64,000 bases of DNA from Bacteroidota bacterium (GTDB lineage: Bacteria; Bacteroidota; Bacteroidia; Cytophagales; Cyclobacteriaceae), in the NCBI GenBank assembly GCA_018266395.1, contig JAFEAM010000017.1, positions 124,001-188,000 on the forward strand, written 5' to 3'. Below are positions 1 to 64,000 of the stretch, piece after piece. The number at the start of each line of letters is the position of its first letter. The stretch's first letter is position 1. Below the pieces are notes generated by a model. That model searched no databases, was not told where the DNA came from, and worked only from the letters and a program-made list of their open reading frames with translations. The position numbers and the translations under genes were made by a program.

Positions 1-2
1 AC

Positions 3-974
3 GGACTTGGTGTTGAGGATGTGAATATGATCGTTGAAACGGCGATCGGCGGAACATCGCTGGCCAACACGATCGAGGGTCGGCAAAGATTTTCGATAAA
101 CCTCCGATTACCGCAGGACTATCGCAACAGCATAGAACGTCTTAAAAGGATTCCGATAAAAACGCCGGGCCTTGGCACGATCCCGCTTTCATCCGTGGCC
201 GAGTTCAGATTCGAAGATGGACCCCCGATGATCCAGTCTGATAATGCGATGTTACGGGGAGCGGTTCTTTTCAACGTTCGCGAAAGAGATTTGGGAAGCA
301 CAGTTCAACAAGCAATTGAAAAAGTCAATTCACAGCTTGGCGAGTTGCCCAATGGATACTTCATCGAATGGAGCGGTCAGTATGAAAACCTGATCCGTGG
401 AAAACGTACGCTCGCATTCATCGCACCTGTCGTGCTGCTGATCATTTTTCTATCGCTTTACCTGGCTTTCAAATCTATACGCGAAGCATTCCTGAGTCTT
501 ATCACTATTCCTTTTGCCCTTATCGGCGGCGCTTATATCATTTACTTCTATGGAGTCCATTTGTCTGTTGCCGTAGCCGTGGGATTCATCGCCCTTTTCG
601 GCATTGCAGTAGAGACAGGTGTTGTAATGGTAATCTATCTCAATGACGCGATGCAGCAACTTGTTGCATTAAAAGGAAATTCAAGCGATACAATTACGAA
701 GGAAGATTTAAGGGAATACGTCATCCATGGTGCCGCGAAAAGACTGCGCCCCAAGCTGATGACCGTGTGTGTCGCGTTGTTCGGACTTATTCCCGTGTTG
801 TGGTCTACGGGCGTTGGCAGTGATGTAATGAAGCCGATAGTCCTGCCAATGATTGGAGGAGTGCTGACCTCATCGACACACATCCTTTTGGTAACTCCAC
901 TGATCTTTCTGTTAACAAAGGAATATGAATTGAGAAAATTCGGAAAACTAGAGATCCATGATGTCAAGCACTAG
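3..974 (+). CDS. cusA: CusA-type heavy-metal RND efflux pump, C-terminal part
   Basis: The reading frame is open from the window edge, so this is the last ~323 residues of a protein that is about 1,040 residues long in the family. Visible are the end of the second periplasmic porter domain and five hydrophobic membrane segments. One carries GFIALFGIAVETGVVMVIYLN, very close to the heavy-metal (HME) RND signature. HME-RND pumps use proton flow to expel Cu(I)/Ag(I) or divalent metals from periplasm and cytoplasm. The TolC-like gene overlaps the end by 17 bp and two CusB-like adaptors follow, so a complete tripartite pump is encoded. Cu/Ag is inferred from the downstream Cu(I) ATPase. Confidence 0.93.
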   Translation, partial: GLGVEDVNMIVETAIGGTSLANTIEGRQRFSINLRLPQDYRNSIERLKRIPIKTPGLGTIPLSSVAEFRFEDGPPMIQSDNAMLRGAVLFNVRERDLGSTVQQAIEKVNSQLGELPNGYFIEWSGQYENLIRGKRTLAFIAPVVLLIIFLSLYLAFKSIREAFLSLITIPFALIGGAYIIYFYGVHLSVAVAVGFIALFGIAVETGVVMVIYLNDAMQQLVALKGNSSDTITKEDLREYVIHGAAKRLRPKLMTVCVALFGLIPVLWSTGVGSDVMKPIVLPMIGGVLTSSTHILLVTPLIFLLTKEYELRKFGKLEIHDVKH

Positions 975-2199
975 AACATTACTCGCAATAGTATCGGTGT
1001 TGGTCACTTTTAGTGTCCACGCACAGCGTCCATTTTCTCTCGACAGCGTGCTTTCAGTTGTGAAGAACAACAACCCGATGTTACAGGTCTATAAATCCCG
1101 GGCGGAAGCGATGGGGTCGTATGCAAAGGGTGCAAGAAGCCTGATGGCACCGGAAGCCGGGGGAGGTTTATGGATGTTGCCTTACAGCAAAGTCGATGAT
1201 CCCCGTGATCGCGGGCAGATCATGCTGTCAGTTCAACAAAAATTCACCAATCCATCGAAGCTCCGGGCTAACCAGGGCTACCTGGAGTCGAAGGCCGGTA
1301 TCGAGCGGGCTGGCGAAGCATTTACTTTCAATGAGTTGAGAGCCGTGGCAAAATCTGCGTATTACCGCTGGATCGTGCTCGAAAAGAAAAAAGTTGTTCT
1401 AAAGCAAAACGAGGAGATCATTACCCTGATGTTAAAGATTGCCCAGCTCAGGTATCCTTACAATCAAAGCAAGCTTGGAAATATCTACAAGGCAGAAGGG
1501 CGCCTTCAGGAAACGAGGAACATGATATTGATGAATGAAAATCAGATCACTCAACAAAATATCATGCTGGATCAGCTTATGAATATCCCGAAAGACATTC
1601 GCTTCTCGATTGATACGACCTATACGCCTCAGTTTGTTCCAGAGCCTGTCGACACTACGTCAATCGCCGAACGAAGGAGTGACGTCCGACGGATCGAAAG
1701 GAGCATCCAGTCCATGAGGTTGAACCAGGCGCTGGAAAAATACCAATCAAGACCTGACTTCAATCTGAGCTTCAATCACATGTTCGCGAGAAGCAAGGAA
1801 ATGCCCAATCAATTTATGTTGCTTGGGATGGTTTCAATACCTATCGCTCCATGGTCATCAAAAATGTACAAAGCAAACATTGAAGGAATGGGCAAGGAAA
1901 TCGAAGCTATGAAGATTGAGCGGAGCGCAATCATCAATGAAACGCAAGGAATGACGGCTGCAATGGCTGTTGAGATTGCTTCCCTGAAAAAGCAAATAGA
2001 GAACTATGAGCAAAGAATTATTCCGGCACTGCGGAAGAACTACGAAACACTTATGCTTTCATACGAAGAGAACAAGGAGGAACTGCCTATTGTGATCGAT
2101 GCATGGGAGACGCTGAGCATGACACAAATTCAGTACTTGGACACCGTAGAAAAATACTATGAGGGAATTGTCAATTATGAGAAACAGGTTGAAAAATAA
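958..2199 (+). CDS. TolC/CusC-like outer membrane efflux protein
   Basis: A 413-residue protein that starts inside the pump gene (17-bp overlap), which suggests translational coupling. Residues 1-22 form a signal peptide ending at VHAQ. The rest is charged, alpha-helical and periodic, as in outer membrane efflux (OEP) proteins: long helices around residues 120-190 and 310-410, with the N- and C-terminal halves broadly similar. Members trimerise into the outer membrane channel and periplasmic tunnel that docks on the RND pump. It is a little shorter than Proteobacterial TolC (~450-490), which is common in Bacteroidota. Substrate choice comes from its partners, not from this protein. Confidence 0.88.
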   Translation: MMSSTRTLLAIVSVLVTFSVHAQRPFSLDSVLSVVKNNNPMLQVYKSRAEAMGSYAKGARSLMAPEAGGGLWMLPYSKVDDPRDRGQIMLSVQQKFTNPSKLRANQGYLESKAGIERAGEAFTFNELRAVAKSAYYRWIVLEKKKVVLKQNEEIITLMLKIAQLRYPYNQSKLGNIYKAEGRLQETRNMILMNENQITQQNIMLDQLMNIPKDIRFSIDTTYTPQFVPEPVDTTSIAERRSDVRRIERSIQSMRLNQALEKYQSRPDFNLSFNHMFARSKEMPNQFMLLGMVSIPIAPWSSKMYKANIEGMGKEIEAMKIERSAIINETQGMTAAMAVEIASLKKQIENYEQRIIPALRKNYETLMLSYEENKEELPIVIDAWETLSMTQIQYLDTVEKYYEGIVNYEKQVEK

Positions 2200-3409
2200 A
2201 CACGCGTTCATCGCTCTCGCGATATTCATAATCGTAATGATGGTGATGGTATCGTGCAACAAAAAAGATAGCCATGCCGCGCATGACGAGTATACTTGTC
2301 CGATGCACCCAACTGTTGTACAAGATAAACCCGGGACGTGTCCGATTTGCGGAATGGACCTGGTGAAGAAGAGTCGACAGGGAGACGAAGTTAAGATCAC
2401 GGCTGAGCTTGGCTATTTACTTAAGCCCACAAATGCTATAGTTACCTCTTCCATCAAAACAATTACTCCAACCCGGAAGGATATGGAGGTTAAAGCGGAA
2501 GTCAAAGGAGTTGTTGTTCACGATACACGAAAACTTGCCACCATATCTGCGCGTTATGGCGGCCGTATTGAAAAACTGTTCATCAGGTATAACCAGCAAG
2601 CGATAAGCAAGGGGCAGAAGATTTTTGAAATCTATAGCCCTGAATTGATTACAGCCCAACGCGAGTTGTTGTATCTACTTAAATCGGATAGCACCAACAC
2701 TCGACTGATTGACGCATCCAAACAGAAGCTTGGTTTACTCGGAATGTCCGAAGCGCAGGTTAACAAATTGATCTCATCAAAAGAAGAATCGTATTCATTT
2801 CCGGTTTATAGCCCGGTTAATGGATACATCATGGAGCATCCAAGGTCTGACAAAGATGAAATGTCGGGTCGTTCAGAGATAACATCTGAGTTAAAGGTTC
2901 GAGAGGGGATGTATGTAACGCCAGGCGAATCCATATTCACAGTCGTGAGTCATTCTGATTTATGGGCTGAGTTTGACGTTCATCAACGTGACGTTCCTGC
3001 TGTGAAGCTCAGTGACCCATTAACGATAACAGTTGATAATTCTTCAGAAGGGATGCAAGCGAAAGTAGATTTGATTCAGCCATTTATTAAAGATGGTGAA
3101 AGCCTGACTAAAGTTCGTTCATATCTGCAAAATCCACATCAACACTATCACGCGGGCGAATTGGTGACAGCAACTTTTACTTCTTCGGCAAATAGATTGT
3201 GGATTCCCATTTCTTCCAAACTAGACCTGGGGACACAGGAAATTGTATTCATTAAGCGACGTGGAACTTTTCGTCCTCAAGTAATATCCTCTGGCCGTCA
3301 ATCCGATAATTGGATAGAAGTCCTCAAAGGCGTTGAGCCCGGTGACAGCCTTGCCTATAATTCACAGTTTATGGTGGACAGTGAAAGTTTCATTAAAGTC
3401 AGAAATTAA
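2177..3409 (+). CDS. cusB: CusB-like periplasmic adaptor with N-terminal heavy-metal-binding domain (first copy)
   Basis: A 410-residue lipoprotein. The ATG at 2177 is preferred over one at 2159 because it directly begins the signal sequence, which ends in the lipobox VMVSC (Cys27). Residues 39-63 are a compact metal-binding module, YTCPMHP...[11 protein letters not shown], with Cys41, His44, Cys55, Cys58 and Met60 as likely ligands. A membrane-fusion-protein body follows: hairpin, lipoyl-like (RIEKLFIRYNQQAISKGQ) and beta-barrel domains. Adaptors of this type link the RND pump to the outer membrane channel and can hand Cu(I)/Ag(I) to the pump. The gene overlaps the TolC gene by 23 bp and is followed by a second adaptor after 2 bp. 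Confidence 0.9.
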   Translation: MRNRLKNKHAFIALAIFIIVMMVMVSCNKKDSHAAHDEYTCPMHPTVVQDKPGTCPICGMDLVKKSRQGDEVKITAELGYLLKPTNAIVTSSIKTITPTRKDMEVKAEVKGVVVHDTRKLATISARYGGRIEKLFIRYNQQAISKGQKIFEIYSPELITAQRELLYLLKSDSTNTRLIDASKQKLGLLGMSEAQVNKLISSKEESYSFPVYSPVNGYIMEHPRSDKDEMSGRSEITSELKVREGMYVTPGESIFTVVSHSDLWAEFDVHQRDVPAVKLSDPLTITVDNSSEGMQAKVDLIQPFIKDGESLTKVRSYLQNPHQHYHAGELVTATFTSSANRLWIPISSKLDLGTQEIVFIKRRGTFRPQVISSGRQSDNWIEVLKGVEPGDSLAYNSQFMVDSESFIKVRN

Positions 3410-3411
3410 TT

Positions 3412-4614
3412 ATGAGAGCGGATATAAAAATCATCTTCATATTCATTGCAGTGCTTGTAATGACTAAATGTGGAACGAAAGATGAACATGCCCAGCATGA
3501 GGCTTCTGGCATAAAATACACCTGCTCGATGCATCCGCAAGTTATTCAGGATAAGCCGGGCACTTGCCCGATCTGTGGAATGGAACTGGTCAAAATGAAT
3601 CCTGGTAGTTCTGATGGATCATTGATGTTAAGTGAAAGTCAAATCAAATTAGCCAACATCACGACCACGCTTACGCGCTTTGAGAACATTGGTGAAAGCA
3701 CCATCCTCACTGGCCGATTAATGACTAGTGAAGAACAAACCGAGGTGGTGAGTAGCCGGGTGCAGGGTCGCATCGAAAAACTTTACTTCAAAGAAGTTGG
3801 TCAAAAAGTCGTTCAGGGTCAGGCGCTATATGAAATCTACAGTGAACCACTGCTGACACTTCAGCAAGAATACCTACTAGCCCTTCGTCAGTTTGAGGAA
3901 TTGAAGGATAACCGTTACAAATCCTTTCTCAAGTCATCCGAGAAAAAACTGATTCTATTCGGAATGACCAAAAAACAAGTAGATCAACTTACTCAAAATA
4001 GAAAGACCGATTCACGAATTACTTTTCTCGCACCTGCATCTGGAATCATTGCCACCGTCGATGCAACCGAGGGGCAGTATGTTTCGGAAGGCAGTGCGTT
4101 ATATCGCATTGAAAAGCTCGATCAAGTTTGGGTGGAGGCCGAATTGTATCCGGGCGAATCCCAGCTGGTTAAAACTGGTGATGTTGTGAAAGTACAGATC
4201 GGCGGATTCGAAGGTTTGACAGTTGAGGGGAAGGTTACGTTCCTAAGCCCTGAATATCGGCAGGGAAGCCAGATCATTACCCTGCGAGCTGTCATTGCTA
4301 ATCCGAAACAGGAGTTCATCCCGGGCATGCAGGCAACCATCATTCTTTCGCACTCAGAAAAGAAGGCTATTGCCCTTCCTGTAGATGCAGTGATTCGCGA
4401 TGCAAAAGGAAGCCATGTATGGGTACTAGCAAACGATGGAGCGTTCAGGCCGCGAATGGTTAAAACCGGGTTGGAAAATTCTGACAGGGTTGAGATCACG
4501 GAAGGCGTTTCTGAAAAGGAAAATGTCGTGATCACGGGGGCTTATTTACTCTACAGTGAGCTGGTGCTCAAAAAAGGTGGCGATCCGATGGCGGGACATC
4601 ATGATATGAACTAA
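3412..4614 (+). CDS. cusB: CusB-like periplasmic adaptor with N-terminal heavy-metal-binding domain (second copy)
   Basis: A 400-residue lipoprotein, signal sequence ending at VMTKC (Cys20). Residues 36-60 repeat the metal-binding module seen in the previous gene (YTCSMHP...TCPICGMELV). The membrane-fusion body has the same order but is clearly diverged, so this is an old paralogue rather than a recent copy. RND pumps take six adaptor protomers per trimer, so the two proteins could form a mixed ring; that is inference. The gene starts 2 bp after the first adaptor, so the two are almost certainly co-transcribed. Confidence 0.9.
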   Translation: MRADIKIIFIFIAVLVMTKCGTKDEHAQHEASGIKYTCSMHPQVIQDKPGTCPICGMELVKMNPGSSDGSLMLSESQIKLANITTTLTRFENIGESTILTGRLMTSEEQTEVVSSRVQGRIEKLYFKEVGQKVVQGQALYEIYSEPLLTLQQEYLLALRQFEELKDNRYKSFLKSSEKKLILFGMTKKQVDQLTQNRKTDSRITFLAPASGIIATVDATEGQYVSEGSALYRIEKLDQVWVEAELYPGESQLVKTGDVVKVQIGGFEGLTVEGKVTFLSPEYRQGSQIITLRAVIANPKQEFIPGMQATIILSHSEKKAIALPVDAVIRDAKGSHVWVLANDGAFRPRMVKTGLENSDRVEITEGVSEKENVVITGAYLLYSELVLKKGGDPMAGHHDMN

Positions 4615-4646
4615 AAACAAAACCATAAACTCTAATTTAAATCTGT

Positions 4647-5252
4647 ATGAAACCACACTCAGGAATTAGTATCACAATTCTTTTTTCGGCAGTCATGCTG
4701 GCAGCATGTTCAGGGGAGAAAAAGGAGTCTGCTGAAAGTCATGAAGCAGAAACAGCCACGGCATCGGCCGAATCCGCAAAAATGGAAGTTAAGGTATTCG
4801 AGAATGTCGATGCGTCAGTGAAATCACAGATCAACGGCTTTCTGACTGATTACTTCGCTCTAAATCAAACGCTGATCGAAGACAACCAGGATGGAGCCAA
4901 AGCTGCGGCCAAAAAGCTTTCGGAGACGGTGAGAAAATTCGATATGTCGAAGCTTGAGGGGGAGCAAATGGATTTCTACCACATGCAACTTTCGAAGATC
5001 AACGCAGCGTTGGGTAACATCGAAAAGAGCGCCGACATCGAAGAGACCCGGCTTGAGCTAGCATCTTTAAGCGAAGCCATGTATTCATTGGCGAAGGCTT
5101 ATCACCCCAATGATGTTGAGCTCTACTACCAGTTTTGTCCAATGGCTAGGAACAATGAAGGTGCGAACTGGTTGAGTCTAACGAAGGAGATCATTAATCC
5201 TTATATGGGACAAAGAATGCTCAAATGCGGTCGCACGCAAGAAACACTTTAA
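4647..5252 (+). CDS. DUF3347 lipoprotein (copper-operon associated)
   Basis: 201 residues with a lipoprotein signal (LAACS, Cys21), a Glu/Ala-rich linker to about residue 48, then a helical DUF3347 domain. It ends in a conserved block, YCPMARNNEGANW...NPYMGQRMLKCG. The Cys-Pro-Met and final Cys could be soft-metal ligands. DUF3347 domains commonly accompany, or are fused to, CusB adaptors in Bacteroidota, so a role as periplasmic Cu/Ag chaperone or buffer is likely but inferred. It lies 32 bp after the second adaptor and 25 bp before a second DUF3347 gene. Confidence 0.85.
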   Translation: MKPHSGISITILFSAVMLAACSGEKKESAESHEAETATASAESAKMEVKVFENVDASVKSQINGFLTDYFALNQTLIEDNQDGAKAAAKKLSETVRKFDMSKLEGEQMDFYHMQLSKINAALGNIEKSADIEETRLELASLSEAMYSLAKAYHPNDVELYYQFCPMARNNEGANWLSLTKEIINPYMGQRMLKCGRTQETL

Positions 5253-5277
5253 TCAAACTAAACAAACAAAAAAGATC

Positions 5278-5787
5278 ATGAAAAATACATTAGCTACCCT
5301 TGCACTTTGCGCGTGCTGTTCAACTGGTTTGATGGCACAACACGACCATAACAAGCCGGTGGCGTCAAATGAGATGAATCACATAATGTTCCAGGATGAA
5401 AAGATGAGCAATGCTTACGGGGCGTATGTTCTATTGAAGGACGCGTTTGTGGCGTCGGACAATGCAAAAGCAAAGGACGCCGCAGGGGAACTACAAAAAT
5501 CACTAACGGGCGTTGCCAATTCATCGAAGGCGTCTGAAATCGCTGCTTCAATTAATAAAAGTAGTTCACTTGAAGAACAGCGTAAATCTTTTAGTTCACT
5601 CAGTGACGAGATGGCTAAACTCGTAAAGGCTGGAAAGCTGTCAATGGGTTCTATATACCTGGAATATTGCCCGATGGCCAATAACAATGCTGGCGCGTTT
5701 TGGCTATCCAATGAGAAGGAGATTAAAAATCCATACTTCGGGGATATGATGCTGAAGTGTGGCTCGGTGAAAGAGACAATTCATTAA
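5278..5787 (+). CDS. DUF3347 secreted protein, second copy
   Basis: 169 residues. A cleavable signal peptide (to about residue 20, GLMAQ) replaces the lipobox of its upstream paralogue, so this one should be soluble in the periplasm. The N-terminus of the mature protein is His-rich (QHDHN). The DUF3347 domain ends in YCPMANNNAGAFW...NPYFGDMMLKCG, the same Cys/Met pattern as its neighbour. A membrane-anchored plus soluble pair fits a metal relay, by inference. It is the last gene before a strong hairpin terminator, so it closes the efflux operon. Confidence 0.85.
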   Translation: MKNTLATLALCACCSTGLMAQHDHNKPVASNEMNHIMFQDEKMSNAYGAYVLLKDAFVASDNAKAKDAAGELQKSLTGVANSSKASEIAASINKSSSLEEQRKSFSSLSDEMAKLVKAGKLSMGSIYLEYCPMANNNAGAFWLSNEKEIKNPYFGDMMLKCGSVKETIH

Positions 5788-5798
5788 CTGCCATTGTT

Positions 5799-5825
5799 AT
5801 GGCCTCCCCTAAGAGGCCATTTTTA
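5799..5825 (+). terminator. Rho-independent terminator after the efflux operon
   Basis: A perfect 8-bp stem, ATGGCCTC / GAGGCCAT, with a 6-nt loop is followed by TTTTA. It starts 11 bp after the DUF3347 stop codon and separates the RND efflux genes from the P-type ATPase genes, which therefore probably have their own promoter or rely on readthrough. Confidence 0.85.
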
Positions 5826-5851
5826 TCAGGTTAGAAAAATGTGAAGTAACT

Positions 5852-8278
5852 ATGGATAAGGTTCAGAAATATACATGTCCCATGCATCCCGAGGTAATCA
5901 AGGATGCACCTGGAAAATGTCCTAAATGTGGGATGAATTTGGTGCCCGTTAAGGAAAAAGGACATGAAAATCATGAGCACACGCCTCAACATCATCACGA
6001 AGAGCATAATCACCGCGCGATTACGCAAACAACGGAAGAAGGGCAGTACTATTGCCCGATGCTTTGTGAGGGCGACAAAAAGTATTCAAAGCCGGGCAAC
6101 TGTCCTGTTTGTGGAATGCATCTTGTCAAGGAGGTAAAGCTACAGCCAACGGTAAAAGAATATACGTGTCCGATGCACCCGGAGATTATCCGTAGTGAAC
6201 CGGGGAGTTGCCCGATATGTGGGATGGACCTTGTACCGAGGCTCGCACAAAAAGACAATGAGGAGGAAGAAGCCGCATACAAAGCCATGCTTAAGAGGTT
6301 TTGGATTGCATCGGCGTTGACTGTTCCAATCCTGATTATTGCAATGGGCGACATGGTTGGACTGCATCTTCACGATATCGTGTCCGCACAGGTATTGGGT
6401 TGGATACAGTTTGTTCTTGCAACTCCCGTAATCCTGTATTCAAGCGGAGACTTTTTTACGCGAGGCTATCAATCTATTGTAAGGTGGTCGCCCAATATGT
6501 GGACGCTTATCTCATTAGGTGCAGGAGCAGCCTACCTGTTCAGCATCGTTGCGCTGGTATTTCCAGGAATATTCCCGGACCAGTTCAAGATGGATGGTTC
6601 AGTGCATTTATATTTCGAGGCAGCGGCAGTTATTCTATCTCTAATCCTGCTGGGGCAGGTGTTGGAGCTTAAAGCGAGGTCGCGGACAAACAGTGCTATC
6701 CGCGCATTGTTGAATCTTGTGCCACCGGAAGTGACAGTGATACGAGACGGTCACGAACAAACTATACCTCTTGAGCAGGTCGTTCTGAACGATATAATCA
6801 AAGTACGGCCCGGTGAAAAAGTGGCGGTCGATGGGCAAGTAACAAAAGGCAACAGTTCGGTGAATGAATCAATGATCACCGGTGAACCTATGCCTGTAGA
6901 AAAAGCCGAGGGTGATACCGTGACAGGAGGAACAGTTAATGGTACCGGAAGCTTTGAAATGAAGGCACTCAAAGTCGGTTCCGATACACTGCTCGCACAG
7001 ATCATCGACATGGTCAACAAGGCGAGTCGTTCGAAAGCACCGATTCAAAACCTGGCCGACAGGATCTCAAGATATTTTGTCCCGATCGTTGTTGTCATCG
7101 CGATATTGAGTTTCACAGTGTGGGCTATCTGGGGTCCTGATCCAGCGTATGTTTTCGCATTCGCCAACGCAGTCACTGTGCTTATCATAGCGTGTCCATG
7201 TGCGCTTGGTCTGGCAACACCGATGTCGATTATGGTTGGAACAGGTAAGGGCGCTTCGTCAGGAGTCCTCATTAAAGAAGCCAAGGTTATCGAGAGCATG
7301 GAGAAAGTCAACGTGCTGGTTATAGACAAGACCGGAACGATAACAGTGGGCAAGCCGTCGTTTCAACACATCCAAGTACTTGACAACTCACTTACTGAAA
7401 ATGAACTACTGACTTTGACAGCCTCAATAGAATCAAATAGCGAGCATCCTCTTGCCAGTGCGATTGTTCAGGCGGCAAAGTCGAAAGGAATTCAACTGCA
7501 AACAGTAAAGAATTTCGAATCAATCACGGGCCAGGGAATAAGAGGTATTGTTGGGGACAAGAACGTTTCTGTTGGTAATACAAAACTGATCCAATCTCTT
7601 CAATTAAAACCGGAACAAACGATCGTTGCCGACATTGAGACAAGGCAATCAAACGGAGAAACCGTTATGCACATTGTAGTCAATAATAGACTGGCTGGAT
7701 ATGTTTCGGCAGCCGATCCGATAAAAGACAATTCAAAAAGTGCCATCACACAATTACAGAAGCAAGGTTTAAAAGTGATCATGCTTACAGGCGACAACAA
7801 GAATACGGCTAGACGGGTGGCGGAAGAATTGGGTTTGGATGGTTATGAAGCTGACTACTTGCCCGCCGACAAGCTCAACAAAGTAAAAGAACTTCAAGGC
7901 CAAAATATGATCGTTGCAATGGCGGGTGATGGGATCAACGACGCTCCGGCTCTCGCTCAGGCAAACGTGGGGATTGCAATGGGAACAGGTACGGATGCCG
8001 CTATTCAAAGCGCGGGAATTACTCTTGTGAAAGGCGATTTGAAAGGTATCATCCGGGCACGCAAGCTCAGCGTAAAAGTGATGAGCAATATCCGGCAGAA
8101 TCTCTTTTTCGCATTCATCTACAACGTCATCGGTATTCCGGTGGCCGCCGGAGTATTATATCCTTTCTCTGGTTTGCTTCTAAGTCCAATGCTCGCCGCG
8201 TTAGCGATGAGCCTCAGTTCGGTTTCAGTAATCGTCAATAGCCTTCGGCTAAGAGCCTCAAATATCGAAGCAGCATGA
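5852..8278 (+). CDS. copA: Cu(I)-type heavy-metal P-type ATPase with three N-terminal metal-binding modules
   Basis: 808 residues. Instead of CxxC ferredoxin-like domains the N-terminus has three small metal-binding modules (residues 7-32, 66-92 and 104-128), the middle one divergent (YYCPMLCEG...CPVCGM). A His-rich linker (residues 39-55, HENHEH...HHHEEHNH) lies between the first two. P-type ATPase motifs are complete: TGEP 343-346, CPC 448-450 in the transport helix, DKTGT 492-496 with phosphorylated Asp492, the HP motif at 532-533 and GDGIND 692-697. The last helices carry [14 protein letters not shown] and [15 protein letters not shown], typical of Cu(I) exporters. It should pump Cu(I), possibly Ag(I), out of the cytoplasm. 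The next gene overlaps by 4 bp. Confidence 0.93.
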
Positions 8279-8724
8279 GATCCACTCTATATATATGTGT
8301 AATCGTGGCTGCCCTTTCGGGGTGTAAGCAGGCCGATATTGAAAAGGTCAAACTGACCGAACTGAACGGTGATCAGATCGACCTCACCGACTACAAAGGT
8401 CAGACTGTCTTCATAAACTTCTGGGCGACTTGGTGTGGTCCGTGCATCAAAGAAATGCCGACCATCGACAAGGCTCAGATCGCCTTAAAAGACAAGGGCG
8501 TGGTTTTCCTGATTGCATCCGATGAAGAACCCGCCGAGATAAAAGAGTTTATGGAAAATCGACCTTTCAATTTCCACTACGTGCAACTTACCAATATGGA
8601 AGAGTTGAAGATCCCCGCATTGCCCACAACCTACATTTTCGACGAAGCAGGCAAGCTCAAGTTCTCTGAAACGGGGACAAGGGACTGGAGTGAACCAAAC
8701 AACCTAAACCTGATAACAAAATGA
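8275..8724 (+). CDS. TlpA/ResA-like thioredoxin-fold lipoprotein
   Basis: 149 residues with a lipoprotein signal (ALSGC, Cys17) and a single thioredoxin-like domain. The active site WCGPC (residues 53-57) lies in [17 protein letters not shown], and a cis-Pro loop (ALPTTYIF) follows near residue 122. Such periplasmic thiol-disulfide proteins reduce or protect cysteines outside the cytoplasm. The start overlaps the ATPase stop (ATGA) and the next gene overlaps its own stop the same way, so the three are translationally coupled. Its neighbours carry many cysteines, so keeping copper-binding thiols reduced is a reasonable inference. Confidence 0.88.
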
Positions 8725-9929
8725 AATGGACTTACATAGGCATCGTGACCTTGCTCCTTGGTACTACATCCTGTTCACGTTCAAAGCAGCAAATATCCAG
8801 CAATTTTAAAGTTGAAGAACTCGTCGTTCCTTCTGGAAATTCAAGTGCCGAGCCATTCCTGTTCTCCGATAGCAACACGGTCTACCTGTCATGGATTGAG
8901 AAAAATGATTCAGGAACCGCCTTCAAAATGTCACGTCTTGAAAATTCGAAGTGGTCTGAGCCCGCAACAATCGCGACGGGCAACACATGGTTTGTGAATT
9001 GGGCTGATTATCCAATGCTCGCATCAAAGGGGCAAAACATGATCGCACATTTTTTAGACAAGAGCAGCAAGGGCAAGTATGCGTATGACGTCAAGCTTAC
9101 GTTCTCTGACAATGGAGGTGAAAGCTGGCGAACTCCGGGTGTACTCAATGACGATGGAAAGGAAGCCGAGCATGGATTTGTAACCTTACTGCCGTATAAG
9201 GAAAATTTCTTTGTGACGTGGCTTGATGGACGCAATACAGCAATGGAAGGCATTGAGGGAATGGATCATCATGAGGGACATCATGGAGCAATGAGCTTGC
9301 GCGCAGCGATCATCGACTATTCAGGAAAGAACATCAAAGAATGGGAATTGGATAACAAGACGTGTGATTGCTGCCAAACGAGTGCGGCCATTACGCCCGA
9401 AGGTCCGGTAGTGGTTTACCGCGACAGATCGGATGACGAAATTCGAGACATGTCCATTGTGCGACTGGTCAACGGCGAGTGGACAACTCCAAAAGCGATA
9501 CACAATGACAATTGGAAGATTGCCGGGTGTCCTGTTAATGGTCCGCGAGCTACAAGCAAAGGCAATACATTGGCGATAGCGTGGTTCTCGGCAGCAACAG
9601 ATACAGCGCGTGTGGATGTGATTTTTTCAAATGATGGCGGAGAATCATTTGGACAACCGATAAGGATCGATGAAGGAAACGCAATCGGTAGAGTAGACAT
9701 TGATGTGATCGATGAGAATACAGCTTTAGTGACCTGGATGGAAGGAGGAGAAATTAAGTTGGCTAAAGTAACATCCGCCGGATTAAAAGAACCATCCGTT
9801 ACCTTGGCAAATTCATCAGACGCGCGAACCAGCGGATTTCCACAATTGACCATCGCCGGTGGCCGTGCGATAGCAGCGTGGACCGATGATAAAGAAAAGA
9901 CAATTAAGACAGTATCCATTAACCTCTAA
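8721..9929 (+). CDS. BNR/sialidase-fold lipoprotein in the copper operon
   Basis: 402 residues, lipoprotein signal ending in TTSC (Cys18). Sialidase-type Asp boxes are visible (SDNGGESW around residue 130, SNDGGESF near 308), so it should fold as a beta-propeller. An unusual conserved-looking block, TCDCCQTS (around residue 214), and a later AGCPVNGP give a Cys-rich surface. A Met/His patch, EGMDHHEGHHGAM, lies around 178-190. The family is often labelled exo-alpha-sialidase, but its place in a copper operon and its Cys/Met/His content argue for metal binding rather than sugar cleavage; that is inference. It overlaps the thioredoxin gene by 4 bp. Confidence 0.75.
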   Translation: MKWTYIGIVTLLLGTTSCSRSKQQISSNFKVEELVVPSGNSSAEPFLFSDSNTVYLSWIEKNDSGTAFKMSRLENSKWSEPATIATGNTWFVNWADYPMLASKGQNMIAHFLDKSSKGKYAYDVKLTFSDNGGESWRTPGVLNDDGKEAEHGFVTLLPYKENFFVTWLDGRNTAMEGIEGMDHHEGHHGAMSLRAAIIDYSGKNIKEWELDNKTCDCCQTSAAITPEGPVVVYRDRSDDEIRDMSIVRLVNGEWTTPKAIHNDNWKIAGCPVNGPRATSKGNTLAIAWFSAATDTARVDVIFSNDGGESFGQPIRIDEGNAIGRVDIDVIDENTALVTWMEGGEIKLAKVTSAGLKEPSVTLANSSDARTSGFPQLTIAGGRAIAAWTDDKEKTIKTVSINL

Positions 9930-9934
9930 AGACT

Positions 9935-10540
9935 ATGAAGCCACTCATCATTCTACTCACCATTCTTTCGTTCGCTGCGTGCACGGGGAATAAAGATCAA
10001 ACCGCAGATACTTCGACCTCGCAAGTTGTCGCAAAGGAACAGGCTGATTTTAAAGTAATCGCTGATCAAGAGGAGCCTGACACTGTAAAAGGTAGCATCA
10101 AAGCGAAGGCGATGGGTACGATAGGCGATGCACCGATAACTATAAACTACTACTCACCGGCTGTTCGGGGACGTATCATCTGGGGCGGACTGGTTCCTTA
10201 CGATCAGGTGTGGGTGACAGGTGCGCACCGGGCCACAAATATTGAGTTCGATAAAGATTTGAAGATTGGTGAGAAAATCGTTCCGCCGGGCAAGTATAGT
10301 TTGTTCACTATTCCCGGCAAAGATCAGTGGACCCTCATCCTCAATAAAAATTGGGATCAACACCTTGCCGATGACTACGACATGAGCCAGGATGTCGTCA
10401 GGGTGAATATAAAGCCAGCCGCTAATGATCTGCCTCAGGAACGTCTACAATTCACTATTAAATCTGAATCGTCTGACGCCGGTGCCATTTCAATCAGGTG
10501 GGAAAAAGTATTAATTGAGCTGCCGGTTAGCATCCAATGA
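9935..10540 (+). CDS. DUF2911 lipoprotein
   Basis: 201 residues with a lipoprotein signal (FAACT, Cys16). The core matches the DUF2911 pattern of Bacteroidota: SPAVRGRIIWGGLVPYDQVW, then TGAHRATNIEF, then PPGKYSLFTIPG and LNKNWDQH. Function of the family is unknown; the proteins are exported and single-domain. It begins 5 bp after the BNR lipoprotein and is the last gene of the copper block. Downstream DNA changes character and enters the accessory island. Confidence 0.85.
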   Translation: MKPLIILLTILSFAACTGNKDQTADTSTSQVVAKEQADFKVIADQEEPDTVKGSIKAKAMGTIGDAPITINYYSPAVRGRIIWGGLVPYDQVWVTGAHRATNIEFDKDLKIGEKIVPPGKYSLFTIPGKDQWTLILNKNWDQHLADDYDMSQDVVRVNIKPAANDLPQERLQFTIKSESSDAGAISIRWEKVLIELPVSIQ

Positions 10541-10597
10541 TTTCGATGTATCAGTTCAAACCGACAAACGCTCAAAACAAAAAGAACGCAAAGATTC

Positions 10598-10618
10598 TTA
10601 TTCCTTTTCATTAATCAT
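10598..10618 (-). pseudogene. Vestigial start of a divergent gene (MINEK)
   Basis: On the minus strand, copy A of the leader encodes ATG ATT AAT GAA AAG GAA TAA, that is MINEKE then stop. The same positions of copy B are the real start of the nuclease-like gene at 13819 (MINEKNN...). One extra base in copy A shifts the frame and creates the stop. It is best read as the remnant of a divergent gene that once began here, or as a conserved translation-initiation region. Confidence 0.5.
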
Positions 10619-10785
10619 CGTACGAATTTAGGCTTATGCCGGAATATGCTTGCAAGGAATTTCCGGCATAAACGGTTTCCCCCTTACAGCTATCGCTTTC
10701 AGGAACTCCCATTTATTCCGTTCCTCCTTGCGCAAATTCCTTCATAAGCCGGCCTGCGCACCATAATTAATTCAAACGATTATGG
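10598..10785 (+). repeat. Structured leader element, copy A
   Basis: About 188 bp, repeated with clear similarity at 13800-13989, each copy ending at the ATG of a + strand gene. Inside is a perfect 11-bp inverted repeat, TTATGCCGGAA (10634-10644) and TTCCGGCATAA (10661-10671). A second pair nests across the element: AAGGAATTT (10654-10662) with AAATTCCTT (10734-10742), extended by CTTATG (10633) with CATAAG (10743). The two pairings share sequence, so alternative folds are possible. There is no T-tract after the hairpin, so it is not a simple terminator. An untranslated leader RNA or a regulator-binding region is the likely role. Confidence 0.85.
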
Positions 10786-11321
10786 AAAACACAAAAAAAT
10801 TTGAAGTACTAGTAACACAATTGAACAGATTCAGTAGAAAATTTGTGGTTGAGGCCACGTCACCACTTGTGGCAAGGGCGGCAGTAAAAGAAATGATCAC
10901 GACACAGCCAGTAGATGCAAGAAAGGGAACGTTTGACGGTGGTGAGTTAATCATGAGAGTAAGGGAAGAATCTCAAGCCGAGGACGCTCCAAAGTCTTGG
11001 TTTGCGCCCGCAGTGGTGGAGATTGACCTTCAGGACAATGAAAGGCTCAATGTAACACCAACTGAGGTTGCAGTTCAGAAAGCATTCGGAACTGTAATGA
11101 GACGATTGAGAGAGCGTCTGAAACTCAGCCAAAGACAGTTCAGCCATTTGGTATACCTTAGACAACCGACAATCGGTGTCCTTGAAAGAGGTGAAACTGG
11201 TGTCAGGCTTTTCAACTTCATTAAGATCGCGGTGGCGCTGGATAAGGCACCCGATGACCTTCTGCGGATCGTCGCTAACGAATACGAAAAAATGAATCAA
11301 GTGAATCAGGGTTCATCGTAA
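10782..11321 (+). CDS. XRE-family transcriptional regulator with an unknown N-terminal domain
   Basis: 179 residues. Residues 1-60 form a small alpha/beta-looking domain (KFEVLVTQLNRFSRKFVVEA...) that I do not recognise. Residues ~103-165 are a helix-turn-helix of the Cro/CI (XRE) type: MRRLRERLKLSQRQFSHLVYLRQPTIGVLERGETGVR. It follows leader copy A with no gap and its 3' end overlaps a convergent small XRE gene by 9 bp. It may control the leader copies and the minus-strand pair; the inverted repeats in the leader would suit a dimeric repressor. That link is inference. Confidence 0.75.
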   Translation: MENTKKFEVLVTQLNRFSRKFVVEATSPLVARAAVKEMITTQPVDARKGTFDGGELIMRVREESQAEDAPKSWFAPAVVEIDLQDNERLNVTPTEVAVQKAFGTVMRRLRERLKLSQRQFSHLVYLRQPTIGVLERGETGVRLFNFIKIAVALDKAPDDLLRIVANEYEKMNQVNQGSS

Positions 11322-11579
11322 TGAACCCCCGTTCTCCATAAAAATCTTTTCCGCCAAGGACATTAACTCGTAGGCGCTAATATCTAGGCCTTGCGCTAGT
11401 TCCTTAATTGTAGTCAAGGGTGGATCAGCAGTTTCATTTTCAACCTCATTTATTAGGTGCTCCGAAAGATTGGATTTAGTAATAACAGATGCGTTAGAAA
11501 CCCCCTTTTCAGACTTGATCTGTTTGAATGCTTTGCAAAATGCTTGATTGAATTCCATTGCCGCAATTTGTAAGGTCAT
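11313..11579 (-). CDS. Small XRE-like DNA-binding protein
   Basis: 88 residues from the ATG at 11579 (an ATG at 11558 is also possible; the open frame continues upstream, but in AT-rich, non-protein-like sequence). The body, MEFNQAFCKAFKQIKSEKG...ITKSNLSEHLINEVENE...TIKELAQGLDISAYELMSLAEKI, fits a Cro/CI helix-turn-helix with the usual last helices. It converges on the other XRE gene with a 9-bp overlap of their ends. The two nuclease-like genes lie upstream on the same strand, ~200 bp away, so it may be read from their transcript or from its own promoter. Confidence 0.65.
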   Translation of the reverse strand: MTLQIAAMEFNQAFCKAFKQIKSEKGVSNASVITKSNLSEHLINEVENETADPPLTTIKELAQGLDISAYELMSLAEKIFMENGGSLR

Positions 11580-11784
11580 CAACGTCAAAAAGTAAAAAGG
11601 ACGCAAAAGTAGGTGCTCATCCGAAAACGAAAAGGCCGTGGTGAATGGGTAATCTGTTGTTGTTATCTGTATGGGATTACCCAGCCTTGTCATTTTCTTT
11701 TTCGCACCTTAGCAATTGGCTTTCTTTTTATTTTTTTCTGTTTTTTCATTTTCTTTTGAAAACGTTCCCACTGTCAAAGTCTCG

Positions 11785-12966
11785 TTAACTCACGTCTTGA
11801 CTCAGATAATCAGAATCAATATGAAGAATTTCTCCAATGCCTTTCCCTTGGATAAGTTTTCTGGTTGGAAAGAGTTGATCAGTGTCGTTAAATATGTATT
11901 GGTCAACATTGAGCAGTGTCGTCTTTATCGGGTTCTCAGCCCAGGGATTGTGCCAGAGAACGGGACGCGCGCTATCGAGGCTCCATCGACCTAGATCTTT
12001 AAAAAGCAGGATACCTGATACAGTTTTATTCTGTGGACGACCATTGCATTTCCAGTAGCCATCCTCGTAGAACAACGTCTGCATAATATCTATTTCATCT
12101 AAGTACATATCGAAACTATTCAGACAAATCAAATACGGGAGATGAAGAGTTCCGTATTTGCTTGCGCGTTTTCGATTCAATGAATTCCGAAGCGGGCTGA
12201 TAGAATCAATGATTTCAGCGCCACCACTTCCATTTATTCCGAGCGTTCGTGGACGCCCTTTTGGTTTAGGAATCAACGAGAAAATAATTTTCCACTCACC
12301 CTCTTCCATGATCCATTTGTTAAGATCAATTAGAGAAGTTATGGGCTGCTGTCCTGCGCCTATTACCTTCTTGACAAAGGTGATAATCTTGTTCTTCGCG
12401 ATGGATGCCGTACCGGCTCGTTCAAACTCCACATTGACGTAATATTGGGGTGAAGGGATTGACTCTATTATTTCCTTGATTTCATTCTCCAGTCTTTCTG
12501 TACCTGGATTATGATTTGGAAGACCAGATAACGTGCATTCGGCGATTAGAATTTCCTGCTTTCTTTTATAGGCCGTGAAGTCGGGACGTCGACTTGAATC
12601 TGCTACTGAATGGGTTTGAAAACTAACTTTATATCCGTGGTGGCGTAGCAATTGAAAAGTGATCAATTCAAAAAATGCCCCCGCATGTTCTTTATCGTCA
12701 CGAGATGTAAACCTGGCAACAAAGTCTTTGTCGATCGGAAAATCGCAAGCCCATTCCGTCACTTTGTCTCTCACATAGGAGGCTGCCTTCCAAGCAGACT
12801 TGTTCAAGAAGTCATACGCAGAGCTCGTGTGGCTCGCCCTAGCACCATCCGTTCTTTTAAAATCATCAAACAAGGAAATGTTATTCTTTTTCATTTGTCT
12901 TCTTCCGCATACTCGCCTAAAGTGAGAAACTAGCCGACGATAAATTCTAGCTGCGACACTTGTCAT
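11785..12966 (-). CDS. Unrecognised protein with a PD-(D/E)XK-nuclease-like core (island gene 2)
   Basis: 393 residues from the ATG at 12966, which follows the upstream stop by one base (TAAA ATG) and has AAGAGG in front; an ATG at 12894 is an alternative. I do not recognise the family. Residues ~90-150 look like a nuclease fold: HAGAFFELITFQLLRHHGY with Glu100 in a helix, then RRPDF with Asp129, then ILIAECTLSG with Glu143. The usual Lys of the ExK motif is replaced (E-C-T), so the site may be altered or inactive. The N-terminus is Arg-rich and basic. The last ~230 residues have no recognisable motif. It forms a two-gene operon with the gene at 12968. Confidence 0.6.
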   Translation of the reverse strand: MTSVAARIYRRLVSHFRRVCGRRQMKKNNISLFDDFKRTDGARASHTSSAYDFLNKSAWKAASYVRDKVTEWACDFPIDKDFVARFTSRDDKEHAGAFFELITFQLLRHHGYKVSFQTHSVADSSRRPDFTAYKRKQEILIAECTLSGLPNHNPGTERLENEIKEIIESIPSPQYYVNVEFERAGTASIAKNKIITFVKKVIGAGQQPITSLIDLNKWIMEEGEWKIIFSLIPKPKGRPRTLGINGSGGAEIIDSISPLRNSLNRKRASKYGTLHLPYLICLNSFDMYLDEIDIMQTLFYEDGYWKCNGRPQNKTVSGILLFKDLGRWSLDSARPVLWHNPWAENPIKTTLLNVDQYIFNDTDQLFPTRKLIQGKGIGEILHIDSDYLSQDVS

Positions 12967-12967
12967 T

Positions 12968-13819
12968 TTAGGCCTCTTGATTGCTGTTATAGAAATCAAC
13001 TATTGATCGAATCGTCCCAAACATGTGCACCTTCTGACCATTCGCTCGTGTAAAGGATGCAAAACTCGTAGGCTCTACTGTATTCCTAAAACTGATCCCG
13101 CTCACCCGGTAAAACAAGTCTATCCGGACGAGCTCTTCGAACGATCCCCAAAAGACCGGAATAAGCTGAAAATTTGGATTTTTCCGAATGCCCGTGATAT
13201 TAAGTTTGTGCTGAATTTTCTGATGAAGAAGATTATTTACTCGCTCATCCGACCAGTTGGCAATATCGGTTAAGTGAACGTTCACAACCTCTACCAAAAG
13301 GGTGGATGATTTATTGACGTCAAGGAATTGAAAATCAATTCGAGGTCCGTTGGGAACAGAACTCACCACAGGGACTTCAGCATTCTGTAGCTTGAATTGG
13401 GTGTTACGTTTCATGTTATTTAACACAAGAAGCTCGCCGAGGAAATTTCTGAACTTTCTATCAATGTTGGTCAGTAAACCATATAGAGCAGGAACGACTA
13501 GTCTTCGTTCGTCTCGATCAAGCCTTTGGATCAACTCTTCGAAAACCTTTTTAATAAAGTCAAGATGGGTGGCAGCCTGTTGATTGCCTTCAATCGCCGC
13601 AGTAATAATATTATAAAATGATGCTTCAACCCGAATGGTGCCACCATTTGCTTTAGCCTTCCATTGATTAACCTTTCTTGTCAGGGCTTTTGCTGCTGTT
13701 GTCCAGTCCAATTTGTTGTCCCCAAGTAATTCAAAAAATACCGGGAAGTATACTCGAAGACGGCCCTCGACATCGAGCCTTGATTTCTCTACGGGGGGGT
13801 TATTCTTTTCATTAATCAT
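12968..13819 (-). CDS. Unrecognised protein with a second PD-(D/E)XK-like core (island gene 1)
   Basis: 283 residues; the start MINEK lies in leader copy B, so the gene is divergent from radC. Family not recognised. The N-terminal 110 residues are helical. Residues 124-182 show the order of a restriction-endonuclease-like core: RNFLGELLVLNNM with Glu129, PNGPRIDFQF with Asp162, then LLVEVVNVHL with Glu177. The Lys expected two residues after that Glu is Val here; a Lys-rich helix (HQKIQHK, 200-206) follows and could supply one. The same degenerate core occurs in its operon partner, so the two may work as a heteromeric nuclease or sensor pair. Defence against phage or plasmids is the leading guess, not shown. 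Confidence 0.6.
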   Translation of the reverse strand: MINEKNNPPVEKSRLDVEGRLRVYFPVFFELLGDNKLDWTTAAKALTRKVNQWKAKANGGTIRVEASFYNIITAAIEGNQQAATHLDFIKKVFEELIQRLDRDERRLVVPALYGLLTNIDRKFRNFLGELLVLNNMKRNTQFKLQNAEVPVVSSVPNGPRIDFQFLDVNKSSTLLVEVVNVHLTDIANWSDERVNNLLHQKIQHKLNITGIRKNPNFQLIPVFWGSFEELVRIDLFYRVSGISFRNTVEPTSFASFTRANGQKVHMFGTIRSIVDFYNSNQEA

Positions 13820-13989
13820 TACTCAAATTTACGCTTATGCCGGAATGAGCTAGCAAGGAATTTCCGGCATAAACGGTTTCCCCCTGGCAGTCGTGCCTCC
13901 TTTCAGGAACCCCCATTTATTCCGTTCCTCCTTGCGCAAATTCCTTCATAAGCCTGCCGGTGCTCCATAATTAACTCAAACGATTATGG
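13800..13989 (+). repeat. Structured leader element, copy B
   Basis: Second copy of the element at 10598-10785, ending at the ATG of the RadC-like gene. The 11-bp arms TTATGCCGGAA and TTCCGGCATAA are identical in both copies, while the loop has changed (TATGCTTGC against GAGCTAGC), still keeping a small inner GC..GC pair. The outer pairing AAGGAATTT / AAATTCCTT and CTTATG / CATAAG is kept as well. Conserved arms with a changed loop point to selection on secondary structure. The other end carries the start codon of the divergent nuclease-like gene, so the element is a two-way intergenic control region. Confidence 0.85.
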
Positions 13990-14453
13990 AAACATTAAAT
14001 GAAAAACAAATGCAACAGGTGGCCGAAATTCAGCTCACCTACAAGTCCAATGTGAAGCCCTCAATGAGGCCCAAGATTTCAGGATCAAGGGACGCTTATG
14101 AGGTTCTGAAAAGTAACTGGGATCCGTCTAGGATTGAGTTCCTTGAGCAATTCAAGGTAATGCTTTTGAATCGTGCCAACAAAGTGTTGGGAATTCTGGA
14201 AGTGTCAACGGGAGGAGTTACCGGAACAGTTGCCGATCCAAAAGTAATTTTCGCTGCTGCTCTTAAAGCGTGCGCGTGTGGGCTTATAGTGGCTCACAAT
14301 CATCCTTCGGGAAATTTGACAGCGAGCCAGTCAGATATTGACCTCACTAAGAAGCTAAAGCAAGCAGGGCAATTTCTCGAACTGCCTCTTCTTGATCATG
14401 TAATCGTCACAAGTGAAGGCTACTTTTCATTTGCCGATGAAGGGCTTATATAG
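13986..14453 (+). CDS. RadC-like JAB-domain protein (mobile-element type)
   Basis: 155 residues with a JAB/MPN metalloprotease-type fold and an intact JAMM motif: Glu72 (GILEVSTGG), then H104-N-H106, seven residues, Ser114 and Asp117 (AHNHPSGN...SQSD). It lacks the helix-hairpin-helix region of full-length RadC (~220 residues). Short forms of this kind are common in phages, genomic islands and conjugative elements of Bacteroidota; the biochemical role is unsettled and a DNA-repair label is not justified. It is preceded by leader copy B and followed by the hairpin-repeat array. Confidence 0.85.
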   Translation: METLNEKQMQQVAEIQLTYKSNVKPSMRPKISGSRDAYEVLKSNWDPSRIEFLEQFKVMLLNRANKVLGILEVSTGGVTGTVADPKVIFAAALKACACGLIVAHNHPSGNLTASQSDIDLTKKLKQAGQFLELPLLDHVIVTSEGYFSFADEGLI

Positions 14454-14671
14454 GCTCTGGAGAGGAAGTGATTCAATAAAATTCAATGTCATTTTGAATC
14501 ATTTTCTTTCCATCAAATCTCTCTAAATCGTATCTTTATAAATGAGTTCGTCACATACGAATTGATTCACTTTGACTTAAACGCTTGGTGAACTATTCGG
14601 TGACCTCCAAAAAAGTGTTCTTATAAGTTACTGTAAAATAGGGGGTTGTGAGAAAGGTTATCATCCTCTCA

Positions 14672-15050
14672 CCCCGACTTCGGCCGCTGAGTTTTACATT
14701 TCATAGTAAGCTTCAGCGGTCGTTTTATTTGCATTTCATAGATCATTTGCATTGGCCTTCGTCGGGGCAAGCCCCGACTTGAACTACGCCACTGAAGTTA
14801 GCTTTTCATAGTTAGGCTTCAGCGGTCTTTTTTTTGTGCATTTCATGGATCATTTTATGTGGCCTTTGTCGGGGCAAGCCCCGACATGAACTACGCCGGT
14901 GAAGTTAGTTTTTCATGGTAAACTTCATCGGTCTTTCATTTGCATTGCTTAGATCATTTGCAATGGCCTTCGTCGGGGCAAGCACCGACTTAAACTACGC
15001 AGCTGAAGTTTGCTTTTCATTGTAAACTTTAGCGGTCTTTCATTTGCATC
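14672..15050. repeat. Tandem array of four ~105-bp double-hairpin repeats
   Basis: Four units, starting at about 14672, 14772, 14879 and 14983, fill most of the 820-bp gap after radC. Junctions carry the hairpin GTCGGGG-CAAG-CCCCGAC (14761, 14868; one mismatch at 14972). Each unit holds a second hairpin, CTGAAG...CTTCAG-like, 25-35 bp apart. Sequence differs between units but pairing is largely kept through G-T wobbles, for example CCGGTGAAGTT with AACTTCATCGG in unit 3. Units share TTTGCAT and GATCATTTGCA words. No open frame spans it. A repeated structured RNA or protein-binding DNA array is likely. Confidence 0.85.
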
Positions 15051-15084
15051 ATATTGCGCTCTGCAAAGACGCGCGATGATGTTG

Positions 15085-15105
15085 ACTCAATTAGTTGAGT
15101 TTTTT
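15085..15105 (+). terminator. Hairpin terminator after the repeat array
   Basis: ACTCAA-TTAG-TTGAGT forms a 6-bp perfect stem with a 4-nt loop, followed directly by a run of Ts. It would end transcription that comes through radC and the repeat array. Confidence 0.65.
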
Positions 15106-15124
15106 GTGGGTTTTATACCCAACA

Positions 15125-15149
15125 TGTGGAAAGTCTCCACACTTTTATT
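15125..15149 (+). terminator. Second hairpin terminator
   Basis: TGTGGA-AAGTC-TCCACA, a 6-bp perfect stem, is followed by CTTTTATTT. With the hairpin 24 bp upstream it makes a double terminator that closes the island on the right. The remaining ~120 bp up to the next gene is AT-rich with nothing else visible. Confidence 0.6.
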
Positions 15150-15273
15150 TATCAATTTTGATTAACTGGTTCCTTTAAAATGCTTCTGTAGCTAGGATAT
15201 GGTCTTGAACAAACTGAATGATACTTGGTACCATACTTGTTTACAAAAAACTAACAACAATTTCACATGATTG

Positions 15274-15705
15274 ATGGATAATAGAACCAGGACACTTTTC
15301 AAATCCTTAACTTATATTTTCATAATCCTACTGGTTTTTAGGATTGTCTCGAATATAAATCTTGGCTTATTTCCACTTACGAGAATCTTCGTTCACGTTT
15401 TTATTATTGTGATACTCAGCCTAAGAAATAAGGTAACCTGGACTCTGGGTATCATTTTCTTTTCATGTTGTTTGATTTATTATCTATTCATCTCGGCGGG
15501 AATTACTTATCCCAGTGAAGTTGAGTTCACATTGCCAATTGTGGAGCTTTTCTTTGGCGACAAACACGGGTTTTCCAATGCCGAACCAATAGTGTGGTTG
15601 CTCCTGTGGATGCCTCTGCCTTTTTATCTTGGCATAACTGCCTGGTTCCTTACTAAGAAAATAAGAAACCTTTATTCGTCTGTTGACATCTTAAAATGGA
15701 GCTGA
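15274..15705 (+). CDS. Small hypothetical membrane protein
   Basis: About 143 residues from the ATG at 15274 (a TTG lies one codon upstream). Four hydrophobic segments are visible: YIFIILLVFRIVSNI, FVHVFIIVILSL, LGIIFFSCCLIYYLFI and WLLLWMPLPFYLGITAWFL. No family recognised. The DNA is clearly more AT-rich than its neighbours, and it stands alone between the terminators of the island and a minus-strand methyltransferase, so it may belong to the accessory region. Confidence 0.6.
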   Translation: MDNRTRTLFKSLTYIFIILLVFRIVSNINLGLFPLTRIFVHVFIIVILSLRNKVTWTLGIIFFSCCLIYYLFISAGITYPSEVEFTLPIVELFFGDKHGFSNAEPIVWLLLWMPLPFYLGITAWFLTKKIRNLYSSVDILKWS

Positions 15706-16001
15706 GAAGCAACAGAAATCAATCGGAAGATGTTTTAAATCTTCAACTCTATCGTTTCACTTTCTGTTCTTGAGATAGACCAGAAAACATAAATTCCAAA
15801 GACGGAAGTGTTTCAGCGCTGGCTATCATGGGCGATGCTGAGATCGCGGAAGCGATGAGGAATGATTAATTCATACTAAGCGCTTATTGACTAAATGCCA
15901 TTGGCGATTGATTGCTTGAACTCAACCACTTCCTTTTGATACTGGTAGTACAGACCACTGAATGTCTTCGATTTTAGCGTAGCCTAAATCCTTTGTCTGG
16001 A
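15706..16001. other. Intergenic stretch with a possible coding relic
   Basis: Nearly 300 bp with no convincing gene. Around 15811-15870 one + frame reads SALAIMGDAEIAEAMRND then stop, which has protein-like composition but no start or upstream frame. It could be the tail of a lost gene; I see nothing else. Confidence 0.3.
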
Positions 16002-16619
16002 CTATGCAGCCTTTCTGAAGCTGCAAAACAAGAAGTTCTGAATAGTGTGAAATGGAGTTTCATGATCCTCTGTAATGCACCGGAGTTTATTGAAGTCCGA
16101 CTTAAGTGCTGCCGCAAGAGCATCTTCAGAATATTGCCTTATAGTAAGACCGCTGCACTTGTTAGGGCCGGTAGATGAGAAAGTGCCAATGGTCATGTAG
16201 CCATTATGATCCAGCCCCTTTGAGGCAATTGCAATATATTTCTTGATTTGAGCTTCATCTGTCAGAAAATGGAAAGTAGCGCGATCGTGCCATACATGGT
16301 ATTGTCGTGACGGTACAAATTCAATGATGTCGCTTTCAATCCATTGCACCCGGGTTGCTTTGTCCCCTAATCGTTCTCTGGCGCGCTGCAAGGCAACTGC
16401 TGAAATGTCGAGCACAGTAAGGTCACTGAACCCTTCATTCAAAAGATAATCTACCAAACGGCTATCGCCACCCCCTACGTCAATTATCGGAGTGTTCTTT
16501 TCAAGGTTAAAACCGTGAAGGAAGTCCAGCGAAGCGGTAGGGGTGAGCTGGCTCCAGCTCATTTCTTCGCTTTTCTTCGTTTGATAGATTGCTTCCCAGT
16601 GTTCCTTACGGCTTTTCAT
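16002..16619 (-). CDS. Class I SAM-dependent methyltransferase
   Basis: 205 residues. The AdoMet-binding loop is PIIDVGGGDSRLVDYLL (DVGGGDS, residues 47-53), followed by an acidic ribose-binding strand (DLTVLDIS) and the motif II region ESDIIEF. The start HWEAIYQTKKSEEMSW and the block WHDRATFHFL resemble small-molecule methyltransferases of the thiopurine / trans-aconitate kind. Substrate cannot be told from sequence. It is the last of a minus-strand series and 29 bp separate it from the DUF302 gene upstream. Confidence 0.85.
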   Translation of the reverse strand: MKSRKEHWEAIYQTKKSEEMSWSQLTPTASLDFLHGFNLEKNTPIIDVGGGDSRLVDYLLNEGFSDLTVLDISAVALQRARERLGDKATRVQWIESDIIEFVPSRQYHVWHDRATFHFLTDEAQIKKYIAIASKGLDHNGYMTIGTFSSTGPNKCSGLTIRQYSEDALAAALKSDFNKLRCITEDHETPFHTIQNFLFCSFRKAA

Positions 16620-16648
16620 TTTTGTTTGCCAGGCTAATCAATTCACGA

Positions 16649-17038
16649 CTAAATGCTTTCGATTACTTTCAGAAGTTTGCTCCTCACTTCATTTGCCAGG
16701 GTTTCAATGTTCTTGTCTCCAACCGGATTCATTGCCGCTACCGGATCAATGGTCGCCAATTCTATTTCGCCGGACTCTGTCTGTCGCAGCGTTACATTGC
16801 AAGGCAGCATGGTGCTCATGTGTGGGTCCGTACTCAGGACTTTGTCCGCATAAACAGGATTGCAAGCGCCGAGTATGACATGGGGAAGATAGTCCTTGTT
16901 GAGTTTCTTCTTTATCGTAGCCTGGAGGTCTATTTCGGTAAGTACACCAAATCCTTCCTTTTGCAGAGCGGCCGTTACCTGGGTGCGAACAGCATCCATC
17001 GTGGCATTTTTAATAGTTTTTGACAGGAAATATTTCAT
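16649..17038 (-). CDS. DUF302 domain protein
   Basis: 129 residues from the ATG at 17038; an in-frame ATG at 17089 would add a non-conserved tail. Single DUF302 domain: TMDAVRTQVTAALQKEGFGVLTEIDLQATIKKKL, then LGACNPVYADKVL and a final beta strand region with ATIDPVAAM. DUF302 proteins are small alpha/beta proteins of unknown function, found widely and often near thiol or metal-stress genes. No signal peptide, so cytoplasmic. It probably shares a transcript with the methyltransferase. Confidence 0.85.
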   Translation of the reverse strand: MKYFLSKTIKNATMDAVRTQVTAALQKEGFGVLTEIDLQATIKKKLNKDYLPHVILGACNPVYADKVLSTDPHMSTMLPCNVTLRQTESGEIELATIDPVAAMNPVGDKNIETLANEVRSKLLKVIESI

Positions 17039-17146
17039 AATGGAATTTTTGTGCAAAGGACGGAAATTCAGAAGTCTGGTCTGCGACAAATGTCACAGAA
17101 GGTCAAAGGTAGTCCCTTTCGGCTGAAGTAATCGGTGGTGCTGAGG

Positions 17147-18274
17147 TTATTGCTCAGGGAAAACTTCAAATAACAGTAACTGTGTCTCCTGAGTCTCCTG
17201 GAAATTATTATCACTGACAAAAAGCAGGCTGCGGTGGCCATTGGCAAGCGCTGGACCAAAAGTGACGCCTTCGACATTATCCACATAAACCCCCAATGAT
17301 TCCATATTTAACAGCAGCGTCTTCTGCATCGGAACAAAACTTTGGTTGGAGCCAAGCGACGAAAATTCTTTTACGTCTGTAGCCTTGCTAAAATCAGCCT
17401 TAAAGACTTTGATAACACAACCTTGTTTTCCAGTTGAAAACGACCGTTCAATGACCAGTAATTCACTTCCTCCAAGATAGAGTATCTCGGAAATCCCGTT
17501 GACCTTGAAACCATCTGCAGGAGCGGAAGGGTACGCAACAGGCTCCAGCGCATAGGCGTACTGAGCCTTCTGCTTGCCCTCCGGCAACCCGAGTTGAAAG
17601 AATCGCACCCAGAATGGCCCTTTGTCCAATGAGGCGCGGGGACCATCCTCCATTAAGGGTTCTTCAAGACAGGTGAACAATTCCGAGTATTCCTTGTTGA
17701 AGGTTATGCCCTCCAACGCTCCGTTGTTTCTTGGACCGCCTTCCGCCTGTTTCATGTGAAGAATTTCAGGCAGAATGATCTGACCGGTTTCCTTGCCGGT
17801 CAGATCGGCGATATGGACCGAAGGATTGATGAGTGATCCAGGCTGCCCCACTTTCCTTTCACCCTCATCAGACCAGAACAATTGTTGAGTCTGCCTGTTG
17901 AACCTGATGCTTTCGGCGTCGGCGTTTCCAGGCCGGCTTCCTACCATCGGCCAGACATTCAGAAAATGCAGACTGTCGATTCGTGTACCTGTAATATGAA
18001 GTCTTGCCTCGTAAAATCTTGCCTGTTTGTCGTCAGATATGAAGATCAAAGACTTATCCTCCGGTATATAGTCAACACCTGAAAGACCTCCAACCCGTGT
18101 CTTCTCGAAGGACGTGTTATAAGGAATCGTGAAGGTCTGAAGGTAGCGCAGACCACGTATAGTTTGTTTTGCTTGCCCGTGAGACACGTGACTTACCAGC
18201 ATTAAACCAATCAGCAATGTGAAAAAATGCCTGTTATGGTTTCTGTCGGGATTGAATACAAATGAAGAGATCAT
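17147..18274 (-). CDS. Secreted esterase-like / phytase-like beta-propeller protein
   Basis: 375 residues with a signal peptide (hydrophobic core LLIGLMLVSHVSHGQA, cleavage near residue 35). The mature part matches the 'esterase-like activity of phytase' family: GGLSGVDYIPEDKSLIFISDD at the start, NADAESIRF, a central GALEGITF and VEGVTFGPALANGHRSLLFVSDNNF near the end. These are predicted six-bladed propellers acting on phosphoesters; activity is not shown for most members. It is followed upstream by a TonB-dependent receptor 55 bp away on the same strand, so uptake plus hydrolysis of a phosphate ester is a plausible joint job. Confidence 0.85.
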   Translation of the reverse strand: MISSFVFNPDRNHNRHFFTLLIGLMLVSHVSHGQAKQTIRGLRYLQTFTIPYNTSFEKTRVGGLSGVDYIPEDKSLIFISDDKQARFYEARLHITGTRIDSLHFLNVWPMVGSRPGNADAESIRFNRQTQQLFWSDEGERKVGQPGSLINPSVHIADLTGKETGQIILPEILHMKQAEGGPRNNGALEGITFNKEYSELFTCLEEPLMEDGPRASLDKGPFWVRFFQLGLPEGKQKAQYAYALEPVAYPSAPADGFKVNGISEILYLGGSELLVIERSFSTGKQGCVIKVFKADFSKATDVKEFSSLGSNQSFVPMQKTLLLNMESLGVYVDNVEGVTFGPALANGHRSLLFVSDNNFQETQETQLLLFEVFPEQ

Positions 18275-18329
18275 GGGTGTTGGCAGTATTCCATCTGCAA
18301 AGTAAGCAAAGGAGATGCCGCAGTTGACA

Positions 18330-20804
18330 TCAATTGTCGGTTTCTTCGGCTTTCAGTTTTCTTTCCTTTTCCTGCAATTTCTTGCCAATCCTGTAGCTGA
18401 AGTTCACCTTGAATATGAAGTTGTGAAGTGTGCTCGTGGTTCGTTGTGATACATATGGAGAATCCAACACTGAATAGACGTTGAAATTCGGAGTGGCGAA
18501 GTTGTCAACGCCCATGCCCAGCGACCCTGCCTTATTCCAGATTTCCTTTCTTACGCCGAAGCTCTGCGTGTTCACCCCTGTACGATATCCTTGCAGGTTG
18601 AAGGAACTACCCTGAAAAACAACAAACAGCTGTGCTGACCAACCTTTGTTGAAGTTATAGTTACCTGAAAGCCGGTAGTTCTGTGTGAAGCCGCTGTTGG
18701 TTGTGTTTAGGATGGCAACATTTGAATTGTTCCTGAGTATGCGATAGATCCAGTCGATGCCGCCATTCAGGGTAAAACGTTCTGTAAAATTGATGCTTGC
18801 AAATGCTGTAAATCCATAGTTTCCTTCCGAACCGAGATTCTGGTATACGGAAATAATGGTGTCATTTTTTACGACACGTGCGGGCTGAATATCGTTGGTG
18901 TTGTACCTGGACCAAAGCGAAAGGTTTAGGGTTCCTTTGGGGAGATTGGTTTTGTAAGCAATTTCATAATTGTCGGCAAACTCAGGTTTGAGGTTTGGAT
19001 TGCCCAGGGTTGCATTGAGCGGATTGGATGCCTGCAGATTGGGATTCAGCGCCTGGAGCCATGGGCGGACAATCCGCCGGTTATAGGCAATTCTCAACTG
19101 CCGTCCTTTTGTAAGCTTGCGTGTCAGATTCACAGAGGGGACCATCACTCCATACGAGGGGATGCTCAGATCGGGTTGCCCTTCAAAGTGTGCGTTGATG
19201 CTGGTGTATTCATAGCGTCCGCCTGCCTTTGCAGACCATCCGCTTTTGGAGTCAATGGAATAGCTGAGATAGGCTGCCGTGATGTCCTGCTGGTAGTTGA
19301 AATTATTGTTCAGTCCCGGTGCAGTGGAGGGAACAAAAGGGCCTGAATCACCTTGTCCCTTATAGTAAGTGTAATCACTACTGACATTCCGCCAGGTTCC
19401 CTTGCCTCCGAATTCCAGCATCTGATTTTCGCTGATGGGTTCCTGATAATCAATTTGCACACTGGTCTCCTGGTTGAAACCGTTATTAACATTCCTGTAA
19501 CGGTAAAGGTCAGCAGGGTTTGTGGCCTGCTCAGTAGAGGAGGTGTACTCCAGGTTCTGGTCATTACGGCTGAAGATAGCCAGCATATTGAGCTGCCTTC
19601 TTTTCTTTTCAAAGTCGCGGGTGTAACCTATGCTGCCGTCCAGGTTGGCACCGGTAATGATGGTTTTCACATTTCTCAAGGTTGAATTGATCAGGCTGTC
19701 GTGCCGGTAGGTATTGGTCAGCAAGTCATCCTGATACGCATTCATTGAACGTTGCCCGTAGCGGGTGCTGACATTCACGGAGTTCTTCGCGTTGATGTCA
19801 TAGTCCCAGTTCAAAGTAAACTGATTGTTGAGCCCGTCGCTTCTGTTGTGATTGGTCTGAACATTGAGCAGGGTGTCCTTATCGGACCTGGTGGTCTGTT
19901 CATTATGAAAGTCAGAAATGACATTGTACTGCCAGCGCTGGAAGGCGCCCATGGACACCCCCATCTTGCCTCTGCGGTAGCTCACGTTGGCTCCTGCGTT
20001 GGAACCCCTGGTGCCGGCGCTTCCATCAGCGTTAACGAACATCCCTTCCAGTGTATTCTTCTTGAGGACGATGTTGATTATGCCGGCAGAACCCTCAGCA
20101 TCATAAGCCGCGGAAGGCGATGTAATGACTTCCACACTTTTGATCATATCTGCCGGAATTTGTTTGAGGGCGTCTGCTACACTCGTGGCAGTAATGGTAG
20201 AAGGTTTATTGTTGATTAGCACCCTGACGCTGGAACTTCCCTTCAACGATACATTTCCGTCCATATCGACAGAGAGCATGGGCACACGCTTCAATACATC
20301 TGTTGCATCACCACCTTTTGTGGTAACATCTTGTTCCGCGTTATAAATGGTTCGATCCACTTTTTCTTCCACCAGGTTCTTTTCTCCTTTCACCACAATC
20401 TCTTCAAGCAACTTTACTGAGACCGAAAGCGATAGGGTTCCCATTTCGAGATCTTTCCTGGACCCCACGACGACCGGTATCTTCTTCGATTCGTAGCCAA
20501 TGAAAGAGATAACGACATCATACCGCCCGGCCCCCATTTTGGTTATGCTAAAGCGTCCCTTTTCATCTGCCACCGCTCCGTTAACCGGTTTGCCTGTTGC
20601 AGGGTCGAGGACTGCCACATTGGCGAACTCTACCGGCTGGTGGGTCAGTGAATCCGCAACAGAGCCCGTTATCCTGTAATTCCCTTTATTGGGGTTGACC
20701 TGGCCCATAGCAAGTGTTGACCTGATGAACAAAAATGTTATGAGTAGAAGCGGAATAAGATTTGTTCTCGTCCGGTTTTGCACTGAAGGTAAAGGGGCAG
20801 GCAT
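18330..20804 (-). CDS. TonB-dependent receptor, outer membrane beta-barrel family
   Basis: About 824 residues from the ATG at 20804, chosen because it puts a normal signal peptide (NLIPLLLITFLFIRSTLAMGQ) at the N-terminus; ATGs at 20840 and 20903 give longer, poorly charged leaders. Domain order: carboxypeptidase-regulatory-like domain (ITGSVADSLTHQPVEFANVAV...), plug domain (VDRTIYNAEQD...VLKRVPMLSVDMDGNVSLKGSSSVRVLIN, AEGSAGIINIVLKK), then a long barrel of the OMP_b-brl_3 type ending in VNFSYRIGKKL plus a charged tail. It would import a ligand with TonB energy. Ligand unknown; the phytase-like neighbour hints at a phosphate ester or chelate. Confidence 0.87.
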   Translation of the reverse strand: MPAPLPSVQNRTRTNLIPLLLITFLFIRSTLAMGQVNPNKGNYRITGSVADSLTHQPVEFANVAVLDPATGKPVNGAVADEKGRFSITKMGAGRYDVVISFIGYESKKIPVVVGSRKDLEMGTLSLSVSVKLLEEIVVKGEKNLVEEKVDRTIYNAEQDVTTKGGDATDVLKRVPMLSVDMDGNVSLKGSSSVRVLINNKPSTITATSVADALKQIPADMIKSVEVITSPSAAYDAEGSAGIINIVLKKNTLEGMFVNADGSAGTRGSNAGANVSYRRGKMGVSMGAFQRWQYNVISDFHNEQTTRSDKDTLLNVQTNHNRSDGLNNQFTLNWDYDINAKNSVNVSTRYGQRSMNAYQDDLLTNTYRHDSLINSTLRNVKTIITGANLDGSIGYTRDFEKKRRQLNMLAIFSRNDQNLEYTSSTEQATNPADLYRYRNVNNGFNQETSVQIDYQEPISENQMLEFGGKGTWRNVSSDYTYYKGQGDSGPFVPSTAPGLNNNFNYQQDITAAYLSYSIDSKSGWSAKAGGRYEYTSINAHFEGQPDLSIPSYGVMVPSVNLTRKLTKGRQLRIAYNRRIVRPWLQALNPNLQASNPLNATLGNPNLKPEFADNYEIAYKTNLPKGTLNLSLWSRYNTNDIQPARVVKNDTIISVYQNLGSEGNYGFTAFASINFTERFTLNGGIDWIYRILRNNSNVAILNTTNSGFTQNYRLSGNYNFNKGWSAQLFVVFQGSSFNLQGYRTGVNTQSFGVRKEIWNKAGSLGMGVDNFATPNFNVYSVLDSPYVSQRTTSTLHNFIFKVNFSYRIGKKLQEKERKLKAEETDN

Positions 20805-20961
20805 GAAGGTGGTGGATGGATTGGCTTGAGATGAAATCATGCTAGGGTTGTCACATTCAATTGACCGCAAAAATGCGCCTTTGACAGTCGCAGGATTAGA
20901 CATCTATAAGTATCGAATTATTCCTTACACCGTCGGAAGAATTTGCGGATGACCGGAGACG

Positions 20962-21441
20962 CTAAAGCCACCTTTTGACTTTGGTACAGTATTGTGCATA
21001 ATCGACGCCAAAGTCCCTGCGGTTTCTCGGTTCTTCATGGAAGAGAACGAATAGGTGGAACCCGACACCAATCAGGACGGTGTAAATCCAGAGAGCAGTC
21101 GAACCGGTCATGATGGATTCGCCTGTAAGCATAAGCAATACTCCCACATACATGGGATTTCTGGTGTACTTGTAAGGTCCACCTGTTACCAGAACTTTGG
21201 TGGGGTCTGCAGGAGACAAGGTTCCTTTCCCATCCTTGCCGAACCTGATGATGCAAAGGCCGAGTATTGCAAGCCCGGAAAGAAATATGAAAACTCCAAT
21301 GAAGACTGCAAGATGAAATGGTTCCTTAAACAGTTTTTGCCAATACATTCGGGCAATCAACCATGGAAGAAGACCGGCCACCAGTCCGGGGTGGACCAGG
21401 GTAAAGAAGAGATTGCGAACACTAAGTGGTACACGTGACAT
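20962..21441 (-). CDS. Isoprenylcysteine-carboxylmethyltransferase-like membrane protein
   Basis: 159 residues from the ATG at 21441, which lies just behind a good promoter; an upstream ATG at 21507 is unlikely because it lies above that promoter. Four or five membrane helices, then the family signature GPYKYTRNPMYVGVLLMLTGESI with the Arg-Asn-Pro core, and a C-terminal HEEPRNRRDFGVDYAQYCTKVKRW. In ICMT/PEMT-like enzymes these bind AdoMet and methylate lipids or prenylated thiols; the bacterial substrate is unknown. The opposite-strand WG gene starts 78 bp away. Confidence 0.85.
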   Translation of the reverse strand: MSRVPLSVRNLFFTLVHPGLVAGLLPWLIARMYWQKLFKEPFHLAVFIGVFIFLSGLAILGLCIIRFGKDGKGTLSPADPTKVLVTGGPYKYTRNPMYVGVLLMLTGESIMTGSTALWIYTVLIGVGFHLFVLFHEEPRNRRDFGVDYAQYCTKVKRWL

Positions 21442-21449
21442 TAAACAGA

Positions 21450-21481
21450 TAAATCTAAAGGGATTGGTTTGCCCTTGCAAA
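21450..21481 (-). promoter_or_regulatory. Bacteroidota-type promoter of the ICMT-like gene
   Basis: Read on the minus strand: TTTG (21481-21478), a 20-bp spacer, then TAGATTTA (21457-21450), one base off TAnnTTTG. It is 8 bp before the ATG at 21441, implying a very short leader. Confidence 0.5.
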
Positions 21482-21518
21482 ATGAATAATCGATACTTAC
21501 GTTTCATTTAAAGAATTG

Positions 21519-24086
21519 ATGAGGCTCACTTTGGTTCTAATCATGGTTTTGTCGTCAAGGTTTTCCTTTTCCCAGGTCAATCCCGACAAACTCATGTCAA
21601 CCATGGATAAGTCAAAGTGGGTGAAGGCTGGACAATCGCTCTACAAATCCGCGAGAAAGGACACCTCAAGTGCAGAGACCGGCTACTTGCTGGGATTATA
21701 TTACCTCAACCCCGACAATCCCGCCTATCAGATTGACTCGGCCGACCATTACTGCAAGCTATCGGTGAGGAGATATCGGAATTTGAGTGTTAAGGAACGG
21801 GAGCGGCTACTCCGGGTTCCAATGGATAGCGGTTCATTGTCAACGCTCCGAAAGCACATCGACAGCAGCGCATTTGAAAGAGCCAAGTCTATTCACTCCG
21901 TTGAAGCCTATCAGCGATTCATTGATCATTTTGCGAATGCCGATCAAAGACGGGCTGCCATGGAATTGCGGGATGAAATCGCATTCACGGAAGCGTTGAA
22001 AAGAAACACATGGAACAGTTTCCAGATCTTCCTCACCAAATACCCTGCTTCACATCGGGCTGGAGAAGCCAGAGAACGGTATGAAAAGTTATTGTTTGAT
22101 GACAAGACTTCCGATCATAAGCTCAAGAGCTACATCACATTTTATCATCAGTATCCGCAAAGTCCTTATCGCAGAATTGCGGAACGTTACATCTTTGAAC
22201 TTTCCACCGCATCCGGGAAGCCGGAGGATTTCGTTCATTTTATCAAACAGTACCCCGGAAGTAGCTGGGCAGTGATCGGCAAGGACATTCTGATGGGGTT
22301 GAAACCTGAAAGCAGTGATCAGTTGCCGGATTACTGGCGGACGGACTCAGTGAAGCATGTTGAAGCGCTCAATAGCACATACTGGGTACCCATATATAAG
22401 GCCGGGGTTTTTGGGTTTATGACTGCAACGGGTGAGGAAGTAATGCCGCCGCAGTTTACTTCTGTTGATGAGAAGTATCAATGTGGTAAGATTGAAGATC
22501 GCTGGCTGATCACCAACACGGGCCTGGTGGCCAGGAATGGTAAGGTACTTTTTCGCGGTAATGTTGACGACGCAGTGGACATTGGGGGCGGCTTCATCGA
22601 AGTTGATGCCGATTCCGGAAACTTCGTTCTTCACGAATCAGGGTTCACGATTGGCAAAGGTGCGGTTGATGCGTCCGATGTCATAGCAGACCGTTATCTC
22701 ACGCTGAAGAAGGGTGGAAAGTGGGCGCTCTATACCCTGACCGGAAGATTGTTGATGCCGCATTTGTATGATGAGACAGCAGCAATTGATACATTAATCG
22801 TTCTCACAAGGAATGGAAGAAAAGTCCTTACCCTGCCCATGAGAATCGCAGCTGTGGCAGAAGGAAATAATCTGGTTGAAGATCATGTTTATGACGATGT
22901 GCGCCGCTGGGGTCCGCAACAATACTGGGTTCGCAATGGCGTGCTTGAAGGAGTGGTGGATGCCCGGCTGAATTTCATCATTCCCCTTGATCGCCAGGTG
23001 CTGAAGAAGACTTCATTTGGATTCTTGAAAGGAAAGGATAAAATATACGTAAAAGGAATACCTTCCCTTGAGAACGATGCTTTCGTTTCGGTAACGGAAC
23101 AGGGATCATGGGTTCGTCTGAAAAAAGAACGTGGGCCTACGTTGCTTTACGATCGGACAACCCAAATCACAGAAAGTGGTGACAGTGTCTGGTTTCAGGG
23201 GCCGGTAGCCTTTATGGCAAAAGGTGATTCCATTTATGCATTTCTGCCTTCAGGACTCAAGCTCGACTTTCATTCGGATGAGAAATTTCAGCTCAGGGAA
23301 TTTGGCGATCGTTCCTGGCTCATTGTGCCGGAGAAGAAACTCAAATCGGTTTATGAAGCCACTACCGGTCAGAAAATCTTTACCATGGATTTCGATCTTA
23401 TCGAACCGGTCAGGGAAGATGCATTCCTGATAACCAGAGGTCAGAAAAAAGGCCTGTACAGCGCTGAGGGCAAAGGTTTGGTCCCACTCGAATATGACGC
23501 AATTGTGAAAAGCGGCCCCTCTTCCTTCTCTTTACTCAAAGACCGGAAGTTCGGATGGTATGACCTGGATACGCGCATGTTGACGAAACCGACCTTCGAC
23601 CGTAATATAAAACCCTATAACCGCCAGTATCGTGTTGGATTCAAGAGTACCGGTTATGGTTTTATAACACCCGACGGAAAGCCTGTTGGAAATTTTGAAT
23701 GGGAAGAAACGCTGTATTGGAACGACTCCGTTGCATGGGTGAAGAAGGGATCACAATGGGCCCTTTGGGATATTCGCAACAAGCAGAACAGATTGGAAAG
23801 GATACGATCCTTCAGCCCGGTCAGGGACCTGCCTAATGACAAGGTCTATCAGGTAAGACAAGACAATGCTTTTGGTGTGATCAGCAGTCAATCTGGGGTC
23901 GTGGTACCGATTCAATACAGCGACATTGTCAATATAGGGACGCAGGAACAGCCGCTGTATTTCACCGAACATCACATTGAGGAGGCCGCGATCTCCGTAG
24001 TGATTTATTATGATCAAACGGGAAAAATAATTCGCAAGCAGGCGGTGGAGGCCTCAGAATTCGAAAAGATTTATTGCGATAATTAG
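21519..24086 (+). CDS. Secreted WG-repeat protein with N-terminal TPR-like region
   Basis: 855 residues from the ATG at 21519. Signal peptide to about residue 19 (LVLIMVLSSRFSFSQ). Residues ~20-260 are helical and look like tetratricopeptide or Sel1-type repeats (SADHYCKLSVRRYRNLS, YQRFIDHF, FQIFLTKYPASHRAGEA, FIKQYPGSSWAV). From ~275 to the end come many WG-type repeats: KAGVFGFMTATGEEVMPPQF, KGGKWALYTLTGRLLMPHLYDE, RKFGWYDLDTRM, GYGFITPDGKPVG, DNAFGVISSQSGVVVPIQYSD. WG proteins are surface or periplasmic scaffolds of unknown function. It is followed by the phosphatase gene 69 bp later. Confidence 0.85.
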   Translation: MRLTLVLIMVLSSRFSFSQVNPDKLMSTMDKSKWVKAGQSLYKSARKDTSSAETGYLLGLYYLNPDNPAYQIDSADHYCKLSVRRYRNLSVKERERLLRVPMDSGSLSTLRKHIDSSAFERAKSIHSVEAYQRFIDHFANADQRRAAMELRDEIAFTEALKRNTWNSFQIFLTKYPASHRAGEARERYEKLLFDDKTSDHKLKSYITFYHQYPQSPYRRIAERYIFELSTASGKPEDFVHFIKQYPGSSWAVIGKDILMGLKPESSDQLPDYWRTDSVKHVEALNSTYWVPIYKAGVFGFMTATGEEVMPPQFTSVDEKYQCGKIEDRWLITNTGLVARNGKVLFRGNVDDAVDIGGGFIEVDADSGNFVLHESGFTIGKGAVDASDVIADRYLTLKKGGKWALYTLTGRLLMPHLYDETAAIDTLIVLTRNGRKVLTLPMRIAAVAEGNNLVEDHVYDDVRRWGPQQYWVRNGVLEGVVDARLNFIIPLDRQVLKKTSFGFLKGKDKIYVKGIPSLENDAFVSVTEQGSWVRLKKERGPTLLYDRTTQITESGDSVWFQGPVAFMAKGDSIYAFLPSGLKLDFHSDEKFQLREFGDRSWLIVPEKKLKSVYEATTGQKIFTMDFDLIEPVREDAFLITRGQKKGLYSAEGKGLVPLEYDAIVKSGPSSFSLLKDRKFGWYDLDTRMLTKPTFDRNIKPYNRQYRVGFKSTGYGFITPDGKPVGNFEWEETLYWNDSVAWVKKGSQWALWDIRNKQNRLERIRSFSPVRDLPNDKVYQVRQDNAFGVISSQSGVVVPIQYSDIVNIGTQEQPLYFTEHHIEEAAISVVIYYDQTGKIIRKQAVEASEFEKIYCDN

Positions 24087-24155
24087 TCAATGCCGCCGGT
24101 GGGAATTTCCGGTATGCTTATTGGTTTATTGATATATTCGCAGGACCCTATTCAT

Positions 24156-25790
24156 ATGAAAAGAATCGTTTTTGTTGTTTCGCTCTTTTTAATAACGAGT
24201 GCACACGCCCAGGGCCCCAAACTGGTTGTTGGTATTGTCGTGGATCAGATGCGTCAGGAATATCTATATCGGTTTGAAAAGAAGTTTGGCACAGGTGGAT
24301 TCAAGCGGCTGATGAACGACGGTTTCATGCTGAAGAATGCACACTATAATTATATCCCCACTTTCACCGGCCCTGGCCATGCCTCCATCTACACCGGCAC
24401 CACACCGGCCATCCACGGCATCATCGGAAATGACTGGTATGACAGGACTACCAAGACAGATGTGAATTGCGTGGGTGATGAACGCCAGAAACCTGTTGGA
24501 AGTGAAAAGGGCAACGGTGATGTATCTCCCTGGAGACTGCTCTCCAGCACGGTCACTGATGAACTTAAGATATCTACCCAGAAAAGGGCCAAGGTAGTCG
24601 GATTTTCCATGAAGGACAGAGGAGCAGTATTGCCCGCTGGCCATATGGCTGATGGTGCTTACTGGTTTGACGGCACTACAGGAAAGTTTATCAGCAGCAC
24701 ATACTACAAACCCGGACTTCCGCTGTGGCTTGATAAGTTCAATGGACAGAACCTGGCAGACCAATATCTCAATCAGGACTGGAATACATTGCTGCCTATC
24801 GAGCAGTACACAGAAAGCGGTCCCGATGATACGAACTATGAAACCCAATTGAAGGGCAAGGAGCAGCGGCCCACCTTCCCTTATCCGTTGAAGGTCATGA
24901 GAGCTGCTTACGGCAATTTCGAATTGATTAACACAACCCCTTTTGGAGATGACCTGCTGACCGATGTCGCAAAGGCCTCACTTGATGGTGAAGAACTGGG
25001 CAAGGATGAGGTTACGGATTTTCTGACCATTTCTTACTCATGTCCGGATATCATCGGCCACGCAATGGGACCGCAGTCCGTTGAAGTGGAAGACGCATAC
25101 CTGCGGCTTGACAAAAATATTGAAACATTGCTGAAAGAGCTTGACCGGCATGTGGGTGCCGGGCAGTATGTAGTATTTCTCACCGCCGATCATGCGGTAG
25201 CGGAAGTGCCCCAGTTTCTGAAGGATAACAAGATGATCGGCGGCATACTGAGGCAGACCATCATGGAGGCCGGCATCACCGAATACCTGAAGAAATATTA
25301 TCCTGACAAGAAAATGGTGGAACGGGTGATCAACCAGCAAGTCTTCTTAAGTACGGATGCATTTACCGGAGATCCCAAGACAGCTGGCGTAGATATGCTC
25401 GTGGTTAGTGACCTGATTGCGCGATATCTGATCACCCTTAATGGTGTGGCCCAGGTCTACAACAGTGCTGCTCTCAAAAACGGCAGTTTCACAGAGGGCG
25501 GAGCAAAGGGTGCCATCATCCGCGGATATAATCATAAGCGTTCCGGCGACATTGTGGTACTGGAGGAGCCAGGCTATATTGGATGGCAGGGTATAGTAGG
25601 GACCACTCACGGATCAGGCTACAGCTACGATACCCATGTGCCTGTGCTTTTCTATGGTTATGGCATCAACAAGGGCAGCTCACTCGCTTATCATCCCATT
25701 ACAGATATTGCGCCAACCCTCTCTGTGTTGCTGAAGATCAAGTTCCCCTCTGGGTGCACGGGCCAGCCGGCGGCCGAAGTGCTGAAATAG
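24156..25790 (+). CDS. PafA-like alkaline phosphatase family protein
   Basis: 544 residues from the ATG at 24156, which starts a good signal peptide (RIVFVVSLFLITSAHAQ). The mature protein begins with PKLVVGIVVDQMRQEYLYRF, giving the first metal-binding Asp, and then YIPTFTGPGHASIYTGTTP with the nucleophilic Thr of Bacteroidota PafA-type phosphatases. More metal ligands sit in SYSCPDIIGHAMGP and FLTADHAVAEVP, and near GTTHGSGYSYDTHVPVLFYG. It should hydrolyse phosphate monoesters (or phosphodiesters) in the periplasm with two zinc ions. The longer open frame from 24090 is not used, because it would bury the signal peptide. Confidence 0.9.
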   Translation: MKRIVFVVSLFLITSAHAQGPKLVVGIVVDQMRQEYLYRFEKKFGTGGFKRLMNDGFMLKNAHYNYIPTFTGPGHASIYTGTTPAIHGIIGNDWYDRTTKTDVNCVGDERQKPVGSEKGNGDVSPWRLLSSTVTDELKISTQKRAKVVGFSMKDRGAVLPAGHMADGAYWFDGTTGKFISSTYYKPGLPLWLDKFNGQNLADQYLNQDWNTLLPIEQYTESGPDDTNYETQLKGKEQRPTFPYPLKVMRAAYGNFELINTTPFGDDLLTDVAKASLDGEELGKDEVTDFLTISYSCPDIIGHAMGPQSVEVEDAYLRLDKNIETLLKELDRHVGAGQYVVFLTADHAVAEVPQFLKDNKMIGGILRQTIMEAGITEYLKKYYPDKKMVERVINQQVFLSTDAFTGDPKTAGVDMLVVSDLIARYLITLNGVAQVYNSAALKNGSFTEGGAKGAIIRGYNHKRSGDIVVLEEPGYIGWQGIVGTTHGSGYSYDTHVPVLFYGYGINKGSSLAYHPITDIAPTLSVLLKIKFPSGCTGQPAAEVLK

Positions 25791-25796
25791 CGGAAA

Positions 25797-27170
25797 TTAT
25801 CCGCCAAATACACCGAGCACATTAAGTGCCACCAACCCGATGATGATGGGGCAGACGTAGCGCACCGCAAAAACCCATATCTGTGCCGGTGAGAAGCCCA
25901 TTACCCGTGATGTTTTGAATCCGGGCGCACCCTGCGCAATTTCATCAACCAAAGTTTCGGTTTTGAAAAACCATCCGGTGTAGACGCAGGTCGACAGTAC
26001 CACCAGCATCATGAATAGCTTGCCAAAAAGATGATCAAGGATATCGGAGAATCCTTTCACCTCTGTCCCAAACATATTGACGGTCATGTTGGTGAGAAAA
26101 TCAGAACTTCCTGATGAAAGCGCAGATGGGACTCCGATCAGGAATGCTGCAACAGCCACCAGCGTGGCTGCCTGCCTGCGATTCCATCCGCGATTGTCGA
26201 TGAAATAGGCCGAGGGAGCCTCCAGCATCGATATCGTGGAAGTGATGGCGGCGAAAAACAGGAGGAGAAAGAATAAAGCGCCGGCAATATGGCCGAAGGG
26301 CATGACCTTGAAAATGTCTGCAAGTACGGTGAATACAAGTGTAGGCCCCTGACTCACTGAACCATTGAAAGCAAATACGGCAGGGAAGACCATGAACCCT
26401 GCCAGCAGTGCTACTGAGGTGTCCATCGCGCCAACCCAGAGACTTGAAGTGACGATGTTCTGATCTTTAGGCAGATAGGACCCGTAGGTGATCATCATCC
26501 CCCAACCGATACCGAGGGAAAAGAAAACCTGTGTGAGGGCGTCGAGCACTACTTTCCCGTTGATCTTGGAAAAATCTGGAACGAGGTAATACTCTAGTCC
26601 TTTCCCCGCACCTTCCAGGGTGACACTCCTTATGATAATGATGATGAGAATGACAAACAGGGCGGGCATCAGGATTTTAGTGGCTTTCTCAATCCCTCCG
26701 GATACCCCACCCAGTACAATCCAGGCAGTGGCAATAATTACAAAAGCACCCAATGGCACCACATATACCGGAGTGGCAATGAACTCAGTAAAGGTGATAT
26801 CGATAGCAAAGAGGGAATTGTAAATATAACCTACGGTCCAACCGGCAATAACGCTGTAGTAGGTGAGCACCGTAAAGGTGACGATCAGAGGAAGGATGCC
26901 GACGAGTGTGGTCCAAAACTTGTTGGCGCCAAAACCCTGCATCGCAGCAACCGGGCTTTTTCCGGAAAGCCTGCCAAGAGCTATCTCATTGATGAGCATG
27001 GGGGCACCTACAAGCACCACACACAATACATAAATAAATACAAATGCAGCCCCGCCATTCTCCCCCGTGAGATAGGGAAATCTCCAGATGTTACCCAGTC
27101 CCACAGCTGAGCCTGCGGCGGCCATTATGAAACCAAACCTGGAACCCCATTGTCCTCTGTTACCCGACAT
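25797..27170 (-). CDS. Sodium-dependent transporter, SNF/NSS family
   Basis: 457 residues, twelve or so membrane helices. The start RGQWGSRFGFIMAAAGSAVGLGNIWRFPYLTGENGGAAF is the classic first helix of LeuT-fold Na+:neurotransmitter symporters, with the Na+/substrate-site residues AVGLGN. Later family blocks include GPTLVFTVLADIF and FFAAITSTISMLEAPSAYFIDN. It co-transports Na+ with an amino acid or small amine; which one cannot be said. It is convergent with the phosphatase gene (6 bp between stops), and an upstream gene lies 53 bp away on the same strand. Confidence 0.92.
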   Translation of the reverse strand: MSGNRGQWGSRFGFIMAAAGSAVGLGNIWRFPYLTGENGGAAFVFIYVLCVVLVGAPMLINEIALGRLSGKSPVAAMQGFGANKFWTTLVGILPLIVTFTVLTYYSVIAGWTVGYIYNSLFAIDITFTEFIATPVYVVPLGAFVIIATAWIVLGGVSGGIEKATKILMPALFVILIIIIIRSVTLEGAGKGLEYYLVPDFSKINGKVVLDALTQVFFSLGIGWGMMITYGSYLPKDQNIVTSSLWVGAMDTSVALLAGFMVFPAVFAFNGSVSQGPTLVFTVLADIFKVMPFGHIAGALFFLLLFFAAITSTISMLEAPSAYFIDNRGWNRRQAATLVAVAAFLIGVPSALSSGSSDFLTNMTVNMFGTEVKGFSDILDHLFGKLFMMLVVLSTCVYTGWFFKTETLVDEIAQGAPGFKTSRVMGFSPAQIWVFAVRYVCPIIIGLVALNVLGVFGG

Positions 27171-27222
27171 AATAATTGGATTAAAGATAAAATGGCCGGC
27201 AGATTAGGAATTATTCGCGTAT

Positions 27223-28125
27223 TCACGAAATGTTTTCCTTCAACTGGCGGGCTATGATCGCAAGTCCTTCAACAAAAGTATGGGGGTTGTACCCCAGCTC
27301 AATTCTTGCTTTGTCGATGATAAAGCCCGTTTTGGGCGGCCTTCTTGCGGGTTGTGTGAAAGTGGAGGAGTCCGCCCTCCTGATCAGGCCTTTATCGAGG
27401 CCAAAGAAGTCAGCAGTTTTCAGTGCGATCTGATAAGGTGTCATCATTTCATCACCGGAAATATGGAAGGTCCCTCTGGCCTTCTTCCTGGCAGCGAGCA
27501 CACATCCGGTTGCAAGATCCTCAGCCAGCGTGGGTGTTCTCCACTGATCGTCCACGACCTGAATCGTCTTGCCTTCCTCCAGACTCTTCTTCACCCAAAG
27601 GACAATGTTCGTTCTGCTCATCCCGGGATTATATCCATAGACCAGAACCGTCCTGATAATGGTCCAGGGTATTGAGGAGGCAGTGACCACCTTTTCTGCT
27701 GCCAACTTGCTCTCACCGTAATAGCTGATGGGGTGGGGGACTGCGGACTCATCGAGCGGACCGTAACTGCCGTCAAAAATAAAATCTGTTGAAATGTGAA
27801 TGAGATGGGCACCGACTGTCGCACAAGCGGTCACTAAATGCTCAACGGCAGTTACATTATTGAGCCAGCAGGCTTCTTGCTCGGTCTCACATTGATCCAC
27901 CTGAGTCATAGCAGCGGTGTGGATGACAACTTCCGGACGAATGGATTGAATGGTTCCCATCACCTGACCGTGATTGGTAACATCCATAGGATGGAAAGGA
28001 CTTTTCGTTAGTCCTTTTACCGGCTGCTTTGCCGTGGCAACCAAATCCACCCCTGAATCCGGATCCAGCAGCCGGACCAGCTTTTGGCCGACCAGGCCGT
28101 TTGAGCCTGTGACCAGGATACGCAT
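27223..28125 (-). CDS. rfbD: dTDP-4-dehydrorhamnose reductase-like SDR protein
   Basis: 300 residues from the ATG at 28125 (the codon before it is GTG). Rossmann motif MRILVTGSNGLVGQKLVRLL at the N-terminus; the catalytic YxxxK is SYYGESKLAAEK, preceded by HISTDFIFDGSYGPLDE and followed by IIRTVLVYGY, matching the RfbD/RmlD subgroup of extended SDR enzymes. RfbD makes dTDP-rhamnose; no other rhamnose genes are near, so a different NDP-sugar is possible. The start shares one base with the stop of the cyclophilin gene (TGATG), so the two are translationally coupled. An AGAGGTG lies just before the ATG. Confidence 0.8.
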   Translation of the reverse strand: MRILVTGSNGLVGQKLVRLLDPDSGVDLVATAKQPVKGLTKSPFHPMDVTNHGQVMGTIQSIRPEVVIHTAAMTQVDQCETEQEACWLNNVTAVEHLVTACATVGAHLIHISTDFIFDGSYGPLDESAVPHPISYYGESKLAAEKVVTASSIPWTIIRTVLVYGYNPGMSRTNIVLWVKKSLEEGKTIQVVDDQWRTPTLAEDLATGCVLAARKKARGTFHISGDEMMTPYQIALKTADFFGLDKGLIRRADSSTFTQPARRPPKTGFIIDKARIELGYNPHTFVEGLAIIARQLKENIS

Positions 28126-28997
28126 CACCTCTTAGTTGCGGGATAGATGTAACCGTACTCCTTGGTGATCTTCTTCTTGGACATCTCCTCAACCGTCACC
28201 ATCATACGCACGTCCTGCAGGGGACGATCAGCGGCATCCTTTTCCACTGCGGCAATCTTGTCGATTACCTCGAGCCCTTTGATGACCTTGCCAAATACCG
28301 TGTATTCGCCATCCAAATGAGGAGCGCCGCCGATGGTCGTGTAGGCCTGGATACGTTCAGCCGGGATATCTCGGGTGACTTTCGTGCCTGTGGCCTTTTC
28401 AACTCTTGGCGCCAGTTCAAACAGTTTCTTCTGGTAGGCTGCAATGTCTCCAGAATAATAAAGCTGATTGAGTGAGTCCAGAAGACCCTTGTATTCGGGT
28501 TTCTCGAACATCTGCCTTAGACCCGTCATCAGTTTCATCTGGTCGTAGCGAAGGTTCTCCGCTTCTTCAGGCTTCAGCACGGTTCCCTGAACAATGTAAA
28601 ACTGGCTGCCGTTCGATTTTTTCTCTGGATTCTGCTGATCACCTTTCCGGGCCGCGGACAATGCCCCTTTTTCATGAAAGTATTTGGGATTGAATTCGGC
28701 AGGAATCTCATCTTTGGGTCCGCCGGCTCCAATGCGCTGACCCGGGAGGGCTTTCTTTGAGTCGGGATCACCGCCCTGGATCATGAATCCCTGAATCACG
28801 CGGTGGAAAAGTGTGCTGTCGTAGTAGTGTTCTTTCGCAAGCTTGATAAAATTCTCTTTGTGCTTGGGTGTCTCATCATACAGAATGGCCACCATGTCGC
28901 CATAGGGCGTCTTGAAAGTGATGACGTAGTCGTTCTTTTGTGCACAGCTGGTGCCGATGAATGCCAATACCAGCAGGAAGGTTACAATTCGTGTCAT
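28125..28997 (-). CDS. Peptidyl-prolyl cis-trans isomerase, cyclophilin type, lipoprotein
   Basis: 290 residues, lipoprotein signal ending at GTSC (Cys18). Cyclophilin core: YGDMVAILYDETPKHKENFIKLAKEHYYDSTLFHRVIQGFMIQGGDP, with FHRVIxxFMIQGGD as the family signature, later GALSAARKGDQQNPEKKSNGSQFYIV and FGKVIKGLEVIDKI. An ~85-residue helical insert (about 145-230) splits the last part of the domain, which is seen in other Bacteroidota cyclophilins. It should assist folding of exported proteins in the periplasm. Two TAnnTTTG-like boxes lie upstream (29021-29028 and 29036-29043), but neither has a clear -33 partner. Confidence 0.9.
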   Translation of the reverse strand: MTRIVTFLLVLAFIGTSCAQKNDYVITFKTPYGDMVAILYDETPKHKENFIKLAKEHYYDSTLFHRVIQGFMIQGGDPDSKKALPGQRIGAGGPKDEIPAEFNPKYFHEKGALSAARKGDQQNPEKKSNGSQFYIVQGTVLKPEEAENLRYDQMKLMTGLRQMFEKPEYKGLLDSLNQLYYSGDIAAYQKKLFELAPRVEKATGTKVTRDIPAERIQAYTTIGGAPHLDGEYTVFGKVIKGLEVIDKIAAVEKDAADRPLQDVRMMVTVEEMSKKKITKEYGYIYPATKR

Positions 28998-29053
28998 GTG
29001 ATCTTTTAATATAGCGCGGCCAAAAATAAGGTGCGCAAAGGTACCAGAAAAGC

Positions 29054-30178
29054 TCAGGAGTTAAGCAATTGCGACACCTGGATGCTGGTGTGCAGGAAAA
29101 TCATCTTGGCACTTCCGTTCCGTTCAAGATTGCCGGACGCTTCTGTAAGCAAGGATTGTGTTTTTTCTATACGAGATACAGTCATCACTTTTGAAAAATC
29201 CCGAATAAACTTCTGCTCATTTCCCCGGCTCCGCAAGAGTTCCTCGGCCCCGGCCTGTGCAAGCAGGGTTTCCCGAAGCATGTGCAAGGTGTACTGGAGG
29301 AAGGTCTGCTGCTGAAGCCTGTCGAAATCATGAAACTCCTCCGCAAAGGAAACCAGTCTTGGGAAGTCTTTCTTGTAACAGGATCTCAGCCATTCCGCCA
29401 TCTGGCTGTGATGGTCTGTTTCCTCAAGTGTCATGAGCTCGGCCGCAAGCCTGAGGTTGCCATCCGCCTCTGCAGCCACACGGACTACTTTTTCTCTATC
29501 CGCACCTTCAGTTCCCATGAGGTAGCTGATGACATCGTCATCGAAGAGGAGTGGAACTACTATCTGTTGTGTGCGGGAGATGATGGTGGGAAGCAGTCTT
29601 TCTGCGTTATTGGATACCAGGATGAAGAAGGTATTGGCAGGGGGCTCCTCGAGTATTTTTAAGATTCCGTTCGCGGCAGATGGATGCATCGCTTCCGGTT
29701 GCCAGATGATCATCACCTTGAATGAGCTCTCAAAGGGTTTTAAGGATAAGGCCTTGACGATCTCCCGGCTCTCTTCTTTTGAAATGATAGCCATCTTGTC
29801 CTCACCGCCATAATGCAACGTCCAGTCTCCTGCCTGGCCAAATGGATTTTCCAGCAGGAAGCTCCGCCAGCTTTTCATGATGTCCGCCCGAAACCGGTCT
29901 TCATCTTTATCGCCTTTGATATTGCTGAGCGGAAATACGAAGTGAGTGTCAGGATGAATATACTTGAGATTCTTGGCGCAGGCCGGACATGTTCCGCAGG
30001 CATCTGATTCGCCGCGCTGCAGGCAGTGGAGATAGGTGGCATAGGCGATGGCCAGGGGTAGGTTCAGTGCACCTTCACGTCCCATAAACAACTGAGCGTG
30101 CGCAACCTTTCCGTCTTTGACAGACCGGATCAGTCTGTCCTTGGTCTCTTTCAAGCCGGGGATATCAGCGAACCTCAT
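29054..30178 (-). CDS. holB: DNA polymerase III subunit delta'
   Basis: 374 residues. FADIPGLKETKDRLIRSVKDGKVAHAQLFMGREGALNLPLA is the start of a clamp-loader AAA+ domain; the P-loop is degenerate (GREGALNL, no GKT), as expected for delta', which does not hydrolyse ATP. Four cysteines make the zinc module (C52, C61, C64, C67). The sensor region reads ILKILEEPPANTFFILVSNNAERLLPTIISRTQ. The protein is the stator of the clamp-loader complex that puts the beta clamp on DNA. It overlaps the GlmU-like gene by 4 bp. Confidence 0.92.
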   Translation of the reverse strand: MRFADIPGLKETKDRLIRSVKDGKVAHAQLFMGREGALNLPLAIAYATYLHCLQRGESDACGTCPACAKNLKYIHPDTHFVFPLSNIKGDKDEDRFRADIMKSWRSFLLENPFGQAGDWTLHYGGEDKMAIISKEESREIVKALSLKPFESSFKVMIIWQPEAMHPSAANGILKILEEPPANTFFILVSNNAERLLPTIISRTQQIVVPLLFDDDVISYLMGTEGADREKVVRVAAEADGNLRLAAELMTLEETDHHSQMAEWLRSCYKKDFPRLVSFAEEFHDFDRLQQQTFLQYTLHMLRETLLAQAGAEELLRSRGNEQKFIRDFSKVMTVSRIEKTQSLLTEASGNLERNGSAKMIFLHTSIQVSQLLNS

Positions 30179-31362
30179 GGTTTTTTCTCCCAGACTCTCT
30201 CGTGGGCCGTCATTTCAAATACCGTTGTAAGTATGTGCCGGTCAGCATCTGAAAGTTTTGCACTTCTTCTTCCCATGGCTCGTTCTGCAGTCTCCATGGC
30301 CCTGCTCAGTTGAAAGGTGCTGAACCCGGCCGCGCCGCCCCAGGCAAAGCTGGGGATGAAGTTGCGCGGATAGCCGTCGCCAAAAATATTGGCTGAGACT
30401 CCTGTTACTGTACCTGAATTGAACATCGTATTGATTCCGCACTTGCTGTGATCGCCCATCATCAGTCCCACGAAAGTGAGACCGGTGTTCCTGAAGCCTC
30501 CTTTTGCATAACTCCAGAGTTTGACAGCGTCGTAATTGTTCTTCAGATTGGAGGTGTTGGTATCGGCACCAAGGTTGCACCACTCACCGATGACGGAACT
30601 CCCAAGAAATCCATCATGCGCCTTGTTGCTGTAACCCAGCACAACGGCATTGCTGACTTCACCTCCAATTTTGCACATGGGCCCGATCGTGATGTTGCCC
30701 CGCATCTTGCTTCCCATGTTCAGCACGGAATGGTCGCCCAATACAAAGGGTCCACGGATGAGACTTCCTTCCTGAATTTCAGTATTCTTTCCGATGTAAA
30801 TGGGCCCTGTTGATGCATTCAGTACCGCGGCCTGAATGACTGCGCCCTCCTCAACAAAGATCTGATCGGCTGCATACACGCGGGTGTGAGGGTCAGACCA
30901 TCCTGCAGATTTTCTTCCGGCTGTAATAAGTTCAAAATCGGCCACAATTTGTGGAGCGTTATCCTGGAAGAGTTTACAGGGGTCATCAATGATGTGAAAT
31001 GTACCGGCATATTCAATGCCATGGGTGCCCTCCGCCTTCGGATTCTTGTCCCCTGTCCGGGTTGCGATGTGCAGCTGACCTTTCATAAGCGATTGGCCGG
31101 TAGCGAGCGAACGCACCGCCTGCACAAGTGAGGGATCAGGACAAATGGCGCCGTTTACAAACAGATGATCACCCGACAATTGGACAGGAAACTTTTCCTG
31201 CAGGTAATCTTCGGTGAGGTAACTGACAGATTCGCTGATGTACTTTTCCCATTTTTCCCCAATGGTGAGTATGCCGGTGCGGAGGGCTGCGATGGGTCTT
31301 GTGAACGTGAAGGGAAGCAGTTCCTTACGGATAGTGGCATCATCAAACAGTATCACGTTCAT
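30175..31362 (-). CDS. GlmU-family putative sugar nucleotidyltransferase
   Basis: 395 residues. N-terminus MNVILFDDATIRKELLPFTFTRPIAALRTGILTIGEKW matches the GlmU-family N-terminal domain of Bacteroidota, which lacks the usual LAAGxGTRM nucleotide loop. The C-terminal half (from about 165) is a left-handed beta-helix with hexapeptide repeats (IYIGKNTEIQEGSLIRGPFVLGD, MRGNITIGPMCKIGG). It is probably a sugar-phosphate nucleotidyl- or acyltransferase feeding cell-envelope synthesis, but the missing loop makes activity uncertain. It overlaps holB by 4 bp, an arrangement of unrelated functions. Confidence 0.82.
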   Translation of the reverse strand: MNVILFDDATIRKELLPFTFTRPIAALRTGILTIGEKWEKYISESVSYLTEDYLQEKFPVQLSGDHLFVNGAICPDPSLVQAVRSLATGQSLMKGQLHIATRTGDKNPKAEGTHGIEYAGTFHIIDDPCKLFQDNAPQIVADFELITAGRKSAGWSDPHTRVYAADQIFVEEGAVIQAAVLNASTGPIYIGKNTEIQEGSLIRGPFVLGDHSVLNMGSKMRGNITIGPMCKIGGEVSNAVVLGYSNKAHDGFLGSSVIGEWCNLGADTNTSNLKNNYDAVKLWSYAKGGFRNTGLTFVGLMMGDHSKCGINTMFNSGTVTGVSANIFGDGYPRNFIPSFAWGGAAGFSTFQLSRAMETAERAMGRRSAKLSDADRHILTTVFEMTAHERVWEKKP

Positions 31363-31400
31363 GCCGCTAAAATAGTCCTTTCAGAACGAAAATCACCTTC

Positions 31401-31427
31401 AAAAGAAAAGGCCCCCGTATGGAGGCC
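31401..31427 (-). terminator. Terminator of the L31 gene
   Basis: On the minus strand GGCCTCC-ATAC-GGGGGCC forms a 7-bp stem with one G-T pair, followed by TTTTCTTTT. It lies 27 bp after the rpmE2 stop and separates it from the glmU-like operon. Confidence 0.8.
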
Positions 31428-31453
31428 TCTCTTACTAACTATGGCATTAAGAC

Positions 31454-31699
31454 CTATGACTTCTTGTACTTCTTCTGGAACTTTTCAACGCGTCCAGCGG
31501 AGTCAAGAAACATTTTCTTGCCGGTGAAGAAGGGATGGGAAGCGGAACTTACTTCCACCTTGATCACAGGGTACTCTTTTCCGTCCGTCCAGGTAGTGGT
31601 TTCCTTGGTTTTGGTAGTAGAGCGGCTCAGAAACTTGAAGTCGCTGGAAGTGTCCCAAAAAACGACTTCTTTATATTCCGGGTGAATTCCTTTTTTCAT
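31454..31699 (-). CDS. rpmE2: 50S ribosomal protein L31, type B
   Basis: 81 residues, normal length for the type B form. [28 protein letters not shown] at the start and [25 protein letters not shown] at the end are family signatures. The zinc-binding cysteines of type A L31 are absent. In many bacteria the B form is expressed when zinc is scarce; no Zur-like site was recognised here, and it may be the only L31. It has its own promoter and terminator and is a single-gene unit. Confidence 0.95.
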
Positions 31700-31724
31700 T
31701 TCTTCTTGATTTCAATAAGGGATG

Positions 31725-31755
31725 CAAAGATAATGGGTCGGCGGGGATTTACAAA
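31725..31755 (-). promoter_or_regulatory. Bacteroidota consensus promoter of rpmE2
   Basis: Minus strand: TTTG (31755-31752), exactly 19 bp spacer, then TATCTTTG (31732-31725), a full match to TTTG-N19-TAnnTTTG of the phylum's primary sigma factor. It is 25 bp upstream of the rpmE2 ATG. Confidence 0.8.
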
Positions 31756-31935
31756 GTCAGGCAGGTTGTTAAAAATGGGGTTTCCACGTACTTTTGGGGC
31801 TTTGTTTGACCCTCAGGCCGGTTCCGAGCGACAGGTCCTGGTGACGGAAGGTATCGTTCGGGTATGAATCCAGACAATACAAAGCCCAGGAATGACAATG
31901 AACCCTTCTGCCGGACCTCAATTGAACGGCCTTTC

Positions 31936-33639
31936 ATGAGAAATCTGCTCTTCTGCCTGCTCATTCTGTCCGGACCGGTATTGCTGGCTCAAAGCACCAA
32001 CATCCCCCTTAACGAGGACTACTACCACCGGATCGATCGTTATGAAACCAAACTTGGACAGGTGGTGCCGGAGATCTTCACGTCCGTCAAACCATACAAG
32101 CGGTCAGCTGTGGTGGCCATGATGGACTCCCTCGAAGGTAAAGGCGTGTTTGAGTCGGCAGCTGACAAGTTTAACCTTGAATATTTCAGGAATGACAGCT
32201 GGGAATGGTCGCGTGCCGCTTCCAGCGACAGTCGCAAGCCATTCCTGAAGAGCCTTTATAGAAAGAAATCCGATCTGGCCTATGTGGACAATCCTGACTT
32301 TGACCTGCATGTAAGTCCTGTCTTGTATGTGGGTGCGGGCAAAGATTCAAGACTGGGTAATCCCGTTTACTACAATACAAGAGGAGTTGAACTCAGAGGC
32401 ATGATCGACAAGAAGATCGGCTTCTATACCTACTTCAGCGACAACCAGGCTCGACTACCGGCCTATGTGACTGACTACAGCAATGGTTATGGCTATTTCT
32501 TCGTTCCACATCAGGGTTTCTGGAAGGATTTCAAGAACGGCGGGGTGGACTTCTTCGAGGCACGCGCCTACATCGACTTCAACATCTCCAAACATATCTG
32601 GTTTCAGCTGGGGCACGACCGTATGAATATCGGCAACGGATTCAGGTCGCTCATCTGGTCGGATTTTGCGCCACCCAGCCAATACCTGCGCTTCAATCTC
32701 AAGATTTGGAAGATCAACTACTTGTTTCAGCTGAACCGGATGACGGCATCTGCTACGGCTACCGCATCAGGAAGTTCTACCTCCAAACGCTATCCTGATA
32801 AATTTGTAGCCTTTCACCATGCCAGCATCAACATAGGGAAGAAGTTCAACCTGGGTCTGTTTGAATCGGTAGTATTCTCGCCACAGGACTCGCTCAATGG
32901 CGGAACATTCGAACTGAACTATCTCAATCCCGTGATCTTCTACCGCGCCATCGAGCAGCAAAACGGCAGCGCTGATAATGTACTGCTCGGGATGGACTGG
33001 AAGTGGATCGCAGCGAAGCGACTTTCCTTCTATGGCCAGTTTGTCCTGGATGAATTTGTTCTTAAAGAGATGACTTCCGGCAAAGGTTGGTGGGCAAACA
33101 AATTCTCGGTGCAGGGTGGAATGAAATACATCGATGTGGCCGGTATCCGCAACCTGGATCTGCAGCTGGAGCTTAACCTGGTCAGACCTTATACATACTC
33201 TCACAAAGATCTGTTTACCAACTACTCAGGCTACATGCAGCCCATTGCTCATCCGATGGGCGCCAATTTCTATGAAGGGGTGGCGATCGTGCGATATCAG
33301 CCCGTTCCCCGGCTCAACCTTACCTGGAAGTCGTTCGTGATCAAGACCGGGCGTGATAATCCCTCAGGCGTAGCGCCTTTGCTGGATTGGGGCCAGGATA
33401 TCAACAAAAGCTATCATCTGCGGCAGCAGGACTACGGCAATAAAATTGCCCAGGGAAACGTCAATACCATTGTCAGCAGCGATCTTCTGGCCAGCTATAT
33501 GCTACGCCACAACTTCTTTGTCGATCTTCATCAGACTTTCCGCAACAGCAAAAGTGATGATGCATTCTTTAACAACAATACCAGTCTGACAACCGTGGGC
33601 CTCAGGTGGAATTTTGCAGGCAGGACCTATGATTTCTAA
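31936..33639 (+). CDS. Wzi/RemB-like outer membrane beta-barrel protein
   Basis: 567 residues from the ATG at 31936, which starts the signal peptide (LLFCLLILSGPVLLAQ). N-terminal ~110 residues are helical, then amphipathic strands run to the end, with YNTRGVELRGMIDKKIGFYTYFSDNQAR, HIWFQLGHDRMNIGNGFRSLIWSDFAPPSQYLRFN and a final strand TVGLRWNFAGRTYDF. The pattern resembles capsule-assembly Wzi proteins and the gliding protein RemB of Bacteroidota. A role in surface polysaccharide attachment or motility is likely but unproven. An MsbA-like exporter begins 3 bp later, consistent with a lipid or polysaccharide export unit. Confidence 0.75.
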   Translation: MRNLLFCLLILSGPVLLAQSTNIPLNEDYYHRIDRYETKLGQVVPEIFTSVKPYKRSAVVAMMDSLEGKGVFESAADKFNLEYFRNDSWEWSRAASSDSRKPFLKSLYRKKSDLAYVDNPDFDLHVSPVLYVGAGKDSRLGNPVYYNTRGVELRGMIDKKIGFYTYFSDNQARLPAYVTDYSNGYGYFFVPHQGFWKDFKNGGVDFFEARAYIDFNISKHIWFQLGHDRMNIGNGFRSLIWSDFAPPSQYLRFNLKIWKINYLFQLNRMTASATATASGSSTSKRYPDKFVAFHHASINIGKKFNLGLFESVVFSPQDSLNGGTFELNYLNPVIFYRAIEQQNGSADNVLLGMDWKWIAAKRLSFYGQFVLDEFVLKEMTSGKGWWANKFSVQGGMKYIDVAGIRNLDLQLELNLVRPYTYSHKDLFTNYSGYMQPIAHPMGANFYEGVAIVRYQPVPRLNLTWKSFVIKTGRDNPSGVAPLLDWGQDINKSYHLRQQDYGNKIAQGNVNTIVSSDLLASYMLRHNFFVDLHQTFRNSKSDDAFFNNNTSLTTVGLRWNFAGRTYDF

Positions 33640-33642
33640 GCC

Positions 33643-35469
33643 ATGAGGATTTTTCAACGCATATTGTCTTTCGCCAATCGCCTCCAGGTCAGGCTGCCGC
33701 TGTTCTTCTTCTACTCTATCATGGGAATCATCTTCGGGGCATTTAACATAGTTCTGGTAATCCCGATGCTCAACGTGTTGTTTGACCGGACGGTGACTGA
33801 AACTTCAGTGCCGCCAATCCCGGCATTCAGCTTCGACACGAAATATATCACTGGGGTATTCGATCACTATTACCGGCAGGTGATTCATGACAACGGCAAA
33901 CTGAATGCCCTGCTGTTTGTCTGCGGGCTTATCGTGATCTGCGTGGTATTGGCCAACCTCTTTCGTTTTCTTGAACGCGTTATCGCCACGAAAATCCGGG
34001 TTGACTTGGTCCGTAACATCCGGCTGGAAATCTTCCGGAAAGTCTCCCTTCTGCACATCGGGTTCTTCAACAACGAACGAAAGGGAGACCTGATCTCAAG
34101 ATTCACCAATGACGTAATGGAGGTGGAGAATGCGGTTATGAACAGTTTGAAAGCTGTAATGAAAGAGCCACTTACCATTATTGTCTACTTCTTTGTACTG
34201 TTCACCATATCTCCAAAACTCACTTTGTTCACACTTCTGGTGTTGCCGATCACGGGTGGTGTGCTGGCCGAGATCATCAAACGACTTAAGAAGCAGGCTG
34301 AAGCCGGACAAGAATCCCTTGGAAGGATTGTCAATATTCTCGATGAGACCTTTGGCGGGATGAGGGTGATCAAGGCATTCAACGCCAGGAATTTTATCCT
34401 CAATAAGATCGAGAAGGAAACAGCCTATTACCGGAAGGTGAACAAGTCGATGTCATACAAGAACGAATTGGCATCACCGGTTTCTGAAATCCTTGGGGTC
34501 ATGATTGTGGCAGGTATCATCTACTTCGGAGGAAACCTTGTGCTCAATGACGAATCAGCACTCAGGCCGGAAGTATTCCTTGGATTCCTGGCGGTCTTCT
34601 CCATGATCATTCAGCCGGCCAAGAATTTTTCCAATGGCATAACCGCGTTGCAGCGGGGCACTGCCTCGGCAAAAAGAATATTTGAGATTATGGACCTCAC
34701 CCCGGCTATTCGCAATAAGGAGGGAGCCGTGAAGATTCAGTCGTTCACAAAATCGATCGAGTTCAGGAACGTATCCTTCGCCTACAATACAGAACCTGTG
34801 CTGAAGAACATCAACCTCACCATTGAAAAAGGTAAAACGGTTGCGCTGGTGGGGCAGTCAGGCGGAGGCAAGTCGACGCTGGCGGATCTGGTGCCGAGAT
34901 TTTACGATCCAACGGAAGGGGAAGTCTGCATCGATGGAACGTCGCTTAAGGACTATGACCTGGACTCCGTTCGCCAGCTGATGGGCGTGGTCACACAAGA
35001 GTCCATTCTCTTCAATGACAGCATCTTCAATAACATTGCCTTCGGCATGCCCAATGTCAGTCAGGAGGCTGTGGAGCAGGCGGCCAAAATCGCCAATGCA
35101 CATGAGTTTATACTGCAAACTGAACACGGGTATCAGACCTTTATCGGGGAGCGGGGATCACGGCTTTCGGGAGGACAGCGACAGCGGCTCAGCATAGCCA
35201 GGGCAATCCTCAAAAACCCTCCCGTGCTGATACTGGATGAGGCCACTTCTGCATTGGATTCCGAGTCGGAGAAGCTGGTTCAGGAAGCCCTTTTCAACCT
35301 GATGAAGAACCGAACTTCCCTGGTCATCGCACACCGATTGAGTACGATCCAGCATGCGGATGAAATCATTGTCTTACATGAGGGCCAGATTGTGGAGCGG
35401 GGAACCCACGATCAGCTTATTGAATTGAAGGGATTATATTGGAAATTGTCATCAATACAGAAAACCTGA
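33643..35469 (+). CDS. ABC transporter, fused permease and ATPase (MsbA-like)
   Basis: 608 residues. Six membrane helices in residues 1-330, then an ABC ATPase: Walker A GQSGGGKST (404-412), signature LSGGQ (508-512), Walker B VLILDEATSALD and H-loop VIAHRLSTI. The closest type is the lipid/peptide exporter MsbA, which flips lipid A core or other hydrophobic molecules across the inner membrane as a homodimer. The periplasmic loop between helices 1 and 2 is longer than usual (about residues 40-85). It sits 3 bp after the Wzi-like gene; gmhA downstream also points to envelope glycan synthesis. Confidence 0.92.
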   Translation: MRIFQRILSFANRLQVRLPLFFFYSIMGIIFGAFNIVLVIPMLNVLFDRTVTETSVPPIPAFSFDTKYITGVFDHYYRQVIHDNGKLNALLFVCGLIVICVVLANLFRFLERVIATKIRVDLVRNIRLEIFRKVSLLHIGFFNNERKGDLISRFTNDVMEVENAVMNSLKAVMKEPLTIIVYFFVLFTISPKLTLFTLLVLPITGGVLAEIIKRLKKQAEAGQESLGRIVNILDETFGGMRVIKAFNARNFILNKIEKETAYYRKVNKSMSYKNELASPVSEILGVMIVAGIIYFGGNLVLNDESALRPEVFLGFLAVFSMIIQPAKNFSNGITALQRGTASAKRIFEIMDLTPAIRNKEGAVKIQSFTKSIEFRNVSFAYNTEPVLKNINLTIEKGKTVALVGQSGGGKSTLADLVPRFYDPTEGEVCIDGTSLKDYDLDSVRQLMGVVTQESILFNDSIFNNIAFGMPNVSQEAVEQAAKIANAHEFILQTEHGYQTFIGERGSRLSGGQRQRLSIARAILKNPPVLILDEATSALDSESEKLVQEALFNLMKNRTSLVIAHRLSTIQHADEIIVLHEGQIVERGTHDQLIELKGLYWKLSSIQKT

Positions 35470-35545
35470 CATCAATGTCTGGGGATCGCGATGAGAGATC
35501 ATGTGAATTAAAGGAATTACATTAAGTTTACGCCCGACAAATGCA

Positions 35546-35848
35546 ATGAATCTGAAGAGAATTCTGCTTTACGGTACCTTTGCCGGATATCAGATCGGCG
35601 CTTTTGTCTTCACCATCATGGTGGACGGCCACCTGGACCTGCTGGCCCTCCTGAAGTATATCCCGCTCTTTAAATACATCACTTTTCTGGGTATGATCCT
35701 GATCGGACTGGACATATTCTGGTCATGGAAGGAGCGCAAGGATCATGCTGAGCTGATCAAAATGCGCGAAGAGAACGAGCATCTCAAAACCAAACTGCGG
35801 GATATCCAGATTGCCGAAACACTGAAACAGAAGGCAGAACGTGTATGA
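35546..35848 (+). CDS. Small membrane protein with coiled-coil tail
   Basis: 100 residues. Two membrane segments ([20 protein letters not shown] and [19 protein letters not shown]) followed by a charged coiled coil, [22 protein letters not shown]. No family recognised. The stop overlaps the gmhA start by 4 bp, so expression is coupled to heptose synthesis; it could be a small partner of the exporter or of an envelope enzyme. Confidence 0.75.
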
Positions 35849-36420
35849 ATGCCCAAACCATCCTTTTTGAACTCCGGGAGGCGGCGCATACACTCCAAAG
35901 CTTTCTCGAATCTAAAGCAAATATTGAGGCCATTGATATGGCTGCCGGTCTTATGATCACAGCGGTGAAGGGCGGCGGGAAGATCATCTCCTGCGGCAAC
36001 GGCGGGTCACATTGTGATGCCATGCACTTTTCAGAGGAACTGACCGGCAAGTATCGCAACCCCAGACAAGCCATTGCTGCCATCTGTATCTCAGATCCGA
36101 GTCACATATCCTGCGTGGCCAATGACTACGGGTATGAATTCGTCTTTTCACGATACGTCGAAGCGCTTGGCAATAAAGGCGATGTGCTGCTGGCAATCAG
36201 TACAAGTGGCAACTCCGGCAATGTCCTGAAGGCGGCGGAGACCGCCAGGCAAAAGGGCATGAAGGTGGTTGCCCTTACAGGGAAAGATGGCGGTAAATTG
36301 GGCCCCATTGCGGATGTGGAAATCCGTGTGCCGCACACCGGCTATGCTGACCGTGTACAAGAGATCCATATCAAGGTTATTCATATCTTGATACTTCTTA
36401 TCGAGAAAGGCCTGGCCTGA
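35845..36420 (+). CDS. gmhA: Sedoheptulose 7-phosphate isomerase
   Basis: 191 residues, about the length of E. coli GmhA and closely similar along the whole sequence: [71 protein letters not shown] and a C-terminal [20 protein letters not shown]. It makes D-glycero-heptose 7-phosphate, the first step to ADP-heptose for lipopolysaccharide core. The zinc-site His and Glu residues ([21 protein letters not shown]) are present. No other heptose gene is in the window. Confidence 0.95.
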
Positions 36421-36569
36421 TCGTCAGGTATTCCTTCACTTTTCCTGATCAGTTCTCCTGATCGTTTCCACTTTCCACTGGAAGATTCCTGTTTCTGATT
36501 CCATCTTTCATCGTCAAGCGACACGGTAGGTCGTTGACCAACCAGAAACCAGAAACAAGAAACATTCAC

Positions 36570-38108
36570 ATGGTTTCCAAAACATTCGGCAGCGCAGTTC
36601 ATGGAGTAGAGGCCAGAACCATCACCGTTGAAGTCAACGTGACGCAGGGAAAGAACTTCAACATCAGCGGACTTCCGGACCTCGCGGTGAAAGAAAGTGC
36701 CCACCGTGTGGAATCAGCCTTGAAGTCCGCAAACTTTCAGATTCCGAGAAACAAGGTGGTGGTAAATCTGGCGCCCGCCGACATCCGGAAGGAAGGCTCC
36801 GCCTATGATCTACCCATCGCCCTCAGCCTGCTGCAGGCTTCGGGACAAATGGCAGGCCTGGATCTCGATCAATATGTGATCATGGGAGAGTTGGCGCTCG
36901 ACGGCGCGCTAAGACCGATTCGTGGTGTGTTGCCCATAGCCATCCAATCACAGAAGGAGGGTTTCAGGGGAATCATTCTGCCTAAGTCAAATACACGCGA
37001 GGCGGCCATCGTGAGCGGGTTGAACGTACTGGGGGTGGATCACCTGCAGGAGGCTATTCATTTTTTTGAAGGCCGTGCACCCATAGAACCAGTACATATG
37101 GATGTGAAGGAATTGTTTGAGAAGAAATCCAATCACTATGAGGCCGACTTCAAGGATGTTCGCGGCCAGGAGAATATCAAGCGTGCGCTTGAGATCGCCG
37201 CGGCCGGTGGGCACAATGTGATCATGATCGGTCCGCCCGGTGCAGGAAAGACGATGTTGGCCAAAAGACTACCTACTATTCTGCCGCCGTTGTCGTTGCA
37301 GGAGGCGCTCGAGACCACCAAGATACATTCAGTGGCGGGAAAGATCGGCAAGGATGCTTCGTTGATGACAGCCCGTCCCTTTCGTAGTCCTCATCACACC
37401 ATATCAGATGTTGCGCTCGTCGGAGGCGGCGGAAACCCTCAGCCGGGTGAGATCTCGCTTTCGCATAACGGTGTGCTTTTTCTGGATGAGCTGCCCGAAT
37501 TCAAACGCACCGTACTGGAGGTTATGCGGCAACCCATGGAAGAACGGAGGGTCACCATATCGCGTGCCCGCGTGTCGATTGATTTTCCAGCCAACTTCAT
37601 GCTGGTGGCGAGCATGAATCCATGCCCTTGCGGCTTCTACAACCACCCGGAGAAGGAATGTGTTTGCGGTCCCGGCATTGTGCAGCGATACCTGAGCAGG
37701 ATCAGCGGACCGCTGCTAGACCGCATTGACCTGCATGTGGAAGTGGTGCCGGTGGGATTTGATGAAATGACAGCGAGAAGGACTTCTGAGTCCAGCGAAG
37801 AAATCCGGACCCGTGTGGTAGCGGCACGCCAGATTCAGGCGGAGCGGTTCAGGGACCATGATCATATCTATTGCAATGCCATGATGCCTTCTAACATGGT
37901 GAAGGAGATATGTGAGGTTGGCAGTGCAGGCATAACGTTGCTGAGGACTGCTATGGAGCGACTTGGCCTTTCTGCCCGCGCCTATGACCGCATCTTGAAA
38001 GTCTCGCGAACCATTGCCGACCTGGCCAGTAGTACCGAAATCAGAACGGAACACCTTGCGGAGGCTATTCAGTACAGGAGCCTGGATAGGGAAGGCTGGG
38101 CGGGGTGA
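36570..38108 (+). CDS. yifB: YifB/ComM family Mg-chelatase-like AAA+ ATPase
   Basis: 512 residues from the ATG at 36570. N-terminal Lon-like domain (SAVHGVEARTITVEVNVTQGKNFNISGLPD...YDLPIALSLLQ), then an AAA+ module with Walker A IGPPGAGKTMLAKRLP, Walker B LFLDELPEFKRTVLEVMRQP and a zinc-finger-like CPCGFYNHPEKECVCGP. The C-terminus is the Mg-chelatase-type lid (GLSARAYDRILKVSRTIADL). ComM is a branch-migration helicase for natural transformation; YifB of other bacteria is less understood. Its end overlaps a convergent minus-strand gene by 40 bp. Confidence 0.93.
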   Translation: MVSKTFGSAVHGVEARTITVEVNVTQGKNFNISGLPDLAVKESAHRVESALKSANFQIPRNKVVVNLAPADIRKEGSAYDLPIALSLLQASGQMAGLDLDQYVIMGELALDGALRPIRGVLPIAIQSQKEGFRGIILPKSNTREAAIVSGLNVLGVDHLQEAIHFFEGRAPIEPVHMDVKELFEKKSNHYEADFKDVRGQENIKRALEIAAAGGHNVIMIGPPGAGKTMLAKRLPTILPPLSLQEALETTKIHSVAGKIGKDASLMTARPFRSPHHTISDVALVGGGGNPQPGEISLSHNGVLFLDELPEFKRTVLEVMRQPMEERRVTISRARVSIDFPANFMLVASMNPCPCGFYNHPEKECVCGPGIVQRYLSRISGPLLDRIDLHVEVVPVGFDEMTARRTSESSEEIRTRVVAARQIQAERFRDHDHIYCNAMMPSNMVKEICEVGSAGITLLRTAMERLGLSARAYDRILKVSRTIADLASSTEIRTEHLAEAIQYRSLDREGWAG

Positions 38109-38611
38109 TTGTTCAAGAAGATGGTGAGAGGTAAGAGGTAAGAGGTGGCTAGGTAGGTAGTAGGCAGTGCATGGTTACATTCGGGAACGGGCAGGGTCCA
38201 CTCAACACCAACTTTTATTTCTGTTGTTGCCTCCAACGGATAGATGTTTGGATGAACAACAACTTCTACATCGACCTTCTCGCCGACTTTGATGATGTTG
38301 TGGTAAGATTGTCGTTCTGTGCCGAGTTTTCTTCCTTCCTTATCAAAATAACTTATCAAAAGTCCGGTGCTGAAATAATCGGTGATGGCGGCCGTATTGT
38401 GCAATTCCACTGGAATAGAGTTTGGCTCACCAGGCTTCCAGGCTACATAGCTGATTTTCAAAAATGATAATGGTTCTGTCGTCTCCTTCTCGCGTGCATT
38501 AGTGCATCCCACCCATACAATGGAAACCACTATCCAAAATATGGCGGCGGTTGATGTTTGTTTAGATTTCAAATTCGTCCTTTGCAATTCTGTAAATAAA
38601 AATCGTGCCAT
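38069..38611 (-). CDS. Hypothetical lipoprotein
   Basis: 180 residues from the ATG at 38611; the frame is open further upstream but lacks protein-like sequence there. Signal with lipobox WVGC (Cys36) after a long, charged N-region. The mature part is predicted beta (LKISYVAWKPGEPNSIPVELHNTAAITDYFSTGLLISYFDKEGRKLGTE, EKVDVEVVVHPNIYPLEATTEIKVGVEW), perhaps an Ig-like fold. No family recognised. The last ~35 residues (from PVPECNHALPTTYLATSYLL) come from low-complexity DNA with repeated AGGTAAG/AGGTAGG words and overlap yifB, so the gene probably lost its original stop. Confidence 0.5.
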   Translation of the reverse strand: MARFLFTELQRTNLKSKQTSTAAIFWIVVSIVWVGCTNAREKETTEPLSFLKISYVAWKPGEPNSIPVELHNTAAITDYFSTGLLISYFDKEGRKLGTERQSYHNIIKVGEKVDVEVVVHPNIYPLEATTEIKVGVEWTLPVPECNHALPTTYLATSYLLPLTIFLNNHPAQPSLSRLLY

Positions 38612-38640
38612 TACAATCACAAGCTTGGTTGATTCTTCTC

Positions 38641-38707
38641 TGTGCGACCCCGCTGGGGTCGTTTGACCAAATCCCAATTTGCTATAGATGTCTACCCCGC
38701 TGGGGTT
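38641..38707. repeat. Dispersed palindromic element, copy 1
   Basis: Two short palindromes, GACCCC-GCT-GGGGTC and ACCCC-GCT-GGGGT, about 35 bp apart around CAAAT...TTTGCTATAGA. The same arrangement occurs inverted at 46200-46269. It is not coding. It opens the ~500-bp gene-free stretch between the lipoprotein and the LuxR-type gene. Confidence 0.8.
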
Positions 38708-38985
38708 CTGATCCAGACCCGTTCTGGTATGGAATGTTGATACCCGATCCAACGGATTCAACGGTATAATCCTAAATTAATGATTGCCGATTGACGGAAC
38801 TTCAGAATTCATCTGTTCAAAATTCAGAATTCTACTATAAACCTTGAACCCTGCTGCTGTTCTGATCCAGGATGCGTTGACACCCGATGGATCGGATTCA
38901 ACCGTATATTTCTTGATTGTTGATTACAGATTGACGACACTTCGAAATTCAGAATTCATCTGTTCAAAATTCAAAATTCTTGGCA
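38705..38985. repeat. ~150-bp tandem duplication next to the palindromic element
   Basis: TTCTGATCCAG...GTTGATACCCGAT...GGATTCAACGG and GAATTCATCTGTTCAAAATTC recur about 150 bp apart (38706 and 38860; 38805 and 38952), in degenerate form. A shorter third version is at 46072-46114 in reverse. From 38986 to 39118 the DNA is low complexity, with CAGTAGCCAGTA-type stutter next to the LuxR gene start. Confidence 0.7.
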
Positions 38986-39106
38986 GCTTATGGCTCCTGG
39001 TCTCTGGCTTCTGGCGGGGTATAAAGAGATTCAATCTTTAAACAGTTTGAGTTATGACCTCGGTAAGCCAGTAGCCAGTACCTAGCAGCCAGTAGCCACC
39101 AATTGC

Positions 39107-39114
39107 TACTTTTG
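39107..39114 (+). promoter_or_regulatory. Possible -7 element TACTTTTG before the LuxR-type gene
   Basis: Matches TAnnTTTG but lies only 4 bp before the ATG and has no TTTG 19 bp upstream, so either the transcript is leaderless or the match is chance. Confidence 0.3.
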
Positions 39115-39118
39115 CCCT

Positions 39119-39541
39119 ATGAACCGCACCATCATCCTCTACGGCCTCGGTCTTGCTGCCATGGTGACGATACTCAAGTTGATAGAATACAAATATTTCG
39201 TCAGGCAACTCTCACTGGAATTTTACCTTGCCGTGGTAGCCACGCTCTTTGCCGGGCTCGGTGTGTGGGTGGGGAGGAAATTGACATACAAGAAAGTGAT
39301 TCGTGTTTCCGGAGATTTCAAACTGGATGAGTCGATGCTTGAACGGCTTGGCATTTCAAGGCGCGAGCATGAGGTGCTTGAGTTAATAGCAAGCGGCCTC
39401 TCAAACCAGGAGATTGCAGACCGGCTATTTGTTTCCCTGAATACAGTTAAGACCCACTCTTCCAATCTCTTCCTAAAACTGGAGGTTAAGCGCAGAACCC
39501 AGGCCATCCAGAAAGGCAAGGAACTGGGTCTCATCCCATAG
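39119..39541 (+). CDS. Membrane-anchored LuxR-type transcriptional regulator
   Basis: 140 residues. Two membrane helices (TIILYGLGLAAMVTILKLI and LSLEFYLAVVATLFAGLGVWVG) are followed by a short linker and a LuxR/GerE helix-turn-helix (residues ~73-137): LGISRREHEVLELIASGLSNQEIADRLFVSLNTVKTHSSNLFLKLEVKRRTQAIQKGKEL. There is no receiver or sensor domain, so the membrane part probably receives the signal or just anchors the DNA-binding domain. It sits 132 bp before a DUF4199 membrane protein, a common pairing in Bacteroidota. Confidence 0.88.
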   Translation: MNRTIILYGLGLAAMVTILKLIEYKYFVRQLSLEFYLAVVATLFAGLGVWVGRKLTYKKVIRVSGDFKLDESMLERLGISRREHEVLELIASGLSNQEIADRLFVSLNTVKTHSSNLFLKLEVKRRTQAIQKGKELGLIP

Positions 39542-39673
39542 TGGGGAAAAAACGGACAATTCCTTATTCATGCCCTGAACCAAAGGGTGATTTTGCCTAA
39601 TTTGACTTGAATCATCCTTTCGGGTGAAGGATTCACCACCCCTCACGTCTTGTTTTGGCAAAAAACAAAACAT

Positions 39674-40219
39674 ATGAAAAAGATCATCCTCACTTACGGT
39701 CTCATAGGAGGCACCATTGTGGCGGCCTTCATGCTGATCACGATGCCGCTGTTCAAGGACGACACGCTGGACTATCACAATGGCGAACTCCTGGGCTATA
39801 CCAGCATGGTCATAGCCCTCTCCATGGTGTTCTTCGGCATCAAGTCTTACAGGGATAACCACCAAAACGGAGCCATCTCTTTCTGGAAAGGGGTAAGGAT
39901 TGGGATTCTCATTACGCTGGTAGCCTCGGTCATGTATGCCCTTGCCTGGGAATATTGCTACCATAACATGTCGAAAGACTTCATCAAAACCATGATGGAA
40001 CGCAGCTATGAAGACATGAAAGCTTCAGGGAAGACAGACGAACAGATTGCAGCCTACCGGAAGCAGGCCGAAACCTTCGCTCCCTATTACGAGATGTTCC
40101 CGGTCAGGTTCGGAATAACCCTTATGGAGATATTTCCTGTTGGAGCACTCATCTCTTTTGCCAGCGCCGGATTACTCAGGAGGAAGGAATTTCTGCCGCC
40201 CCAGGTAGTGAATGCTTAA
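39674..40219 (+). CDS. DUF4199 membrane protein
   Basis: 181 residues from the ATG at 39674. Four membrane helices with the DUF4199 pattern: ILTYGLIGGTIVAAFMLI, ELLGYTSMVIALSMVFFGIKSYRD near residue 44, FWKGVRIGILITLVASVMYALAW, and a final helix after FPVRFGITLMEIFPVG. Between helices 3 and 4 is a soluble helical insert (MSKDFIKTMMERSYEDMKASGKTDEQIAAYRKQAE). Function unknown. It is a candidate partner of the preceding membrane regulator. Confidence 0.85.
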   Translation: MKKIILTYGLIGGTIVAAFMLITMPLFKDDTLDYHNGELLGYTSMVIALSMVFFGIKSYRDNHQNGAISFWKGVRIGILITLVASVMYALAWEYCYHNMSKDFIKTMMERSYEDMKASGKTDEQIAAYRKQAETFAPYYEMFPVRFGITLMEIFPVGALISFASAGLLRRKEFLPPQVVNA

Positions 40220-40256
40220 GCAAATTGGATTATCTGACAATACAACCCAAACCACA

Positions 40257-40658
40257 ATGAAGAGAGTAACAGGTATCGGTGGTATCTTCTTCAAGGCAGA
40301 AGAACCGGACAAAATCAAAGAATGGTACGGCAAACATCTGGGATTTGATGTCACTCAATGGGGATGCAGTTTTCTCTGGAAGGACCTGAATGCGCCGGAT
40401 GCAAAATCACCAGCCCGGACTGAATGGAGCCCTTTCAAGGCCAATACGGACTACTTCAATCCCAGCACCAAGCCGTTTATGTTCAACTACCGGGTTGAAA
40501 ACCTCGTGGAGTTGTTAAAAGCGTTGCGTGAGGAGGGTGTAACCATCGTGGGTGAAATGCAGGAATTCCCATATGGAAAATTCGCCTGGATCATGGATCC
40601 GGAGGGGAACAAGGTAGAATTGTGGGAACCGATTGACGCAGGATTAGAAGGCCAATAA
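40257..40658 (+). CDS. VOC-family (glyoxalase/bleomycin-resistance fold) protein
   Basis: 133 residues from the ATG at 40257. Two beta-alpha-beta-beta-beta modules: TGIGGIFFKAEEPDKIKEWYGKHLGFDV, and MFNYRVENLVELLKALREEGVTIVGEMQEFPYGKFAWIMDPEGNKVELWEP. The final Glu (VELWEP) is a typical metal ligand; the expected His near the start is replaced by Gly/Ile, so metal binding is uncertain. Substrate unknown. It begins 37 bp after the DUF4199 stop. Confidence 0.88.
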   Translation: MKRVTGIGGIFFKAEEPDKIKEWYGKHLGFDVTQWGCSFLWKDLNAPDAKSPARTEWSPFKANTDYFNPSTKPFMFNYRVENLVELLKALREEGVTIVGEMQEFPYGKFAWIMDPEGNKVELWEPIDAGLEGQ

Positions 40659-40659
40659 G

Positions 40660-40809
40660 CAAGCTTTACCCAAGCCTTGGCAAGCATTTTCAAGGCTTCT
40701 CCCGTGCTTACTCAATCCTTCGCAAGGCTTAGCCTATCCCATTTTCGCTCGAGTTTCGCTGGCTCTTCGCTCGTTCTTCGCTCATCCTTCGCTCGGTCTT
40801 CGCTCTAAT
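40660..40809. repeat. Helically phased direct-repeat array, TTCGCTC type
   Basis: TTCGCT occurs six times at exactly 11-bp spacing (40744, 40755, 40766, 40777, 40788, 40799), five of them TTCGCTC, with variable 4-base spacers. Just upstream CAAGC/CAAGG recurs at 40660, 40671, 40681 and 40691, a 10-11 bp period. Eleven bp is one helical turn and not a multiple of three, so it is not coding. The whole 323-bp gap between the VOC gene and the peptidase otherwise holds only the terminator. Confidence 0.85.
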
Positions 40810-40910
40810 TTTCCGTCTGAAATTGACGGAGGCAGGGCGTGGAGCCCAAGCCGGGCATCCTGTATCAGATGATGGCAATATAGAATTTCGGCAAATAAGT
40901 AACAGAAAAA

Positions 40911-40948
40911 GTAAAAAAAATTCTTCTCGCCTGACATCTGGCGAGAAG
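40911..40948 (-). terminator. Terminator of the M20 peptidase gene
   Basis: Minus strand: CTTCTCGCC / GGCGAGAAG, a perfect 9-bp stem with an 8-nt loop, followed by AATTTTTTTTAC. It starts 33 bp after the peptidase stop. Confidence 0.9.
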
Positions 40949-40981
40949 TGCTGACAAGCAGGGCATCCAGTCAATAGCGGA

Positions 40982-42526
40982 CTACTTCTTCACCACTTTC
41001 CCAGTCTGAGGCATAGTGAGCAAAACGCACATGAGGTCCACTCCATACCAGAGGTTTCCGATCCTTACGTTTTCGTCTTCGGCATGCTGGTTGTTGTCGT
41101 GGTTGACAATGTTGACGGAGATGCCGGGTTTCTTGATTTCGTCGAAGATCACTTCAAAGATGTGATTGGATCCCCCTTCACTGGGCAACAGCACCAGTTT
41201 GTCTCCTGTGAAACCCTTCACCGATTCAATGACAGGCAGTATATCCGGATGATCCATGGAGACTTTCGCAGCAGGGAATCCGTGTTTGTCGCGATCTACC
41301 TTGACAATCTTCGGGTACTTCATCCGGGTTTCATGATCCGGATCTTCATACACAATGTGCCAGCCTTGCTTACGGATATGCGCTTCCACCAGGTCGAGCA
41401 TTTTCTCCGGATCATTTCCTTTCACAAGTCTCATGCTCAGTGATGCGACTGCCGTATTGGGAATGACATTCCGGGCCAGCGCCCCGACATTGCCGGCGTA
41501 CAGGCCTTTAACAGTCAGTGAGGGAAGGAGCAGTCGCTCGAACAGGGTCTGGCCGCTGCCCTCCGTATAATTGAGAGCGAGGTCGTCTTTCAGGGTTGAT
41601 TCAATATTGGGTACGCGGGCCAGTTGTTGCCGCTCGAAAGCTGAGATAGGTTCAACAGAACTGTAGTATCCATCTATGATCACGTTTCCCTTTTCATCTT
41701 TCATGGAAGCGAGGAGCTGCGACAGCATGAACCCCGGATCAGGTGCGTAGTTGCCGTAGTGCCCGCTGTGCAGCGGTCGACTGGCACCATAAACCGTCAG
41801 CTCCATATCAGTAACACCCCTGCCTCCGAACTTCAAGGTTGGATCGCCGGTCTGGAACACAGGCCCGTCACAAAGCAACCAGACGGTCACATCATCAAAA
41901 AGCGTATGGTAGTTCTTAATGAACGTGCCCACGTGCGGGGAGCCCGCTTCCTCTTCTCCATCAAAGAACAGCTTGATGTTGGAGGTGTATTTTAATCCTG
42001 CAGTCTTCAGCGCATCCACGGCCGCCATCAACGCGATAATGGGGGCCTTGTCATCACTGGCCGAGCGTGCGTAGATCCGCCAATTGTCATTGACTGCTTC
42101 TCCGTTCTTGGGAAAAGCAATTGGTTTTCCGCCCTTATACATCGCCTGGTCGAAAAGCACAGGCTGGAATGGTTCGTTCTTCCAGGTGGTGGGGTCTACG
42201 GGTTGACCGTCATAATGGGCATAGATGCAATAGGTGCGAGTGGCACCGAGGACTTTATATTCGCCGTATACCACTGGCGGTGCTCCTTCCACTTCGAGCA
42301 ATTGCATGGCAAAGCCCCGAGTGGCGAACATGTTCTGTATGTATTGCGCATTCTTGCGGATGTTGACATTGTCCATCGCGTTGTTTGGCATGGCGAGGAG
42401 TTCGGCGTAAGAGCTGATGATGGCCGGACCATTCTTATTGATCCAGTTGCGGCTGGCCTGTACGGATTTGTTGGTTTGAGCCAGTCCGATGAATGGCAGG
42501 AGACAGAGAAGAAGTATTTTTTTCAT
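40982..42526 (-). CDS. M20-family metallopeptidase (dipeptidase), secreted
   Basis: 514 residues, signal peptide to about residue 17 (LLLCLLPFIGLAQ). M20 zinc site: CIYAHYDGQPVD (H104, D106), RSASDDKAPIIALMAAV, and FFDGEEEAGSPHVGTF with the catalytic Glu-Glu pair. The lid/dimerisation domain is residues ~220-370 (ELTVYGASRPLHSGHYGNYAPDP), and a late metal His lies in VNHDNNQHAEDENVRIGN. It should cleave dipeptides or acylated amino acids outside the cytoplasm. It is a single-gene unit with its own terminator. Confidence 0.9.
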   Translation of the reverse strand: MKKILLLCLLPFIGLAQTNKSVQASRNWINKNGPAIISSYAELLAMPNNAMDNVNIRKNAQYIQNMFATRGFAMQLLEVEGAPPVVYGEYKVLGATRTYCIYAHYDGQPVDPTTWKNEPFQPVLFDQAMYKGGKPIAFPKNGEAVNDNWRIYARSASDDKAPIIALMAAVDALKTAGLKYTSNIKLFFDGEEEAGSPHVGTFIKNYHTLFDDVTVWLLCDGPVFQTGDPTLKFGGRGVTDMELTVYGASRPLHSGHYGNYAPDPGFMLSQLLASMKDEKGNVIIDGYYSSVEPISAFERQQLARVPNIESTLKDDLALNYTEGSGQTLFERLLLPSLTVKGLYAGNVGALARNVIPNTAVASLSMRLVKGNDPEKMLDLVEAHIRKQGWHIVYEDPDHETRMKYPKIVKVDRDKHGFPAAKVSMDHPDILPVIESVKGFTGDKLVLLPSEGGSNHIFEVIFDEIKKPGISVNIVNHDNNQHAEDENVRIGNLWYGVDLMCVLLTMPQTGKVVKK

Positions 42527-42710
42527 GGATTAAAGATATGGAAAAGCGGAGTCTGCCGAATGGAATTTGACGTAAGGGGATCCGGCAACAGGTTAAGGTA
42601 AGGGGCGTTGCGATGAGTTGGCTTTAGAAGGAATTGCAATGTTGATTTTGAAGATGCCAGTGAGGAAACAGGCATCTGATGTCTTGGTGAGGTTGTCCTA
42701 GAGGTAAACA

Positions 42711-42730
42711 GGTCTGTGTCCTCACAGACC
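42711..42730. repeat. Perfect hairpin GGTCTGTG-TCCT-CACAGACC
   Basis: An 8-bp perfect stem with a 4-nt loop and no T-tract, in the 280-bp gap between divergent genes. It may be a single REP-like unit. The rest of the gap (42527-42806) shows nothing I can name. Confidence 0.6.
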
Positions 42731-42806
42731 GTCCATATCTAAATTAACGTTCCTTCTGTCCTCCGGCCGCTTTGTGATGTGAGAGTTATAAGGTTATCTT
42801 AATAAC

Positions 42807-43241
42807 ATGAACACAAGAATCCTACTGCTCCTTCTCATCCTCTCCGCATGCACCGGAAAACCGTCCTCCCTCAGCGGAGAGTGGTCCAACACCTATCTGC
42901 ACATTTCTCTGAACAAGGGAGATTCAGTGGTCAATCGTGATGCGGACAGCACCAATTGGGAACAGGTACTGGGGATCAAACCGATATATACTCTTTTCAG
43001 GGAAGACGGCACTTACCGTTCGGAGTATCGCAATCTCAAAGACAGTGTCATCCGGGTGGCAGAAGGCACGTGGAATGTAACAGGTGATACGCTCGCGATG
43101 TCGCAATCCAAACCGGAGGCTTCTTCCTACAGAATGCACATGACCTTGAAAGAAGGAAAAGTGATTTTTGAAGGCAACGTTGATTTCGATGGCGATGGCA
43201 CCCTCGACCACTACGTGGGTTGGCAGAAACGATTGAGATAG
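42807..43241 (+). CDS. Hypothetical lipoprotein, lipocalin-like
   Basis: 144 residues with lipoprotein signal LSACT (Cys15). The rest is beta-rich and repeats the 'W...G.Y' spacing of small lipocalin-like proteins: SGEWSNTYLHISL, YTLFREDGTYRSEYRNLKDSVIRVAEGTWNVTGDTLAMS, YRMHMTLKEGKVIFEGNVDFDGDGTLDHYVGW. The DFDGDGTLD stretch looks like a Ca-binding loop. No function assigned. It lies 72 bp before nuoA but across low-complexity DNA. Confidence 0.7.
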   Translation: MNTRILLLLLILSACTGKPSSLSGEWSNTYLHISLNKGDSVVNRDADSTNWEQVLGIKPIYTLFREDGTYRSEYRNLKDSVIRVAEGTWNVTGDTLAMSQSKPEASSYRMHMTLKEGKVIFEGNVDFDGDGTLDHYVGWQKRLR

Positions 43242-43313
43242 CCTTTCGCCGAATACTAAGTACTAAGGACTCATTACTCAATACTCATTAACTAACTACT
43301 TATCTTTGGCCTG

Positions 43314-43799
43314 ATGACCAACAGTGTCTACCTGTCCGAGTTTGCCAAGATTCTGGTCTTCCTGATTGGGGGAGGGGTGTTTGTACTGGCGGCCCTTTTC
43401 GTGTCCAGGATGATCCGGCCTTCGCGACCCGGCGAAGCAAAAAACACGCCGTATGAAAGTGGGGAGCAACCGGTCGGCGCAACGTGGGTGCAATTCAATC
43501 TTCGTTTCTATGTACTGGCCTTGATCTTCCTGCTGTTTGAAGTAGAGATGGTTTTTATATACCCATGGGCAACGGTATTTGCCGACGAGGATATGAATAA
43601 GGCTACAAAGGGTACATGGGGATGGTTTGCTCTTGGTGAAATGGTCGTTTTTATTTTGGTCCTGGCCATCGGACTCATCTATGCATGGGTACACGGCTAC
43701 CTGGACTGGATTAAACCACGGCCACATACCGATGATTATTCGTCGCCAGTCCCCCCTGAACTATACCGCTCATTCAATGAACGACATCAGCGCAAATAA
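43314..43799 (+). CDS. nuoA: NADH-quinone oxidoreductase subunit A
   Basis: 161 residues with three membrane helices. The family block [43 protein letters not shown] is fully present. NuoA is a small membrane subunit of respiratory complex I near the quinone site. Ahead is TATCTTTG (43301-43308), a match to the -7 element but only 5 bp before the ATG. nuoB starts inside its 3' end (23-bp overlap). Confidence 0.95.
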
Positions 43800-44331
43800 T
43801 ACTTCCGGTACAGGGCAGATTATTCCGCTGGACTCCACATCGGGGGCGACAGCCTATAAGGAATCATTCGGGAACAGCGGCGTCATTGTCACCCAGTTGG
43901 ACAACCTTTTCAACTGGAGCAGACTGTCATCGCTCTTTCCCATGACTTTCGGACTGGCCTGCTGCGCCATTGAATTTATGAGCACTGGCTCTACACCTTA
44001 TGACATGGACCGTTTCGGTATGGCGCCACGATCCTCTCCGCGCCAAAGTGATGTGATGATCATCGCAGGTACCGTCACTTTCAAAATGGCAGACCGCATC
44101 AGGAGACTTTATGAGCAGATGGCGGAGCCGAGGTATGTGATCTCCATGGGCTCCTGCGCGAATTGTGGAGGACCATACTGGCAACATGGCTACCATGTGG
44201 TCAAAGGGGTTGATCGGATTATTCCCGTGGATGTATATGTTCCCGGCTGTCCACCACGGCCAGAGGCGCTTATAGGCGGGATACTCAAACTGCATGAAAA
44301 GATCAGAGGAGAAAGCATCCTGAATGCCTGA
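43777..44331 (+). CDS. nuoB: NADH-quinone oxidoreductase subunit B
   Basis: 184 residues from the ATG at 43777. It carries the four cysteines of iron-sulfur cluster N2: Cys62-Cys63 ([10 protein letters not shown]), Cys127 ([10 protein letters not shown]) and Cys158 ([10 protein letters not shown]). NuoB passes electrons from N2 to quinone in complex I. The start overlaps nuoA by 23 bp and the end overlaps nuoC by 8 bp, so the genes are translationally coupled. Confidence 0.96.
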
Positions 44332-44812
44332 CATGGAAGTTGATAAAGTTATTGCATTTGCAGCTGAAAGACAGATCAGTCTGAAGAAGGCGGAGGGAAT
44401 TTCCATCCCGCCAACGCTGGTGGTTGACGCAAAGGATCTCGTCGTTGTGTGTGAATCGTTGCACCGCGACAAGGCCTTCTACTTTGATCAGCTCTCCTGC
44501 GTGACCGGACTCGATAATGGCCCCGAAGCCGGCACGATGGAAGTTATCTATCATCTGTACTCTATTCCCTACAATCAATCATTGGGATTGAAAGTGATCC
44601 TTCCCCGTGATGCCGCGTCATTTGACAGTCTTTGCGGCATCTGGAAAAGTGCCAACTGGATGGAGCGTGAAGTCTTTGACATGTACGGCGTCCTTTTCAA
44701 CCATCACCCTGACCTTCGAAGGATACTTATGCCCGCTGATTGGGAGGGGCATCCGCTGAGGAAGGATTACCTGCAACAGGAGACATATCGTGAAATCAAA
44801 GTCTCGAGCTAG
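44324..44812 (+). CDS. nuoC: NADH-quinone oxidoreductase subunit C
   Basis: 162 residues; a second ATG three codons in (44333) is an alternative start. Contains the NuoC signature [42 protein letters not shown]. It is a peripheral subunit that docks with NuoD and helps form the quinone pocket. It overlaps nuoB by 8 bp, and nuoD starts 3 bp after its stop. NuoC and NuoD are separate here, unlike the fused NuoCD of E. coli. Confidence 0.95.
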
Positions 44813-44815
44813 GTC

Positions 44816-46054
44816 ATGGCGATTCACTCAACAGTAACCGAATCGAAAATCCAGTACCGCGGCGACGGCAGCAGCCTGGAGCAGTCCGAACCCAATAAGT
44901 TCGACGCCGGCAACCTGCGTTCCGAGGAGATGATCCTGAATGTGGGTCCACAGCATCCGTCTACACACGGCGTGTTGCGGCTGGAGGTACTCTCGGACGG
45001 TGAAGTGATAAAGGAAGTAGTGCCGCACATCGGGTATCTGCACCGGTGTTTCGAGAAACATGCTGAAAACCTGCCGTACAACCAAATCATTCCGTTTGTA
45101 GACCGGCTGGATTATGTCGCCTCCATGAATAATGAGCATGCTTATGTGATGGGCGTGGAGCGCATGATAGGAATCAGTGACCAGATTCCAAAGCGTGTGG
45201 AATATATCCGTGTGCTGGTGGCAGAGATCAACCGCATTGCCTCCCATTTGATAGCCATCGGTACTTATGGCATGGACATTGGAGCGTTTACCCCGTTCTT
45301 TTGGGCTGTCCGTGACCGCGAACATATCCTTAGACTTCTGGAGTGGGTATGCGGATCGAGGCTGCTTTACAATTACATCTGGATCGGCGGACTTTATTAT
45401 GATCTGCCGGTTGGTTTTGAGGATCGTTGCAAGGAGTTTATTCAGTACTTCAGGCCTAAGGTGAAAGAGCTGGAGGACCTGCTCATTTCAAACAAGATCT
45501 TTATTGAACGAACTGCCAACGTGGGAGTGCTTCCTCTCAATCTCGCCATCAACGGAGGCGCCACCGGTCCCATGCTGCGCGGATCAGGGTTGCGCTTCGA
45601 CCTGAGACGCGTGGACGCCTATTCCGTTTACCCCGAACTTGAATTTGAGATACCCATCGGAGAGGGAATGGTAGGTACCACCGGCGACTGCTGGGATCGC
45701 ACCTGGGTGCGTGTGAGGGAGATGGAAGAGTCGCTGAAGATCATGGAACAATGCCTCCACAGGCTTACGACCGATTACCGGCGAACAGTGGAATTCGATC
45801 CGCAGGCGCTTCTTCCCAAAAAGATCCGTCCGCATGCACAGGAGTTTTATATCCGGGCCGAGAACCCCAAAGGAGAATTGGGATTCTTCTTCCGTGCCGA
45901 CGGCAAGTCGGATATTCCTTTCCGGTGCAAGGTACGGTCCTGCAGTCTTGTAAACCTCTCTCTTCTTCCCGAGATCAGCCGCGGCGTATTAATGGCCGAC
46001 CTGATCGCCATTCTGGGATCGATTGATATCGTGTTGGGGGAAGTGGATAGGTAA
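44816..46054 (+). CDS. nuoD: NADH-quinone oxidoreductase subunit D
   Basis: 412 residues. The N-terminus has ~30 variable residues, then [27 protein letters not shown], the 49-kDa subunit signature; [35 protein letters not shown] holds the quinone-pocket His/Tyr region. It ends [18 protein letters not shown]. It is the last complex I gene here: no nuoE-N follows; the next 350 bp is repeat DNA and then a toxin-antitoxin pair. The rest of complex I must be elsewhere. Confidence 0.95.
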
Positions 46055-46071
46055 TGACCTGACTCGCCGCC

Positions 46072-46269
46072 AGAGAATTTTGAATGTTGAACAGATGAAT
46101 TTTGAATGTTGAAGTATGGGACAAGCGATCCCTATATGATCAGCTTTCATCGAGGTCCAAATAGAAACTCATGGCAAGTCAGCATTATCTGAGAACAAAA
46201 ACCCCAGTGGGGTTTAAGGTCTATAGCAGATCATTTGGGTTGGTTTGACGACCCCAGCGGGGTCGCACA
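46072..46269. repeat. Composite dispersed repeat, inverted copy 2
   Basis: Reverse-complement version of 38641-38985: GACCCCAGCGGGGTC and ACCCCAGTGGGGT palindromes with TCTATAGCAGAT between (46200-46269), and a degenerate GAATTTTGAATGTTGAACAGATGAATTTTGAATGTTGAA tract at 46072-46114. Order relative to each other is the same as in the other locus. It fills most of the 352-bp gap between nuoD and the antitoxin. Confidence 0.8.
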
Positions 46270-46406
46270 ACAATTCATGTTTATGTGAACTTTAATCTGA
46301 GTTACTTATCATTTTGCGTTTCGTCAGGCCTCAATGAGAGAGCCCATTTTCGCCTTATGAAAATGAACCAATGAAAGGGTTAAAAATGTTAACTTAGTTG
46401 TTGGAA

Positions 46407-46616
46407 ATGCAGAAACCCATGGAAGGAATTAATTATGTGACCGATGACAAGAACCAAAAGGTCGCTGTCCAAATTGACTTGAGGAAGTATGGTGAATTAT
46501 GGGAGGACTTTTACGACAGCCTGATTGCAGAATTGCGTAAGGATGAAGAGAAGATTCCCCTTGATGACGTAATCCGTGATCTGAAGGTTAAGGGCAAGCT
46601 GACCGGGGATGTATAA
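46407..46616 (+). CDS. Putative type II antitoxin
   Basis: About 69 residues from the ATG at 46407 (two TTG codons lie upstream). VAVQIDLRKYGELWEDFYDSLIAELRKDEEKIPLDDVIRDLKVKGKL looks like the short antitoxins that lack a clear DNA-binding fold and pair with RelE/ParE toxins. Assignment rests on the overlap (8 bp) with the toxin gene. The N-terminal YVTDDKNQKVAVQID resembles a Phd/YefM-type strand but I cannot be sure. Confidence 0.7.
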   Translation: MQKPMEGINYVTDDKNQKVAVQIDLRKYGELWEDFYDSLIAELRKDEEKIPLDDVIRDLKVKGKLTGDV

Positions 46617-46863
46617 GGTCTTAATCAGCAGAACAGCCTCCAAAGAGTTAGCCGATCTACCCAACCAGGTTGTTAGTCGCATCATTCCAGCAATCAAAGA
46701 ATTAGGAGAAAACCCACGACCAGCAGGGTGCAAGAAACTGAAGGGAAATCAGGATGTCTGGCGCATTCGTGTCGGAGATTACAGGGTCGTCTACACTATC
46801 GATGATGTGGTCAGAATCGTGGATATCAGAAGTGTAGGGCACCGTAAAGACATTTATGATTAA
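46609..46863 (+). CDS. RelE/ParE family toxin
   Basis: 84 residues, usual length. YKVLISRTASKELADLPNQVVSRIIPAIKELGENPRPAGCKKLKGNQDVWRIRVGDYRVVYTIDDVVRIVDIRSVGHRKDIY is a complete RelE-type fold: KKL..., WRIRVGDYRVVY and the final VGHRKDIY. Such toxins cut mRNA at the ribosome or poison gyrase. It is in an operon with the small gene upstream (8-bp overlap). Confidence 0.92.
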   Translation: MYKVLISRTASKELADLPNQVVSRIIPAIKELGENPRPAGCKKLKGNQDVWRIRVGDYRVVYTIDDVVRIVDIRSVGHRKDIYD

Positions 46864-46945
46864 TAGCTCCGTCTACTTATTAAGAATGGCCTGAGATGTA
46901 GGTGAAAGAAACATCTACCAGGTCAACTTTAATTATCGCTTCTAA

Positions 46946-47521
46946 ATGATTGAAAAACCCACCCCCGGAAAAGCCACCATCAACAACTACCTCGGTGGAA
47001 TAGAGGTTAAGGTACCGGCGCCGAGGAATTGGGCAGTAATCATCTTTGTTTCGGTTTGGATGCTTGGGTGGTTTTTTGGAGAAGTGATCGCTGCCTCACT
47101 ATTCATGGAGGAATCAGAATCTGTTACGAGGATATTCCTCATTGTATGGCTGTTGCTATGGACAGCCGGAGGAGCACTGGTTTTCCTGGTATTGGCATGG
47201 ATGATTGCCGGACAAGAAATTATTAAAACGGATTCAGGTATCCTGGAAATCTCGAAGCAGGTGTTCAGTCTGCGGTGGACCAAGCGATACCAGATCACTG
47301 AGATCAGGCACCTGGGCATCAACGCGGTTGTTACCGATTCCATTAGCGGCGACCTGGCCAGTCGCCCGGCTTGGAGAGGAGGAGCCCTGAAATTCGATTA
47401 CGGAGCCAGCACTGTGCGGTTTGCGCTCGGGCTTGAAGAAGCAGAAGCCAGGATCCTGATAGAGGCGTTTAAGAAGGGCCGCCACTTTCAGGCGATTAAT
47501 TTTGGTGATGTGGCCATGTAG
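46946..47521 (+). CDS. Hypothetical membrane protein with PH-like C-terminus
   Basis: 191 residues. Two membrane helices (NWAVIIFVSVWMLGWFFGEVIAASLF and RIFLIVWLLLWTAGGALVFLVLAWMIAG) and then ~100 soluble residues of alternating strands (ITEIRHLGINAVV, KFDYGASTVRFALGLEEAEARILIEAFKK) that resemble bacterial PH domains (bPH). No function known. No clear link to its neighbours. Confidence 0.65.
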   Translation: MIEKPTPGKATINNYLGGIEVKVPAPRNWAVIIFVSVWMLGWFFGEVIAASLFMEESESVTRIFLIVWLLLWTAGGALVFLVLAWMIAGQEIIKTDSGILEISKQVFSLRWTKRYQITEIRHLGINAVVTDSISGDLASRPAWRGGALKFDYGASTVRFALGLEEAEARILIEAFKKGRHFQAINFGDVAM

Positions 47522-47619
47522 ATCCCATTGGTTCCTTCCCGGAAAGAGATTGTTGACTGTTGACTGTGTGCCGTTCCGCCGATAATGGAATCAATCGTGG
47601 ATTTCAGAAGTACTGTTGT

Positions 47620-48759
47620 TCACCTGCTGAAAAAAATTACAACATTGTTATCATCGGAACTGGTTGCTACAATGTCTTTTTTGCCATCTCCGTCAATATC
47701 GGAAATGGCAATGCCGTCTGAGTGGTTTCCGATGGGAAGCTTCATTGACGATTGCACTCCTTTTTTACCCATGTAATAGATGGATATGAAATTACTCCTG
47801 TAATTACTCACGGCAATGTCATCAATGCCATCGTTGTTTAGATCGCCTGTTGCTACTCTTGCCGGTCCAAGCCCTGTTTCAAATGGCGAACCTTGTAGTG
47901 TTGAAAAGCTTCCTTTACCATCCCCTAACAAAACAGTTAACCCATCCTTACCCGGTTTTCCACCAGAAATAGTCGGGGCATCGACAATTGCCAAATCCAG
48001 GTTGCCATCGTTGTTAATATCGCCAACGGCTACACCAAACGGAGTATTTCCCGCATCAAATAAATGAGTTGAAAAATTTCCCCTTCCATCACCTGATAGA
48101 ATTGTCACGCTGTTGGCGTCCAGATTAGTCGTTACCACGTCGGCATTGCCGTCTTTATTGAAGTCTGCCGTTCTTAACCGTTGGTACGGGTGCTTGCCCG
48201 TTGCATAATAAGCGGGGTTGGTAAAATTTGCCCTTACATCGCCGTTTAACTTCACGATGCTGTCAACACCCCAACTGTCTGTTAAAATGTCCAGCTTTCC
48301 ATCGTTATTGAAATCTGCAGAGATGATGCCGTGAGTATGCGGTTTCACCTGGACAGCAAAAGGTGATTTTGGGGCAGATTGAAATTGCCCTTTCCCGTTG
48401 CCAAGGAGAATGGTGAGATATTTTCTTTCATGATTAGCGAAAGCCAAATCCAAATTGCCATCGCCGTTGAAATCGGCAATGTTGATGTCGTTGGGAAAAT
48501 GTCCCGCATAAAATGGCGAACCAGTAGCTGCTATAAACTCTCTTTTGCCGGTGTTGAGCAGAATAGTGACACTGCTGTCTTCCGCGTTGGCAACGGCAAT
48601 ATCCACCTTGCTGTCCTTGTTAAAATCTGCCACTTCAACACTTGCTGCGCCCTTTCCAACCGCAATCTTTTTTATATCAAAGTTTATGCCCTGCTTTTGG
48701 GAATAGCAATAACATGATAGAATCATTACGCATGCTAAAGTTGAAACAATACATCTCAT
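47620..48759 (-). CDS. Secreted FG-GAP/VCBS-repeat protein
   Basis: 379 residues, signal peptide to about residue 21. Seven or so repeats of the form 'ADFNKDGNADVVTTNLDANSVTILSGDGRGNF' with DxNxDGxxD calcium-binding loops, e.g. DFNKDSKVDIAVAN, DFNGDGNLDLAFAN, DINNDGNLDLAIVD, DLNNDGIDDIAVSN, DIDGDGKKDIVATS. Predicted integrin-like beta-propeller, likely on the cell surface and Ca-dependent. There is no T9SS tail. The start overlaps the DoxX gene stop by 4 bp. Confidence 0.88.
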   Translation of the reverse strand: MRCIVSTLACVMILSCYCYSQKQGINFDIKKIAVGKGAASVEVADFNKDSKVDIAVANAEDSSVTILLNTGKREFIAATGSPFYAGHFPNDINIADFNGDGNLDLAFANHERKYLTILLGNGKGQFQSAPKSPFAVQVKPHTHGIISADFNNDGKLDILTDSWGVDSIVKLNGDVRANFTNPAYYATGKHPYQRLRTADFNKDGNADVVTTNLDANSVTILSGDGRGNFSTHLFDAGNTPFGVAVGDINNDGNLDLAIVDAPTISGGKPGKDGLTVLLGDGKGSFSTLQGSPFETGLGPARVATGDLNNDGIDDIAVSNYRSNFISIYYMGKKGVQSSMKLPIGNHSDGIAISDIDGDGKKDIVATSSDDNNVVIFFSR

Positions 48760-49175
48760 TGGTTATTTGGTTTTAACCTGATTTGTGCGTCCAGGGTCAA
48801 TCTATCCAGCGCCGAGAAAAATATGACTACACTTATCAACAGCAAAAGAAAGGTGTGAATGGCATCACCAAACAAATCGCTTCTTTGTGTTATGAAAGTT
48901 GCAACGGTCATGTTGATGACCATTAAAATACATGCGATCCTTGTGAACAGGCCGCAGACCAAACACCAACCGCCAAAGAACTCAACGGTCTTTGAAAGAT
49001 AGGCGCTGAAAAGGGGTAAGGGGATATTGTATCCATCGAGAAAGTCGGCAAACCTTTGCATTTTGGTTGTGTCATAGAAATTGCGTCCATACCAGATAAA
49101 AATGATGCCAACCCAGATCCTTAAAATGCAAATGGCATGGGACCAGATAGCTTCACGTTTTAGCAGCGATTTCAT
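48756..49175 (-). CDS. DoxX family membrane protein
   Basis: 139 residues, four membrane helices. ILRIWVGIIFIWYGRNFYDTTKM, then LSKTVEFFGGWCLVCGLFTRIACILMVINMTVATFI, match the DoxX/SURF4-like family, whose members work in oxidoreductase complexes or in unknown membrane roles. It is transcribed with, and overlaps by 4 bp, the VCBS-repeat gene, a functionally odd pairing. Confidence 0.85.
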   Translation of the reverse strand: MKSLLKREAIWSHAICILRIWVGIIFIWYGRNFYDTTKMQRFADFLDGYNIPLPLFSAYLSKTVEFFGGWCLVCGLFTRIACILMVINMTVATFITQRSDLFGDAIHTFLLLLISVVIFFSALDRLTLDAQIRLKPNNQ

Positions 49176-49374
49176 CTATTAGTAGTTTACATTAAGGCCG
49201 CGAGAGATGAGTTGAGTAATCATTCCCAGGCAATGATACGCGGGGACAGCAACCGGGTAGCGGCGAAAACCCTCAAAATAGACCACCTACGCTTTTTTTC
49301 GACCAACAACAGTTCCTCTCAACTGCTGATTCTCCTGGGTTCAAGTACTTTTACCCTACGTTACTTTCCTTTTT

Positions 49375-50175
49375 ATGCAATCGGGCAGGCGCAAGCTTTA
49401 CATCATCTTGTTTTGGATCGTCATCACGCTTATGATCTTGTACGACCGCAGGTTCCTCATCCAAAAAATAGGGCTTGGGCATTTTGCGGAATGTACAGTG
49501 GTGCGGGTGGGTCTGCTGATGGCACTGGCCTATCTCAACCTCAATGTGCTGATGTCGCGTTGGCTGGAGCAAGGGAAGTGGCTCACGTATGGGTTGTTGC
49601 TGTCAATTTCTGTGACGGCTTATCTGTTCGTGCAGCAGGCCTACGATGTGTATCTCTACGGTTTTGTATTGGGTGGTGGTGATTACACCTTTAAGGGAGT
49701 GTCGTCTTATTTGGCTGTAACCACCCTGTGGTATCTCATCTTAATGGTTGTTTTTTACAAAGCCCTGGAGTGGTACGAGCAGAAGCAGCATATTGATAAA
49801 CTCGAACAGGAAATTAAAGAGCTGAAAGACAAGGAAGCTTCGTTGGAGCACGAGGAAGGCAGCGCTGAGATCTTCGTTAAATCGGGCACCAGGCAAGTGC
49901 GTGTCAACCTCAACGATATCTTGTACGTGCAAGGACTGAAGGATTATGCCATTCTTTTCCTGGCCAATGAAAAGCTTATCGTGAAGGGTACGTTGAAAAA
50001 TGTGGAGGACCTTTTTTCTGAGGGGCAAATGGTACGGGTACACAAATCCTATTTGGTGGCGAAGAAGAAAGTATCCGCCGTGGGCGCGAGAAAGATTATG
50101 GTGTCGGGGCTCGAGATACCAGTGGGAAGGATGTATAAAGACAATGTAGGAAAACTGATTGAAGTGAAGGGTTAA
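49375..50175 (+). CDS. Membrane-bound LytTR-type transcriptional regulator
   Basis: 266 residues. Four membrane helices up to about residue 130 (LYIILFWIVITLMILYDR, VVRVGLLMALAYLNLNVLM, WLTYGLLLSISVTAYLFV, LAVTTLWYLILMVVFYKAL), a coiled-coil linker (EQKQHIDKLEQEIKELKDKEASLEHE) and a LytTR DNA-binding domain from ~165: EIFVKSGTRQVRVNLNDILYVQGLKDYAILFL...LKNVEDLFSEGQMVRVHKSYLVAKKKVSAVGARKIMVSGLEIPVGR. No receiver domain, so it is a one-component membrane regulator. Targets unknown. Confidence 0.9.
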   Translation: MQSGRRKLYIILFWIVITLMILYDRRFLIQKIGLGHFAECTVVRVGLLMALAYLNLNVLMSRWLEQGKWLTYGLLLSISVTAYLFVQQAYDVYLYGFVLGGGDYTFKGVSSYLAVTTLWYLILMVVFYKALEWYEQKQHIDKLEQEIKELKDKEASLEHEEGSAEIFVKSGTRQVRVNLNDILYVQGLKDYAILFLANEKLIVKGTLKNVEDLFSEGQMVRVHKSYLVAKKKVSAVGARKIMVSGLEIPVGRMYKDNVGKLIEVKG

Positions 50176-50226
50176 TCCCCCTTTCAGGGGGCCTATCAAG
50201 GCCTACCACCCCAGTCCCTCTCCTGC

Positions 50227-50335
50227 CAATAAAGCAGACAAGCTTTTAGGAATCTCTCAAAACTAAGAGGGTAATTGTAAAGGCTTGTCGCTTTATTGCC
50301 CTGAAGCAATCGACTTCAGTCGATTTGCTTCAGGG
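50227..50335. repeat. Paired inverted repeats / long hairpins
   Basis: CAATAAAGCAGACAAGC (50227-50243) pairs with GCTTGTCGCTTTATTG (50283-50298), with one bulge. Immediately after, CCCTGAAGCAATCGAC (50299-50314) pairs with GTCGATTTGCTTCAGGG (50319-50335), a 16-bp stem with one bulge and a TTCA loop. The two hairpins abut each other, and the heptamer array begins 16 bp later. No T-tract is present. Confidence 0.8.
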
Positions 50336-50350
50336 ATTTCCAGCGAATTT

Positions 50351-50404
50351 GTCGCATAACGTCGCATACCCGTCGCATGAGTGTCGCATGCGCGTCGCAT
50401 AAAA
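50351..50404. repeat. Helically phased direct-repeat array, GTCGCAT type
   Basis: GTCGCAT occurs five times at 50351, 50361, 50372, 50383 and 50394, spaced 10, 11, 11 and 11 bp, with variable 3-4-base spacers. The seven bases are identical in all copies, so the units are under strong constraint or recent. The period is one helical turn and is not a multiple of three. The array lies in a 489-bp gene-free region between convergent genes. Confidence 0.9.
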
Positions 50405-50570
50405 CATCCGTCATGAAGAACGGATTGAGACCCAAATCATTGAAAATCAGGGAATAAGGGAGAGGGCTAAAGCGGGCATTTGCGGACAGATGCGCTTCGC
50501 TCTCAATCATCCATATGTCGCGAAGTGATCCATTTGGCCGTGTGGTGCTTACAAACGTCGCTCCTACAGG

Positions 50571-50612
50571 GTAACCTTCAGCGGCGCGCGATGCGCGCCG
50601 CTGATATGTTAC
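50571..50612. repeat. Strong cruciform-type palindrome
   Basis: CAGCGGCGCGC (50579-50589), loop GAT, GCGCGCCGCTG (50593-50603): a perfect 11-bp, very GC-rich stem, extended by GTAAC (50571) with GTTAC (50608). Flanked by GTCGCTCCTACAGGG and CCCCTTCAGGGC. The form resembles a REP-type dispersed element. Confidence 0.8.
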
Positions 50613-50664
50613 GCCCCTTCAGGGCTTGCAGACTGCACTACTCCACCATTCACCTTACCACCAC

Positions 50665-52986
50665 TTACTTCCTTTGATACTTCCCCGTTCTCTCATCTGC
50701 AATCACACCTTTCCAGTTCAAACCAAAAGTGAAGTCATAACGATTTCCTTCAGTATCGACATGGCATTCCATATCGAGTGGGACATCCTCGAGTTGTTTC
50801 TCCATTGTCTCCATGTTCGCGGGGATCTGAAGGGGAAGCAAGCCAGATGGCTCTGTTACACCGGTAAGAATATCCATTAACGCCTGGTCCTGTACACCAA
50901 AATTCACCACGATGGCGTTGGCAAACTTTTCAAACTCAGCAAAGACGGATGGATTGGACAGCTTGACCGAGACTATCACTGGCTTCCCCTTCATCTTCTT
51001 GTAAGTTTCGGTAACCATACCCAGATCCGTGAAGTTGATGGCCTTCGACTTCTTGTTCTTATAACTGCGGTTGGTGAATTTTTCGAGGGGATCACCACCT
51101 GCAATACTGGGATCACGAGCAGTCCTTGCCGTGTACTCATTATACTGCAGGCTGATGGGCACATAGCCTGTACCGCCTTTCTTCATTTCTTCTGAATCAA
51201 ATCCGTTCCCTGAATACGCTCCATCAATAAATACCAGGGCAAGGTCTGCATCCTGCGGATTGTCAGTCACAGTGAAATATTTCTTCACGATGTCAAGGCT
51301 GACCGGATAATCCAGTTTTTCTGGTGTGGGCACCCCCAGAAAGTTTCTCCCGGCGGGGGTGAACTTCTTGGGGACATACACTTTCTTCTGCTTCTGAAGC
51401 GGCAGGACATTGCCCTTGTTCTTCACCATCACAATGGATTTCAGCTGGGCATCGTAGCCGGCCTGCATGAATTCAGGTTTTCCCACAATGGCTTTCGACT
51501 CCTCTGTGGACAAGTATGGATTTTCAAACAGGCCGGTGCGGAATATGTTCCTTAGCAGACGCACAGCAGATTGCTCGAAACGCTTGCGCATGAATTCCTC
51601 GCCGTGCTCTTTGACGCCAATCTGGTATGCCTCTATTACAGGGCCCATTTCATTATTGCCGCCGTATTGATCCACACCGGCCATGAGGGCTTTATAGTGC
51701 AGTTCAGGGAGTGATAGTCCCTCGACACCCCATGACTTGCCGGTGATGAACACATCAATCGCAGTCTCTTTGGCTACCACCAGCCAGTCGGTGCATACCA
51801 CTCCGTCATATTGATACTTGTTGCGCAGAAGGTCGCCGATAATGTAAGAGTTGTAAGCATTGCCGACGTTCTCTTTGTTCTTCGTGTCCTGGTTGTATGA
51901 AATGGTGTAGTACGGCATTACGGAGGCAGCCATGTCGGTCTTCCCGTTGAGCTTAAATGCGCCTTCAGTAAACGGGATCATGTGTTGCTCAAAATTATTG
52001 CCCGGGTAGACGGCGTACTTTCCGAATCCATAGTGCGCATCGCGCCCGCCTTCTCCTGATCCGCCGCCGGGCCAGTGCTTCACCATGGCGTTGACGCTTG
52101 TATAGCCCCAGCCGTCAGCGATTTCTTTTTCTGGTGCAGACGTCTGGAATCCATCTACGTAGGCTCTTGCCATATCCGCTGCAAGGGGAGGGTATTCTCC
52201 GAATGTTCCGTTAAACCGGTTCCAGCGCGGCTCGGTGGCAATGTCGATCTGAGGCGAGAGGGCAGTGGTAATGCCAAGCGCGCGGTATTCCTGTGATGCA
52301 ATGCTCCCAAACTTCCTCACAAGTTCGGGATCAAAAGTTGCGGCCATACCAATGGACGTTGGCCACATGGAGATATTTCCTCCTGAGCCGGCATTGAACT
52401 CCGCGTTTGCCACAGTGCCATGCCGGGGATCTGAGCTGGTGTTGATGGGTATCCCCATTCCAAGCCCCTCCACAAACGCCTGCGCATTATTGTTCCACTG
52501 TGCTGCCACTTCGGGACTTTCGACGATGGTGATCAGCACGTGGCGGACATTGTCCTCGCCAAGGAATTTCCTTTGTTGATCCGACAGGTCGGAAGCTTTG
52601 GCACCGCTTTCAGCAAACGGCTTGCCGTTGTAAGTGCCTGCCATGAATCCCTCACTACCCGACGGAATCCTTTGATGGCGGCTGTAAAGCATCAGGCCGG
52701 CGATTTGTTCCACCGAAAGCTTTGACGCCAGGTCTTTTGCACGATCGTCTGCAGGAAGCCTCCAGTCTTCATAAGGGTCGAGGGTGCTATTCCTGTTAAA
52801 ATCCTTGAAGGCGAGACGGTCTTTCGTCAGAAGCCTCAGCCCGGAAGAGGTTGAGTAACCCAATGTCTTGCCACCTTCATTGGACACGATTTTGATTCCG
52901 TTGTTTTCGGTCTCCTTCCATTTTGGGCCGCAGGACATCACAACCCATGCTGAAATCAGTAGAATAAAGGTGGTAAGCGTTTTCAT
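50665..52986 (-). CDS. Glycoside hydrolase family 3 lipoprotein (beta-glucosidase type)
   Basis: 773 residues from the ATG at 52986; an earlier ATG (53004) lies inside the -7 box, so is unlikely. Lipoprotein signal AWVVMSC (Cys19). GH3 N-terminal barrel with TALSPQIDIATEPRWNRFNGTFGE, NAMVKHWPGGGSGEGGRDAHYGFGKYAVY, and the nucleophile Asp in YDGVVCTDWLVV. A C-terminal alpha/beta sandwich (residues ~510-720) carries YDAQLKSIVMVKNKGNVLPL. Substrate (beta-glucan, xylan or other beta-glycoside) cannot be read. No other polysaccharide-use genes are nearby. Confidence 0.92.
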   Translation of the reverse strand: MKTLTTFILLISAWVVMSCGPKWKETENNGIKIVSNEGGKTLGYSTSSGLRLLTKDRLAFKDFNRNSTLDPYEDWRLPADDRAKDLASKLSVEQIAGLMLYSRHQRIPSGSEGFMAGTYNGKPFAESGAKASDLSDQQRKFLGEDNVRHVLITIVESPEVAAQWNNNAQAFVEGLGMGIPINTSSDPRHGTVANAEFNAGSGGNISMWPTSIGMAATFDPELVRKFGSIASQEYRALGITTALSPQIDIATEPRWNRFNGTFGEYPPLAADMARAYVDGFQTSAPEKEIADGWGYTSVNAMVKHWPGGGSGEGGRDAHYGFGKYAVYPGNNFEQHMIPFTEGAFKLNGKTDMAASVMPYYTISYNQDTKNKENVGNAYNSYIIGDLLRNKYQYDGVVCTDWLVVAKETAIDVFITGKSWGVEGLSLPELHYKALMAGVDQYGGNNEMGPVIEAYQIGVKEHGEEFMRKRFEQSAVRLLRNIFRTGLFENPYLSTEESKAIVGKPEFMQAGYDAQLKSIVMVKNKGNVLPLQKQKKVYVPKKFTPAGRNFLGVPTPEKLDYPVSLDIVKKYFTVTDNPQDADLALVFIDGAYSGNGFDSEEMKKGGTGYVPISLQYNEYTARTARDPSIAGGDPLEKFTNRSYKNKKSKAINFTDLGMVTETYKKMKGKPVIVSVKLSNPSVFAEFEKFANAIVVNFGVQDQALMDILTGVTEPSGLLPLQIPANMETMEKQLEDVPLDMECHVDTEGNRYDFTFGLNWKGVIADERTGKYQRK

Positions 52987-53001
52987 CTTTTGGAGTTTGT
53001 T

Positions 53002-53009
53002 CAAAGGTA
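53002..53009 (-). promoter_or_regulatory. -7 element TACCTTTG before the GH3 gene
   Basis: Minus strand match to TAnnTTTG, 15 bp upstream of the ATG at 52986. No clear TTTG at -33. It overlaps the ATG at 53004, which helps rule that start out. Confidence 0.45.
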
Positions 53010-53141
53010 GCGGAACATTGAAATAATTGACCTGGGAAACCCATATAGTTCTGGGGCCGTCAATTGCATTTACCTCCTTCCTGGAGCCAGAAATTGATAA
53101 CTGAATTTAAGTATCCTCGGTCTGGCGGACATGTGTATTTG

Positions 53142-55958
53142 TTATTCCTTGATGATACGGAATGTATATACCGTTCGGCCAGGAATGTGGCATTGCACAA
53201 AGTATACTCCGGGGCTACCGTCAAAGCGGATGGGTATGACTTGTTGATTTTCAATTGGCATAGAGAGGATCATCCTACCGGCATCGTCCAAAACAGAAAC
53301 TTCACCATGTTCAACAGGTGCGTCCATAATGATGGCGAAAGTTTCTTTTGACGGATTTGGTGATATCAGGTTTCTGCCCGAGGTGGCTTCAAGGCCGGTG
53401 ATAGTAAAGGTGGCACATGATGAAATGGCTGTACATCCCCCTTGAGTAATTTCAACTGCGAAACTTCCGCTGTGGCCGGGTTGGAGTACGGGCCCTGTAG
53501 TATTAATAGATTTTCCGGTGTTACAATCGATCCATTCGAAAGTAGCCCCTTGAGCAAGTGCCATGATTGAGCTGGCATCCGTGCTTATTGAAGTGTCAAC
53601 TCTTTTGATGGTGAGATTCAGATGAATTACAGAATCACAGCCTGATTTGGTCTGGACAATCCATATGGGATCCTTTGTTGATGTGCTGTAGGTAACACCA
53701 TCAATCCACTTGAAGCTGGAGCACGCCTCAATATTTTGTGTGGATGAAGAAGGGAATCTTATTTTGAGGTTCAGGTGTACGATTGAATCACAACCAGCCT
53801 TGTTTGCCAAAGTAATGAAGGGGGCGCTGGTAGAGGTCGTATAGGTAACACCATCAATCCACTTGTAGCTTGAGCACGCCTCAATATTTTGTGTGGATGA
53901 AGAAGGGGATCTTATTTTGAGGTTCAGATGTACGATTGAATCACAACCAGCCTTGTTTGCCAAAGTAATGAAGGGGGCGCTGGTAGAGGTCGTATAGGTA
54001 ACACCATCAATCCACTTGAAGCTGGAGCACGCCTCAATATTTTGTGTGGATGAAGAAGGGAATCTTATTTTGAGGTTCAGATTTACGGTGGAGTCGCATC
54101 CCGACTTGTTTACCAGGGTAACGTAGGGAGTATTAGTTGAGGCAGTATAGGTAACCCCATCGATCCATTTGTAACTGGAACAGGCTTCCATATTTTGAGT
54201 CGAGTAGGTTGGGCCATTGATTTTGAGATTCAGGTGTACGAGAGAATCGCAACCTGCTTTGTTCTTTAGAGTAATAAAAGGAGTTGACGTGGAGCTGGTA
54301 TATGTAACGTTATCCACCCACTTATAACTTCCACAGGAAGTGATAGCCTGAATGGACGAAGTGCTCTTGAGTACAGTTAAATGAAGCCTGACCAGAGAAT
54401 CGCAGCCATTTCGAGCACCCACATTAAAGATTGCGGTATTATTTGAATCACTATAATTCACACCATTGATCCATTTGAATGAGTCGCACGCGACAATTGG
54501 AGTGGTATCACCAGAACTGGTGGAACAGGATGAACCCTTCCAAATAAATATATCTGAATAGCCAGCACTAGTCAATGTCAAGTCAGACCCGCCGGGATCA
54601 AAATCAACACTATTCCAGAAATAGCCGCTAGCCACAGATTCATACATGCTGGTAATACCAACACTGTATACCATTGAGCCCAACTTGTCGGCCCACAAAA
54701 ACCTCCCATCCGAACTCATTTTTGTAACGAAAGCACCAGGCCCTGTAAGATTATATGTGTTTGGACTGGTGTCAAAATCAATAGCGCCCTGAAATCCACC
54801 ACCTACTATGATTACACCATCCCGCTCTGTCACACCGTTAGCAAAATCATCACCTGAACTTCCGTATTGATTTATCCAAACCAGGTTTCCGTTGGGATCC
54901 ATTTTCATGACGAAAGCATCTGAATTGCCTGCCGAGATGATTAAAGAACTTCCAAACGAGCCATTTCCATGGAAGTCACCTGCCACGAATACATTGCCAC
55001 CGGCGTCAACACATATACTTCTTCCTTCATCGGAGTTGAGCCCACCAAATTGCCGTGCCCAAATGAATGAGCCATTCGCTCCGAGTTTGCATACGAAGCC
55101 GTCAAAGTCCAGAGAACTGAGCAAGTAGGTTCCATTTCCCGGATCGAAGTCAACTGTGTTCTGAAAGGTACCCGTGAGGTAAATGTTACCATTTTTGTCA
55201 ACAGCGATATCATTTCCCTGGTCTATTCCGGCCCCGCCCAACTGCTCAGCCCAAATGAAATTGCCAATAGCATCCAGTTTTACAACAAAAATATCTCCTC
55301 CGATGCCCGGGACGGGTGTGAGGTAATGTGTATTGGGTCCTGGGTCAAAGTCAACTGTATACTGAAAATAGCCTGTGACGTAAACCTGTTGGCTTCCATC
55401 CACGGCAATGCCATATCCGAAATTTGCAGAAATGCCTCCAAATTGTTTGGCCCAGACGAAATGCCCATACGAATCCAACTTCAGTACGTACACATCTTGT
55501 GCAGATGCGGTAAGATTGAACTCTGCCGGACCGGGATCAAAATCAACTGTGTTTGTGAAGAATCCGGAAACGTAAACGTTGCCGGATCTATCCGTGGCTA
55601 TGTCGAGTCCATAATTATTAGTATTACTCACGTTGCCTACTAATGGAACAGCCCAAAGCAATTGTCCGGTCTGATCAAATTTGGTGATGAATGCACCGTT
55701 ACTGGACGGCGCATTGAATTCAAGTATTGCCGGACCTGGATCGAAGTCAACATTCTGTTCGAATGCGCCGGTAACCAGTATGTTTCCGGAATCGTCTACA
55801 CAAATCGCGCGACCCTCATCTGAGGCAGTTCCTCCGAGCTGCTTTACCCACATCAAATTCTGTGACCGGATGGTGTAACTCTGCAAGAAAAGAATCAAAA
55901 AGATCCAGGCAGCGAAGCCAATCCTGATTTGTACGTGAATGGTTGTAATGCTGACCAT
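53142..55958 (-). CDS. Large T9SS-secreted surface protein with propeller and Cys-pair repeats
   Basis: 938 residues from the ATG at 55958, which begins a signal peptide (FAAWIFLILFLQSYTIRSQ). Residues ~30-460 are a beta-propeller of SBBP type with repeated 'GNIYLTGTFQNTVDFDPGNG' units; VDFDPG occurs about eight times. Then come six repeats of ~51 residues, each with a CSSYKWIDGVTY and a CDSLVHLNLKI half, giving one Cys pair per repeat. A T9SS type A tail closes it (ISPNPSKETFAI...SPGVYFVQC...VYTFRIIKE). It should be exported by T9SS and fixed to the surface or released; adhesion is inferred. Confidence 0.9.
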   Translation of the reverse strand: MVSITTIHVQIRIGFAAWIFLILFLQSYTIRSQNLMWVKQLGGTASDEGRAICVDDSGNILVTGAFEQNVDFDPGPAILEFNAPSSNGAFITKFDQTGQLLWAVPLVGNVSNTNNYGLDIATDRSGNVYVSGFFTNTVDFDPGPAEFNLTASAQDVYVLKLDSYGHFVWAKQFGGISANFGYGIAVDGSQQVYVTGYFQYTVDFDPGPNTHYLTPVPGIGGDIFVVKLDAIGNFIWAEQLGGAGIDQGNDIAVDKNGNIYLTGTFQNTVDFDPGNGTYLLSSLDFDGFVCKLGANGSFIWARQFGGLNSDEGRSICVDAGGNVFVAGDFHGNGSFGSSLIISAGNSDAFVMKMDPNGNLVWINQYGSSGDDFANGVTERDGVIIVGGGFQGAIDFDTSPNTYNLTGPGAFVTKMSSDGRFLWADKLGSMVYSVGITSMYESVASGYFWNSVDFDPGGSDLTLTSAGYSDIFIWKGSSCSTSSGDTTPIVACDSFKWINGVNYSDSNNTAIFNVGARNGCDSLVRLHLTVLKSTSSIQAITSCGSYKWVDNVTYTSSTSTPFITLKNKAGCDSLVHLNLKINGPTYSTQNMEACSSYKWIDGVTYTASTNTPYVTLVNKSGCDSTVNLNLKIRFPSSSTQNIEACSSFKWIDGVTYTTSTSAPFITLANKAGCDSIVHLNLKIRSPSSSTQNIEACSSYKWIDGVTYTTSTSAPFITLANKAGCDSIVHLNLKIRFPSSSTQNIEACSSFKWIDGVTYSTSTKDPIWIVQTKSGCDSVIHLNLTIKRVDTSISTDASSIMALAQGATFEWIDCNTGKSINTTGPVLQPGHSGSFAVEITQGGCTAISSCATFTITGLEATSGRNLISPNPSKETFAIIMDAPVEHGEVSVLDDAGRMILSMPIENQQVIPIRFDGSPGVYFVQCHIPGRTVYTFRIIKE
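53728..54186 (-). repeat. 153-bp near-identical tandem repeats inside the surface protein gene
   Basis: TCAATATTTTGTGTGG recurs at 53728, 53881 and 54034, a period of 153 bp (51 codons). The units differ by only a few bases, while the outer repeats on both sides are clearly diverged, so the middle units were duplicated recently. Confidence 0.9.
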
Positions 55959-56088
55959 TGCAGTAATAAATATAGGTACACTCAATTCGTGTAACCAGGA
56001 GGACGTAATATTTGCTTTCAAACGGCACGTCAAATAATTACAAAGTGTAATGGTAAGAGCGACGAATGCGTAAATTTGTATACTCACC

Positions 56089-57576
56089 ATGCTCAAAATC
56101 CTCAACACATCTCAGATCCGCGAACTGGACGCCTACACCATCCGGAATCAGCCGATCGCATCCATTGATCTCATGGAGCATGCATGCGATGCCTTTGTGC
56201 AGTGGTTTGCTGATCGTTTTGATGCCGCCAAAAAAGTGGGCGTCATCTGCGGCACAGGCAATAATGGAGGAGACGGCCTAGGCATCGCCCGCATCCTGAC
56301 GGACTGGGGATTTGATGTGAAAGTCTGGATCGTGAGAGGAGGAACTTCTGCTTCAGAAGACTTTACCTCCAACCTGGACCGGCTTAAGAGCAGGCTCAAG
56401 CCGGAGGAATATTCTCTTTCTGCAGATTGGTCGGAACGTGAAGTATTGATTGATGCCATTTTCGGAAGCGGATTAAGCCGGCCCGTTGAAGGGATCTATG
56501 CAGAAGCGATCGACCGGATCAATTCCACTGCTGCAGTGAGAGTCGCAGTTGATATTCCGTCTGGACTCATGGCGGACCAACACTCAAGTGGATCAATTAT
56601 CAAAGCTCGTCACACAGTCACTTTCCAACTGCCTAAGCTGGCCTTCTTCATGCCGGAGAATCATCCCTTTGTGGGAGAGTGGCAAGTGGTGAAAATCGGT
56701 CTTGACAAAGGATTCATTAAACGGACTGAGACTCCGTACAACTTCGTAACAAGGAAATCGGTCCGACAGATTATCAGATTCCCTTCGCGGTTTGATCACA
56801 AAGGCGACAACGGCAAGGCATTGCTGATCACGGGGGGTCTTGGAAAAATGGGTGCGGCTATATTGTCAGCACGAGGTGCGCTACGGAGTGGTGTGGGGCT
56901 GCTTACAGTTCACGTGCCATCGGTCGGATACAACATCATCCAAACGGCGGTGCCGGAAGCGATGGCTTCCATTGATCCGCAGGATCATTTCTTTTCAGTG
57001 CCCCCGGACTTTCAACCCTATGATGCGGTGGGAGTAGGACCCGGTCTGGGGCAGGGTCATGAAACCGTCGAAGGTTTGAGAAAGGTGCTGTCATCGGGAA
57101 AGCGAATGGTAATTGATGCGGATGCGTTGAACATTATCAGCGCCCATAAAGAATTGCTTTCCATAATCCCGAAAGGAAGCATTCTCACTCCTCATCCTGG
57201 AGAATTCGAGAGACTTGCCGGTCATTGGAGTGATGACTTTGAAAGATTGAGGAAGCTCATTGATTTTTCGAAACATACCGGAAGCATAATAGTCCTGAAG
57301 GGGGCCTTTACCGCGGTTGCCGTTCCGTCAGGCAAAGTGTATTTTAATTCCACCGGTAATCCGGGTATGGCGACTGGCGGAAGCGGCGACGTACTTGCAG
57401 GAATTCTCACTGCGATGCTGGCACAGAGATACGAAAGTAAAGAAGCTGCCATCCTGGGTGTATACCTGCATGGCCTTGCAGGAGATTTGGCGGCGAAGGA
57501 GAGAACAATGCAAGGTATGATTGCATCTGATGTTGCAGAATTTATGCCTGGGGCGTTCAAGTCCCTTGCTGGGTAG
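56089..57576 (+). CDS. nnr: Bifunctional NAD(P)H-hydrate epimerase / dehydratase
   Basis: 495 residues. N-terminal YjeF epimerase domain with ELDAYTIRNQPIASIDLMEHA, VICGTGNNGGDGLGIARIL and VDIPSGLMADQH. C-terminal ADP/ATP-dependent dehydratase with DADALNIISAHKELL, LTPHPGEFERLAG and NSTGNPGMATGGSGDVLAGILTAML (ATP site). It repairs hydrated NAD(P)H. A -7-like TAAATTTG is at 56071-56078, 10 bp before the ATG, and the divergent surface protein gene begins 130 bp away. Confidence 0.95.
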   Translation: MLKILNTSQIRELDAYTIRNQPIASIDLMEHACDAFVQWFADRFDAAKKVGVICGTGNNGGDGLGIARILTDWGFDVKVWIVRGGTSASEDFTSNLDRLKSRLKPEEYSLSADWSEREVLIDAIFGSGLSRPVEGIYAEAIDRINSTAAVRVAVDIPSGLMADQHSSGSIIKARHTVTFQLPKLAFFMPENHPFVGEWQVVKIGLDKGFIKRTETPYNFVTRKSVRQIIRFPSRFDHKGDNGKALLITGGLGKMGAAILSARGALRSGVGLLTVHVPSVGYNIIQTAVPEAMASIDPQDHFFSVPPDFQPYDAVGVGPGLGQGHETVEGLRKVLSSGKRMVIDADALNIISAHKELLSIIPKGSILTPHPGEFERLAGHWSDDFERLRKLIDFSKHTGSIIVLKGAFTAVAVPSGKVYFNSTGNPGMATGGSGDVLAGILTAMLAQRYESKEAAILGVYLHGLAGDLAAKERTMQGMIASDVAEFMPGAFKSLAG

Positions 57577-57733
57577 AACACTGGTGGTTTCTGGTTCCTG
57601 GTTGGCGGTGGCAACGATGCGATTCCAGGTAAATTGCCCCGTTTGTCGTGATTTTTATCACTTTCATCCCCATTTCTTAAACCTTTGGCTTACCATTTGC
57701 ATCTAAAGTGTAATAATTGCGTAGAAATAGGGT

Positions 57734-58075
57734 ATGAAGGCATTTTTTGGACTGATTCTGATCATGTTGGCCTTCCAGGGGGTTTTCGCCCAGGAGCATG
57801 ATGCCTTTGCCTCTCCCTCCCAGGAACCCCTTAAACAAGTCAAATTGTATCCGAATCCAGCCATTGACTACGTCAGTGTGAGGTTCGAAACCCCGGTCGC
57901 CAAAACAGTCAAACTGACACTTCATAGCATCATAGGCAACGCCATGGAAGTGGAGAGCGAGGTCATCGACGACTATGAAGTCCGGCTGAAAGTGAGGGAT
58001 CTTCCCTCAGGTTATTACCTGCTTGCCCTGAAAGACAATGAGAGCAGGGCGTCGTATAAGTTCCTTAAGAGGTGA
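57734..58075 (+). CDS. Small secreted protein that is almost only a T9SS sorting tail
   Basis: 113 residues. Signal peptide (LILIMLAFQGVFAQ, cut near residue 20), then 13 linker residues, then a whole T9SS type A C-terminal domain: KLYPNPAIDYVSVRFETPVAKTVKLTLHSIIGNAMEVE...DLPSGYYLLALKDNESRASYKFLKR. There is no cargo domain. Short proteins of this type occur in Bacteroidota; their role is unknown. A transcription hairpin at 58082-58104 follows. Confidence 0.85.
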   Translation: MKAFFGLILIMLAFQGVFAQEHDAFASPSQEPLKQVKLYPNPAIDYVSVRFETPVAKTVKLTLHSIIGNAMEVESEVIDDYEVRLKVRDLPSGYYLLALKDNESRASYKFLKR

Positions 58076-58081
58076 CCTCTT

Positions 58082-58104
58082 GCCAGACTGTCTGCGAGTC
58101 TGGC
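58082..58104. repeat. Hairpin GCCAGACT / AGTCTGGC
   Basis: An 8-bp perfect stem with a 7-nt loop, 7 bp after the stop. Without a T-run, it is either a weak terminator or a REP-like unit; compare the hairpin at 42711-42730. Confidence 0.5.
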
Positions 58105-58174
58105 TAACCAATTGAATTCAATTTCCTTCGATCCCGGTCATTCCTTACTTTCATGAAGTAATGAGTGCCTTTCT

Positions 58175-59473
58175 ATGTCTTTTCTGATCGTTGCGCTGGC
58201 AGTGACGTTGCTCCTGGTGCTGATTATCCTCAAGCTCAACCCGATGCTGGCGCTGATTGTGGTTTCGCTCGTGACCGGTTTGATGCTAGGTATGACGCCG
58301 GCGAAAGTTGTTCATTCCATTCAGACCGGCGTGGGAGAAACCATGGCAGGGCTGGCGCTGGTGCTTGGCCTGGGCGCCATGTTCGGCAAGATGATCGAGA
58401 TCAGCGGGGCGGCTAAGCAGATCAGCGACACTTTACTTCGCATCTTCGGAAAGAACGGATTGCCGTGGGCTATGATGCTGACCGGGCTGATGGTTGGCAT
58501 ACCTCTTTTCTATAATGCAGGTTTCGTTATCATGGTGCCCCTGGTGTTCTCGGTGGCGCGTGCATCCAAAGTGCATCTGTTGTGGGTGGCCATCCCGCTA
58601 TGCGCATCGATGTCGGTGGCGCACGGGTACCTGCCTCCTCACCCCGGACCGTTGGCCATCGCATCCATCTTCAAGGCCGACATCGGAAAGACTCTTGCCT
58701 ATGGACTTGTACTCACTTTGCCGGCGGTAATCATTGCGGGACCGGGGCTGGCACCTCTGGTGAGACGAATTCCGTTGGCCACAACAGACGACAAAACTGT
58801 TGCAGAAACAACTCAGCCTCCGTCTGTGGTTGCGAGTTTTGTGTTGTCCATCCTGCCGGTCTTCCTCATCGCATCAGCGACTGCCCTTCGTACAGGATTC
58901 AAAGTGGAAAATTCGTGGCTTGAATTGGCTGGTGAACCTGTAGTTGCTCTGCTCTTCAGTCTTGTACTCGCAGGATGGATACTGGGTATCAACAGAGGGA
59001 TGAAAATGAAGGACCTCATGAGCCTTTTACAAGAGTCTATTGCCGGTATTGCGATGATGATGCTCATTATTGCATCGGGGGGTGCATTCAAACAGGTACT
59101 CGTAGACAGTGGTGTTGCGAAAGAAGTGGCGGACAAGGCAATGTCCTTGAATCTGTCACCGCTATTGATGGCGTGGTCCATCGCCGCACTGGTGAGGATT
59201 TGCGTTGGCTCTGCCACTGTAGCGGGGCTTATGGCCGCTGGAATAGTGTCTTCGATGGCGCAGGCACCAGGCGCCATCCCCGAATTGATGGTCTTGAGCA
59301 TCGGCGCAGGCAGTCTCATGTTTTCGCATGTAAATGATACAGGCTTTTGGATGTTTAAAGAATACTTTAATTTGACGCTTCGTCAGACCTTCCTTTCATG
59401 GTCTTTGATGGAAACACTGGTGTCTGTCATTGGCCTGGCAGGGGTGCTGATCCTGAACGGAATTGCGGCCTGA
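58175..59473 (+). CDS. gntP: GntP-family gluconate:H+ symporter
   Basis: 432 residues, about twelve membrane helices. LTGLMVGIPLFYNAGFVIMVPLVFSVAR and SMSVAHGYLPPHPGPLAIASIFKADIGKTLAYGL are GntP signatures; the last part has LVRICVGSATVAGLMAAG and MFSHVNDTGFWMFKEYF. It imports gluconate or a related sugar acid with protons. 6-Phosphogluconate dehydrogenase follows 66 bp later, which supports gluconate, but the kinase that makes 6-phosphogluconate is not in the window. Confidence 0.93.
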   Translation: MSFLIVALAVTLLLVLIILKLNPMLALIVVSLVTGLMLGMTPAKVVHSIQTGVGETMAGLALVLGLGAMFGKMIEISGAAKQISDTLLRIFGKNGLPWAMMLTGLMVGIPLFYNAGFVIMVPLVFSVARASKVHLLWVAIPLCASMSVAHGYLPPHPGPLAIASIFKADIGKTLAYGLVLTLPAVIIAGPGLAPLVRRIPLATTDDKTVAETTQPPSVVASFVLSILPVFLIASATALRTGFKVENSWLELAGEPVVALLFSLVLAGWILGINRGMKMKDLMSLLQESIAGIAMMMLIIASGGAFKQVLVDSGVAKEVADKAMSLNLSPLLMAWSIAALVRICVGSATVAGLMAAGIVSSMAQAPGAIPELMVLSIGAGSLMFSHVNDTGFWMFKEYFNLTLRQTFLSWSLMETLVSVIGLAGVLILNGIAA

Positions 59474-59539
59474 GCAGCAAAGTAGGCATAAAACGATCCG
59501 GGTGAACGACGCTCTCTCCCGGTTCTTATAATAAAGTGT

Positions 59540-60439
59540 ATGCAAGTAGGCTTGATCGGCTTGGGTAAGATGGGCTACAGCCTGGCGCTGAATATGAAAC
59601 AGAAGGGCCACGACGTCGTGGCCTTTGATGTCAATAAGGTGGCCATGGACCGCATTCAGAAAGACGGTATCAAGACCGTGCCTTCTGTGCATGCATTGGC
59701 AGAGACCCTTACCGGGCGCAAAGTGATCTGGATGATGGTGCCCGCAGGCCAGGTGGTGGATGTGATCCTGAATAATCTGAAATATTACCTCAAGGCAGAT
59801 GACATCGTGATCGACGGAGGTAACTCTTTCTATAAAGATTCCATTCAACGGGCAAAGGATCTGGAGAAGGCTGGCGTATTTCTTCTCGATTGCGGCACAA
59901 GCGGTAGTGTGGAAGAGGCGAGGACGGGAGTGTGCACGATGGTGGGAGGCTGGAAAGGAGCGTGGGACTACACGGCGTCTTTCTTTAAGTCCATTTCAGT
60001 GGAGAACGGCAGTGTTTACTGTGGCAAGAACGGAAGCGGGCACTTCATGAAGATGATCCACAATGGCATAGAATACGGAATGATGCAGGCGATAGCAGAA
60101 GGATTTGAACTGATTCATAAGCACAGTCCGGATATGGACCTGGCAAATATTGCCAGGGTTTGGAACAATGGATCGCTGGTGAGAGGCAAACTGTTGCAGT
60201 TGACCCAGCGTGCACTTGAAACCAATCACAATCTCGAAACCATCAGGGGAGTCGTGCATTCATCCGGTGAAGGCAAGTGGACAGTGGAAACAGCCCTGGA
60301 GATGGGTGTACCCGCTCCCGTCATCACCATGTCTCTGCTGATGCGTTATCGTTCGCAGCAAGAGGATACCTTTTCAGGCAAGATGGTCGCCGCACTCAGG
60401 AAAGAGTTCGGTGGTCATGAAGTAGAGAACAAAGACTGA
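59540..60439 (+). CDS. gnd: 6-phosphogluconate dehydrogenase (decarboxylating), short form
   Basis: 299 residues, the short GndA-type, against ~470 for the long form. Rossmann start QVGLIGLGKMGYSLALNMKQKGHDVVAFDVN; substrate motif LLDCGTSGSVEEARTGVCTMVGG; catalytic Lys in NGSGHFMKMIHNGIEYGMMQAIAEGFEL. It makes ribulose 5-phosphate, CO2 and NADH or NADPH from 6-phosphogluconate; short forms are often NAD-dependent. Downstream of gntP, likely in one transcript. Confidence 0.93.
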   Translation: MQVGLIGLGKMGYSLALNMKQKGHDVVAFDVNKVAMDRIQKDGIKTVPSVHALAETLTGRKVIWMMVPAGQVVDVILNNLKYYLKADDIVIDGGNSFYKDSIQRAKDLEKAGVFLLDCGTSGSVEEARTGVCTMVGGWKGAWDYTASFFKSISVENGSVYCGKNGSGHFMKMIHNGIEYGMMQAIAEGFELIHKHSPDMDLANIARVWNNGSLVRGKLLQLTQRALETNHNLETIRGVVHSSGEGKWTVETALEMGVPAPVITMSLLMRYRSQQEDTFSGKMVAALRKEFGGHEVENKD

Positions 60440-60456
60440 TCCTGACTCCCTGAACA

Positions 60457-61668
60457 TTAGAAAGTGACCATCACGGTCACTTCTTCGCCATTGCGCTTCA
60501 CCTTTACGGGAACCGTTTGGCCCTTCTCGAATTTTCCAAGCGCATCCATGTAGGCCTGGATATCCTTGATGGCAATGTCGCCCATCTGCACGATAACATC
60601 TCCGGTCTGGATGCCGGCCTTCTGCGCGGGTTTGCCTTCGCTCACGCCATCCACTTTCAGTCCCTGTTCTTCCGAAGTGTAGCTCGGCATTACACCCATG
60701 GTGACCTTAAAAGAACGTGAAGAGCTCATGGACTTGTTCTTCGTGGGAAGGAATGCGAGTTTGGGCTGTGCATCCGTGTCTTCAATCAGTTTGATCACCA
60801 CTTCAAGAACACGGGCCTCTCCGTCATAGTTAATCTTGTCTGCATCATCCGTGGGCTTGTGGTAATCTGAGTGGGAACCGGTAAAGAAGTGCAGCACGGG
60901 GATGTTCTTCAGGTAAAAGGAAGTATGGTCTGACGGGCCCATGCCTGAAGAATCGGTTTTAATGGGCACCTCAGGGGTGCTGAGTTTCTTCAGCTCATTT
61001 TCCCATACCGCTGCCGTTCCCGAACCGCTCACAGAAAGGCCATTCTTGGGCTGAAGCCTTCCCACCATATCGAGGTTGATCATGAAGTCAACTTTTGAAA
61101 GATCGATGGTGGGATGTTCAGTAAAATACTTTGAACCATAGAGTCCCAATTCCTCACCGGAAAAAGAGAGGATGAGAAAGTTGTTGCTTTCTTTCTTCTT
61201 GTTTCCCGCAAAATACCTGGCAAGTTCAATCAGTCCTGCGACGCCCGATGCATTGTCGTCCGCCCCATTGTGGATCTTTCCCTGAGGATTGGCATCGAGT
61301 GAGCTTCCCTGCATTCCCATACCGAGATGGTCATAATGTGCTCCGATGATGATGGTGTGCTCCGCGCCGTTATCGATCCAGCCGATGATGTTGCTGGCCT
61401 TGCCGTCATCGCCAGTTCCATGCACCCCGGATTTGAAATCAAAGGTCTGCAGGAAACCGTGTTCGCCCTTAGGCTGGACCTTGGCCTTTTTGAGTTGTGA
61501 TTGAATGTATTCTGCTGCTTTCCTTTCACCCTCTGATCCGGTCCCGCGTCCCTGATACACATCACTGGCGAGGGTAGTAATATGTTTTTTCAGGTTCTCG
61601 GTTTTGATGGGTTGTGCGCCGGCCTGGAATGTCAAGGCGAGGAACATTGCAGCGACAATAGCTTTCAT
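60457..61668 (-). CDS. M28-family aminopeptidase with C-terminal PDZ domain
   Basis: 403 residues from the ATG at 61668, which starts a clear signal peptide (AIVAAMFLALTFQAGAQ). M28 zinc site: IIIGAHYDHLGMG, IHNGADDNASGVAGLIELAR, and LSFSGEELGLYGSKYF with the catalytic Glu; a later metal ligand in SSGMGPSDHTSFYLKNIP. The last ~90 residues are a PDZ domain (GLKVDGVSEGKPAQKAGIQTGDVIVQMG), which probably helps bind substrate C-termini. Periplasmic. It is convergent with gnd, 17 bp between stops. Confidence 0.92.
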   Translation of the reverse strand: MKAIVAAMFLALTFQAGAQPIKTENLKKHITTLASDVYQGRGTGSEGERKAAEYIQSQLKKAKVQPKGEHGFLQTFDFKSGVHGTGDDGKASNIIGWIDNGAEHTIIIGAHYDHLGMGMQGSSLDANPQGKIHNGADDNASGVAGLIELARYFAGNKKKESNNFLILSFSGEELGLYGSKYFTEHPTIDLSKVDFMINLDMVGRLQPKNGLSVSGSGTAAVWENELKKLSTPEVPIKTDSSGMGPSDHTSFYLKNIPVLHFFTGSHSDYHKPTDDADKINYDGEARVLEVVIKLIEDTDAQPKLAFLPTKNKSMSSSRSFKVTMGVMPSYTSEEQGLKVDGVSEGKPAQKAGIQTGDVIVQMGDIAIKDIQAYMDALGKFEKGQTVPVKVKRNGEEVTVMVTF

Positions 61669-61740
61669 ACTTTGAATATTTCCCGCAAAGGTATGCATTA
61701 GAATTTCAGCCTAGTGCAATGCCGCCTTACACGTTCATTA

Positions 61741-61771
61741 TTTGTTCCGTACCTTCAAATATCTATTTTTG
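61741..61771 (+). promoter_or_regulatory. Bacteroidota consensus promoter of the universal stress protein gene
   Basis: TTTG (61741-61744), 19-bp spacer, then TATTTTTG (61764-61771): full match to TTTG-N19-TAnnTTTG. The ATG is 18 bp downstream of the -7 box. Confidence 0.8.
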
Positions 61772-61789
61772 ATTAAATGCCATACGTCC

Positions 61790-62623
61790 ATGCCGCACCC
61801 TAAAATTGTAATGCTTACTGATTTTTCCCCGTTGTCGAAAGTGGCGATGAAGTTTGCCTTGAAAATGGCGATTCCACTGGAGGCAGAATTTACCATTCTT
61901 AGCATAATCAGGGTCGAAGGTGCACCACGCGCCAGCCTTAAAATGAAAAGCGTGGAGAAGACATTGTCTAAGATTACTGATGAAGAGGGCGAGAAGCTGA
62001 TAGAAGAGCTTAAGAAGGACCTGAAGATTGACAAGGCCAAAATTCAGTTCAAGGGGATCCGCTCTCATACCGTGGCTGAGATGGTCAAACGCTATACAGA
62101 CAAGAATCCGACCAATATGGTGGTGATGGGCTCAAGGGGAGCTTCTGCACTGAAGAAGGCCCGTCTTGGAGGAACCACAGTGTCGGTAATCGATGAGGTC
62201 AACGTACCCGTGCTTGCTATCCCGGAATTTGCCCAATACAAGAACCTGCAAACCATTGTGCTAGCAACCGACCTCAAGAATACGGCAAAGGAGCTGGATA
62301 TCATTACAGAGTTTGCAGCTATCTACAACTCACATATCCATATGATTCATGTGGTGAGTGCCATGGATAAGAGAGTAGATGCAGCGGTACATGAAGTGAA
62401 CGAGGTAATCAAGAAATCCGGATATAACAAGCTGGACTTCAAGGTCATCATCGACGACGACATACCGGGCGCCATTGACAAATACATCAAGGAGACCAGG
62501 GCAGACCTCCTGACTACGTTCACCCACCGGCTCAGCCTCGTGGAAAAGCTTTTCGGGAAGAGCATAACAAGGACGCTTGCCTATATGGGCGCCGTTCCGT
62601 TGCTGGCCGTCAAGCGGAAATAG
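61790..62623 (+). CDS. Universal stress protein with two Usp domains
   Basis: 277 residues from the ATG at 61790. Domain 1 ~1-145: KIVMLTDFSPLSKVAMKFALKMA, then VVMGSRGASALKKARLGGTTVSVIDEVNVPVLAIP, with the G-xx-G-x9-G(S/T) ATP-binding pattern. Domain 2 (~150-277): TIVLATDLKNTAKELDIITEFAAIYNSHIHMIHVV and a C-terminus THRLSLVEKLFGKSITRTLAYMGAVPLLAVKRK lacking part of that pattern, so only the first domain may bind ATP. Cytoplasmic. It stands on its own good promoter. Confidence 0.92.
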   Translation: MPHPKIVMLTDFSPLSKVAMKFALKMAIPLEAEFTILSIIRVEGAPRASLKMKSVEKTLSKITDEEGEKLIEELKKDLKIDKAKIQFKGIRSHTVAEMVKRYTDKNPTNMVVMGSRGASALKKARLGGTTVSVIDEVNVPVLAIPEFAQYKNLQTIVLATDLKNTAKELDIITEFAAIYNSHIHMIHVVSAMDKRVDAAVHEVNEVIKKSGYNKLDFKVIIDDDIPGAIDKYIKETRADLLTTFTHRLSLVEKLFGKSITRTLAYMGAVPLLAVKRK

Positions 62624-62680
62624 TAATAGCTGCTTAACACGCCCTTTACAATGGGCTGATAATTTGCGCGCATTCTATTC

Positions 62681-63007
62681 ATGCGCTTTCTTGCCCTTTT
62701 CTCGCTGATCCTGTTAGGTTGCGTAAACGACCATGCGGTTCCGGATCTCACTTGCAGCAACGAACACCCCGTTAGCTGGAAGAATGACGTGCAGTCAGTG
62801 ATCTCGGCAAATTGCACATTGTCGGCCTGCCATGAAGCGTCCAATCATTCTTTGCCTCCATTGGCCACTCTCAAGAATGTCCAGGATATCCAGGGTGATG
62901 TGTTAAGGGTGGTAACGGATGGGTCTATGCCGCGCGGTTCTTCGTTGTCGGCATCTGAAAAATTCAGAATCACCTGCTGGATTCAGCAAGGGGCAAAAGA
63001 TAACTGA
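62681..63007 (+). CDS. Small cytochrome-c-like lipoprotein
   Basis: 108 residues, lipoprotein signal LILLGC (Cys14). SWKNDVQSVISANCTLSACHEASNHSLPPLATLKNVQDIQGDVLRVVTDGSMPRGSSLSASEKFRITCWIQQGAKDN matches the 'ILxxNCxxxxCH' cytochrome-c-like modules of Bacteroidota. The haem site would be C-x4-CH, wider than the normal CxxCH; Met (SMPRG) fits the sixth ligand. Attachment is unproven. It lies convergent with a ferric-reductase-like membrane protein. Confidence 0.65.
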   Translation: MRFLALFSLILLGCVNDHAVPDLTCSNEHPVSWKNDVQSVISANCTLSACHEASNHSLPPLATLKNVQDIQGDVLRVVTDGSMPRGSSLSASEKFRITCWIQQGAKDN

Positions 63008-63023
63008 ACGCGGTCCAGGAAGT

Positions 63024-63578
63024 CTATTGATTGGGCTGTTGCCTCGAGGGTTTGAAGACGAACCGGTATGCAGTCAGTCCGGTAATCACCAGGCAACAAA
63101 GAATCACGAACAGTTTTTCAGCGTCAAACCAGTCGATAGGCCGGTCCTGAAGTTTGGGATCGGTGATGATACTGTGAAGGATGAGGGGCACGGCGGCAAA
63201 ATAGGAAAGGTAGTGGAGGGTGCGCCATAAGGGATACTTCATGCTCTCTTTGAAATAAGAGCTGATAATCACCACGCCAATCAGATAGAACGCAACCGAA
63301 CCAAAGGTGTTGGCCAGGGGCTGGTGCTTGGTCCAGGCCGGGAGAAGGAGATCTGTCCACGTAAATCCCGACAAGGGATCCAGGGGAATCAAAACAATGT
63401 GAAGAAGAATGGTGACCGCTGCAGTATATCCAGTGAATTTGTGCAATTGAAGAAACGATAGGTTCCACGGTAACGAGAAGTTTGAATTGGTCCAGATGCA
63501 TAGCCCTACGGCAAAGTTCGCCGCCAGCGCTGCAATCGCGATCATGCCGATTATTCCGGATATTTCTATGGTTTCCAC
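63024..63578 (-). CDS. Ferric-reductase-like membrane protein
   Basis: 184 residues, start GTG at 63578. Five membrane helices with spaced histidines (LHKFTGYTAAVTILLHIVLIPL, WRTLHYLSYFAAVPLILHSI), the pattern of the ferric-reductase / YedZ-type haem b domain. There is no FAD/NAD part, so it must work with other electron carriers. It lies 16 bp from the convergent cytochrome-like gene, and electron transfer between them is possible but inferred. Confidence 0.75.
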   Translation of the reverse strand: METIEISGIIGMIAIAALAANFAVGLCIWTNSNFSLPWNLSFLQLHKFTGYTAAVTILLHIVLIPLDPLSGFTWTDLLLPAWTKHQPLANTFGSVAFYLIGVVIISSYFKESMKYPLWRTLHYLSYFAAVPLILHSIITDPKLQDRPIDWFDAEKLFVILCCLVITGLTAYRFVFKPSRQQPNQ

Positions 63579-63599
63579 GTGCAGGATATTTTAGTCACT

Positions 63600-64000
63600 T
63601 CAGCCTTTAACAAGTTTCTTTTGCCAGTAAATATAGAAAGGAATGCCAGTCAGCATCAGCGCCAGGCCGAGCAGGGCTTCCCTGGGCTTACCAATGAGGG
63701 TGATGATGATGAGCGCCGCACAGAACAGTATGAACAATGCAGGCACGATGGGGTATCCCCATGCTTTGTAAGGTCTTGGTGCGTCGGGCATCTTTATCCT
63801 CAGCACAAATACTCCAAGAGCGGTGGCGCCATAAAAGATGAAGGAGGCAAACACGAGCATGTCGGTGAGCTGATCAAAGCTTCCGGACAATACCAGCATG
63901 CTGGCCCAGAAAGCCTGGATGATGAAGGCGTTGGAGGGAGTGTTGTAGCGGGGATGTATGTAGGCGGACGATGAAAAGAACATGCCTTCTCTAGCCATGG
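63600..64000 (-). CDS. APC-family amino-acid permease, C-terminal part
   Basis: The gene runs off the right edge; only the last ~133 residues of about 450 are visible. MAREGMFFSSSAYIHPRYNTPSNAFIIQAFWASMLVLSG and FYGATALGVFVLRIKMPDAPRPYKAWGYPIVPALFILF are typical of helices 8-11 of amino-acid permeases (LAT-like). The first Met shown is internal. Substrate unknown. It ends 21 bp before the ferric-reductase-like gene's GTG start. Confidence 0.88.
   Translation of the reverse strand, partial: MAREGMFFSSSAYIHPRYNTPSNAFIIQAFWASMLVLSGSFDQLTDMLVFASFIFYGATALGVFVLRIKMPDAPRPYKAWGYPIVPALFILFCAALIIITLIGKPREALLGLALMLTGIPFYIYWQKKLVKG

Follow-up and report, generated by a model that had tools for sequence, protein, structure and literature searches.

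A likely PD-(D/E)XK-fold protein, its upstream neighbor and a structured leader in a candidate defence cassette of a Bacteroidota conjugative element

Two adjacent minus-strand genes on an integrative conjugative element of a Bacteroidota bacterium, referred to here as gene 1 and gene 2, may constitute an undescribed defence module. The reading that we favor, and to which we assign an even chance, is that the gene pair, or gene 1 by itself, is cargo defence borne by the element and checked by one or both of two neighboring XRE proteins. This reading draws on the PD-T7 profile matches of gene 1, the core of its predicted model and the sporadic spread of its relatives (plasmids included), as well as on relatives that lie beside NucC, PLD-like/NERD and SIR2_2 genes and on the conjugation genes and short Argonaute pair of the element itself. 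Gene 1 and gene 2 would be co-transcribed, the nuclease-like protein or proteins would cleave the DNA of phages or competing DNA, one or both XRE proteins would repress the cassette, and both the element and its host would be defended; when the element enters a new cell, the leader may provide a further layer of control. We consider this leader, which is structured and uncatalogued, a more unusual component than the nuclease-like cassette.

Organization of the island

The window is the whole stretch of DNA that was analysed (64,000 nucleotides of contig JAFEAM010000017.1), and the island has the following features, given in window positions:

10604..10781, plus strand: leader, left copy, in front of regulator A
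10782..11321, plus strand: XRE-type regulator A; HTH 106-160; leader copy in front; convergent with regulator B
11313..11693, minus strand: XRE-type regulator B; follows gene 1 and shares its strand; HTH match begins at residue 54
11785..12966, minus strand: gene 1; 393 aa; likely PD-(D/E)XK-type by motif, AlphaFold model and weak structural matches
12968..13819, minus strand: gene 2; 283 aa; rare protein with E129...D162...E177-V-V-N180
13805..13985, plus strand: leader, right copy, in front of RadC
13986..14453, plus strand: RadC/JAB protein; 155 aa; profile match
14683..15045, no strand: tandem array with a unit length of about 104 nt, just beyond RadC

The first-pass annotation of this DNA had described two minus-strand genes joined at TAA-A-ATG and flanked by two XRE genes and a RadC/JAB gene within a repeated leader. 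The ORFs and strands check out, profiles support the flanking genes (weakly for regulator B, whose HTH match falls below the Pfam cut-offs and whose start may possibly be the internal Met46), and the two leader copies are 86% identical, with the start codon of gene 2 lying inside the right copy. The positions of the core residues had also been given correctly, but their labels are swapped if the genes are numbered by coordinate: E129/D162/E177 belong to gene 2 and E100/D129/E143 to gene 1. The usual Lys is indeed absent from both proteins, its place being taken by T145 in gene 1 and V179 in gene 2.

The G+C content of the cassette windows is 0.40-0.43, compared with 0.44-0.49 in most of the preceding 4 kb. 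Predicted sigma-70 promoters (5 vs. 8.5) and terminators (5 vs. 4.8) in 10500-15300 were not clearly more numerous than in shuffles. A methyltransferase, as expected for a restriction-modification system, was not found among the five proteins of 10782-14453 in Pfam and NCBIfam scans. The tandem units at 14683-15045, which carry GTCGGGGCAAGCCCCGAC palindromes, may lie close to the element's right end.

Fold and family of gene 1

In the AlphaFold model of gene 1 (m52e5af6d8ba1; pLDDT 78), helix 91-109 is followed by strands 113-116, 130-134 and 137-147, helix 154-168 and strand 175-183, so that the alpha-beta-beta-beta-alpha-beta core of the PD-(D/E)XK fold is present around E100/D129/E143. About 35 of the 50 structural matches listed for gene 1 are, as we take them, of this fold. 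A fold search in a viral library gave no match below E 0.001. The nuclease fold class proposed earlier for gene 1 agrees with the motif, the AlphaFold model and weak structural matches, and judging from the model the gene likely encodes a PD-(D/E)XK-fold protein.

The core of gene 1 matched two PADLOC profiles, PD-T7-1 (E 3.2e-5) and PD-T7-5 (E 1.6e-4), the second over gene 1 residues 63-164 against positions 26-117 of 346, and four gene-1 relatives also matched PD-T7-5 (E 1e-4 to 1.3e-8). Some 70-150 core residues of PD-T7-5/PD-T7-1 align with gene 1. The alignment does not extend to the C-terminal half, where an invariant K266 and an NPWA motif are found, and in the window a second gene precedes gene 1. 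PD-T7-5 was compared with gene 1 by its PADLOC profile alone. The PD series was obtained by selection from the E. coli pangenome, and the main text of that report names PD-T7-1, not PD-T7-5 (PMC9519451).

Six plasmid records matched at least 80% of the length of gene 1 (E 1e-14 to 4e-26), and gene 1 is therefore not a chance ORF. The relatives are sporadic, occurring in several phyla and on plasmids, and this family without a name may be an orphan defence family. Gene 1 found no match in phages, in viral contigs or in a first gene-1-only scan of genome contigs, and none in scans of Pfam, NCBIfam or solved structures (the relatives were scanned against Pfam only); as the earlier annotation had it, neither protein is recognised, there being no named family for gene 1 or gene 2. 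The conserved part of gene 1 starts at about residue 31, and since the relatives begin near the matching point, the protein may start at the alternative Met25 (12894). In that case 73 bases would separate the genes and the coupling through TAAAATG would be weakened.

The Lys position raises the question of whether these are catalytically dead nuclease folds with a DNA-binding or structural role, such as a part in transferring or maintaining the element. Lys is absent from gene 1 and gene 2, and 12 of the 16 gene 1 family members compared have T, V, I or R in its place (by eye, at the position of T145: T 7, K 4, V 3, I 1, R 1). On the other hand, E100 is kept in all 16 members and D129 in 15, with E in the remaining one, and for several relatives inspection by eye showed no conjugation gene close by in the record. 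We hold this explanation to be unlikely. E143 meets the conserved E with the loop gap placed by hand, the MAFFT alignment being one column off.

Gene 2 is rare and was not found beside 20 other gene-1-type loci

The search of the order, which covered 389 other genomes, detected only one distant relative of gene 2 (23% identical, E 5.5e-5), and it retains all three core positions (E129/D162/E177), including E-V-V-N. By eye, this relative lies between short-chain dehydrogenase-like and GIY-YIG-like genes, with no gene 1 match nearby. Gene 2 had no match in 57 other relatives or 394 other genomes of the phylum (the three genome samples overlap), nor in the plasmids, phages and viral contigs searched. 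The single-sequence model of gene 2 (pLDDT 41.8) was too low for use, and a fold assignment was dropped. A possible relationship of gene 2 to gene 1 is retained as a conjecture; homology between the two, as a candidate finding, was rejected (hhalign probability 0.3 percent; blastp pieces only, at E of at least 3).

Gene 2 was found by phmmer on the surrounding ORFs at none of 20 distinct gene-1-type loci besides the window. These comprise 13 loci and 8 more, one of which was repeated (L037 = L026), with L011 and L012 outside the set; family membership is doubtful for L034 (E 9.5e-4), contig ends truncate L030 and L039, and two pairs of loci, L032/L033 and L007/L040, have almost the same surroundings. 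A recurring two-gene system was not supported, as gene 2 was not found beside these 20 loci and its own relative stands without gene 1. These results favor the alternative in which gene 1 stands alone as an orphan nuclease-like protein and gene 2 is an unrelated upstream neighbor, with no two-gene system, as does the lack of profile similarity between the two. Speaking against it, the ORFs are adjacent on one strand, 1 nt apart (73 nt if Met25 is the start), and two other genomes have a gene-1 relative immediately behind the gene for a different type of nuclease. We consider this alternative somewhat unlikely.

Gene-1 relatives lie beside varied nuclease genes

Most gene-1 relatives are single genes, as judged by eye. 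NucC, the DUF6602 CBASS effector, belongs to the PD-(D/E)XK class. On an Acinetobacter plasmid, a CBASS operon (L009:4846-9164) consists of a cyclase, a small gene, an AAA ATPase and NucC, and is followed by a gene-1 relative directly after nucC, which ends 3 bases upstream of it. Gene 1 and gene 2 differ from NucC in having no DUF6602 or NucC profile match, and the window cassette differs from CBASS in having no cyclase among its genes. The Acinetobacter DUF6602 gene was dropped as an equivalent of gene 2: it matches NucC profiles and so belongs with the adjoining CBASS genes. At another locus (L012), NucC is trailed by a short reading frame only.

A second arrangement was found in a Cytophagales genome (L042:6582-9869), where a PLD-like gene, a gene-1 relative and a NERD gene form a tight row, the PLD-like gene being 3 bases upstream of the relative and the NERD gene directly after it; the relative in this row has an E-V-K motif. 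Another gene-1 relative lies near a SIR2_2 protein. Counting the window, three cases suggest that the gene-1 family pairs with varied nucleases.

The neighborhoods also bear on a toxin-antitoxin or addiction module, in which the nuclease-like proteins would be damaging to the cell if the XRE proteins did not hold them off. Two XRE genes adjoin the pair in a mobile context, as such a module would have; yet inspection by eye showed no HTH gene immediately next to the gene-1 relatives (in L009 and L034, for instance, the distance is 3-4 kb), and XRE genes are common on such elements. We regard this explanation as quite improbable.

The cassette is carried by a conjugative element that also has a short Argonaute pair

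The gene order on the same contig begins, to the left of the window, with a tyrosine integrase (Arm and SAM domains), a MobA-type relaxase and RteC, and continues rightward with DUF4917 (PDC-S21), a DUF4365/REase-type and short Argonaute pair, DUF2971 and PIN genes, followed by TraG, DUF4138 transfer genes, metal efflux genes (by eye), a heavy-metal ATPase, the cassette and RadC. The distance from integrase to RadC is about 70 kb, and the short Argonaute pair was matched at E 1.5e-61 and 2.5e-132. From the gene order left of the cassette, this looks like a conjugative element already carrying a defence pair, a point on which the earlier interpretation is supported. The integrative conjugative element also has metal-resistance genes, and the island belongs to its cargo, close to the right end. 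DUF4917/PDC-S21 and then the DUF4365/REase-type and short Argonaute pair occupy L080:2586-6808; the cassette follows about 45 kb to the right of them.

Attachment-site repeats were looked for between the flanks and were rejected, with no shared exact 12 nt between L123 3300-4000 and window 14400-16100 and no shared exact 14 nt between L123 2000-6000 and window 14400-18500; the ends of the element are therefore not fixed. Methyltransferase-like genes that are 46% identical lie beyond RadC (window 16002-16619) and just inside the integrase (L123:5289-5954).

A structured leader precedes RadC and other genes in Bacteroidota

The core of the leader is CGGCATAAAC-loop-CAWTTATTCCG within a long imperfect hairpin. 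Only two copies were found in its own genome, which ruled out a dispersed repeat of that genome. The exact pattern gave 39 matches in 16 of 176 family genomes (its own included; at most 8 per genome), 30 of them with loci examined and 9 without, and the reversed pattern, as a control, had no match in the same 176 genomes. Of 10 viral stretches, six (L113, L115, L116, L118, L119, L122) were dropped by eye because one unrelated context was common to all of them, and identical leaders were also dropped (L099, and repeats in L109 and L110). The structured leader was noted at the window, L083-L112, L114, L117, L120 and L121. The listing of downstream genes has 34 rows for 33 leaders, L102_19 and L109_27 being one leader entered twice.

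Single leader sequences folded better than shuffles (z -3.2 and -5.2). In an RNAalifold analysis of six leaders, 9 of 37 pairs had changed on both sides with pairing kept, while the covariation term was unfavorable overall (+1.37 kcal/mol). The outer seven-pair helix lies outside the search pattern; in 28 distinct rows it averaged 6.43 of 7 pairs, compared with 5.46 (sd 0.14) when the 3' arms were redealt, with the best of four registers allowed for real rows and shuffles alike. None of 5000 shuffles reached this value, a count that ignores the kinship of the rows; in one fixed register, the 33 rows averaged 5.88. A model built from the 33 leader rows contains only 7 base pairs and is therefore mostly a sequence model. 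It recovered a leader that the pattern had missed, before another RadC in L078 (E 1.1e-11), and gave no further clear copy in the searched stretches of its own element. Searches against Rfam gave no relevant match, and none to the radC or STAXI models, up to E 1 for the window stretch, 0.5 for six loci and 10 for two loci, and no published description was found in the one literature collection searched. The leader is a structured, covarying hairpin of Bacteroidota DNA without an Rfam match.

Of the sources cited below, we take PMC2864571 to be Weinberg et al. 2010, PMC11541004 to be Samuel et al. 2024 and PMC5512222 to be Iyer et al. 2017. Like the window leader, STAXI (RF01728), the radC motif (RF01754) and Frpo are structured elements near or before mobile-element genes. 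PMC2864571 describes the radC motif in Proteobacteria and considers a single-stranded DNA structure possible for STAXI; the groups that it gives for STAXI and radC are Enterobacteriales and Proteobacteria, whereas the window leader was found in Bacteroidota. According to PMC11541004, the Frpo promoters of the F plasmid let leading-region genes be read from single-stranded DNA, and the word Bacteroid is absent from its main text. The window leader resembles Frpo in that a long, imperfect hairpin stands before genes of a mobile element. PMC5512222 views the RadC domains found on such elements as likely nucleic-acid processing domains.

RadC lies behind 18 of the 33 distinct leaders, DUF6943 behind two by profile and five more by eye, an unnamed MLDYI-type gene behind two, and a DUF932-like gene behind one (by eye; its first 60 residues, when scanned with profiles, gave no confirmation). 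An XRE regulator lies behind one leader, namely regulator A in the window, and no clear gene behind four (L096, L097, L100, L120). One could suppose that Bacteroidota have in this leader an undescribed counterpart of Frpo or STAXI, and that its second copy drives regulator A, so that the pair is silenced at entry, although we think this very unlikely. The hairpin would permit transcription from the single strand as it enters the cell, driving RadC most often, DUF6943-type genes sometimes and regulator A here; the repressor would be made first in a new cell, and the nuclease pair would stay silent until the element is established. Such a leader could explain the timing of gene expression on entry by Bacteroidota conjugative elements.

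The first codons of regulator A read MENTKK, compared with MENTKE in a RadC behind the same leader type (L108), and from this likeness regulator A may have captured the leader and start of a RadC gene. CRISPR repeats (RF01320) were observed at L104:56-697, beside two RadC leaders.
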